Shown piece by piece: positions 1 to 32,231 of a stretch of DNA of 32,231 nt. The DNA is from a virus, in IMG/VR virus record IMGVR_UViG_3300045994_000454, positions 1-32,231 of that record; one strand, given 5' to 3'. The notes under the pieces were generated by a model. It saw only the letters and a list, made by a program, of their open reading frames with translations. It searched no databases and was not told the DNA's origin. The translations under genes were made by a program, and so were the position numbers. Each line of letters opens with the position of its first letter. Within the stretch, counting starts at the first letter, position 1.

Positions 1-290
1 CCGGACAGGTTGCCCGTGATGCCGAACAGGTTGCCCGTGATGTCATCCAGGTTGCCCGTGATGCCGGACAGGTTGCCCGTGATGCCGAACAGGTTGCCCG
101 TGATGCCGGACAGGTTGCCCGTGATGTCATCCAGGTTGCCCGTGATGCCGGACAGGTTGCCCGTGATGTCGGACAGGTTGCCCGTGATGTCGGACAGGTT
201 GCCCGTGATGCCTTCTGGAGCTCCGTCGACTACCTCTCCATTTAAATAATGATAGATGGTATTTTTTGTTCTGGTTAATGCTGGTTTCAT
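1..290 (-). CDS. Heptapeptide-repeat phage protein, truncated by window edge
   Basis: Starts at ATG 290 with an AAGGAAA ribosome site a few bases upstream and stays open to base 1, so the C-terminus is not seen. A non-repetitive leader of about 26 residues (it contains YHYLNGEVV and DGAPE) is followed by a 7-residue repeat with core ITGNL. The two residues after the leucine vary between units: SD, SG, DD and FG. At least ten units are present, each encoded by an exact 21-bp DNA repeat. Proteins with such a leader and G-D/N-rich heptads occur in phage early regions, and I infer a beta-solenoid-like fold. Function unknown. The gene lies leftward of the immunity region and reads away from it. 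Confidence 0.75.
   Translation of the reverse strand, partial: MKPALTRTKNTIYHYLNGEVVDGAPEGITGNLSDITGNLSDITGNLSGITGNLDDITGNLSGITGNLFGITGNLSGITGNLDDITGNLFGITGNLS
8..212. repeat. 21-bp tandem repeat, ten copies
   Basis: Units begin with GGTTGCCCGTGATG at 8, 29, 50, 71, 92, 113, 134, 155, 176 and 197. The first 14-15 bases are invariant and the last 6 vary among a few types (CCGGA, CCGAA, TCATC, TCGGA). The array keeps the minus-strand reading frame, since 21 bp equals seven codons, and runs off the left edge of the window. Confidence 0.97.
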
Positions 291-315
291 GGGGTTTCCT
301 TGGTTGTAAAATGGT

Positions 316-399
316 AAAGCGGTGGCGGTTCCTATCGACAAAACACACTACACTGCACCGGACTTATTACAGAGCCGGTGGACTCTGGCCGCCGCTTTT
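316..399. other. Nested inverted repeat between leftward genes
   Basis: An outer stem pairs 316-326 (AAAGCGGTGGC) with 389-399 (GCCGCCGCTTT) with one G-T mismatch. Inside it an exact 6-bp stem pairs 356-361 with 375-380. It fills most of the non-coding gap between the repeat-protein gene and the next minus-strand gene. A possible minus-strand promoter (TTGAGA at 421-426, 17 bp, TTTAAA at 398-403) overlaps the outer stem. Confidence 0.5.
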
Positions 400-451
400 T
401 AAAGGTCTCGATGAATAATTTCTCAAAGGGAGAATATTCACTTTCAAAAAC

Positions 452-481
452 TTTAAAAAACGCCCTTATTACCAAGGGCTA
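452..481 (-). terminator. Rho-independent terminator
   Basis: Read on the minus strand, GCCCTT/AAGGGC (462-467 with 474-479) forms a stem followed by a run of six T (455-460). It lies 25 bp past the stop of the minus-strand gene at 506-742. Confidence 0.8.
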
Positions 482-505
482 AAATGAGCACTGCTTGTAA
501 ATCGA

Positions 506-742
506 TTATTCGTGGTCTTTAACTTCCAGCATCAAATCTGCTTGAAAATAAGCAAGATCACGAATGTTTTTAAAATCAAACTCGCTGAGCGGCTTTAAAT
601 CTCCATCGTGATAGCTATTTGCCAGCATCCCCTGCATGGCTTTGGCGGCAAAGTATTGCCTCTTGGTAATCCCCATGCTTGTTTCTGTATTGCCATCCAA
701 AACTGGAAATGCGGGATAATTCGCCTCGGTACATTCACTCAT
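506..742 (-). CDS. Small conserved phage protein (GITKRQYFAAKAMQG type)
   Basis: 78 residues, starting at ATG 742 with AAGGAT as ribosome site. The central motif GITKRQYFAAKAMQGMLAN is a common signature of small cytoplasmic phage proteins of unknown function, seen in the accessory early regions of many siphophages. No catalytic motif is seen. It is the first gene after the repressor-controlled leftward promoter at 824-851 and is followed by its own terminator, so it is probably a short single-gene transcript shut off in the lysogen. The family assignment is from recognition of the motif; the role is unknown. Confidence 0.75.
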   Translation of the reverse strand: MSECTEANYPAFPVLDGNTETSMGITKRQYFAAKAMQGMLANSYHDGDLKPLSEFDFKNIRDLAYFQADLMLEVKDHE

Positions 743-823
743 GTCAATATCCTTTAAATAATCCCTATTATTACGCCGAGGAGGTTGTTTTTAGGTTGGT
801 AGTTAAATTGTTATGACGGTATG

Positions 824-851
824 ATTTTAGCAACATGCTAAATTATGTCAA
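824..851 (-). promoter_or_regulatory. Leftward sigma70 promoter, PL-like
   Basis: On the minus strand a perfect -35 TTGACA (846-851) is separated by 16 bp from a -10 TAAAAT (824-829). One operator fills the spacer and overlaps the -10; a second lies just upstream. It faces the gene at 506-742, giving a leader of about 75 nt. Confidence 0.75.
826..842. promoter_or_regulatory. Repressor operator A (leftward promoter)
   Basis: TTTAGCAACATGCTAAA is a perfect 7-bp inverted repeat with a 3-bp centre. It covers the spacer and overlaps the -10 box of the leftward promoter. It matches the operator next to the Cro-like gene. Confidence 0.8.
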
Positions 852-866
852 TAGCATCATGCTAAA
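850..866. promoter_or_regulatory. Repressor operator B (leftward promoter)
   Basis: AATAGCATCATGCTAAA matches the same operator at 15 of 17 symmetric positions and overlaps the -35 box. Its centre is 24 bp from operator A. Confidence 0.7.
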
Positions 867-935
867 TTTTATAAAAAATAAATTATATATCTGAAATTTA
901 TCCTGTTGAAATGGGGTTTAGCGAGAATTTTAGGC

Positions 936-960
936 AAAAAAATACCCGCGTTAAGCGGGT
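936..960 (-). terminator. Terminator 1 of a duplicated pair
   Basis: ACCCGC (944-949) pairs with GCGGGT (955-960). On the minus strand the stem is followed by a T-run (936-942). The flank ATTTTAGGCAAAAAAA (927-942) recurs before the next terminator. Confidence 0.7.
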
Positions 961-990
961 TTGATGTGAATGGTTTATATATTTTAGGCA

Positions 991-1022
991 AAAAAAAGCC
1001 CGTAAATTATACGGGCTTTTTT
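991..1022. terminator. Bidirectional terminator 2 of the pair
   Basis: GCCCGT (998-1003) pairs with ACGGGC (1011-1016), with an A-run on the left and a T-run on the right, so it works on both strands. It lies 14 bp past the stop of the 37-residue gene at 1036-1149. Confidence 0.8.
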
Positions 1023-1035
1023 AATTTGGTGATGT

Positions 1036-1149
1036 TTATGCTGCTAAAGGAATATTTAATGCTGTTTCAATGTTTGAAAGCATTTTATTATAATTATTAA
1101 AGAATTCAATCAGCGTATCAAGCCTATTAATCGCTTCTATATCGCTCAT
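1036..1149 (-). CDS. 37-residue protein, unknown function
   Basis: ATG at 1149 follows AAAGGG with a 9-base gap, a strong ribosome site. The reading frame gives 37 residues beginning MSDIEAINRL and ending IPLAA, predicted to form one or two amphipathic helices. The tandem terminator lies directly after its stop, which supports real expression as the last gene of a minus-strand unit with 1225-1569. I do not recognise a family. A small helical regulator or inhibitor is possible, but that is a guess. Confidence 0.6.
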   Translation of the reverse strand: MSDIEAINRLDTLIEFFNNYNKMLSNIETALNIPLAA

Positions 1150-1224
1150 AGTAACTACCCTTTCTGTTGATTATGTTTTTTAACCCATTGTATCTAAAAA
1201 CAATTATATTAAATAACTGCGTAT

Positions 1225-1569
1225 TCAATATAACATAGATTCAGACATTAGTAAACTAACATTATTATCAAAATCTGCCTTGTTGTCTTCATTAATTGCA
1301 ATGGTAATTGCTCTTAAATGGAGGGCGTAAGTTCTGATATTAGCCATTTTCATTCCGCTTTCAGGAGAAAAGTCATAATTTCTGGCGAGATCATCGAGCA
1401 GCGGTATAACGATAGTATCAAACAGCTTTGCTATTTCATGTATATTTGGATTCGGTAGGCTCATTAATTGAAAGCCGTAGAAGTTAGCATGATGCAAAAC
1501 CTTGTTGCAGGTAGTAACAACACTCTCCCATAAGTCATGGACCTTTTTATCTACCACTAAATTTTCCAT
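1225..1569 (-). CDS. Hypothetical helical protein (114 aa)
   Basis: Starts at ATG 1569 with AGGA about 8 bases upstream. 114 residues, mostly predicted helix, without membrane segments or metal-binding clusters. I do not recognise the family. A weak promoter-like pair (TTGGCA, then an AT-rich -10 about 17 bp on) lies within 60 bp upstream on the minus strand. It stands between the signal-peptide protein gene upstream and the 37-residue gene downstream, all in the same direction and in AT-rich DNA typical of lysogeny-side accessory genes. A product expressed in the lysogen is plausible from position only. Confidence 0.65.
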   Translation of the reverse strand: MENLVVDKKVHDLWESVVTTCNKVLHHANFYGFQLMSLPNPNIHEIAKLFDTIVIPLLDDLARNYDFSPESGMKMANIRTYALHLRAITIAINEDNKADFDNNVSLLMSESMLY

Positions 1570-1645
1570 ATTTTAATATCCTAAATATTTTATTATTCAA
1601 ATTACTGCCAACCAGATACCTAAAAAAACCAGTTAAGAAGGCTTA

Positions 1646-1927
1646 TTACTTATTTTTTCTTAACGCCTCGACATCATCAAGAAATTTCGCATGCGCTTTT
1701 ACTTTTTCACTGTATTCTAGCTGGGCTTGTTCGGCATAATATGCATCTCGCTGCATTGATGGACCTTCACACCACCCAGGGGGTAATTTTTTTTCATAGT
1801 CCTTAACCCAGGTACCAACCTTCCCATTTTCGTCTTTACATACAAAAATTGTTTCTGGGGCAGGTGGAGTGGCTCTTGCTTGCATTATTGGTATTAAAAA
1901 TACCGTCATTATTAGTATTATTTTCAT
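1646..1927 (-). CDS. Exported small protein with two cysteines
   Basis: The ATG at 1927 begins with MKIILIMTVFLIPIMQARA, which reads as a cleavable signal peptide ending in ARA. A GTG start 30 bp upstream is possible but would put ten polar residues before the signal. The mature part (~74 residues) has two cysteines (FVCKDENGK and PGWCEGP) that could form a periplasmic disulphide, then a charged helical tail ending LRKNK. Family not recognised. Placed just after the repressor gene on the same strand, it may be transcribed in the lysogen and alter the cell envelope, for example as an exclusion factor; this is inference from position. Confidence 0.6.
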   Translation of the reverse strand: MKIILIMTVFLIPIMQARATPPAPETIFVCKDENGKVGTWVKDYEKKLPPGWCEGPSMQRDAYYAEQAQLEYSEKVKAHAKFLDDVEALRKNK

Positions 1928-1995
1928 AATTTTATGGATATCTATATTAGAGTACACTTTATTTTTTTAAATCCTGGTACTTTGTTTATGAACTA

Positions 1996-2010
1996 CCCTA
2001 CCAAGTAGGG
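1996..2010. other. Short perfect hairpin after repressor gene
   Basis: CCCTAC (1996-2001) pairs with GTAGGG (2005-2010) around a CAA loop, 4 bp beyond the repressor stop. There is no T-run on the minus strand, so it is not a standard terminator; it may stabilise the 3' end of the transcript. Confidence 0.4.
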
Positions 2011-2013
2011 ATA

Positions 2014-2772
2014 TTATTCTTCATCTTCTTCATTGTTCTGGCTGTCAACAATTTGGTCATCATGACGTTTGTGCCGAAATGTATAACTATCCGCCATCTG
2101 TTCCCATGTTTTACCTATTTCTGGTTTATGGGATTCTTCAAGCGCCTGTGCCGCTACCTTCTCTTTTCTACGCTCACCGATGTTTATTCTCCGCTGGGTT
2201 TGTCGAGCATCAAGCCGACTTTTTGCGTCTTCGTATGACTCTCCATCTATTCTTGGCAACCGCATCCCTCCATCGTGATCGGGATTGTAATCCAGTGATT
2301 CTAGGTTTACCGGCATTCCCCGGTATGATCCTGTTATAGGTAAGGTCGGTGGCTTTTGATCGGCCTGTGCCGGAGGTTTTAAGGGTTTTGGCAACTCATG
2401 TATGGGTGCGGCTATGGTTTTACTTATATCCTGGATGGTCGAATTACCCGTCAATGACGACACCACCCTGAAAATCATTAACCTATCCGCTTCAGATAGC
2501 TTTTCAATGGCCTCAACTAAAGGGTCAGCAGTCTTTTGTTCCAGATCTTCATAATGTGTTTCATCCATCCAACCGTAAGGTTTATTGACAATAAGTTCTA
2601 TTTTTCTGGCCAGCTCATTCCCCATATCCCGTTTAGTTTTTGTGCTAAGTATTTGGCTTATATAAGCAGGAGCCGTATCTATTTTATCGGCAAATTTACC
2701 CTTCCTTAGCCCCGACTCATTAATCAGTAGCTCAAGATTATATTTTCTAATATCTGCAATTGTGCGCTCCAT
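2014..2772 (-). CDS. CI-like HTH repressor without visible S24 domain
   Basis: Probable master repressor of lysogeny. I chose the ATG at 2772 (252 aa) over 2814 or 2829: the typical repressor opening MERTIADIRKYNLELLI starts there, and all three operators then fall in the gap before the divergent Cro-like gene. An HTH domain lies at about residues 5-62 (KFADKIDTAPAYISQIL, then the conserved GNELARKIE and KPYGWMD). The rest is a proline-rich stretch near 125-150 and a charged tail ending NNEEDEE. The Ser/Lys pattern of a LexA/CI-type self-cleaving protease was not found, so induction by RecA-driven cleavage is doubtful. The start has only a weak ribosome site. Confidence 0.85.
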   Translation of the reverse strand: MERTIADIRKYNLELLINESGLRKGKFADKIDTAPAYISQILSTKTKRDMGNELARKIELIVNKPYGWMDETHYEDLEQKTADPLVEAIEKLSEADRLMIFRVVSSLTGNSTIQDISKTIAAPIHELPKPLKPPAQADQKPPTLPITGSYRGMPVNLESLDYNPDHDGGMRLPRIDGESYEDAKSRLDARQTQRRINIGERRKEKVAAQALEESHKPEIGKTWEQMADSYTFRHKRHDDQIVDSQNNEEDEE

Positions 2773-2790
2773 GTCCACATTAGAGCAGTA

Positions 2791-2807
2791 TTTAGCGTAA
2801 TGATAAA
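2791..2807. promoter_or_regulatory. Operator O1 (immunity region)
   Basis: TTTAGCGTAATGATAAA matches O3 at 15 of 17 positions. It lies nearest the repressor gene, 18 bp before its chosen start. Confidence 0.6.
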
Positions 2808-2823
2808 TGTACATGATGCTAAA
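2807..2823. promoter_or_regulatory. Operator O2 (immunity region)
   Basis: ATGTACATGATGCTAAA has a strong right half (TGCTAAA) and a degenerate left half. It abuts O1 and would be the weaker, cooperative site. Confidence 0.5.
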
Positions 2824-2829
2824 TTCCAT

Positions 2830-2858
2830 TTGTAAAAACTTTAGCGTAGTGCTAAAGT
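2830..2858 (+). promoter_or_regulatory. Rightward promoter PR with operator O3
   Basis: -35 TTGTAA (2830-2835), 17 bp, -10 TAAAGT (2853-2858). Operator O3 (TTTAGCGTAGTGCTAAA, 2840-2856) fills the spacer and supplies the first four bases of the -10. Transcription would start at about 2865, which is the ATG of the Cro-like gene. Confidence 0.7.
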
Positions 2859-2864
2859 ATTGCC

Positions 2865-3065
2865 ATGAATATAAAAACTTTCGTTAGATCAACTGAAAAA
2901 CTAGAGCGTGAGCGCATTGCCGCCCTAGCTGGGACTACTGACGCTTACTTCCATCAGCTTGCTGGAGGTCATAGGCGACCTAGCGCTAGTTTATGCAAAC
3001 GCTTAGAGGTCGCAAGTGGCGGATTGCTTAATAAAGAACAGTTACGGCCAGACATATACAGCTAA
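2865..3065 (+). CDS. Cro/YdaS-like HTH regulator
   Basis: 66 residues, divergent from the repressor. The pattern (helix, then AALAGTTDAYFHQLAGGHRRPSA, a leucine-spaced helix, ending RPDIYS) is that of the YdaS/Cro-like family, whose members act as early lytic regulators. HTH at about residues 15-50. No ribosome site precedes ATG 2865, and the predicted transcription start falls on the ATG itself, so the message is probably leaderless. It is the first gene of the rightward early transcript, and operator O3 sits over its promoter. Confidence 0.85.
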   Translation: MNIKTFVRSTEKLERERIAALAGTTDAYFHQLAGGHRRPSASLCKRLEVASGGLLNKEQLRPDIYS

Positions 3066-3146
3066 TCATTGCAGTCAATTTTAACCTAATCCAGCGGTTT
3101 TAAAATCCGCCTGATTACTTAAGTAAACCTACGTAAGGAAAACATT

Positions 3147-3362
3147 ATGAGCACTATCGTTTATGGTCCACAAGGCTGCGGAAAAAACCAAGAAGCAGGC
3201 GAAAAGATAGCCCAACATCTTGGTTTAAGTCATGTCGTTAGAGACTGGTTTCCTGGGATGGATGTTCCCGAAGACTCAATGATCTTTAGCGAATTTCCAA
3301 CTGAAGGAGCCCTGGACTTTTTTGAGGTTATGGCCTTAAGATCTTTCAATTGGGCGTTATAG
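3147..3362 (+). CDS. Short P-loop phage protein
   Basis: 71 residues from ATG 3147 with AAGGA upstream. The opening MSTIVYGPQGCGKNQ holds a Walker-A-like GxxGxGKN with Asn in place of Thr/Ser, followed by helix-strand segments. The protein is too short for a full P-loop NTPase; small phage proteins of this type are common and of unknown role. Its last 130 bp overlap the convergent minus-strand gene at 3230-3508, so one of the two 3' ends may be extended by mutation. Confidence 0.65.
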   Translation: MSTIVYGPQGCGKNQEAGEKIAQHLGLSHVVRDWFPGMDVPEDSMIFSEFPTEGALDFFEVMALRSFNWAL

Positions 3363-3508
3363 CGCTCCATGTGGTTTTTACATGAGCAGGTATTTTGAAA
3401 GTGATCGGGTTCAGCAAAGAAATCGCATGCCTTACAGAAATAAAGATCTGGGTTTTCTTCGCTGCGATCGCCATGCAAGTAATAACGTGTTAAGTTTTTG
3501 TTTTTCAT
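3230..3508 (-). CDS. Zinc-finger-like phage protein (92 aa)
   Basis: Starts at ATG 3508. The first 60 residues look genuine: YYLHGDRSEENP is followed by a CxxC pair (FCKACDFF) and a CxCxxH cluster (TCSCKNH), consistent with one bound zinc. The last ~30 residues lie antisense to the P-loop gene at 3147-3362 and are of low confidence. Small YLHGDR...C..C proteins occur in phage early regions; function unknown, nucleic-acid or protein binding inferred. It lies 41 bp downstream of another minus-strand zinc-ribbon gene and is probably co-transcribed with it. Confidence 0.6.
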   Translation of the reverse strand: MKNKNLTRYYLHGDRSEENPDLYFCKACDFFAEPDHFQNTCSCKNHMERYNAQLKDLKAITSKKSRAPSVGNSLKIIESSGTSIPGNQSLTT

Positions 3509-3549
3509 AATGAAATCTCTTTAATAAGGTTAAGAAAAGAATGTTTAAT

Positions 3550-4035
3550 TTAAACGTAATCAGCAATGGGTGGGGACTGTTTAAATCCCGTATGAATTTC
3601 AGTCCTGCAACTTTCATTATGGCAGACGAGCAGATACCCGTACCCACCTTGCTTAACGCATTGGAGTATCGAGCGTTTATCTTTTTCGTAACATGTTGGA
3701 CAAATCCAGTGTGGCGCAGATACGTCCCTAAATTCGATCTTTACCGCATATATATGGCAGCCGGGCCACGGGGTCGTAAGCTGGTACTGGTCTTTTTGAT
3801 TATTCCATTCGGCAAGTTTACAAAGCTTATGCTCAAGATCGTTAATTTCTTGCTTGAGCGAAATTATGTACTCAACCGCCGCATTTGCATCTATCGCCGC
3901 TTTAAGTATGGACGCATGAGCCGTTACGAGCGGCTCATCTCGTTTATTGCCGATATTAAGTTCAAGAAAACTTTTTATTACTTCTGCAGCCAATTTAAGG
4001 CTATTGGCAGTTTCGGTAAAGATAGATATATCCAT
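3550..4035 (-). CDS. Phage zinc-ribbon protein with helical N-terminus
   Basis: 161 residues from ATG 4035 (AAAGG upstream); an alternative ATG at 4068 has no ribosome site. Residues ~1-95 are helical: the opening TETANSLKLAAEVIKSFLEL, then a coiled coil near SLKQEINDLEHKLCKLAEW. The C-terminal ~65 residues hold a zinc ribbon: HWICPTCYEK, then LVCHNESC. Similar two-part proteins are widespread in prophages and unnamed. Opposite in direction to the early operon, it may be transcribed in the lysogen. The first bases are close to the divergent LuxR-like gene, so a promoter between them could serve both. Confidence 0.75.
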   Translation of the reverse strand: MDISIFTETANSLKLAAEVIKSFLELNIGNKRDEPLVTAHASILKAAIDANAAVEYIISLKQEINDLEHKLCKLAEWNNQKDQYQLTTPWPGCHIYAVKIEFRDVSAPHWICPTCYEKDKRSILQCVKQGGYGYLLVCHNESCRTEIHTGFKQSPPIADYV

Positions 4036-4084
4036 TTTTGTAAGGCCTTTAAATAAATCATCAAGCATAGTAGAAGGTAAATTT

Positions 4085-4450
4085 ATGACTATTAAAGCTG
4101 AGTTAATTAATCCAGATCGACTTACTACCCGTGAAGCAGAAATAGCGGTCCTGATGGCTGAGGGACAGCCTAACAAAATTATTGCGTCGCTTTTAGCGAT
4201 CAGTATTAGGACGGTAGATCAGCATATCAGCACGATTTATTTAAAGATGGGTTTACGCCAAAAATCGATTAATACCCGCTGCACTGCCATTTTAATGATG
4301 GTCGCCAGGGGGATGATCACGCTTTCTATCCGGTCTGTGATTTTAGTGCTTGTATTTAATGCTATGCAGCTTGATAACCACGCCTTACGAGTCAGATCAG
4401 GTCGTAACGGAGGTAGTCAAACATCACGTTTTAGGGATACCGATGCTTAA
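4085..4450 (+). CDS. LuxR-type HTH protein with C-terminal hydrophobic segment
   Basis: 121 residues; ATG 4085 follows AGAAGG. A LuxR/GerE DNA-binding domain spans about residues 12-60 (LTTREAEIAVLM, then SIRTVDQHISTIYLKMGLR). No sensory domain precedes it. Residues 77-94 (MITLSIRSVILVLVFNAM) are hydrophobic and could be a membrane anchor, followed by an Arg/Ser-rich tail. The last 8 bp overlap the next gene, a small membrane protein, so translation is coupled. It is probably a transcription regulator in the early operon; membrane tethering is inference. Confidence 0.8.
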   Translation: MTIKAELINPDRLTTREAEIAVLMAEGQPNKIIASLLAISIRTVDQHISTIYLKMGLRQKSINTRCTAILMMVARGMITLSIRSVILVLVFNAMQLDNHALRVRSGRNGGSQTSRFRDTDA

Positions 4451-4592
4451 AATAACATTTTGCTTGGGTTTGCTATTTTTTGGGATGGCTTGTTATTTTG
4501 TTTTTTCGGTTGCGCTGCTGGTTGTATCGATTATTGACGATGCTTTAGGGTTGATTGAGGTCGGCTTAAATTTTGATTTTTTAAAAAAATAA
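4443..4592 (+). CDS. Small membrane protein (49 aa)
   Basis: ATG 4443 lies inside the last codons of the LuxR-like gene, with AGGG upstream. One long hydrophobic stretch (residues ~4-31, including LLFFGMACYFVFSVALLVV) predicts a single membrane span, then a short tail ending FLKK. No known family. Overlap with the HTH gene, and the membrane protein that follows, suggest a coupled set acting at the inner membrane. Confidence 0.6.
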   Translation: MLKITFCLGLLFFGMACYFVFSVALLVVSIIDDALGLIEVGLNFDFLKK

Positions 4593-4603
4593 AGGATTTA
4601 GAG

Positions 4604-4717
4604 GTGGCAAAAATTATTTTACTTATTTGGTTGCTGTGTTTGTCCTATTCGGTGATTAAAAAAGTTGATCTTATGCAGGAAAATATGGCGGTACTGACTC
4701 AGTGCCAGGTCGAATGA
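4604..4717 (+). CDS. Tiny membrane-anchored protein (37 aa)
   Basis: GTG start at 4604, preceded by GGATTTAGAG. Residues 3-18 (KIILLIWLLCLSYSVI) form one hydrophobic helix, followed by a short polar helix ending in CQVE. Its stop overlaps the next start (ATGA at 4714-4717), which supports translation. Family unknown; it belongs to the coupled run from 4085 to 6213. Confidence 0.5.
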   Translation: MAKIILLIWLLCLSYSVIKKVDLMQENMAVLTQCQVE

Positions 4718-4938
4718 TAAACGAATCTACCGGATCCAAGGGACATAGGAAAGTGTTGACGTCTATTAATAGAGATATTCGCCGACATGAAGAAAGCTTG
4801 GTTGAGTTGCGTGCTTTGCAATGCAAGTTGATCAGGGTTTATGAGCGTAGTAAGTCGGCTGATTTGATTGATCATTCGACAAAGTTAATTAACCAGTTAC
4901 AAGTTGAATTAAATAATTATAAGTGTGGGGTTTTATGA
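4714..4938 (+). CDS. Coiled-coil protein (74 aa)
   Basis: ATG 4714 overlaps the stop of the preceding gene by ATGA, which I prefer to a GTG at 4702. Residues ~15-70 are a charged helix with spaced leucines (RRHEESLVELRALQCKLIRVYE, shortened), typical of a coiled coil. No known domain. Its own stop overlaps the dNMP kinase start in the same ATGA manner, so the two are translationally coupled. Role unknown. Confidence 0.6.
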   Translation: MINESTGSKGHRKVLTSINRDIRRHEESLVELRALQCKLIRVYERSKSADLIDHSTKLINQLQVELNNYKCGVL

Positions 4939-5537
4939 GATTGATTGGTATTACTGGCAAGGCGGGTTCTGGTAAGTCGCTGGTAGCGTCGCGTTTGGTT
5001 ACGTTAGCGAATTGTGAGGCGATTGCCTTTGCTACGCCACTAAAGCGCATGGCGCTTGATTTTCTTGTTACTAATTATGGTTACACCCGAGCCGGTGCTG
5101 CGCTTTATTTGGTGCATAAGAGCGCAAAGATTCCAGAGTTGGGCGTAACGATGCGGCATTTGCTGCAAACCTTGGGTACTGACTGGGGCCGAATGCTGAT
5201 TAATCCATATATCTGGACTAATATCACTGCCGATAAGATCGCCGAGAAAGCAGACTGGTCAGACATTGTCGTTGACGATGTTCGATTTGAGTCTGAAGCC
5301 GATATAATTCGCTCCTTTGACGGCTTGATTATTCACTTGGTGCGCGATGGCTGCGCTATTGATAGTCATGCCAGCGAGGCCGGTATTGTTATAAAACAGG
5401 GCGATGCCGTGGTTGTTAATAACGGCAGTGTGGTGGAATTGATGGAGTCGGTTGTCGCGGCTATTGAGAATTTTTATTTTAATTCTGACCGGCTGCTTGA
5501 GTTGTGTCATACACCGAGCTGGAGATATGTAGCATGA
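4935..5537 (+). CDS. Deoxynucleoside monophosphate kinase
   Basis: 200 residues from ATG 4935, overlapping the previous stop. The start MRLIGITGKAGSGKS carries a P-loop at residues 8-15; IVVDDVRFESEA (Walker-B-like strand followed by a conserved DDVRF) and LVRDG follow. This is the phage dNMP kinase fold, as in T4 gene 1 relatives, converting dNMPs to dNDPs with ATP in the cytoplasm to feed DNA synthesis. No nucleotide-modification genes are nearby, so ordinary dNTP supply is the simplest role. It lies a short distance upstream of the primase-helicase in the same coupled operon. Confidence 0.85.
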   Translation: MRLIGITGKAGSGKSLVASRLVTLANCEAIAFATPLKRMALDFLVTNYGYTRAGAALYLVHKSAKIPELGVTMRHLLQTLGTDWGRMLINPYIWTNITADKIAEKADWSDIVVDDVRFESEADIIRSFDGLIIHLVRDGCAIDSHASEAGIVIKQGDAVVVNNGSVVELMESVVAAIENFYFNSDRLLELCHTPSWRYVA

Positions 5538-6019
5538 GCATTGAAATTGCTGTAAGCGATGAAATCATAGAGATACTAAACAATAATCCGCACGGGCTAA
5601 GGCGGCGCGAACTATTTGCTTTATGTGAGTCCGCCGAAACAGATTTGGAAGTAAGCAATGCTTTAAAGCAATTAAAGGATGCTGGGGTGATCAAGGTTGC
5701 CATTGATAGAAAGGGCAATGTCGGCGCATCGTACGTGCTTACCGAGTTGGCAACTGAAGAGCTTGTTGAAGATATTGATCAGCAAATGGAATCGGCAACA
5801 AATACCATTGATGTGCTGATGGAAAAAGCTGCGGAGGAGATCGATCACTTTGACCGTATTTTGAAAAGCCTGGTTGCAATTAAAACCCAAGTTAATACGC
5901 CCCGCGTCGTTGATGATCTTAACTTAAAGCTTGAAACTTTAAACCGCCTGGCCACTTTGTTTAATGCCGATATTGCTGATGTTATCCAGGCAATAGCGGT
6001 TGATCTGGAAGCCGCGTAA
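5534..6019 (+). CDS. Winged-helix-like phage protein (161 aa)
   Basis: ATG 5534 overlaps the kinase stop, with GGAGA upstream. Residues ~5-60 read as a winged HTH (EIIEILNNNPHGLRRRELFAL, shortened, then SNALKQLKDAGVIKV and a hairpin at IDRKGNVGASYVL). Residues 65-160 are acidic helices, probably a coiled-coil or dimerisation part. Such HTH proteins occur next to phage replication genes, so it may be an accessory replication or regulatory factor. The exact family is not recognised. Confidence 0.7.
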   Translation: MSIEIAVSDEIIEILNNNPHGLRRRELFALCESAETDLEVSNALKQLKDAGVIKVAIDRKGNVGASYVLTELATEELVEDIDQQMESATNTIDVLMEKAAEEIDHFDRILKSLVAIKTQVNTPRVVDDLNLKLETLNRLATLFNADIADVIQAIAVDLEAA

Positions 6020-6213
6020 TGATAACCGGTGCCGGCGAGTATCGGGTAGATTTTTTTAATAAATATAAGCAGTTTATACCAGGCATTTCATTGCAAGCCA
6101 GATCATTAGGTCAGGCAGTTGACGCTGCAAATTGTCGGTTACTGGTACCGGTTATGTATGAGCATAGCTATTTGGTTATGCGATGCATTGTTGACAGCGA
6201 AGATAAGGATTAG
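6019..6213 (+). CDS. Small phage protein (64 aa)
   Basis: Start and previous stop overlap as TAATG at 6018-6022. The 64 residues begin MITGAGEYRVDFF and look like a small alpha/beta fold (SLGQAVDAANCRLLVPVMY, shortened). No known domain. It lies 2 bp before the primase-helicase start, so it is in the replication operon; function unknown. Confidence 0.6.
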   Translation: MITGAGEYRVDFFNKYKQFIPGISLQARSLGQAVDAANCRLLVPVMYEHSYLVMRCIVDSEDKD

Positions 6214-6215
6214 TC

Positions 6216-8558
6216 GTGGCTAAGAAAATTGATTTTGATCGTATTAATGCTGCGGTACTGGGAAACTTTGAGTCGCTGCTTAGGCAGTGGCTACCGGACG
6301 GTAAAAAGTCAGGTGCTGAGTATTCTGCTATTAACCCCATGCGCAATGATGCCAATACCGGATCATTCTCGGTTAATGTTTTTAAAGGGGTGTGGCAGGA
6401 TTTCGCCAGTGGTGATGGCGGATCTGATCCGGTCTCTCTGTTTGCGTATTTGTTTCACGGTAATGACCAGGGCAAGGCGGCCAAGGATTTAGCGGATGTA
6501 TTGGGTTTAAGTTCCTCTCCGGTTAAAGCCGCCGCGCCTAAAAAAACGGATAAACAGCCGCGCTCTGATTGGTCGCCTATGGTTCCGCCAGAAGACGCTC
6601 CAGTTCCGCATAAGGCGCATTCAGTACGTGGGCTGCCCGAGCAAGTATGGGCATATCGGACTGATGACGGCAGTGTTCTTGGCTATATGTACCGGTTTAA
6701 GAATTCTACTGGCGGTAAGGAGGTTTTACCGCTTACCTGGTGCAAGCATTCTCAGACCGGGGCCGAAGAGTGGCGCTGGATGGGGTTTGCTGAACCGCGC
6801 TGGTTATATGGCTTGGATAGGCTGTATGCCAAACCGAAAGCACCTGTATTGATTGTCGAGGGCGAAAAGTGCGCGGATTATGCGGCCAGGCAGCTGCCAA
6901 ATATGGCGTGTGTTTCATGGCCTGGTGGTAGTAAGGCGGTCGGTAAGGCGGATTGGGTGCCGTTGTCTGGTCGTGACGTGGTTATTTGGCCAGATTGCGA
7001 TGCGCAAAAAGATAAAGACGGTATTATGCTGGCTGAAAACTTGCAACCAGGCACGGTCGCTGCCAATAAAATTGTCGACACGTTGCTGGAGTTGGGTTGC
7101 AAGGTTTGGATTATTACTATTCCAAAGCCAGGCGAAAAGGTTTCTGGCTGGGATATTGCTGATGCGATTGATGAGGGGTTAGTGGGTGATGACTTAGCCA
7201 AGTTTATTCGCAGTCATGCGCTGCGGATTATGCCTACTAAAGTTGATGTTCCCGTTATCGATGGCGATGTTTTTTCGGCGATAAAATCAGCCGGTGAGCT
7301 ACTTGATCGCTATACGTTGATTTATGCCCACAAGGGTACGGTGTTTGATCATCAACTTCATATTATGCTGTCTATTACTGATTTGACTGATGCCTGCTTA
7401 TCCAGGGATTACGTTAAGAGCTGGATGGCAAATCCTAATCGAAAGATTGTTCCTATTGAAAATGTCGGATTTGATCCTGGTGGCAAAGACAGTCAAGTAA
7501 CTTGTAATTTGTGGGGAGGCTGGCCAACAGTTCCCGTTGCTGGTCACTGCGATCAGATTCTCGACTTAATCCGTTATATGTGCGGAAACGAATCAAATGA
7601 ATCTCAAGAGGTTTTATTTGAATGGCTGATTAAGTGGATGGCATACCCAATCCAGAACCCTGGCGCAAAGATGAAATCATCTCTGGTGGTACATGGGCCG
7701 CAAGGGACCGGAAAGAATCTGGTTTTTGAATGCTTGATGGCGATTTATGGACAGTATGGTCGAATTATCGGGCAAGACGCTATCGAAGACAATTTTAACG
7801 ATTGGGCATCGAAAAAATTATTTTTAATCGCTGATGAGGTGGTGGCTCGGTCTGATGTTTATCACGTCAAAAACAAGCTTAAATCGTTTATCACGGGCGA
7901 TTGGATCCGAATCAATTCAAAAAATGTGAAAGCTTACGATGAGCGCAATCATGTAAACATGGTTTTTTTGTCAAATGAGCGAATGCCGGTGGTGCTTGAA
8001 GAAGACGATAGACGGCACGCGGTAATTTGGACGCCAGATAAGTTATCTGCTGATTTTTATAGGCGGGTAGCTGCTGAAAAAGAAGCGGGTGGCGTTGCCG
8101 CCCTGCATGATTATCTGCTTAAGGTTGATCTAACTGGATTTAGCGAGCATTCATCGCCACCAATGACGAATGCGAAGCGGGAGCTTATCGATTTATCAAA
8201 AGACTCGATTATTCGGTTTTATGAAGAATGGGAATCGGGTTTTATCGATGATTTTAAGCTGATTCCGGTGTTGTCTGAGGATTTATTTGAGTTTTATCGT
8301 ATTTGGTGTGGAAAGCAGGGAACTAAGCCTGGGGCTTTGAATCGATTGGTCGATTCATTGGTCAAGCGAAAGCGTTCAGAAAGGCGCCGCTGTCGATATT
8401 TAGCAGGATCGTCATCAACTAACAATCCAAAGACGTTTTTGTTTGCTGTAGGTTGCGAATCTTTGCCAGATGGAATATCTGAAACCGCGTGGCTTGGGCG
8501 TTGCGTGTCTGATTTTAGGGAATTATTGAGTAATTATCGGGGGCGAAACTATGACTAA
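6216..8558 (+). CDS. Toprim primase / SF3 helicase fusion
   Basis: 780 residues, GTG start at 6216 two bases after the previous stop. The N-terminus (residues ~20-100) resembles a primase DNA-binding module without zinc cysteines. A Toprim-like domain follows (VEGEKCAD at 214-221, PDCD at 259-262). The C-terminal half is a D5/SF3-type helicase: Walker A HGPQGTGKN at 493-501, Walker B LFLIADE at 535-541, sensor-like FLSNERMPVV and DDRRHAV near 584-603. It would prime and unwind phage DNA as the initiator, much as P4 alpha does. The inverted repeat array just after its stop is its likely binding site (inference). Confidence 0.9.
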   Translation: MAKKIDFDRINAAVLGNFESLLRQWLPDGKKSGAEYSAINPMRNDANTGSFSVNVFKGVWQDFASGDGGSDPVSLFAYLFHGNDQGKAAKDLADVLGLSSSPVKAAAPKKTDKQPRSDWSPMVPPEDAPVPHKAHSVRGLPEQVWAYRTDDGSVLGYMYRFKNSTGGKEVLPLTWCKHSQTGAEEWRWMGFAEPRWLYGLDRLYAKPKAPVLIVEGEKCADYAARQLPNMACVSWPGGSKAVGKADWVPLSGRDVVIWPDCDAQKDKDGIMLAENLQPGTVAANKIVDTLLELGCKVWIITIPKPGEKVSGWDIADAIDEGLVGDDLAKFIRSHALRIMPTKVDVPVIDGDVFSAIKSAGELLDRYTLIYAHKGTVFDHQLHIMLSITDLTDACLSRDYVKSWMANPNRKIVPIENVGFDPGGKDSQVTCNLWGGWPTVPVAGHCDQILDLIRYMCGNESNESQEVLFEWLIKWMAYPIQNPGAKMKSSLVVHGPQGTGKNLVFECLMAIYGQYGRIIGQDAIEDNFNDWASKKLFLIADEVVARSDVYHVKNKLKSFITGDWIRINSKNVKAYDERNHVNMVFLSNERMPVVLEEDDRRHAVIWTPDKLSADFYRRVAAEKEAGGVAALHDYLLKVDLTGFSEHSSPPMTNAKRELIDLSKDSIIRFYEEWESGFIDDFKLIPVLSEDLFEFYRIWCGKQGTKPGALNRLVDSLVKRKRSERRRCRYLAGSSSTNNPKTFLFAVGCESLPDGISETAWLGRCVSDFRELLSNYRGRNYD

Positions 8559-8562
8559 TTCT

Positions 8563-8809
8563 GTGCAGGGTCAAGCCATTTGTGCAGGGTGTGCAGGGTG
8601 GGACGTGCAGGATCCTAGACCACGCCAGTCGTGGCTTGTGCAGGGGTGCAGGGTATTTTCGCCAAAAGCTATACGCGTGCGTGTGCGCGACGAATGTTTT
8701 TGTATTTTCCGTGAACTTTTGACCCTGCACACCTGCACACCCTGCACACTGTTGTTTTATATTATGTTTTTTGTTTTTTACCCTGCACAGTACCCTGCAC
8801 ACCCTGCAC
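8563..8809. other. Candidate replication origin: mirror-image iteron array
   Basis: GTGCAGGG occurs exactly at 8563, 8582, 8591, 8638 and 8646, with a near copy at 8605. Its reverse complement CCCTGCAC occurs exactly at 8723, 8740, 8781, 8793 and 8802, with a near copy at 8731. The centre (8654-8722) is about 70 bp. A small inverted repeat CCACG/CGTGG lies at 8620-8634. A reading frame crosses the array, but its low-complexity product is not convincing. By analogy with P4-like origins this is proposed as the helicase-primase binding site. Confidence 0.6.
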
Positions 8810-8823
8810 ACACTTTTAATGCT

Positions 8824-9027
8824 ATGAAAATTGTAATAGAGAGAAGCAATGTAAAAGAGGTAAGTGGTTTTATGAAAGCTGAAATGCCTGAGTTTTATGG
8901 CTTGGTTAAGGATCTATATGCTGCAGGCATGATTCAAGGGCTACGGGGCATTACTATTGAAACTTTAACGCCTGAGGCTGACAAAGCCCTGGCATTGGCT
9001 ACACGCAAGGCAATGGAGACTGTATGA
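8824..9027 (+). CDS. Small phage protein (67 aa)
   Basis: Starts at ATG 8824, just right of the repeat array, without an obvious ribosome site; ATG 8872 (51 aa, with AGAGG 11 bases upstream) is an alternative. Contains EVSGFMKAEMPEFYGLV, then DLYAAGMIQGLRGITI and a helix near the end, which looks like a genuine compact fold. No known domain. The stop overlaps the next start (ATGA at 9024), so it is coupled to the zinc-finger gene. Confidence 0.55.
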   Translation: MKIVIERSNVKEVSGFMKAEMPEFYGLVKDLYAAGMIQGLRGITIETLTPEADKALALATRKAMETV

Positions 9028-9233
9028 GCGATGACATTGATGCAACAGATGTAAGGCAGCAGGTGTTACTGGATGCATCTATCGGGAATATTTCCCTGGC
9101 AGCCAAGGTTAGTATTATAGGGGATGGAAGTTGTGCGGTTTGTGGTAATGAAGTTGAACCAACATTATGTGCCGGCAAGATCATCATAGGCCGGTGGTGT
9201 AGCATTGAATGTCGTGACAGGGTGGGATTGTAA
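9024..9233 (+). CDS. TraR/DksA-like C4 zinc-finger protein
   Basis: 69 residues. Opening MSDDIDATDVRQQVLLDASI is the helical start typical of short phage TraR/DksA-type proteins. A four-cysteine cluster follows: CAVCGNE, then C in TLCAG, then RWCSIECRD. Family members bind zinc; TraR-type proteins act on RNA polymerase in the secondary channel without a separate coiled-coil domain. Whether this one does is unknown. Both ends overlap neighbours (ATGA at 9024, TAATG at 9233). Confidence 0.7.
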   Translation: MSDDIDATDVRQQVLLDASIGNISLAAKVSIIGDGSCAVCGNEVEPTLCAGKIIIGRWCSIECRDRVGL

Positions 9234-9598
9234 TGTGTAAGATGATGGATAGCGGTGATGCATGTTTACGGGACTGGGGGCAATGGGCGGCTCGCGATGG
9301 TACGGTTAGGCGCTTGGGTTACCCAGGCTGCAGCACTGAACAAATGGCTGGGCATATATCAAGCGGTGATTATGAAGAGAATAAGGTTGCTGAGCTGGTT
9401 GATCGGCTGTTGAAAGGGTTACTTGAAGATCGCAAGCGGATTGTGGCTAAGTTGTTTTATGTGGATCGGTTGTCGATGGGTAAGGTGGCCATAAGTGCTG
9501 GGTTTGCTGTTGATAGAAAGCTTACCATTGATATGATCAGGAATGATTTGAACTCAATCCGGTCTATGGTTGGTGGGGTAGTGTTGTGGTCATTATAA
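9233..9598 (+). CDS. Q-like late antitermination protein
   Basis: 121 residues; the start overlaps the previous stop. LRDWGQWAARDG, LGYPGCSTEQ and the later helix KRIVAKLFYVDRLSMGKVAI with a final HTH-like part resemble the Phage_antitermQ type. The identification rests on pattern and position: it is the last early gene, 9 bp before a strong promoter followed at once by a terminator, as in lambdoid Q regions. It would bind near that promoter, load on RNA polymerase and let it read through the terminators of the late operon. A sigma-like or unrelated HTH role is the alternative. Confidence 0.6.
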   Translation: MCKMMDSGDACLRDWGQWAARDGTVRRLGYPGCSTEQMAGHISSGDYEENKVAELVDRLLKGLLEDRKRIVAKLFYVDRLSMGKVAISAGFAVDRKLTIDMIRNDLNSIRSMVGGVVLWSL

Positions 9599-9607
9599 AA
9601 ATAGTTG

Positions 9608-9636
9608 TTGACCATAGGCATGGTAAGTTGTAGGAT
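9608..9636 (+). promoter_or_regulatory. Late promoter, pR'-like
   Basis: TTGACC (9608-9613), 17 bp, TAGGAT (9631-9636). Predicted start near 9643, so a ~40-nt transcript would end at the next terminator unless antitermination acts. Confidence 0.65.
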
Positions 9637-9651
9637 TAGTCACCATCTAAA

Positions 9652-9683
9652 AGCTCGTCTGGATTTCCAGCCGGGCTTTTTTT
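9652..9683 (+). terminator. Leader terminator (tR'-like)
   Basis: An 11-bp stem with one mismatch and one G-T pair (9652-9662 with 9667-9677), ATTT loop, then seven to eight T. It lies about 10 bases after the predicted late transcription start. Confidence 0.85.
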
Positions 9684-9706
9684 ATGCCTGACGATAAGGT
9701 AATACC

Positions 9707-9946
9707 GTGCCGCAACCGATTGAGAATGCTTCCACCCTGGCTGATTATGGTCTGTCAGGATTAGTAATTGCCGCACTGTTTGCATTTATTTGGTTTTTAG
9801 TTAAAGAACATAAGGCTGAGCGCCAAGAATGGATCACTGCATACCGTGAGCAATCACAGATGATGGATGATAGACAGACTGAAACTAATAGCGTAATCCG
9901 CGAGTTGGTATCGGTCGTTAGAGAATCAAGCGCACGGCATAGGTAA
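9707..9946 (+). CDS. Small membrane protein with coiled coil, holin-like
   Basis: 79 residues from GTG 9707 with AAGG upstream. One membrane span (residues ~14-33, SGLVIAALFAFIWFLV) is followed by a charged helix (KEHKAERQEWITAYREQSQ, then further polar heptads). The shape matches BhlA/UviB or XhlA-like phage membrane proteins, some of which are holins or lysis accessories. It is the first late gene after the leader terminator. Holin function is possible but not shown; a second holin candidate lies at 30590. Confidence 0.6.
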   Translation: MPQPIENASTLADYGLSGLVIAALFAFIWFLVKEHKAERQEWITAYREQSQMMDDRQTETNSVIRELVSVVRESSARHR

Positions 9947-10329
9947 TGGCACGTAATGCAAAACATCCTTGTAGATCCAGTAATTGTTCAACGTTACTTG
10001 ATAAGCCTGGATTATGCGCTGTACATGCAGACCAGGCTGTTGATCGTAAAGATGAATATAAGCGCCGCAAGCAGGTTGTAACTGAGGAGTATAAAGAGCG
10101 TAATAGATTCTATCAGCGCTCAGCATGGAAGAAGCTGAGGGCCGCTCAGTTACGGATTGAGCCGCTGTGTCGTAAGTGTCGAGAGATAGGTAAGTTGGTT
10201 GAAGCTACCGTAGTCGATCATGTTATTCCCGTTACTGCCGGTGGTGCTGAGCTTGAGCTTAGCAACTTACAAAGTCTATGTGTTGAGCATCACAACGCAA
10301 AGACTAATTCAGAGCGGCATATTATTTAA
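9946..10329 (+). CDS. HNH endonuclease, packaging-associated
   Basis: 127 residues; start overlaps the previous stop (TAATG). Contains zinc-binding cysteines (CRKCR) and the HNH core VDHVIPVTAGG, then LSNLQSLCVEHHNAKT. An early CRSSNCS...C..H cluster gives a second metal site. HNH proteins next to terminase and portal are typical of cos-packaging phages, where they are needed with the terminase to cut concatemers at cos. Direct neighbour of a 141-bp gap and the small terminase. Confidence 0.9.
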   Translation: MARNAKHPCRSSNCSTLLDKPGLCAVHADQAVDRKDEYKRRKQVVTEEYKERNRFYQRSAWKKLRAAQLRIEPLCRKCREIGKLVEATVVDHVIPVTAGGAELELSNLQSLCVEHHNAKTNSERHII

Positions 10330-10470
10330 TTCATAGATTGTCACTCAAATCTCTAAACGACTTTAGCCCCCTTTGCCCGCCCCAAGAGTTTTTTTTATGC
10401 GCAATGTTTTGAATAGAGAAAGCCCACTCTGTTCTGATTAACAATTTAGGATTTTTTCAGTAGATTTAAT
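10330..10470. other. Non-coding gap, candidate cos region
   Basis: 141 bp between the HNH and small terminase genes without a credible frame. It contains a C-rich run (10366-10383, GCCCCCTTTGCCCGCCCC) that stands out from AT-rich surroundings. Position and composition fit a cos site, but the cut cannot be located. Confidence 0.4.
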
Positions 10471-10914
10471 ATGTCAGGTCGTAAACAAGAGTTTTCTAAT
10501 GTGCATTATTTGCCTGGGAGCGGCCAAGCTACGTCTGAACAAATTGCAACTGCCGCAAAATACAAACCTGTCCTTCCTGAATCGGCGGGAGCGGTATGGG
10601 ATCGCTTGGCTCCCGAGATGATGTTGCTGGGCAGGCTCAAGCCGCACTTTATTGATGCATTCGGTGAGTATTGCTACCTGCTGGCACGCATTGCAGAAAC
10701 AAGAAAGCATCTAGCTGAAATCGATGAAACCTACACCGTCCAAGGCCGCAATGGCTATCAAATTAAAAGCCGTCCCCAGGTCGCACAACTTAACGATGAT
10801 TGGCGCAAGTTATCCCAATTAACATCACGATTTGGCCTTACGCCGACTGACGAAAAATCACTGATCAGCTCAATACAAAACAACCTGGTTGATGAGTTCG
10901 CAGAGTTTAGCTAA
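10471..10914 (+). CDS. terS: Terminase small subunit, P27 family
   Basis: 147 residues. Conserved P27-type layout: a disordered start (GRKQEFSNVHYLPGSG), then a helical core (LPESAGAVWDRLAPEMMLLG and LKPHFIDAFGEYCYLLARI), the GRNGYQIKSRPQVAQLNDDW segment, and LTSRFGLTPTDEKSL. It recognises the packaging site and recruits the large subunit. The 3' end overlaps terL by about 23 bp. Confidence 0.9.
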   Translation: MSGRKQEFSNVHYLPGSGQATSEQIATAAKYKPVLPESAGAVWDRLAPEMMLLGRLKPHFIDAFGEYCYLLARIAETRKHLAEIDETYTVQGRNGYQIKSRPQVAQLNDDWRKLSQLTSRFGLTPTDEKSLISSIQNNLVDEFAEFS

Positions 10915-12604
10915 TGCAGAATTTCACCCGCATATTATCGATGTATTTTCTTATGCCGATGCCGTCATTAGCGGGGAAAAACCTGCTTGTATTACTGAGC
11001 GCCAGGCATGCACTCGTTTCATGGCAGACCTGGACCGTTCCGATAGTTTTGAATATGAATTTAACCATGCATCTGCGATTCGTGCCATATCGTTCATCGA
11101 GAAACTGCCGCATGTAAAGGGAAAGTGGGCTGCAAAAAAGCAACGCATTATCTTAGAGCCATGGCAAAAATTCATCATTGCCAACATCTTTGGTTGGATT
11201 AACCAAGATAGCCTGAGACGTTTTAGAAAAATCTATATCAAGGTGCCGCGCAAAAACGGCAAAAGCATCTTGGCCGCCGCCATCGCAGTCTATATGCTAA
11301 CTGCCGATCGCGAATATGGTGCCGAAGTATATTGCGGGGCAACCTGTGAAAAGCAAGCCTGGGAAGTTTTCCGGCCTGCTAAATTGATGATTGAAAAATC
11401 ACCCAGCTTGCGACTTAACTTCGGCATTCGGATCAATGCCAAAAGCATTGAGGCCCGGAACAACTCCCGCTTTGAACCGGTGATTGGAAAGCCGGGAGAC
11501 GGTGCCAGTCCGTCATGCTCAATTGTCGACGAATACCACGAACATTTAACATCTGATCTCTACGATACGATGGATACTGGTATGGGTTCGCGAGAACAGG
11601 GTATGCTGTTGGTGATCACTACCGCCGGATCAAACATAAGCGGCCCTTGTTACCAGCTTGAAAAAGATGTCGAACGGGTTCTAAATGGTTCGGTTGATAA
11701 CGATGAAGTATTTGGCATTATTTTTGGAATTGATAAGAACGATTCGTGGACCGATGAATCAAGCCTGATCAAAGCCAACCCAAATTGGGGCATATCAGTT
11801 GGCGTAGACTTCCTGAAAGCAGCGCAAAAGTACGCAATTCAAAACAGCAGCAAACAAAACAGCTTTAAAACAAAACATTTGAACGTCTGGTGCTGGGCAA
11901 AATCAGCATATTTCAACGCACAACGATGGGTAGAGTGCGGTGATACAGCCTTAAATATTAATGATTTTAAAGATGATGCCTGCTTTGTCGGCGTAGATCT
12001 TGCCAAAATATGGGACATATCCAGCATTGCAAAAGTATTCCGCCGCGATATTGACGGCTTCAAGCATTACTACATTTTTACAAAAAACTATCTCCCCGAA
12101 GAAACCATTATCGGCGACGAGTTCCCACAACTGCAGGAGCTCTACGGAAAGTGGCTTAACTCCAATGATTTAACCATTGGTGGGAATGCTGAGATGGATT
12201 TTAGAATCATCTCTGATGAAATTATCAGCATGAAAGATGATGGCTTTACAGTTTCTGAAGTACCACATGACCCTCATTACGCCTTTTTAATCGCTCGCGA
12301 CCTGAGTGAAGCCGGTCTAATCCCCGTCGAAATCAAGCAACATGGCAGTAATTTAGGGCCAGGAATGCGAGAAATAGAGGCCGCTTTAGCCGCTGGGCGC
12401 ATTCATCACGATGGAAACCTGGTTACCAACTGGTGTATAGCTAACGTTTTAGGAAAAGAATACTCAAACGGCGGCCTTATGCCAGACAAAGAAAACAAAA
12501 TAAGCAAGATTGATGCAGCAGTTGCCATCATCATGGCAATAGGCCGCGCCTCACTTGGCGAAGAAACACACTCAGCAGGCATAGTAGATATATGGGCAGA
12601 CTAA
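10892..12604 (+). CDS. terL: Terminase large subunit
   Basis: 570 residues from ATG 10892 (TTG 10889 is possible). ATPase domain: VPRKNGKS at 118-125 is the Walker-A-like loop, SIVDEYHEH at ~210-218 the Walker B. The nuclease domain starts near FVGVDLAKIWD, with further acidic positions (MDFRIISDE) and the C-terminal SKIDAAVAIIMAIGRA. It is the HK97-type (Terminase_1) motor that cuts concatemers and pumps DNA into the prohead, docked on the portal. The stop lies inside the portal gene by 13 bp. Confidence 0.95.
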   Translation: MSSQSLANAEFHPHIIDVFSYADAVISGEKPACITERQACTRFMADLDRSDSFEYEFNHASAIRAISFIEKLPHVKGKWAAKKQRIILEPWQKFIIANIFGWINQDSLRRFRKIYIKVPRKNGKSILAAAIAVYMLTADREYGAEVYCGATCEKQAWEVFRPAKLMIEKSPSLRLNFGIRINAKSIEARNNSRFEPVIGKPGDGASPSCSIVDEYHEHLTSDLYDTMDTGMGSREQGMLLVITTAGSNISGPCYQLEKDVERVLNGSVDNDEVFGIIFGIDKNDSWTDESSLIKANPNWGISVGVDFLKAAQKYAIQNSSKQNSFKTKHLNVWCWAKSAYFNAQRWVECGDTALNINDFKDDACFVGVDLAKIWDISSIAKVFRRDIDGFKHYYIFTKNYLPEETIIGDEFPQLQELYGKWLNSNDLTIGGNAEMDFRIISDEIISMKDDGFTVSEVPHDPHYAFLIARDLSEAGLIPVEIKQHGSNLGPGMREIEAALAAGRIHHDGNLVTNWCIANVLGKEYSNGGLMPDKENKISKIDAAVAIIMAIGRASLGEETHSAGIVDIWAD

Positions 12605-13866
12605 ACCACAGCGTACATACTCGTGAACTCACTGCTGCGGATTGGGCGTTACCTGGCCTACAGAATTCTACCAGCGTCTATCAAAACGCTGACAGCGCAA
12701 CTGATTTTTTCAATTTACCAAAAAATCCAAGCGGTCAAGTTGTCAATGACATTACCGCGCTACGTGTCTCTGCAGTTTATTCCTGCGTTGAAAAAATTGC
12801 AGTTATTTCCAGCCTGCCAAAACATATTTTTGAATTAACCAGCGACGGCCGCCAACGTGCATCACACAATTACTGGGATCTTATCAATGTAGAACCTGCG
12901 CCAGCCTGGACTGCCTCCAGTTTCTGGGAGCGAATGATCACATCCATGTTGCTACGCGGCGATGGTCTGGCTGAAATTATCCGTGCCGGAAAATATAAAA
13001 GTACAATTATCCAGATCGCTCCGTTAATTCGCGAAAGCGTATTTGTCTATAAAGTAGATGGCCGCCTTAAATACCGGATCACCCATATCAATGGCGATAC
13101 CGTAGTTCGTGATCAGGATGATATTTTGCATTTCCCTGGCTTTGGGTTTAACGGCTTCCACGGTATGTCTGTTATTCAATACGCCGCCCGGTCCGGTGTT
13201 GGTTTATCCTTAGCCGCCGATACCTACAGCGCTGAGTTCTTTGGCAACAGCTCACGCCCTGATTATCTGCTAACAACGGAAGGAAGTCTGACTAAAGAGC
13301 AAACTATTGCAACTCGCGAAGCATTAGAAGCCCAACACAAAGGAGAAGGAAACCGTTTTAAGCCTTTGGTCCTACAAGGCGGCCTTAAATTATCACCTTT
13401 GAACATGTCCCCAGCCGATTCACAGCTGCTGGAGACGCGAAAATTTAGCGTAATCGATGTCTGTATGGCCTTTGGTGTACCGCCGCAACTGGTTGGAGCG
13501 CAAGACTCCACGGCGGGTTGGGCAGGATCAAGCCTTGAGCAGCTTAATTTAGGCTTCACAAAGTTCACGTTACGCGGCCATATTTCCCGAATTACACAGG
13601 AATTAAACCGAAAACTGTTTAAGGGTACACCGTTTTTTGTTGAATTCAACCTGGATGCGTTTCTTGAGGGCGATAGTACTGCTCAGGCTGCCTATTTTGC
13701 GCTTGCCGTCGGCGGCTCCAAGTCTCAAGGATGGATGTCGGTAAACGAAGTAAGGAAACTAAAAAACCTACCGCCTGATACTAGCAACGATGGCAAATAC
13801 GACACCGTAATACAAACCGGATCAACTCCATTACCAGGATTAACCAATGACCCCACAGCTCCTTAA
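12592..13866 (+). CDS. Portal protein, HK97 family
   Basis: 424 residues from ATG 12592, overlapping terL. Signature segments: RVSAVYSCVEKIAVISSLP near 60, LINVEPAPAWTASSFWERM near 105, LLRGDGLAEI, FGFNGFHGMSVIQYAA, and the conserved FGVPPQLVGAQDST in the C-terminal half. It forms the dodecameric ring at one capsid vertex through which DNA passes and the tail attaches. The 3' end overlaps the protease gene by 20 bp. Confidence 0.95.
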   Translation: MGRLNHSVHTRELTAADWALPGLQNSTSVYQNADSATDFFNLPKNPSGQVVNDITALRVSAVYSCVEKIAVISSLPKHIFELTSDGRQRASHNYWDLINVEPAPAWTASSFWERMITSMLLRGDGLAEIIRAGKYKSTIIQIAPLIRESVFVYKVDGRLKYRITHINGDTVVRDQDDILHFPGFGFNGFHGMSVIQYAARSGVGLSLAADTYSAEFFGNSSRPDYLLTTEGSLTKEQTIATREALEAQHKGEGNRFKPLVLQGGLKLSPLNMSPADSQLLETRKFSVIDVCMAFGVPPQLVGAQDSTAGWAGSSLEQLNLGFTKFTLRGHISRITQELNRKLFKGTPFFVEFNLDAFLEGDSTAQAAYFALAVGGSKSQGWMSVNEVRKLKNLPPDTSNDGKYDTVIQTGSTPLPGLTNDPTAP

Positions 13867-14542
13867 GCTTTTAGCAAAAAACAAGGGAAAAGGCTACTTT
13901 AAAGCCGAATCCACCGCTGATACTGCCGTCATCTATTTATATGATGCTATTGTCTCTGATAATTACTGGGGTGGCGTCTCAGCGCTTGATTTTGTTAAGG
14001 AGTTATCCGCTATCACTGCCCCAAACATTGAATTACGCATTAATTCACCCGGTGGCGACGTGTTTGCAGCCCGCGCCATGGCCCAGGCGATGAAGGAGCA
14101 TCCTAGCCAGATTACCGCACATGTTGACGGCTATGCCGCTAGCGCTGCAACTTTTCTTGTTATTGCTGCCGACAGCTCAGTGATCAGTGATGGAGCAATG
14201 TTTATGATCCATAATGCTTGGACGATAGCAGCCGGAAATGCCAAAGATTTTGCCGATATGTCAGCACTACTGAGCCGCACCGATCAAACCATAGTCACTG
14301 ACTACATGGCAAAAACCGGCGCTACTGAAGATCAAGTTAAAGCCTGGATGGCCGCTGAAACCTATTTTTATGGACAGGAAGCCGTAGACGCCGGATTTAT
14401 TACCGCCCTGGCAACGACTGCACCTAAAAATGAAATAGATTGGGATTTGTCCGCTTATGCTAAAGCGCCGCCACCCGAACCCGATACCCTGCAACAAAAC
14501 CAAAACCGCTTGCGTATCATGCAGGCATTAATGCCGCACTAA
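13847..14542 (+). CDS. ClpP-type (S14) prohead protease
   Basis: 231 residues. ClpP signatures: LRINSPGGDVFAARAMAQAM near 63-82, catalytic Ser at ~99 in GYAASAATF, His ~122 in MIHNAW, Asp ~146 in SRTDQT. In HK97-like heads this enzyme trims the capsid protein scaffold domain during maturation. It is followed by a terminator and then the capsid gene. Confidence 0.92.
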   Translation: MTPQLLKLLAKNKGKGYFKAESTADTAVIYLYDAIVSDNYWGGVSALDFVKELSAITAPNIELRINSPGGDVFAARAMAQAMKEHPSQITAHVDGYAASAATFLVIAADSSVISDGAMFMIHNAWTIAAGNAKDFADMSALLSRTDQTIVTDYMAKTGATEDQVKAWMAAETYFYGQEAVDAGFITALATTAPKNEIDWDLSAYAKAPPPEPDTLQQNQNRLRIMQALMPH

Positions 14543-14561
14543 ACAAACCCAACCCAAACAC

Positions 14562-14589
14562 AGGCCGCCTAATCAGCGGCCTTTTTTTT
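14562..14589 (+). terminator. Terminator between protease and capsid genes
   Basis: AGGCCGC (14562-14568) pairs with GCGGCCT (14576-14582), followed by eight T. It lies within the late operon. Confidence 0.88.
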
Positions 14590-14611
14590 GTTAAAAAATC
14601 AGGAAAAAGCA

Positions 14612-15829
14612 ATGCCAAAATCAATTCAGCAGCACCGCGAACACTATACCGAGCTGGTCAACTCAGCTAACAACATACTCGCTCAAAAAGGCGATCAACT
14701 TTGGACTAAAGACGACCAGGTTAAATTTGACGGCTTTATGGATCAAGCCTATCGAGTCAAAGATCAGATAGATTCAATCCAGCGCATCATGGATCAGGAT
14801 GTCGAAGAGAATTTCCGAGACGTCGATAATTTCCGCAAAGATGGCAAACAAATCAGCGATGCAAAACGTAGTGTTGATGTATTTATGCGTAAGTCATTCA
14901 AAGAAATGAGCATTGAAGACGCGTTGTTGATCCGTAACACTATGTCTACAACGACCGGTTCTGAAGGTGGCTATACCGTTCAATCCGAAGTTGCATCAAC
15001 TTTTATTGATGCTCTTAAAGCATTTGGCTTTATGCGTGCTGAAGCGTCACAGATCACTACATCGATGGGTAATAACCTGTCTTTCCCGACTACCGACGGC
15101 ACATCAGAAACAGGTGAGTGGGTCGCACAAAACACTACCGCATCGGATCTTGATGTCGTACTGGGTACGGTAGCGGTAAACGTCTTCAAAGCTGGTTCAA
15201 AAGTAATTACCATCCCGATCGAGCTATTACAAGATTCAAATATTGATATTCAGGCATTGGTATTTGCCCGAATGATTGCCCGTATCGGTCGCATTGCTAA
15301 CACTGGCTATACCGTCGGATCTGGTACTGGACAGCCGCAAGGCTTTGTCGGGGTCTCGTCTGTTGGTAAAGTTGGCACCACCGGCCAAACATTAACCGTT
15401 ATCTATGATGACCTGGTTGATTTAATCGATAGCGTTGACGTGGCTTATCAGGAAAACGGCGCTAAATCATGCTTTATGTTCAACCAAACCACCCGTAAAG
15501 TTTTGCGCAAATTAAAAGATACAGCAGGCCGTCCGATCTGGACACCTTCTTACGATGCAGGCATTGCAGGCGCACACTCTGACCAGCTCTTAGGTTATGA
15601 CGTTTGCTTAAACAACGATATGGCCGTCCCAGCTGCCAATGCTAAATCAATCGGTTTTGGTCAATTCGATAAATACCTGATTCGTGATGCGTTGGAACTT
15701 TCATTGTTCAGATTTGATGATTCAGCCTATATGAAAAAGGGTCAAGTGGGCTTCCTGGGCTGGGCGCGTACCGGTGGTAACTTGCTTGATACCGCTGCTA
15801 TCAAGTTGTACCAACACTCAGCGACTTAA
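14612..15829 (+). CDS. Major capsid protein, HK97 family
   Basis: 405 residues from ATG 14612, with AGGAAA upstream; an upstream TTG frame extension is less likely. The N-terminal ~110 residues are helical and charged, as in the delta/scaffold domain removed by the prohead protease. The mature part starts near MSTTTGSEGGYTVQSE and contains typical core segments (SFPTTDGTSETGEWVAQN, GSGTGQPQGFVG, GYDVCLNNDM). The cut site is inferred. Flanked by terminators on both sides, so its mRNA can be separately stable and abundant. Confidence 0.95.
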   Translation: MPKSIQQHREHYTELVNSANNILAQKGDQLWTKDDQVKFDGFMDQAYRVKDQIDSIQRIMDQDVEENFRDVDNFRKDGKQISDAKRSVDVFMRKSFKEMSIEDALLIRNTMSTTTGSEGGYTVQSEVASTFIDALKAFGFMRAEASQITTSMGNNLSFPTTDGTSETGEWVAQNTTASDLDVVLGTVAVNVFKAGSKVITIPIELLQDSNIDIQALVFARMIARIGRIANTGYTVGSGTGQPQGFVGVSSVGKVGTTGQTLTVIYDDLVDLIDSVDVAYQENGAKSCFMFNQTTRKVLRKLKDTAGRPIWTPSYDAGIAGAHSDQLLGYDVCLNNDMAVPAANAKSIGFGQFDKYLIRDALELSLFRFDDSAYMKKGQVGFLGWARTGGNLLDTAAIKLYQHSAT

Positions 15830-15836
15830 TCTGAAT

Positions 15837-15860
15837 GGGCGGTTAATCCGCCCGTTTTTT
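15837..15860 (+). terminator. Terminator after capsid gene
   Basis: GGGCGG (15837-15842) pairs with CCGCCC (15848-15853) around TTAAT, followed by G and six T. Confidence 0.88.
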
Positions 15861-15879
15861 AACCTAATCAGAGAATATC

Positions 15880-16098
15880 ATGACCGAAAATACAACCGAA
15901 GCGCAGGACTCAAGCGCGACAATATCGCCGACTTTAGTATCAGTCAGAATTTTAACCCCAGTTGAACTTGACGGCATTAGCTACAAGTCTGGCGTGCATG
16001 CAGATCTACCAGCAGAGTTGGCGGCCGCGCTGGTTGAATCAGGTCAAGCAGACGACAACGCTGAAGCAGTTGCTTACGCCTTATCACAAACTAATTAA
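15880..16098 (+). CDS. Small head-region protein (72 aa)
   Basis: 72 residues. After a polar start, VRILTPVELDGISYKSGVHADLP (split here from the rest) and ELAAALVESGQADDNAEAV form a short domain common in phage head regions, often of the kind 'VLxPVxxDGxxYxxGdxxdLpxxxAxxLIxsGxA'. Role unknown; a decoration or head-completion factor is possible from position. The following gene begins with a divergent copy of this domain. Confidence 0.7.
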   Translation: MTENTTEAQDSSATISPTLVSVRILTPVELDGISYKSGVHADLPAELAAALVESGQADDNAEAVAYALSQTN

Positions 16099-16110
16099 TC
16101 GGAAATTTAT

Positions 16111-17832
16111 ATGTCTACTACGGTACGTTTACTTTCAAATTACATATTATCCGGGGTACCGTATAAGGCAGATTCTTTAGTTTCAATAGATTCTACGCTT
16201 GCGACACAGTTGGTGGCTTCAGGTATTGCAGACAACAGCTCCGCGGCTGTTACCAACGAGATTAATGAGGGAGAAATTGTACATTATCCTAATATTGAGG
16301 GAGCGAATTATAACGGTAGTATTTATAATGGAATTTACCAGGATAATAATATAGGCATTTACAGCAATAAAGGAACTGGCATAATAAGTAGACTATCTGT
16401 TGTTCCAGATTTTGACCCTTTAAGCATCCCTGGATTAGCGTTAAATTTAGATGCTAGTGAAGGGATGATGAAAGATTCAATTGCTGGTGCCTATACTATT
16501 GGTGACATCGTAGCATCTATTCCCGACAGGTCAGGTAATGGTCATACTGTTACAATAACTGGCTCACCTGTAGTCGATCAAATAAACGGAGTTACAGCGT
16601 TAAAATTAAATGGAACTACTCAATATTTAACTACAGATAGTTTTGTAGATGCATCGTGGGCTAATACTGGCTTTACTATGTTCCATGTCGGAACCAGACG
16701 AGATGCCACATCATCGGCACAGCAAGTTCTAGGTGAAATTGGTGGGGCCGCTGCGGCTTTTATTAGTACATTTCCAACACAAGGTGCGAGTGGAGCAGCG
16801 CACTCATGTTCCATTGGTAATGTTGCTAATAACGGATCAACTGCTCACTCTCAAGCATCTGGTGTATTCATGCTTGGATATTCTGGAGATTCAGTTGCTA
16901 ATAGCAGAGTTTGTGGTGGGGTAAATTCGTTAATAAGTCAACCTGCAAGTGCTATTGGAACGCCAGGAGGAGCGCAATTTAATGCAGGAGCTGATTATGA
17001 TTGGTTTAAATATCAATTAGTATCCGGTGGTGCGTGGGGTCAGTCTATAACATCGGCAGTCGTTATAGGAGATCATACACCTAGTCCCGGAACTTATAGA
17101 TGGGATGGTAATTGGGGACAAACATTACTGTGGAAAGGTTTATTGACGGCAGCACAAGTAGGACAAGTGCAGGGCTGGTTAATGTCCAAGTGGGGGTTTG
17201 ATTTACCATCCTATTTATTTGTAGGTGATAGCCGTGTAGCTGGCGATGGTTCAACTGGTCAAATCGGTCAAAGTCAATATGACGGAACTACCAACTTACC
17301 AAACCAATTTAAGAGTTTAATGGGTGGTGAGTCTGTTGTATCTGTACGATCAATGGCGCATAGTGGATTTACTATAGCTAATTTCCTAAATATATTAGAT
17401 CAAAATAAACTATCCACAGCGATGTATAATCCTTATACGTTAAAATATCAAGGAGTTGTATTATATATTGGTATAAATGATCTTACTTATGGTGCCATGG
17501 CAGGAGTCACTTTATATGCGTTATACAAAAAGCTAGGTATAAAATTTGCAAAATTAGGATACTCGGTAACAGCGGTAACGATAACACCATCAGCACATGC
17601 CAATTACGGCATAGTTGGTAGCGCACAGCAATTAGCTATCGAAGCTAACAGGGTTATTTTCAATAATTTATTGGCTGCCGATTATAAAACCTTTGCAGTA
17701 AAACTGGTGGATTTACGTAATCGCTCAGAATTAGCAGACCCATCAAATGCTACTTATTATGCAGACAAACTACACGGCACTGATATTGGCTATGGCGTGA
17801 TAGCGCAAGAAATTAAAACACAAGGAACATAA
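16111..17832 (+). CDS. LamG-like lectin plus SGNH-hydrolase protein
   Basis: 573 residues. Residues 4-46 (VRLLSNYILSGVPYKADSLV, then LVASGIADNSSAAV) repeat the small domain of the preceding gene. Residues ~105-365 are a concanavalin/LamG-like domain (DRSGNGHTVTITG at 139-151, LKLNGTTQYL, ending LLTAAQVGQVQGWLMSKWG). Residues ~367-570 are an SGNH/GDSL hydrolase: VGDSR with Ser374, block II Gly419, GIND with Asn456, and D552-K-L-H555. All four blocks are present, so it should be an active esterase, perhaps on acetylated surface glycans. The coding sequence is AT-richer than its neighbours, which suggests acquisition. Virion display on the capsid is inferred from the N-terminal domain and position. 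Confidence 0.8.
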   Translation: MSTTVRLLSNYILSGVPYKADSLVSIDSTLATQLVASGIADNSSAAVTNEINEGEIVHYPNIEGANYNGSIYNGIYQDNNIGIYSNKGTGIISRLSVVPDFDPLSIPGLALNLDASEGMMKDSIAGAYTIGDIVASIPDRSGNGHTVTITGSPVVDQINGVTALKLNGTTQYLTTDSFVDASWANTGFTMFHVGTRRDATSSAQQVLGEIGGAAAAFISTFPTQGASGAAHSCSIGNVANNGSTAHSQASGVFMLGYSGDSVANSRVCGGVNSLISQPASAIGTPGGAQFNAGADYDWFKYQLVSGGAWGQSITSAVVIGDHTPSPGTYRWDGNWGQTLLWKGLLTAAQVGQVQGWLMSKWGFDLPSYLFVGDSRVAGDGSTGQIGQSQYDGTTNLPNQFKSLMGGESVVSVRSMAHSGFTIANFLNILDQNKLSTAMYNPYTLKYQGVVLYIGINDLTYGAMAGVTLYALYKKLGIKFAKLGYSVTAVTITPSAHANYGIVGSAQQLAIEANRVIFNNLLAADYKTFAVKLVDLRNRSELADPSNATYYADKLHGTDIGYGVIAQEIKTQGT

Positions 17833-17937
17833 TGCGATACTCGCAATCTACGCACTAATCACCGCCTTAGCCGGCGGGATAGTCTGAAACGCCAGCGCCT
17901 TAATTTATAGAAAAATAAACCCGCAATACCAAAAACT
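17833..17937. other. Gap after the insertion, nothing recognised
   Basis: 105 bp between the hydrolase and connector genes. No convincing frame, hairpin with T-run, or promoter. It may be a scar of the insertion of the hydrolase gene. Confidence 0.4.
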
Positions 17938-18531
17938 ATGACCTACGTAATAAAAACCCAACCGGTGACCGAACCGGTAACGCTTGCAGAGATGCGATCG
18001 CATTTAGGTATCACTCAATTGACTGATACCGCACGCGATGTCATTATCACTGGCCGCATTACCAGTGCGCGGGTTTGGTGTGAGCATTACACGCGGAGCT
18101 CATATATTACTCAAACAATGGTCAGCTATACCGTTGATTTCCCTTACAACGTACTCACCAACCATCGAATTAATCTAAAGGCCCCGTTACAATCAGTTAC
18201 ATCTGTTACCTACTTAGATTCAACCGGAACCCGGCAAACATTAAGCCCGTCACTCTATTTAATAGACCTAGTCAACGCCTGCATCGAGCCAGCTTTCGGC
18301 ACGGTATGGCCTAATGCACGAACCCAATTAAATAGCGTACAAGTCGAGTATGTCAGCGGCTATGGCAATGCGGCCTCGGTCCCAGAACCGATAAAAGACG
18401 CCATTCGCTTTATCGTCGGCCAGTGGGAAACCTTTCAAACCAGCATGGAAGGGATAAGCAGGGTTTTTACCATCCCCAATGCCGCCAAACAGCTGCTTGA
18501 TAATTACATCGATATGCGGGAGTATTTTTAA
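17938..18531 (+). CDS. Head-tail connector, phiE125 gp8 / gp6-like
   Basis: 197 residues. Typical start VTEPVTLAEMRSHLGI followed by DVIITGRITSARVWCEHYTR, LKAPLQSVTSVTYLDSTGT and the C-terminal PEPIKDAIRFIVGQWE. These match the phiE125 gp8 / HK97 gp6 connector family that forms the ring under the portal. Stop and next start overlap (TAATG at 18529-18533). Confidence 0.88.
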   Translation: MTYVIKTQPVTEPVTLAEMRSHLGITQLTDTARDVIITGRITSARVWCEHYTRSSYITQTMVSYTVDFPYNVLTNHRINLKAPLQSVTSVTYLDSTGTRQTLSPSLYLIDLVNACIEPAFGTVWPNARTQLNSVQVEYVSGYGNAASVPEPIKDAIRFIVGQWETFQTSMEGISRVFTIPNAAKQLLDNYIDMREYF

Positions 18532-18956
18532 TGCATATTCGCCGTGCAATTTTGGAAGCATTACGCACCCAGCTTAAAACCCTGCCAGATTTTGCCGGGG
18601 TCTGGATTCAACGTATTGGACCTGTCCGCAATGCTTACCCGTGTATTACTTTACATGCGGAATCAGAAACAGTTGAACATATCACCCTGCAACTATCGCC
18701 ACGGCCTCAAGAGCGTATTATTACCATTGCAGTCAATGTCTGGATACGTGGTACGGTCGATGATGAAAAAGCCGAGAGCGATATGGATGCGGCTGCACTG
18801 CTGATTGAATCAATCGTTACCACACCACCCGGATCGTCTGGGTTAATGCTGGTAGCCACCGATTTTAAAGTCTCAGAAGAAGAACCCGAAATCCATGTTT
18901 GTACTCTGACGTACCATCTAAGTTATTTCTCGACCGAATTTAACCCAGCTGTTTAA
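18531..18956 (+). CDS. Probable tail terminator / head-tail joining protein
   Basis: 141 residues. Start MHIRRAILEALRTQL then GVWIQRIGPVRNAYPCITLHAESETVE, with strand-rich middle and ending TLTYHLSYFSTEF, fits the small alpha/beta tail terminator fold (lambda gpU / HK97-type equivalents). It would cap the tail tube and join it to the head. Assignment rests on fold-like pattern and on its place between connector and tube genes. Confidence 0.65.
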   Translation: MHIRRAILEALRTQLKTLPDFAGVWIQRIGPVRNAYPCITLHAESETVEHITLQLSPRPQERIITIAVNVWIRGTVDDEKAESDMDAAALLIESIVTTPPGSSGLMLVATDFKVSEEEPEIHVCTLTYHLSYFSTEFNPAV

Positions 18957-18981
18957 GAGTTAAACCGAAAAACCAACCAGA

Positions 18982-19003
18982 CCCGCCTTGAGCGGGTTTT
19001 TTT
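18982..19003 (+). terminator. Terminator before tail tube gene
   Basis: CCCGC (18982-18986) pairs with GCGGG (18992-18996), then seven T. Confidence 0.82.
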
Positions 19004-19026
19004 ATGCCTAAAATTTAAGGATCATT

Positions 19027-19686
19027 ATGTCAATTAAAAAAATGAGCAACGTGGCAGTTGCCATGCAATCAGCGCTTGGCGTTGCAAAGACAATCACCGC
19101 AATCAGCAAGGCCGCGCCTGGCGTAGTCACCGCTACCCATGATTTTGCCAATGGTGATTATGTAGTGTTGGCCGTACAAGGCATGGGCCAATTGCAGGGA
19201 CGGGTGTTCCGCGTTTGTAATGTCGCTACTACGGTATCTTTTCAGCTGGAAGATATTGCCACTGCTACCGGCATCAGCACGTTAGCATTTGATACCTTCG
19301 CATCTGGTACCGCACAAAAGATCACATTCGGTACGTCGATCACCACAATGGCTGAAGTATCGCTAACCGGCGGCGATTTTGCCAAACTGGATACAACCAC
19401 CATTCATTCAAATTTAAAATCAGAGATACCTGGTGCGGCATCGCCAATTTCAATGGACGTTAAGCACTTATGGGATGTTGCGGACGTTGGCCAGATTGCC
19501 CTTAAAGCCGCTTCTGATGCTCAAACATTAACCGCATTTAAGTTCGTATTCGGCACTGGCGGCACGATTATGGTATTTACCGGCTATGTAGGGCATACCG
19601 GCGTACCAGCTGGATCCGCTCAGGATGTTTTAAAGACATCATCAAACATCAGTGCTGCTGGTATTCCTACCTATTACAGCGCGTAA
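19027..19686 (+). CDS. Major tail tube protein
   Basis: 219 residues, beta-rich, from ATG 19027 with AAGG upstream. MSNVAVAMQSALGVAKTITAIS is a usual opening of lambda-type tube subunits; an internal beta-domain (VVTATHDFANGDYVVL, FRVCNVATTVSFQLED) and the closing region SNISAAGIPTYYSA follow. It polymerises around the tape measure. Directly precedes the G/GT chaperone genes, as in lambda. Confidence 0.85.
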   Translation: MSIKKMSNVAVAMQSALGVAKTITAISKAAPGVVTATHDFANGDYVVLAVQGMGQLQGRVFRVCNVATTVSFQLEDIATATGISTLAFDTFASGTAQKITFGTSITTMAEVSLTGGDFAKLDTTTIHSNLKSEIPGAASPISMDVKHLWDVADVGQIALKAASDAQTLTAFKFVFGTGGTIMVFTGYVGHTGVPAGSAQDVLKTSSNISAAGIPTYYSA

Positions 19687-19690
19687 GCTT

Positions 19691-20041
19691 ATGCCATTGA
19701 TAGCCAAGCTTAAAAAAGCACGGGAAACACTGGTATCAGTAAGCGGCTTTAACTTTACCATTCGCCGCCCTACCGATCTCGAAGTATTAAATCTTCGTGG
19801 TGCAGAACTAAAACAGGGCGATATTATGTCCCGCTTTGTTGTTGACTGGGGAGAAATGAAAGAGATCGACATTATCCCTGGCGGCAATCCGGTACCGGTT
19901 CCATTTGATTCCGATTTGTTTATGGCCTGGGCAGCTGATCGACCCGATCTTTGGGGGCCGTTAACTGATGCGATCTTAACCGCATACGCCGATCACCAGG
20001 CTCAGGTCGCCGAAAGCCTGGGAAAGTCCAGCACTGGCTAG
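19691..20041 (+). CDS. Tail assembly chaperone, gpG-like
   Basis: 116 residues from ATG 19691, 4 bp after the tube stop. Begins MPLIAKLKKARETLVSVSGF, with FTIRRPTDLEVLNLRGAELKQ and LWGPLTDAILTAYADHQ. As in lambda G, most ribosomes stop at 20041, while some slip back one base at GGGAAAG (20020-20026) to make a G-T fusion. The proteins hold the tape measure during tube assembly and are absent from the virion. Confidence 0.85.
   Translation: MPLIAKLKKARETLVSVSGFNFTIRRPTDLEVLNLRGAELKQGDIMSRFVVDWGEMKEIDIIPGGNPVPVPFDSDLFMAWAADRPDLWGPLTDAILTAYADHQAQVAESLGKSSTG
20020..20026 (+). promoter_or_regulatory. -1 programmed frameshift site GGGAAAG
   Basis: In the G frame it reads G GGA AAG, so both tRNAs can re-pair one base back as GGG AAA. 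The heptamer equals that used in lambda G/GT. The zero frame ends 12 bases later at TAG (20039-20041). Confidence 0.88.
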
Positions 20042-20235
20042 AATCCAGAAATCTGCCGGTTGCGCCAATAACTCCACCTGCTGATTTTGATGTGGCTATT
20101 AAAGCCTGGAATCTGCTGGGCGGCGTAATTGACTGGGCGGGTTTACCGGTAGTCGCTGCCCTGGTGGGCGCAGAAAACATCGAACTGCTGATCAGGCACT
20201 TAGTATTAATTAGAGACTTTAATAATGACAGCTAA
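20026..20235 (+). CDS. gpT part of the GT fusion (via -1 shift)
   Basis: After slippage, the -1 frame runs 69 codons to TAA at 20233-20235, giving a fusion of 181 residues from 19691. The T part begins VQHWLESRNLPVAP and has helices near AIKAWNLLGGVIDW and VAALVGAENIELLIRHL. It has no start of its own. It overlaps the following gene's start (ATG 20225). Confidence 0.85.
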   Translation, partial: VQHWLESRNLPVAPITPPADFDVAIKAWNLLGGVIDWAGLPVVAALVGAENIELLIRHLVLIRDFNNDS

Positions 20236-20809
20236 TTTCTCGTTACGGATTCAGGGAATTGCCGAAATTCAGCGTGCCTTGTTTCATTTTAATGCGCGCC
20301 TGGGCGAACGGGTAACCCGCCTGGCCATGCGGAAAGGGGCAAATTATATGCTTAAACAAGCCCGCCTTGCTGCTCCAGTAAAATCTGGCCGATTGAAAAA
20401 AGCGATTAAAGTAAAAAACTCAAAGATTAATACTATTCGAAAAAACGGTAATGTCGGCGTGTACTTGACAGTATCATCCGGAAAAAACCGGAGAGACACT
20501 AAAGGCGCATGGTATGGAAAGTTTGTTGAAAACGGCTATAACACCGGCAATACAAACAATACCGGATCAGCGGCATTCAGGCAGTCTATTGGTCGTGGCG
20601 GCGCAGCTCCACGGCTTAGGCGTGATCGACGGTTTTCAACGTCCATTTATCGTCGTTCCGGTGGCGGTACGACAGTTTTAGGCCAACATTTTATCTTAAA
20701 TACCTTTAACGAAAGCGCTCCTACGGCCTTGACTATTATGGTCGAGGCATCCGAAGTGGCCATGCAGCATCTGGCACAAGAATTAAACTTAAGCACAACA
20801 GGAAATTGA
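20225..20809 (+). CDS. HK97 gp10-like tail protein
   Basis: 194 residues. Start RIQGIAEIQRALFHFNARLGE, then RKGANYMLKQARLAAPVKSGRLKKAI (a typical gp10 'AP..SG.L..s' motif), YGKFVENGY, and a basic middle rich in Arg/Gly. gp10-family proteins act in head-tail or tail completion. Unusually it sits after G/GT rather than before the tube gene. Confidence 0.75.
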   Translation: MTANFSLRIQGIAEIQRALFHFNARLGERVTRLAMRKGANYMLKQARLAAPVKSGRLKKAIKVKNSKINTIRKNGNVGVYLTVSSGKNRRDTKGAWYGKFVENGYNTGNTNNTGSAAFRQSIGRGGAAPRLRRDRRFSTSIYRRSGGGTTVLGQHFILNTFNESAPTALTIMVEASEVAMQHLAQELNLSTTGN

Positions 20810-20810
20810 C

Positions 20811-22934
20811 ATGGCACTGGGCGTAACCGTCGACTTTAATGCACGCCTGGGCAATATTTCCGGCCAGATTGATACGATAAATGCAAACTTAAACCGTTTC
20901 CAGCAGCATGCCGAGACAGTATCCAGTCGGGTTAATAGCGCCTTTGGTGCTTTAGGGGTTGGATTATCGGCTGCAGGCATAGTATCTTTTGTTAAATCGG
21001 GGATCGATGCCGCTGATGCGCTCAATGATATGGCCGATCGTACCGGTATCGCAGTTGAAAAGCTGGCAGGCTTTCAGCTGGCAACCAAACTGGCTGATAC
21101 GGATATGGAATCGTTTGCCGGTGCAATTAATAAACTCAGCGTCAATATTGGCAAAAGTGGTGATGATTTTGCCAAGCTGGGCATTACTGCAAAAGATCCA
21201 GCCGAGGCTTTTTTGCAATTAGCTGATGTTATGCGGGGGATTGATGATCCACAACAACGCGCCGCACTGGGCGCCAAGGCGCTCGGTAAAAGCTGGGCAG
21301 ATATGGCGCCATTGTTATTACAGGGAAGTGACGCATTAAGAGAGCAAATTAAACAAGGGCAAGCATTTAGCGGCGTTACTACCGAGTCAGCCCAGGCTGC
21401 TGCAAAATTTAATGATGAGATCGATACACTGGGTGTTGGTCTTAAAAGCTTTGCAATGATTATTGCTAAAGACGTTGTGCCCTGGGCGCAGCGACTATTA
21501 GAGCAACTGGGCGTAGTCCCTGAGTCATTAAACACGATAAACAATAAGATAGCGCATCAACAAAAAAAACTGTCCGTCATGAAAAATGAAGGCGCAGCCG
21601 GAAGTCTTGTTGATGGGCTACTTGGTTATGATCCTGCGGAAGAGCAGCGGAAACTTGATGTTCTTTTAGGCATAAAAGGCAAGTTAACTGCCGCCGAAGC
21701 AGAACAGGCTGCGACTAAAGTAGCTGTAAAGCAATCATCAGTTACCGAGTTTATAGGAGGCGGCGCTGCTGGTGATAAAAAAACCACAGAAATAAGCAAT
21801 GAACAGAAAGCAATTAACAGCCTAAATAGTGAGTATGAAAACTTGCTTGGGTCAATGCAAAAAGAAGTCGCGTTACGGGGTGATAACAGCAATGTCGCAA
21901 AGACGGAATATGACGTAATTTATGGCTCATTGTCCAAGTTAAATGAAAGCCAAAAACTTAAGTTACTTAATCTGGCTGCCGAAAAAGACGCAATTGAACT
22001 CAATACCAAGGCATATGAGGAGTATGATCAAATTATCTCTGATGGGCTTGTACTTGCTAATAAACAGCGTGATGCTATGTCTGCAGAGCAAACAAGGTTA
22101 TCACAAAAGTTTGACGCACCCAGGCTAGACCTTAACGCTGGAATCAGTGATGCAATGGACGCCAGAGCATCAGGCATCATACCCGACGATGTAGCGCTTA
22201 AAAAAGTGCTGGATAAAATGGGCCAAGATTACAACTCGTTAACCGATGATTCAAAACGCGCGACTGATCAGATGAGCGAGTACGCCGTCCAGGCCGCTCA
22301 TAATATGCAAACTGCTTTTGCAGATTTTCTATTTGATCCATTTAAATCAGGAACCGATGGCATGGCCGCCAACTTTTTAACTACTTTACAGCACATGGCC
22401 GCTGATGCTGCCAGCGCGCAAATAATGGAAAGCTTGTTTGGCAAAAGCAATAGTTCTAAATCATTAACCGGCGGATTGTTAGGCGGTGCAATGAGCGGAT
22501 TGGGCGGGCTATTCTCTGGATCAACCGGCGCGGCTTTTAATGGGTCTGGCATGCTATCCAGTTTCAGCAATACCGCAGGCTTATTTTCCGGAATCTTTCA
22601 CGACGGCGGCATTGTCGGTGAAGCGGGTGCCGGTCGCAGCGTACACCCTGCTATCTTTTCGGGAGCACCTCGCTATCACGCTGGTGGCATTGCAGGTCTA
22701 TCCGCAAACGAAGTACCAGCAATTTTACAGCGTGGTGAGCTAGTGATCAGTAACAAGCAGCTAGCTAATAGTAAATCAAGCGGATCGAGCGAGGTATCTA
22801 TTACCACCAACGTTAATGTTTCTGGCGGTAATTCAAGCGATAACAAAAATATGCAAGCCCTAGGCGGATTAATTAACGCAAGGGTACGTGAAATCATCAT
22901 GACTGAAAAAAGACCCAATGGGTTACTGGCATGA
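20811..22934 (+). CDS. Tape measure protein
   Basis: 707 residues, one base after the previous stop. An N-terminal helical region (FNARLGNISGQIDTINANLNRF), then ALNDMADRTGIAVEKLAGFQLA, coiled coils in the centre, glycine-rich hydrophobic stretch around residues 540-600, and the conserved C-terminal FHDGGIVGEAG...AGLSANEVPAILQRGELVIS pattern. Its length sets tail length: by the lambda rule (~1.5 A per residue) about 100 nm, inferred. The stop overlaps the M gene start (ATGA). Confidence 0.93.
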   Translation: MALGVTVDFNARLGNISGQIDTINANLNRFQQHAETVSSRVNSAFGALGVGLSAAGIVSFVKSGIDAADALNDMADRTGIAVEKLAGFQLATKLADTDMESFAGAINKLSVNIGKSGDDFAKLGITAKDPAEAFLQLADVMRGIDDPQQRAALGAKALGKSWADMAPLLLQGSDALREQIKQGQAFSGVTTESAQAAAKFNDEIDTLGVGLKSFAMIIAKDVVPWAQRLLEQLGVVPESLNTINNKIAHQQKKLSVMKNEGAAGSLVDGLLGYDPAEEQRKLDVLLGIKGKLTAAEAEQAATKVAVKQSSVTEFIGGGAAGDKKTTEISNEQKAINSLNSEYENLLGSMQKEVALRGDNSNVAKTEYDVIYGSLSKLNESQKLKLLNLAAEKDAIELNTKAYEEYDQIISDGLVLANKQRDAMSAEQTRLSQKFDAPRLDLNAGISDAMDARASGIIPDDVALKKVLDKMGQDYNSLTDDSKRATDQMSEYAVQAAHNMQTAFADFLFDPFKSGTDGMAANFLTTLQHMAADAASAQIMESLFGKSNSSKSLTGGLLGGAMSGLGGLFSGSTGAAFNGSGMLSSFSNTAGLFSGIFHDGGIVGEAGAGRSVHPAIFSGAPRYHAGGIAGLSANEVPAILQRGELVISNKQLANSKSSGSSEVSITTNVNVSGGNSSDNKNMQALGGLINARVREIIMTEKRPNGLLA

Positions 22935-23278
22935 GCGCCTTGCCCTATCCGGAAAAAATCAGTTATGCCAGCTCGCCAAAAATTAAAGATTCGGTTTCAA
23001 TCTTGCCGCTGGGCGATAACTATCAGCAGCGCATTGAAATCGGCCTGAATCCGCAACACGAAGAGTGGTCGATCATCTATCCGGCACTCAATGACAGTGA
23101 ATTTCAAACGGTGCTTACGTTATTAAATACGGTGCGCTGTGTGACCCCCTTAACCTGGGTATCACCGCTTGACGGTGTAACTAAAAAATACACCGTTGTA
23201 CCCGATAGCCGAAGCGCCACCTCGGTTGGGATTAAGTGGTCGCTATCACTTTCGCTTAGGCAGGTATTTGAGCCATGA
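22931..23278 (+). CDS. Minor tail protein M-like
   Basis: 115 residues, ATGA overlap with the tape measure. YPEKISYASSPKIKDSVSIL, GDNYQQRIEIGLNPQHEEW and PLTWVSPLDG match the lambda gpM family (Phage_min_tail). It caps the tail tip beneath the tube; next in order, as in lambda, is L. Confidence 0.88.
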   Translation: MSALPYPEKISYASSPKIKDSVSILPLGDNYQQRIEIGLNPQHEEWSIIYPALNDSEFQTVLTLLNTVRCVTPLTWVSPLDGVTKKYTVVPDSRSATSVGIKWSLSLSLRQVFEP

Positions 23279-23961
23279 CCCTAGCCGCTGAAAGTCATAA
23301 GCTAACCCCCAGCGCTCAGGTTGATCTCTACAGCCTTGATCTAAACGCAATCGGTGTCGGCTCGGTCTGGTATTTTTACCCCGGCACTGATGCCAGCAGC
23401 AATCCCATTGTTTACCAGGGCAATACTTATGCGCCTTGGTTTGTCAAAGTTACAGGTATAGATAAGCGCGGTACCGGATCATCCAATCGCCCTACTGCCG
23501 AGATTGGCAACATGGGTCGTTTGGTTACCGATCTGTGCCGCACCTATCAGGATCTAGTTGGCGCTACCGTGCGCCGCCGCCGTACCCTGGCTAATTATAT
23601 TGCGGCTGATATTGGCCAGTATCTGGACGAATATTATTTAATTGAGCGTCGATCCGAAGAAACATTGACCACGGTTAAATTTGAATTAGCCAGTCCGCTG
23701 GATTTTCTGGATAAACAATTGCCCGGTATGGTTGCCCTAGCCACTGGCTGCCCACACCGTTATAAATCCACTATAAATGGTTCGGGTTGCTCATGGCCAG
23801 GAACTAATTCAGCTTTATGGTTTGATCGATTTGGCGTAACGGTAGTTAGTTCAGCACTGGACAATTGCGGCAAGCGCATTAGTGATTGCAAGCTGCGCTT
23901 TGGTGCCAATAACCCGCTGGATTATGGCGGTAATCCTGGTCTTGGCCGGAGTAGCACTTAA
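23275..23961 (+). CDS. Minor tail protein L-like, Fe-S type
   Basis: 228 residues, 4-bp overlap with M. Contains VDLYSLDLN, IVYQGNTYAPWFVKVTGID and FELASPLDFLDKQLPG, then four cysteines (~159, 172, 198, 205). In lambda gpL four such cysteines ligate a [4Fe-4S] cluster at the tail tip. The stop lies 3 bp into the end of the convergent minus-strand RHH gene. Confidence 0.88.
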   Translation: MTLAAESHKLTPSAQVDLYSLDLNAIGVGSVWYFYPGTDASSNPIVYQGNTYAPWFVKVTGIDKRGTGSSNRPTAEIGNMGRLVTDLCRTYQDLVGATVRRRRTLANYIAADIGQYLDEYYLIERRSEETLTTVKFELASPLDFLDKQLPGMVALATGCPHRYKSTINGSGCSWPGTNSALWFDRFGVTVVSSALDNCGKRISDCKLRFGANNPLDYGGNPGLGRSST

Positions 23962-24122
23962 TTTGATGAATTCTCCAGTGCGGCAATTATCGCCGCTTCA
24001 ATAAATTTTGTTTTCGGAATTGGGATTTTAGATATTAGATCGGTTGGCAATCTAATATCAATTCTTTGCCGTGGACCGTTTAGGGTTGGCCGTCCTTGGC
24101 CGGGTTTGTTTTTAGGTTTCAT
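23958..24122 (-). CDS. Ribbon-helix-helix-like small protein
   Basis: 54 residues from ATG 24122, stop at 23958. Sequence opens MKPKNKPGQGRPTLNGPRQR, then IDIRLPTDLISKIPIPKTKF and IEAAIIAALE. A basic start, one short strand (IDIRLP) and two helices fit an RHH DNA-binding protein (Arc/CopG type). Start overlaps the end of the upstream minus-strand gene by 11 bp, so the two are coupled. A repressor for the pair or of other phage genes is plausible. Confidence 0.6.
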   Translation of the reverse strand: MKPKNKPGQGRPTLNGPRQRIDIRLPTDLISKIPIPKTKFIEAAIIAALENSSN

Positions 24123-24390
24123 TTGATTCTTTTACAAACCTATGTAGTAAGCTATTTTGATTAACACCCACGCTGTACACATCTCCGCTATCAATAAATT
24201 TATGCATTATAAATCCACCAATAGTTTGTATAGATTGCATTGTTTCGCGCAAAGACTGACCCTTTGCACCAATCTCTACATTATTTTGGCTGATTATTTT
24301 TGTTTTTAATAATTCAGCGGCTTTTTCTGATGGCATTGCCGGTAAAAAAACTGATACTCCATTTTCGAATGTTATTTTATTTACAAACAT
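24112..24390 (-). CDS. Unknown protein, partner of the RHH gene
   Basis: 92 residues from ATG 24390 with AGGAG nine bases upstream, a very strong ribosome site. An N-terminal beta hairpin (MFVNKITFENGVSVFLPAMPSE) and helices follow; no known family. The gene runs against the tail operon from its own consensus promoter, so it can be expressed in the lysogen. With the RHH gene it resembles a two-gene toxin-antitoxin or superinfection module, but no toxin fold is recognised. Confidence 0.65.
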   Translation of the reverse strand: MFVNKITFENGVSVFLPAMPSEKAAELLKTKIISQNNVEIGAKGQSLRETMQSIQTIGGFIMHKFIDSGDVYSVGVNQNSLLHRFVKESNET

Positions 24391-24434
24391 AGTTTTAACT
24401 CCTAAATGGCCTAGGAAATCCAGACCGTGAATAA

Positions 24435-24463
24435 ATTATACTCGTCTAATTTAATTTTGTACA
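24435..24463 (-). promoter_or_regulatory. Promoter of the minus-strand insert
   Basis: On the minus strand TGTACA (24458-24463), 17 bp, perfect TATAAT (24435-24440). It fires into the two-gene insert between L and K, leaving a leader of about 35-40 nt. Confidence 0.7.
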
Positions 24464-24478
24464 CACATATTTAATAAA

Positions 24479-25180
24479 ATGCTAAAAAAGATTATTGACC
24501 ATGCGGCCCGTGATTTTCCGCTTGAAGCATGTGGATTGATTATAGATGCCGGTTATGTGATGCAACTCATTGAATGTGAAAACAAATCACATGAACCGGA
24601 ACAGTCGTTTTTAATTGATCCACTGGTCTATTCCGCCCATGCCGATCATATCACCGCCGTCTATCATAGCCACCCTAACCGATCACCGGCACCTAGTCAG
24701 GCAGACATTGCCAGTGCTGAGCGCTGCAATATACCGTTTTTAATTGTCAGCTATCCAACCGAACAGCTTTATACCTATACCCCGCAAGGCAGGCCGCCTG
24801 CGCCCTATGAGGGGCGACATTTTGTCTACGGGGTTATGGATTGCCTAAGTTTGGTTGCCGACTATTACCAGCATGAACTTGGCATAATCCTGGATCATGG
24901 GCCCCGAAAACAATGGCAATGGTGGCTGGATGCAGAACATCAGCATGCCTTTGTTAGCGGATTTAAAGCCGCCGGTTTTGTTGAGGTCACCGATCTGCAA
25001 AAAAACGATATTATTATCATGACCCTCGGCGGCGGCCCTTGCCCGCAACACGCAGCGATTTACCAGGGCGATAGTTTAATCCTGCATCACCCCAGCGTTG
25101 GCAACCCATCACGCATCGAAATGTATGGCCAGTATTGGCGGCAAGCGACTCACTGTTATTTACGCTATGAAAAAAATTAA
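24479..25180 (+). CDS. Tail assembly protein K-like (JAMM plus NlpC/P60)
   Basis: 233 residues. JAMM metalloprotease part: Glu16 in PLEACGL, H63-S-H65 and Asp76 (YHSHPNRSPAPSQADI). NlpC/P60 part: Cys122 in VMDCLSL, His191 in PQHAAIY, His203/204. Lambda gpK combines the same domains and helps tail-tip assembly, perhaps with peptidoglycan cleavage at entry. No clear ribosome site precedes ATG 24479, probably because the minus-strand insert replaced the upstream DNA. Confidence 0.9.
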   Translation: MLKKIIDHAARDFPLEACGLIIDAGYVMQLIECENKSHEPEQSFLIDPLVYSAHADHITAVYHSHPNRSPAPSQADIASAERCNIPFLIVSYPTEQLYTYTPQGRPPAPYEGRHFVYGVMDCLSLVADYYQHELGIILDHGPRKQWQWWLDAEHQHAFVSGFKAAGFVEVTDLQKNDIIIMTLGGGPCPQHAAIYQGDSLILHHPSVGNPSRIEMYGQYWRQATHCYLRYEKN

Positions 25181-25739
25181 ACTATACGGAGACCTACAAG
25201 CCTTTCGTGCTGACTGGGAGCTGGAAGTGTTAACGCCTGCCGAAGCACTGCGTGCTATCGAAGCCAATCGCCCAGGATTTTTACAGGCCTGCGATCAGGG
25301 CGACTATATCGCTATTCTGGTAGATTTAGATAATCATGATTTAACCAGGCAGGTTAATCTGGATAACAATACCGCACCCTGGGCTGATGAGGTATTGATG
25401 ATATTACCAAGAGCCGGTGGCGATGTAGTTGCAGCCGCGCTTATCCCTTATCTAGCGGCATTTGGAGCATATGCGGCTACAGTGGCCACCGTCTTGGCTG
25501 TGGTTATCAATATCGGTATATCAATGGCTATATCAGCCCTGGCTAACCTTATCACTGGAAAAAAACAATCAGCTACCGCCGCATCAACCGAAAACTATCA
25601 ATCCAGACCGTCATTTATATCCAATGGCGCTGTTAACGTGGTACGCGCGGGTAACCCTTACCCAATTATTGCCGGAAATTTTCTTTGTGGCAGCATTGTT
25701 TTATCCAGCCAAATCCATGTCAAGGACATACCGGTATGA
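25167..25739 (+). CDS. Tail assembly protein I-like
   Basis: 190 residues from ATG 25167, overlapping K. Ubiquitin-like N-terminus (KKIKLYGDLQAFRADWELEV, LTPAEALRAI), then a long hydrophobic region around residues 85-130 (AAALIPYLAAFGAYAATVATVLA), and the C-terminal VNVVRAGNPYPIIAGNFLCGS typical of lambda gpI. It is needed for tip assembly and is not retained in lambda virions. The stop overlaps the J start (ATGA). Confidence 0.88.
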   Translation: MKKIKLYGDLQAFRADWELEVLTPAEALRAIEANRPGFLQACDQGDYIAILVDLDNHDLTRQVNLDNNTAPWADEVLMILPRAGGDVVAAALIPYLAAFGAYAATVATVLAVVINIGISMAISALANLITGKKQSATAASTENYQSRPSFISNGAVNVVRAGNPYPIIAGNFLCGSIVLSSQIHVKDIPV

Positions 25740-28700
25740 GTAAGCATTTGGCGGTATTAGGTGGCGCTGGCAGTGGCGGCGGCGGTAGCTCGGCCGCCGC
25801 TCGTACTCCAGTTGTTGCCGCAGACTCCGTGCGCTCAAGCGCGATTATCGAAGTTGTCGAGGCGTGGGGCTGGGGAGAAATGGCCTGTTTTCCTGCTGGA
25901 GCCGATCCTTTGCAGTACGTGTACTTGGACGGTACACCGGTCAAGACCGGCAGCACGCTAAACTTTCAGGGCGTAACTTTTGATTATCGCACTGGCACCC
26001 AAGATCAAACCTACATCCCCGGCATCGTTGACGATAGCGTTGGCTCACTGGTTAGTTATGACGTTCCGGTCACTCATGCTACAGCGATCACCCGATCTAT
26101 TACCGACCCGACCACCGATGCAGTGCGCGTCATCCTGACCTTTGGCGGGTTAGTAGTTCAAAATTCTACGACCGGCGACCGTACCGCCGCTACAGTCAAC
26201 CTAACAATCGAAGTACGCGCAGATGGCGGCATCTGGCACTTTGTTGATCTATTGGGGCGAGGTACTGTTAGCGATAAAACCGAAGCCAGCTACCAGCGTA
26301 GCTTTCATGTAAATTTGCGCGCAATTGCCAGTACCGCAACAACTTATGACATTCGCGTATCGCGCTTGTCTGCTGACCCCGCATCTGGCGAAAATTCTGC
26401 ATTTAACTGGACCGCGGCGGTTAAATTGACTTATGCAAAATTACGCCGCCCCAATGTCGCTTACTGCCGATTAACGTTTGATAGCCGATATTTTAGCAGT
26501 ATCCCGGTGCGTAGTTACCAGTTAATGGGCTGGTTGATACAGGTGCCTACGGTAGATGTTTACGATCCGGTCGCTCGGACTTATGTCCCCGGCGTTGACT
26601 GGACAGGTGGACTGGTAAAGCGCTGGTGTCGTAACCCGGCGTGGTTTTTATATCACCTGCTGACAACTGCCGGTGCTGGCCTGGGCGCAGACATCAACCC
26701 GGCTTATCAGGACAAATGGGCGATTTTTACCATTGCCAAGCGTTGCGATGAATTAGTTCCTAATGGCCAGGGCGGCACTGAGCCGCGCTACTCAATCGAT
26801 GCACAATTCATGGCGCAAGTTTCCGCACATGAAATGGTTCAACAGCTGGCCGGTATTTTTGACGCGCAATCACTGTGGGATGGCAAAGCAATTTACTTGA
26901 CCCAAGACGCCCCGAAGCCAGTAACATCTTTATATTTGCCAGCCAATGTCATCAATGGCCAGTTTTCTTATTCCGGTACCGCGCGTCAAGTACGCTACAC
27001 TGCCGCGCTGATCCAGTATAACGATCCAACTGATCAATACCGTCTGGCCACCGAATATGTGGAAGATTTTGACGGGATTACCCGCTATGGATACAGGCCA
27101 AAAACCGAAACTGCCATTGGTTGCACCTCCCGCGCCGAAGCGCACCGCCGAGGAAAACGCTTACTAATTACCAGTCGGGAAGAGATCGATGCGGTGCTCT
27201 TTTCGACTGGCTTTGGCGGTATTAATGATAAGCCCGGCAATATTATCCGCATTGCTGACCCATTACGCAGTGTTGGCCAGCGCCTGGGCGGTCGCATCTC
27301 GACCGGATCGACGGCGGCAAGCATTAATTTAGATGCGCCGGTTTATCTGGCCACTGGTACCAGCTACCGCTTAGCGATTATTGGTAATGATGGTCTGGTA
27401 TGGGATTCGGCAATTACCAATAGCTCTGGCACCCACAGTGCCTTAGCTATCAGTCCGGCCTTTTCCGCCGCGCCTGAAACTGAATTGGAATGGATTGTTT
27501 ATGATCCACTGGCGATTGGCCAAACCTTTCGCGTACTCAGTATTATTGAAAACGAAGATCAAACCACCGGCTTTTATACCGTCGCCGCAACCCAGTACGC
27601 CCCTGGAAAGTTTGCCGAAATAGACGACCTGGCAAACTTTGAGCCGATCCCCGCGAACCCGTACATCGTTAACGGCGTGATACCGCCGTCCGGCTTGTCA
27701 GTCAGCGAGGGAACTTATACCGGACTGGAAGGCTTGCGGCGTTATCTAGATTTATCCTGGACCGCTTCAAACGATACTTTGTTACGGGGTTACCATCTCA
27801 GTTACAAACTGAATGGAGTACAGTTATTCGACCGTGAGATCGTCGGCCAGTCATACCGGATTGATAATAGCCAGACCGGAACTTATGAGATTACCCTGGC
27901 GGCGATCAATATAACCGGAAAATATTCGAGCTCCATCACCATCACCCACGCCCTGGGTGAGCTCTACATAATCTCAGCAGTTAGCATTACCGGTCTAGCC
28001 TTGCCTAGCGGAACCGGTGATTTTACTGGTCGTAATGCTTTTTTTACCTGGGGAACTAACGCTGCCGCTGTTCTGGGAACTTTTGCCACTGGAAATGGTG
28101 GGCAATCGCCCTGGTTTCGTGATTATGAAGTTAGCATTTACGATACTTCAACGATACCGGTATTGCTGCGCACCGAGTATGTCACCGAGAATACTTACAG
28201 CTACACGTTTGAAAAAAATACTGAAGACGGCGGCCCACGTCGAACTTTTACTGCGAAAGTTCGAGCTCGAGATTATTACAGTAATTATAGTAACCAGTCT
28301 GCACTGACTGCGACTAATCCAGCGCCAACTGGATTTGGTGCGGTCAGCCTGGTCCCAGGTCAAGGCTTAGTCTTTGTCATCTACACACAGCCCGCCGATC
28401 CTGATTACAAATACACCCGGATCTATGCCAGCACTGCCACCGGTTTTACACCGGGCGCCGGTAATCTGGTTGGACAAACAACCGACCGAGTAACGTCCTT
28501 TCCTGCGGCTGCTGGTACCTGGTACGTAAAACTGCAAGGTGTGGACGAGTTTGGCTTGTCGGGTGCAACGTACTCAACGGAAATCAGCGTTGTAGTATCG
28601 GCGAGTAGCGATATTACTGCTGCCATTAATACGGTCCTTGGCGATCCAGGACGTACCGGCGATGTAGTAGTTGAGGCTACCCGCTTTTTAATCGTCTCGC

Positions 28701-29707
28701 CCAGCACTACGACGCCTACCCATGCGGTTTTTGGAGTAGGTACCATAGGCGGAGCCACTACTGTCGGCATTAAAGGCGATCTGGTTTTAGATGGGACGTT
28801 TTACGGTCGGTCGGTTGTTGTTAATTCTATCGCCGCTGACCGGCTGAACGTAAGCCAGCTGGACGCTATCAGTGCTAACATGGGCACCTTGACTGCTGGT
28901 ACCATTAAAACCAGCCCATTAACTACCGGCTGGCGGGTGGAGCTATCGGACACTGGAACCTATCCGATCTGGTATGGCACAGGCGCCAAGAATGCTACTA
29001 ATGGCCAGTTTTATCTTGATAATGCTGGGAATGCGACGTTTAAGGGGATTTTGTCGGGCGCGACCGGTACTTTTAGCGGGGCATTGAGCGCGGCCACCGG
29101 GACATTTAGCGGTTCTTTAAGTTCTGCTACTGGGACGTTTGGCGGCACGGTAACAGGAACGGCGGTGATTGGCGATGCTCAGATAGATAGAGCATCAGCT
29201 AATAAATTGAAGGTGGTTAATGGTGACATTGACCGGCTTTCTGTTAATAAGTTGCGGGTGATTACTGGAGACATATCAGACCTGGCCGTTAATACTTTGC
29301 AGATTGCGGGCAATGCTGTAACGGTGCCATTAGCTTCTTATACTGCCGCGTCTATAGTGGTTGGAGCTGCTACAGTTATACAGACACTTGTAATACCAGT
29401 AATATCTACTACACTAGCTACTACTATTAGTATAACTTTTGGTTGTCTACTTTATATTAATAACTCCCCACTAGATGTTATGTCAATACAACTTAATTCT
29501 AGTGCGGGAATTTTGTATGGGCCTATACCCTGGGGACAAGGTAGTGGTGATGCTACAATTATAGCAAGTTCATTTTCTGCTGGATCCGCATCTATATTAT
29601 TTACTTTGCCAGCTAATACCGGAACTACACTAACATTACGAGCTCTTTCTAGTGCTACTGGTGAAGCTTCAGGAAGATTTATAACAGCTATGACGGTGAA
29701 AAGATGA
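25736..29707 (+). CDS. Central tail tip/host-specificity protein J-like
   Basis: 1323 residues. N-terminal gpJ core (AVLGGAGSGGGGSSAAARTP, EVVEAWGWGEM, then RPNVAYCRLTFDSRYFSSIP and NPAWFLYHLLTTAGAGLGAD), FN3-like modules in the middle, and a C-terminal region with a 12-residue ATGTFSGxLSx repeat near 1108-1140. The last ~120 residues are AT-rich and compositionally distinct, as expected for a receptor-binding tip. It carries host recognition. Confidence 0.93.
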   Translation: MSKHLAVLGGAGSGGGGSSAAARTPVVAADSVRSSAIIEVVEAWGWGEMACFPAGADPLQYVYLDGTPVKTGSTLNFQGVTFDYRTGTQDQTYIPGIVDDSVGSLVSYDVPVTHATAITRSITDPTTDAVRVILTFGGLVVQNSTTGDRTAATVNLTIEVRADGGIWHFVDLLGRGTVSDKTEASYQRSFHVNLRAIASTATTYDIRVSRLSADPASGENSAFNWTAAVKLTYAKLRRPNVAYCRLTFDSRYFSSIPVRSYQLMGWLIQVPTVDVYDPVARTYVPGVDWTGGLVKRWCRNPAWFLYHLLTTAGAGLGADINPAYQDKWAIFTIAKRCDELVPNGQGGTEPRYSIDAQFMAQVSAHEMVQQLAGIFDAQSLWDGKAIYLTQDAPKPVTSLYLPANVINGQFSYSGTARQVRYTAALIQYNDPTDQYRLATEYVEDFDGITRYGYRPKTETAIGCTSRAEAHRRGKRLLITSREEIDAVLFSTGFGGINDKPGNIIRIADPLRSVGQRLGGRISTGSTAASINLDAPVYLATGTSYRLAIIGNDGLVWDSAITNSSGTHSALAISPAFSAAPETELEWIVYDPLAIGQTFRVLSIIENEDQTTGFYTVAATQYAPGKFAEIDDLANFEPIPANPYIVNGVIPPSGLSVSEGTYTGLEGLRRYLDLSWTASNDTLLRGYHLSYKLNGVQLFDREIVGQSYRIDNSQTGTYEITLAAINITGKYSSSITITHALGELYIISAVSITGLALPSGTGDFTGRNAFFTWGTNAAAVLGTFATGNGGQSPWFRDYEVSIYDTSTIPVLLRTEYVTENTYSYTFEKNTEDGGPRRTFTAKVRARDYYSNYSNQSALTATNPAPTGFGAVSLVPGQGLVFVIYTQPADPDYKYTRIYASTATGFTPGAGNLVGQTTDRVTSFPAAAGTWYVKLQGVDEFGLSGATYSTEISVVVSASSDITAAINTVLGDPGRTGDVVVEATRFLIVSPSTTTPTHAVFGVGTIGGATTVGIKGDLVLDGTFYGRSVVVNSIAADRLNVSQLDAISANMGTLTAGTIKTSPLTTGWRVELSDTGTYPIWYGTGAKNATNGQFYLDNAGNATFKGILSGATGTFSGALSAATGTFSGSLSSATGTFGGTVTGTAVIGDAQIDRASANKLKVVNGDIDRLSVNKLRVITGDISDLAVNTLQIAGNAVTVPLASYTAASIVVGAATVIQTLVIPVISTTLATTISITFGCLLYINNSPLDVMSIQLNSSAGILYGPIPWGQGSGDATIIASSFSAGSASILFTLPANTGTTLTLRALSSATGEASGRFITAMTVKR

Positions 29708-30105
29708 GTGACTACATAGTTTTTAATACTGCTACGGGGCGAATATTACGACATGGTACAGTCCCAGATGACATGGTCTCACAGCAAGCCTTAACTGGCG
29801 AGTCTGTAATCCTTGGAACTTGCGACGATACAACACAATATGTATTAGCTGGCGTGGTTACAAATAAATTAACGCAGCAAACAGCACTCAATAAGCTGAC
29901 GCTTACCGCCAATGGCATTGATTCAATAATAATTACCGGCGCACCCATCGGAACTTTCACGGCAACCAATATCAACACGAATGAAACTGTAACCGGGCCA
30001 ATATCAGGCACCGATACATTTACAACCACAGTCCCAGGAACAATCAATATCAAGATTGAATCCTGGCCTTATCTTGATTTTAACGCAGTAATCGTAGCGT
30101 CATAA
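29704..30105 (+). CDS. Tail-fibre-associated protein (133 aa)
   Basis: Start overlaps the J stop. N-terminus DYIVFNTATGRILRHGTVPDDM and DDTTQYVLAG are typical of proteins next to phage tail fibres; the C-terminal half (NGIDSIIITGAPIGTF to ESWPYLDFNAVIVA) looks like an Ig-like beta sandwich. Cytoplasmic or fibre-associated role; not named. Confidence 0.7.
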   Translation: MSDYIVFNTATGRILRHGTVPDDMVSQQALTGESVILGTCDDTTQYVLAGVVTNKLTQQTALNKLTLTANGIDSIIITGAPIGTFTATNINTNETVTGPISGTDTFTTTVPGTINIKIESWPYLDFNAVIVAS

Positions 30106-30506
30106 TGGCATTTATAATTACAAGGCCGCTCGCCACACTAAAATCTGACGCAGTTATCAGGGTCGATGCGTTGGCAGGAAAAACCAGGCTTAAATATGTG
30201 ACCGCAAGCCCTGGGCAGGAGATGACCTATACAGCAAAGCTGGCTGATGCAAAAGCCTATATTTCTGCCGGTTATCCACTTGATACAACGCCTTATATTT
30301 GGATTGCCACCGAAGCCGCCATGACCGGAGCGACGCCAGCACAAGTAGCCGACCTGGTTGTTTATACTGCTGGATTATGGGGGCAGGTTGGAGCCGCTAT
30401 AGAAGGAAAGCGACAAGAGACAAAAAGAGCTATTGCTGCCGCTTTAACCGTAACTGATATTCGATTCGCAGAACAGGCATTTATTGCGGCTATGAGTACC
30501 CTATAA
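30105..30506 (+). CDS. Probable tail-fibre chaperone-like protein
   Basis: 133 residues; start overlaps the previous stop (TAATG). Helical and alanine-rich: TRLKYVTASPGQEMTYTAKLADA, then PYIWIATEAAMTG and a final long helix. Proteins of this kind follow fibre genes in many siphophages and are thought to help assembly; the function is not proven. A terminator follows. Confidence 0.65.
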   Translation: MAFIITRPLATLKSDAVIRVDALAGKTRLKYVTASPGQEMTYTAKLADAKAYISAGYPLDTTPYIWIATEAAMTGATPAQVADLVVYTAGLWGQVGAAIEGKRQETKRAIAAALTVTDIRFAEQAFIAAMSTL

Positions 30507-30532
30507 CTTACCAAATGATACTTACCAAACCA

Positions 30533-30554
30533 AACCGCCTAACGGCGGTTTTTT
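30533..30554 (+). terminator. Terminator before lysis/accessory genes
   Basis: AACCGCC (30533-30539) pairs with GGCGGTT (30544-30550) around TAAC, followed by further T. Confidence 0.85.
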
Positions 30555-30589
30555 ATTGCCCAAAATTTACCAACTATAAAGGGATCAAG

Positions 30590-31006
30590 ATGCCAGCAAT
30601 TTACACCAAAAACCCAGACGGCACATTTTCGGAAGTCGTTACCCAAAGCGCCATCGATACAGCAACCAGCTGGATAACTGATCGCTCTCTGGAAAACTCC
30701 ACCAAAGTCGGTGTCATTGCCGGAGCAGCTGCTGCACCAACGATTGCTGATAATGCTGGAAAAGCCGTTATTGCCGGTCTTGCCGGTGATTACATTTCAT
30801 GTGCGATGTATGGTGTTCCGGCCCTTGTTGGTATCGTCGGCTCACTCGCTGCAATTATTAAACCTGATAACAAACTAAAAGGCCCAACCAATGACCAAAT
30901 TAAATCCCACGTTGCTGCTCTTAGTCGCGATGAACTTATTAGCTTGCTCCAGTCAACCGGTACTCCCAGCGTCATGCAGTCAACCGGAACAACAATACAG
31001 CTCTGA
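30590..31006 (+). CDS. Holin-like membrane protein
   Basis: 138 residues from ATG 30590 with AAAGGGA upstream. Two hydrophobic segments at about residues 44-65 (GVIAGAAAAPTIADNAGKAV) and 75-95 (YGVPALVGIVGSLAAIIK), then a polar tail. The two-span form and position next to a lipoprotein suggest a class II holin. Its last 116 bp are shared with the lipoprotein gene in another frame, recalling the nested Rz/Rz1 pairs. Confidence 0.6.
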   Translation: MPAIYTKNPDGTFSEVVTQSAIDTATSWITDRSLENSTKVGVIAGAAAAPTIADNAGKAVIAGLAGDYISCAMYGVPALVGIVGSLAAIIKPDNKLKGPTNDQIKSHVAALSRDELISLLQSTGTPSVMQSTGTTIQL

Positions 31007-31088
31007 TCAGTATGCCGCAATGACTGATGATCAGTTGCGTACAGTTGTTGAGTTGCGTTTACAGAAAAAACGAGATTGCAGCATATGA
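30891..31088 (+). CDS. Small lipoprotein, o-spanin (Rz1)-like
   Basis: 65 residues, mostly embedded in another frame of the preceding gene. MTKLNPTLLLLVAMNLLACSS is a lipoprotein signal with lipobox LLAC (Cys19 becomes the lipidated end). The mature ~47 residues start with Pro/Ser-rich SQPVLPASCSQPEQQ, then a helix. Small outer-membrane lipoproteins nested near holins are usually o-spanins; the partner i-spanin is not evident. AAAGG lies about nine bases upstream. Confidence 0.6.
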   Translation: MTKLNPTLLLLVAMNLLACSSQPVLPASCSQPEQQYSSDQYAAMTDDQLRTVVELRLQKKRDCSI

Positions 31089-31321
31089 CTATTACATATG
31101 GCGAGGCACATACTGCTTTAGAGCAGGGCAAATATATTGCACGGCGAGACTGGGATGGCACGCATTTTTTGTATATGAAAGACGATAAGCGCAGCCGTGG
31201 CCGGTTGCGCTGTGCAATATATTTACAAGTAATCCCATACCACCGCCTTAATGGTATTTTTTGGAAAATAAATCAAGACGACACGTCAGCTGATGATTGG
31301 GAAATTGTTAATGGACATTGA
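31085..31321 (+). CDS. DUF2829 / Tad2-like anti-defence protein
   Basis: 78 residues from ATG 31085, ATGA overlap with the lipoprotein gene. MTITYGEAHTALEQGKYIAR, RDWDGTHFLYM and the closing TSADDWEIV match the DUF2829 pattern (EAL..L..GK.V.R..W ... ..DW..V). Tad2 proteins of this family bind and sequester the cyclic-ADPR-type signal of the Thoeris defence system. Assignment rests on motif and size; activity here is inferred. Expression would be late, unless a local promoter exists. Confidence 0.65.
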   Translation: MTITYGEAHTALEQGKYIARRDWDGTHFLYMKDDKRSRGRLRCAIYLQVIPYHRLNGIFWKINQDDTSADDWEIVNGH

Positions 31322-31988
31322 TATTGAGCGTAAAAAATCAGCAGAATTAATAAAAATCGCATACCGACAATATGCAGCATCAAAACTAGGGTGTATGTGG
31401 GAGCTACCTGGAAACTATGAGTTGATTAACGTGCTATCAGCTGATCCGGAAGGGTTATTTTCAATCGCCGAACCATTTGGGTTTACCTGCCGGGATGATA
31501 AAAACCTATATATTATTTTTCGCGGCACAGAATCGTTTGACGACTGGCTAACTAATGCCAATGATGATCAAGTGCAGCATAGTTATGGCCGGGTGCATGA
31601 GGGTTATGACAAACTTTATAATCAAATGTCGCTGTTGATTGGCATTTCTATAGCAAAAAACAGCGGGTTAAATATTATTGTAGCTGGACATAGCCTTGGG
31701 GGCGCATTGGCTACTTTGTGCGCCTTTGAGCTATCAGCGTGGAAACCATACTGCTACACATTCGCCTCACCCAGGGTAGGTAATGATGTGTTTTCTAATA
31801 ATTTTAATAACCGGGTACCCAACTCATTTAGAATTGTTAACATCGACGATATTGTACCCACGTTACCGCTGCCAGTATTTGGAGATTCTATTTATTCTCA
31901 CGTTGGCAGGCCGATTTGTTTTACTAAAAATACCGGGTCGATTACTGGTAACCATAGTATTGATTTGTACTCGATGGAGATGGCATAA
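31311..31988 (+). CDS. Class 3 lipase (alpha/beta hydrolase)
   Basis: 225 residues from ATG 31311 (GGGAAA upstream; ATG 31293 is possible), overlapping the previous gene by 11 bp. Lipase_3 features: LYIIFRGTESFDDWL at 67-80, VHEGYDKLY, nucleophile Ser128 in GHSLGG, FASPRVGND, Asp180 in IDDIVPTLP, His215 in GNHSIDL. All triad residues are present. No signal peptide is seen, so release would need the holin or cell lysis. It occupies the spot where an endolysin is often found. Confidence 0.85.
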   Translation: MDIDIERKKSAELIKIAYRQYAASKLGCMWELPGNYELINVLSADPEGLFSIAEPFGFTCRDDKNLYIIFRGTESFDDWLTNANDDQVQHSYGRVHEGYDKLYNQMSLLIGISIAKNSGLNIIVAGHSLGGALATLCAFELSAWKPYCYTFASPRVGNDVFSNNFNNRVPNSFRIVNIDDIVPTLPLPVFGDSIYSHVGRPICFTKNTGSITGNHSIDLYSMEMA

Positions 31989-32003
31989 TCTCCTTAAAAA
32001 CCT

Positions 32004-32069
32004 ACTGACACATAAATTAAAACTTATTTTAAATCAAAGGTTATAATTATCTAATTACTGACAAATAAA
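32004..32069. repeat. ACTGACAmATAAA direct repeats, possible integrase arm sites
   Basis: ACTGACACATAAA at 32004-32016 and ACTGACAAATAAA at 32057-32069 differ at one base. A weaker ACTGATAACAAA-like copy lies at 32081. They are 38-100 bp from the tRNA-derived core, a usual distance for arm-type integrase sites. Confidence 0.45.
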
Positions 32070-32106
32070 CTACATAACCGACTGATAACAAACAGATGTA
32101 CATATA

Positions 32107-32152
32107 ATTGTGATTCCGGTTGTCGCGGGTTCGAGCCCCGTCGTTCACCCCA
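32107..32152 (+). other. Attachment site: 3' half of tRNA-His
   Basis: Runs from the anticodon loop (TTGTGATTCC, anticodon GTG) through the variable region, T-arm (GCGGG TTCGAGC CCCGT), the acceptor 3' strand CGTTCAC, discriminator C and CCA. The C73 discriminator and GTG anticodon identify tRNA-His. The 5' half is absent, so this is the duplicated core left by integration, the prophage's right boundary. Confidence 0.88.
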
Positions 32153-32231
32153 ATAAATTCAATTAGTTACATTAAATTAGCTCAATAATACGAGTCTTTT
32201 TGATGCAATTCTGATGCACTGACAAATTTGC
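32153..32231. other. DNA beyond the attachment site, host or another element
   Basis: AT-rich with no frame. TGATGCA occurs twice (32200-32217), and ACTGACAAAT recurs at 32218, like the repeats inside the prophage end. Confidence 0.4.

What the first reader, a model, noticed from the sequence alone, without database searches (positions are those of the whole stretch)
15880..17832. Capsid-adjacent lectin-esterase cargo built on a duplicated head domain
The 573-residue protein joins a copy of the small head-region domain found in the preceding gene to a LamG-like lectin and an SGNH esterase with all four catalytic blocks. Base composition is AT-richer than the neighbours and a 105-bp non-coding scar follows. 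The design suggests a glycan-binding, glycan-deacylating enzyme displayed on the capsid, not on the tail, perhaps aiding adhesion to or passage through host polysaccharide. I know of no described system with this arrangement.
Basis: partly seen in the sequence, partly recalled or inferred. Interest (0 to 1): 0.75.

Follow-up and report, generated by a model that had tools for sequence, protein, structure and literature searches.

The report
Head-tagged sugar-coat esterase of a phage
A phage gene next to the capsid gene joins a copy of a small conserved capsid-neighbour domain to an esterase-type enzyme of a kind that often trims sugar polymers, and the same tag-plus-enzyme design recurs in many other phages and prophages, which suggests that these phages carry sugar-trimming enzymes on their heads rather than only on their tails.

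Summary
Residues 1-63 of the 573-aa protein (16111-17832) are a divergent copy of the 72-aa protein before it. A profile built only from other phages' unfused post-capsid proteins finds it at E=8e-10; the next window ORF is at 0.9. The C-terminus is an SGNH esterase (E=1.6e-8). The LamG lectin was not confirmed.

The design recurs. The small domain follows the capsid gene in 107 of 116 relatives. Tagged copies carry other SGNH enzymes, polysaccharide deacetylases or an endosialidase barrel. A search for the tag alone in 393 genomes gave 23 usable hits, nearly all heading 440-960-aa frames; 17 lie 250-450 bp after a capsid gene.

The modelled tag resembles lambda gpFI's C-terminal domain (Z 4.0); gpFI binds the prohead lattice.

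Best reading: a modular head-module glycan esterase docked on the capsid by a gpFI/DUF7210-like tag. Virion and capsid location are inferred. Against strict head display, some tagged genes lie before the terminase or near the tape measure, and the post-capsid slot also takes lysis-like genes. No isolated phage record matched along the tag.

The parts
14588..15829 (+). Major capsid protein (HK97 family), context for the slot
   Evidence: PF05065 E=5e-57; phrog_10
15880..16098 (+). Free-standing copy of the tag domain (72 aa), post-capsid protein of gpFI/DUF7210-like type
   Evidence: Profile of other phages' post-capsid proteins E=2e-18; same place in 107/116 relatives
16111..16302 (+). N-terminal tag domain of the 573-aa protein (residues 1-64)
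   Evidence: E=8e-10 with a profile that excludes both window proteins; keeps Arg6, Leu8, Asp41, Ala46, Val47; AF2 pLDDT about 96 over residues 1-60
16303..17208 (+). Middle region (residues 65-366), possible beta-rich carbohydrate-binding region; LamG assignment unconfirmed
   Evidence: No Pfam or PDB match; lectin reading is from motifs only
17209..17829 (+). SGNH/GDSL hydrolase domain (about residues 367-573); Ser374, Gly419, Asn456, Asp552, His555
   Evidence: PF13472 E=1.6e-8, 1.5e-9 for the domain alone; profile match to solved GDSL proteins E=1e-5
17833..17937 (+). 105-bp stretch without an assigned gene; possible relic of another slot gene
   Evidence: relic reading is inference
17938..18531 (+). 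Head-tail connector, downstream border of the slot
   Evidence: PF05135 E=3e-6; phrog_442 E=3e-19

Best explanation
The gene encodes a modular glycan esterase carried in the head module. Shown: its first ~63 residues are a copy of the small domain that directly follows the capsid gene in this phage group, and its C-terminus is an SGNH hydrolase. Shown: the same tag, and a diverged form of it, heads other large proteins that carry SGNH esterases, CE4-type polysaccharide deacetylases or an endosialidase barrel, mostly directly behind the capsid gene and the free-standing domain. Inferred: the tag docks the protein on the outer capsid surface, the way the similarly folded C-terminal domain of lambda gpFI is thought to bind the prohead capsid lattice, so the virion carries an enzyme that removes acyl groups from host capsule, slime or biofilm polysaccharide and aids adsorption or passage. 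Inferred: the AT-rich cargo was acquired recently behind a retained tag. My weights: tag homology 0.95, esterase fold 0.97, presence in the virion 0.7, on the capsid exterior 0.5.
For: Tag homology. Esterase. The tag's free-standing homologue follows the capsid gene in 107/116 relatives. Cargo swapping behind the same tag: L003, L019, L021 (deacetylase E=5e-10), L141 (GDSL E=2e-10). Diverged tag homologous (hhalign E=7e-7; 34/42 against 0/42 shuffled) and heading deacetylases L040, L081, SGNH enzymes L097, L056, L184, L178 and endosialidase barrel L172. Independent genome test: 17 of 23 tag hits 250-450 bp behind a Phage_capsid domain, where checked mostly 2-5 bp behind a free-standing tag gene. 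Fold resemblance to gpFI C-terminal domain, which lies behind the lambda capsid gene and whose protein is described as bound to the gpE lattice (PMC4856287). The window also has a gpJ-like tail protein, so this is not its only candidate receptor-binding protein.
Against: No virion data. The gpFI resemblance is weak (Z 4.0; ribosomal L9 and GINS domains score as well or better; hhalign to gpFI E=0.058), and gpFI is an assembly chaperone that, to my knowledge, is not kept in mature lambda. Tagged genes also lie before the terminase (five cases), behind the connector (L033, L055, L081, L056) and before the tape measure (L141). A DUF7210-like fold also occurs in a 51-aa VP882 protein that by length may be the gene before the tail sheath. 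LamG lectin unconfirmed; substrate unknown.
Confidence: 0.5

Rival explanations
1. Neck- or tail-attached spike: the tag docks on the neck or tail tube, and the protein is an ordinary side-spike esterase whose gene happens to sit in the head module.
For: Tagged genes in L141 and L056 lie in or near the tail module. SGNH and deacetylase relatives of the cargos are often annotated as minor tail proteins in isolated phages. L172 carries a barrel domain known from endosialidase tailspikes.
Against: The tag's free-standing homologue is tied to the capsid gene, not to tail genes; most tagged genes are directly behind it.
Confidence: 0.2
2. Non-virion accessory enzyme (moron): made in the late phase, it trims host polysaccharide at lysis or helps the lysogen, and the tag is a leftover or serves another role.
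For: The slot between capsid and connector is a hot spot with varied content, including lysis-like genes in L141. The cargo is compositionally foreign. PHROGs files the family matched by L056 and L141 under moron/auxiliary 'lipase'.
Against: The tag keeps the family's conserved residues and recurs on unrelated enzymes in many prophages, which a useless leftover would not explain. The genes are co-directional with the capsid gene and often 2-5 bp behind the free-standing tag gene.
Confidence: 0.17
3. Internal head cargo: the tag binds the inner capsid surface or scaffold and the enzyme is packaged and ejected with the DNA.
For: A virion GDSL esterase of Vibrio phage Peru-2 is abundant in virions, unresolved by cryo-EM, and its authors speculate that it lies in the internal core (PMC13320782).
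Against: A polysaccharide-active enzyme is most useful outside the cell; gpFI, the nearest fold relative with a known partner, assists terminase docking and so presumably acts on the prohead's outside (inference).
Confidence: 0.08

Closest known systems
RcGTA head spikes (base Rcc01079, fibre Rcc01080)
   Same: Capsid-anchored proteins that mediate attachment to host capsule polysaccharide (PMC7296036)
   Different: Jellyroll base plus separate fibre on pentamers; no enzyme described there; no sequence relation seen; whole-protein PDB search gave no match
Lambda gpFI (Packaging_FI, PF14000)
   Same: Gene directly behind the capsid gene; C-terminal domain of similar fold (Z 4.0); described as bound to the prohead gpE lattice
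   Different: No sequence-level membership; packaging chaperone without enzyme cargo
DUF7210 phage proteins, e.g. P74p89 of Thermus phage P74-26
   Same: Small domain directly behind the capsid gene; profile match hhalign E=1e-5; viral model hits named DUF7210
   Different: Free-standing, function unknown; window proteins do not reach the Pfam cut-off
Host-binding decoration proteins (T4 Hoc, SPP1 gp12, phi29 gp8.5)
   Same: Accessory proteins on the capsid that interact with cell surfaces (PMC7602432)
   Different: Different folds; binding only, no esterase or deacetylase domain described there
Tail fibres and tailspikes with SGNH esterase or deacetylase domains (e.g. Possum, Aristophanes, Moo19/B2)
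   Same: Glycan-deacylating virion enzymes of related type (titles and abstracts)
   Different: On the tail, not tagged with a post-capsid domain
Esterase gene 4 of Gordonia phage DoobyDoo
   Same: Esterase gene inside the head module, between portal and capsid genes; related to the SGNH part of L097
   Different: Different slot; the match covers L097 residues 142-537, not the tag

Membership tests
SGNH/GDSL hydrolase (PF13472) | Profile score above curated cut-off | tested here: met
   35.7 bits against 32.9, E=1.6e-8
SGNH/GDSL hydrolase (PF13472) | Catalytic blocks I (Ser), II (Gly), III (Asn), V (Asp..His) | tested here: met
   Ser374, Gly419, Asn456, Asp552/His555; block II placement by eye
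SGNH/GDSL hydrolase (PF13472) | Esterase activity on an acylated substrate | not testable with these tools
   needs an assay
Post-capsid tag family of this phage group | Match to a profile of the free-standing proteins that excludes the query | tested here: met
   E=8e-10, next window ORF 0.87
DUF7210 (PF23843) | Pfam score above cut-off | tested here: not met
   72-aa protein 12 bits against 27; tag region no match
DUF7210 (PF23843) | Fold shared with named DUF7210 proteins | tested here: inconclusive
   Foldseek E=3e-3 to 4e-3, prob 1.00
Lambda gpFI / Packaging_FI | Sequence-level match | tested here: not met
   hhalign E=0.058, prob 0.9%
Lambda gpFI / Packaging_FI | Fold of the C-terminal domain | tested here: inconclusive
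   Z 4.0, rmsd 1.7, 43 aligned; other folds score higher
LamG-like lectin | Profile or structure match of residues 89-366 | tested here: inconclusive
   No Pfam match at E<=10, no PDB match below 0.85; no fold model of this region
Capsid decoration / head fibre protein | Present on the capsid surface of virions | not testable with these tools
   metagenomic viral contig, no virions at hand

The most novel reading that the evidence does not exclude
A widespread class of capsid-displayed carbohydrate esterases, deacetylases and spike-like enzymes exists in tailed phages of Proteobacteria, built by fusing swappable glycan-active cargo to a duplicated gpFI/DUF7210-like capsid-docking domain: a natural capsid display system for enzymes.
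Probability: 0.45. Interest if true: 0.8.

Novelty: new variant of a known kind. Interest (0 to 1): 0.62.

Why it matters
Phage glycan-degrading enzymes are normally sought on tails. If a capsid-docking tag carries them on heads, many copies per virion would be possible, annotation of the 'hypothetical' genes behind capsid genes would change, and a domain of about 60 residues would become a candidate natural tag for displaying enzymes on phage heads. It also gives a testable role for the conserved but unexplained post-capsid DUF7210-like proteins.

Tried and rejected
Direct search for relatives of the whole 573-aa protein in viral contigs and of it, its middle and its esterase part in phage records: no full-length relative, only a 43% piece of the esterase domain at E=2e-3 in two Rhizobium phages. 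Single-sequence AF2 of the 573-aa protein: useless (pLDDT 31). Tag profiles against PDB sequences: nothing relevant. LamG by Pfam and PDB: none. SGNH alignment search of viral contigs: no confirmed relative. tblastn of tagged cargos in isolated phages: nothing for L048, L056, L026 (first 100 residues), L173 and L184; only enzyme-domain matches outside the tag for L040 and L097. A PF13472 search of related contigs missed L003's SGNH, so that assignment rests on motifs. Gene position as proof of head display: rejected after finding tagged genes before the terminase and near the tape measure, and lysis-like genes in the same slot. Recount: one search computed the adjacency chance for 18 of 23; the list gives 17 of 23, same conclusion. 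Some of the 23 are near-identical copies (three in G361, two in G405), so independent cases are fewer.

Full report
What the window is. The 32,231-base window is a whole IMG/VR virus record. It holds a siphovirus-like late operon: terminase (by position), portal, ClpP-type protease, HK97-family capsid protein, connector, tail terminator, tape measure and gpJ-like host specificity protein. Its closest capsid relative in a bacterial genome record lies in a Methylococcaceae MAG (77%), so a methanotroph host is likely (inference).

Observation. The two ORFs are real. Residues 4-47 of the 573-aa protein match residues 21-64 of the 72-aa protein (39%, E=4e-6). To avoid circularity I built a profile from 90 unfused post-capsid proteins of other phages, with neither window protein in it. 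Among 243 window ORFs it finds the 72-aa ORF (2e-18) and the 573-aa ORF (8e-10); the next is at 0.87. The C-terminus is an SGNH/GDSL hydrolase with Ser374, Gly419, Asn456, Asp552 and His555 in the catalytic blocks. The middle third gave no LamG match. The gene is AT-rich, most clearly at third codon positions (25.7% GC3 against 45%, p=1e-19).

The tag domain across relatives. Capsid-protein relatives were collected from viral contigs and bacterial genomes. In 107 of 116 loci with enough sequence, the small domain starts within 500 bp of the capsid stop codon. An alignment of 96 domains shows one invariant residue (Arg6) and four nearly invariant ones, all kept in the 573-aa protein. AF2 with this alignment gives a confident small alpha/beta fold.

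The tag is reused. Five other loci carry the same tag form on another protein: L003 (579 aa, SGNH motifs by eye), L004 (cut by the contig end), L019 (167 aa, beta domain), L021 (603 aa, polysaccharide deacetylase, E=5e-10) and L141, a prophage in a genome of the same family as the Methylococcaceae MAG (617 aa, GDSL, E=2e-10). A diverged form, with the consensus MTIxLL...T.TETALVAAKVATTNLTGG, is homologous by profile comparison (E=7e-7) and by a shuffle control (34/42 against 0/42). It heads deacetylases (L040, L081), SGNH enzymes (L097, L056, L184, L178) and an endosialidase beta-barrel protein (L172).

Independent genome test. The diverged tag alone was searched in 393 genomes of one family (that of a Massilia genome). 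It gave 24 hits in 17 genomes, one of them a fragment and nearly all the others heading frames of 440-960 aa. Phage_capsid domains were located separately: 17 of 23 hits start 250-450 bp behind one. Where checked, the order is mostly capsid - free-standing tag gene - tagged gene (2-5 bp later) - connector. Five lie 6.5-8 kb before a capsid gene, upstream of the terminase region, and one has no capsid hit.

What the tag may do. Among solved structures the model resembles the C-terminal domain of lambda gpFI (Z 4.0, rmsd 1.7, 43 residues), though ribosomal L9 and GINS domains score as well or better. [quoted passage not shown] Among viral models the best named hits are DUF7210 proteins. P74p89 of phage P74-26, a DUF7210 protein by Pfam, directly follows the capsid gene. 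I conclude that the tag is most likely a capsid-docking domain of gpFI/DUF7210 type; membership in either family is not shown.

Mechanism. The best-supported explanation is a head-docked enzyme that removes acyl groups from host surface polysaccharide and aids adsorption or passage. The steps shown are tag homology, enzyme family and recurrence with different cargos. The steps inferred are presence in the virion, outer capsid location and substrate. Rivals are a neck or tail spike, internal cargo (as speculated for the virion GDSL esterase of phage Peru-2, PMC13320782), and a non-virion accessory enzyme. Gene position does not decide between them, because the slot behind the capsid gene also takes lysis-like and untagged cargo genes and tagged genes also lie elsewhere in the late operon.

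Known systems. RcGTA head spikes are the nearest functional precedent: capsid-anchored and used for attachment to the host capsule (PMC7296036). Host-binding decoration proteins are reviewed in PMC7602432. Esterase or deacetylase activity is known for tail fibres and tailspikes. No isolated phage record matched the tagged proteins along the tag; distant relatives could be missed by tblastn. I rate it a new variant of a known kind.

Noticed in passing
window 250-2220: The lowest GC of the window (about 35% over 1.7 kb) lies near its start, not at the 573-aa gene.
   Followed up: no
L141 5384-6026 (reverse complement): In this Methylococcaceae-family prophage the post-capsid slot holds what look like a small membrane protein and a spanin-like gene, so the slot also takes lysis-type genes (my reading).
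   Followed up: partly
L123 8199-12661: Post-capsid slot of a Massilia soli prophage holds a 1083-aa protein with a PcRGLX-like domain (E=4e-7) and a 404-aa esterase-like protein, neither with the tag.
   Followed up: partly
L011 7995-10715: Post-capsid slot with an untagged 407-aa alpha/beta-hydrolase-like protein (sub-cut-off Pfam matches) and a 495-aa protein.
   Followed up: no
L026 8065-9072: A 335-aa integrase-like ORF sits in the post-capsid slot behind the tagged 864-aa gene (my reading).
   Followed up: no
L002 7538-9190; L019 7217-8608: Untagged 463-550-aa proteins with tandem low-complexity repeats share the same slot; no Pfam match for the L002 one.
   Followed up: no
L007 2237-2590 and similar loci: Many post-capsid proteins have an N-terminal extension that itself looks like a second, diverged copy of the tag domain; Pfam sees DUF7210 there at 5e-4, below cut-off.
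   Followed up: partly
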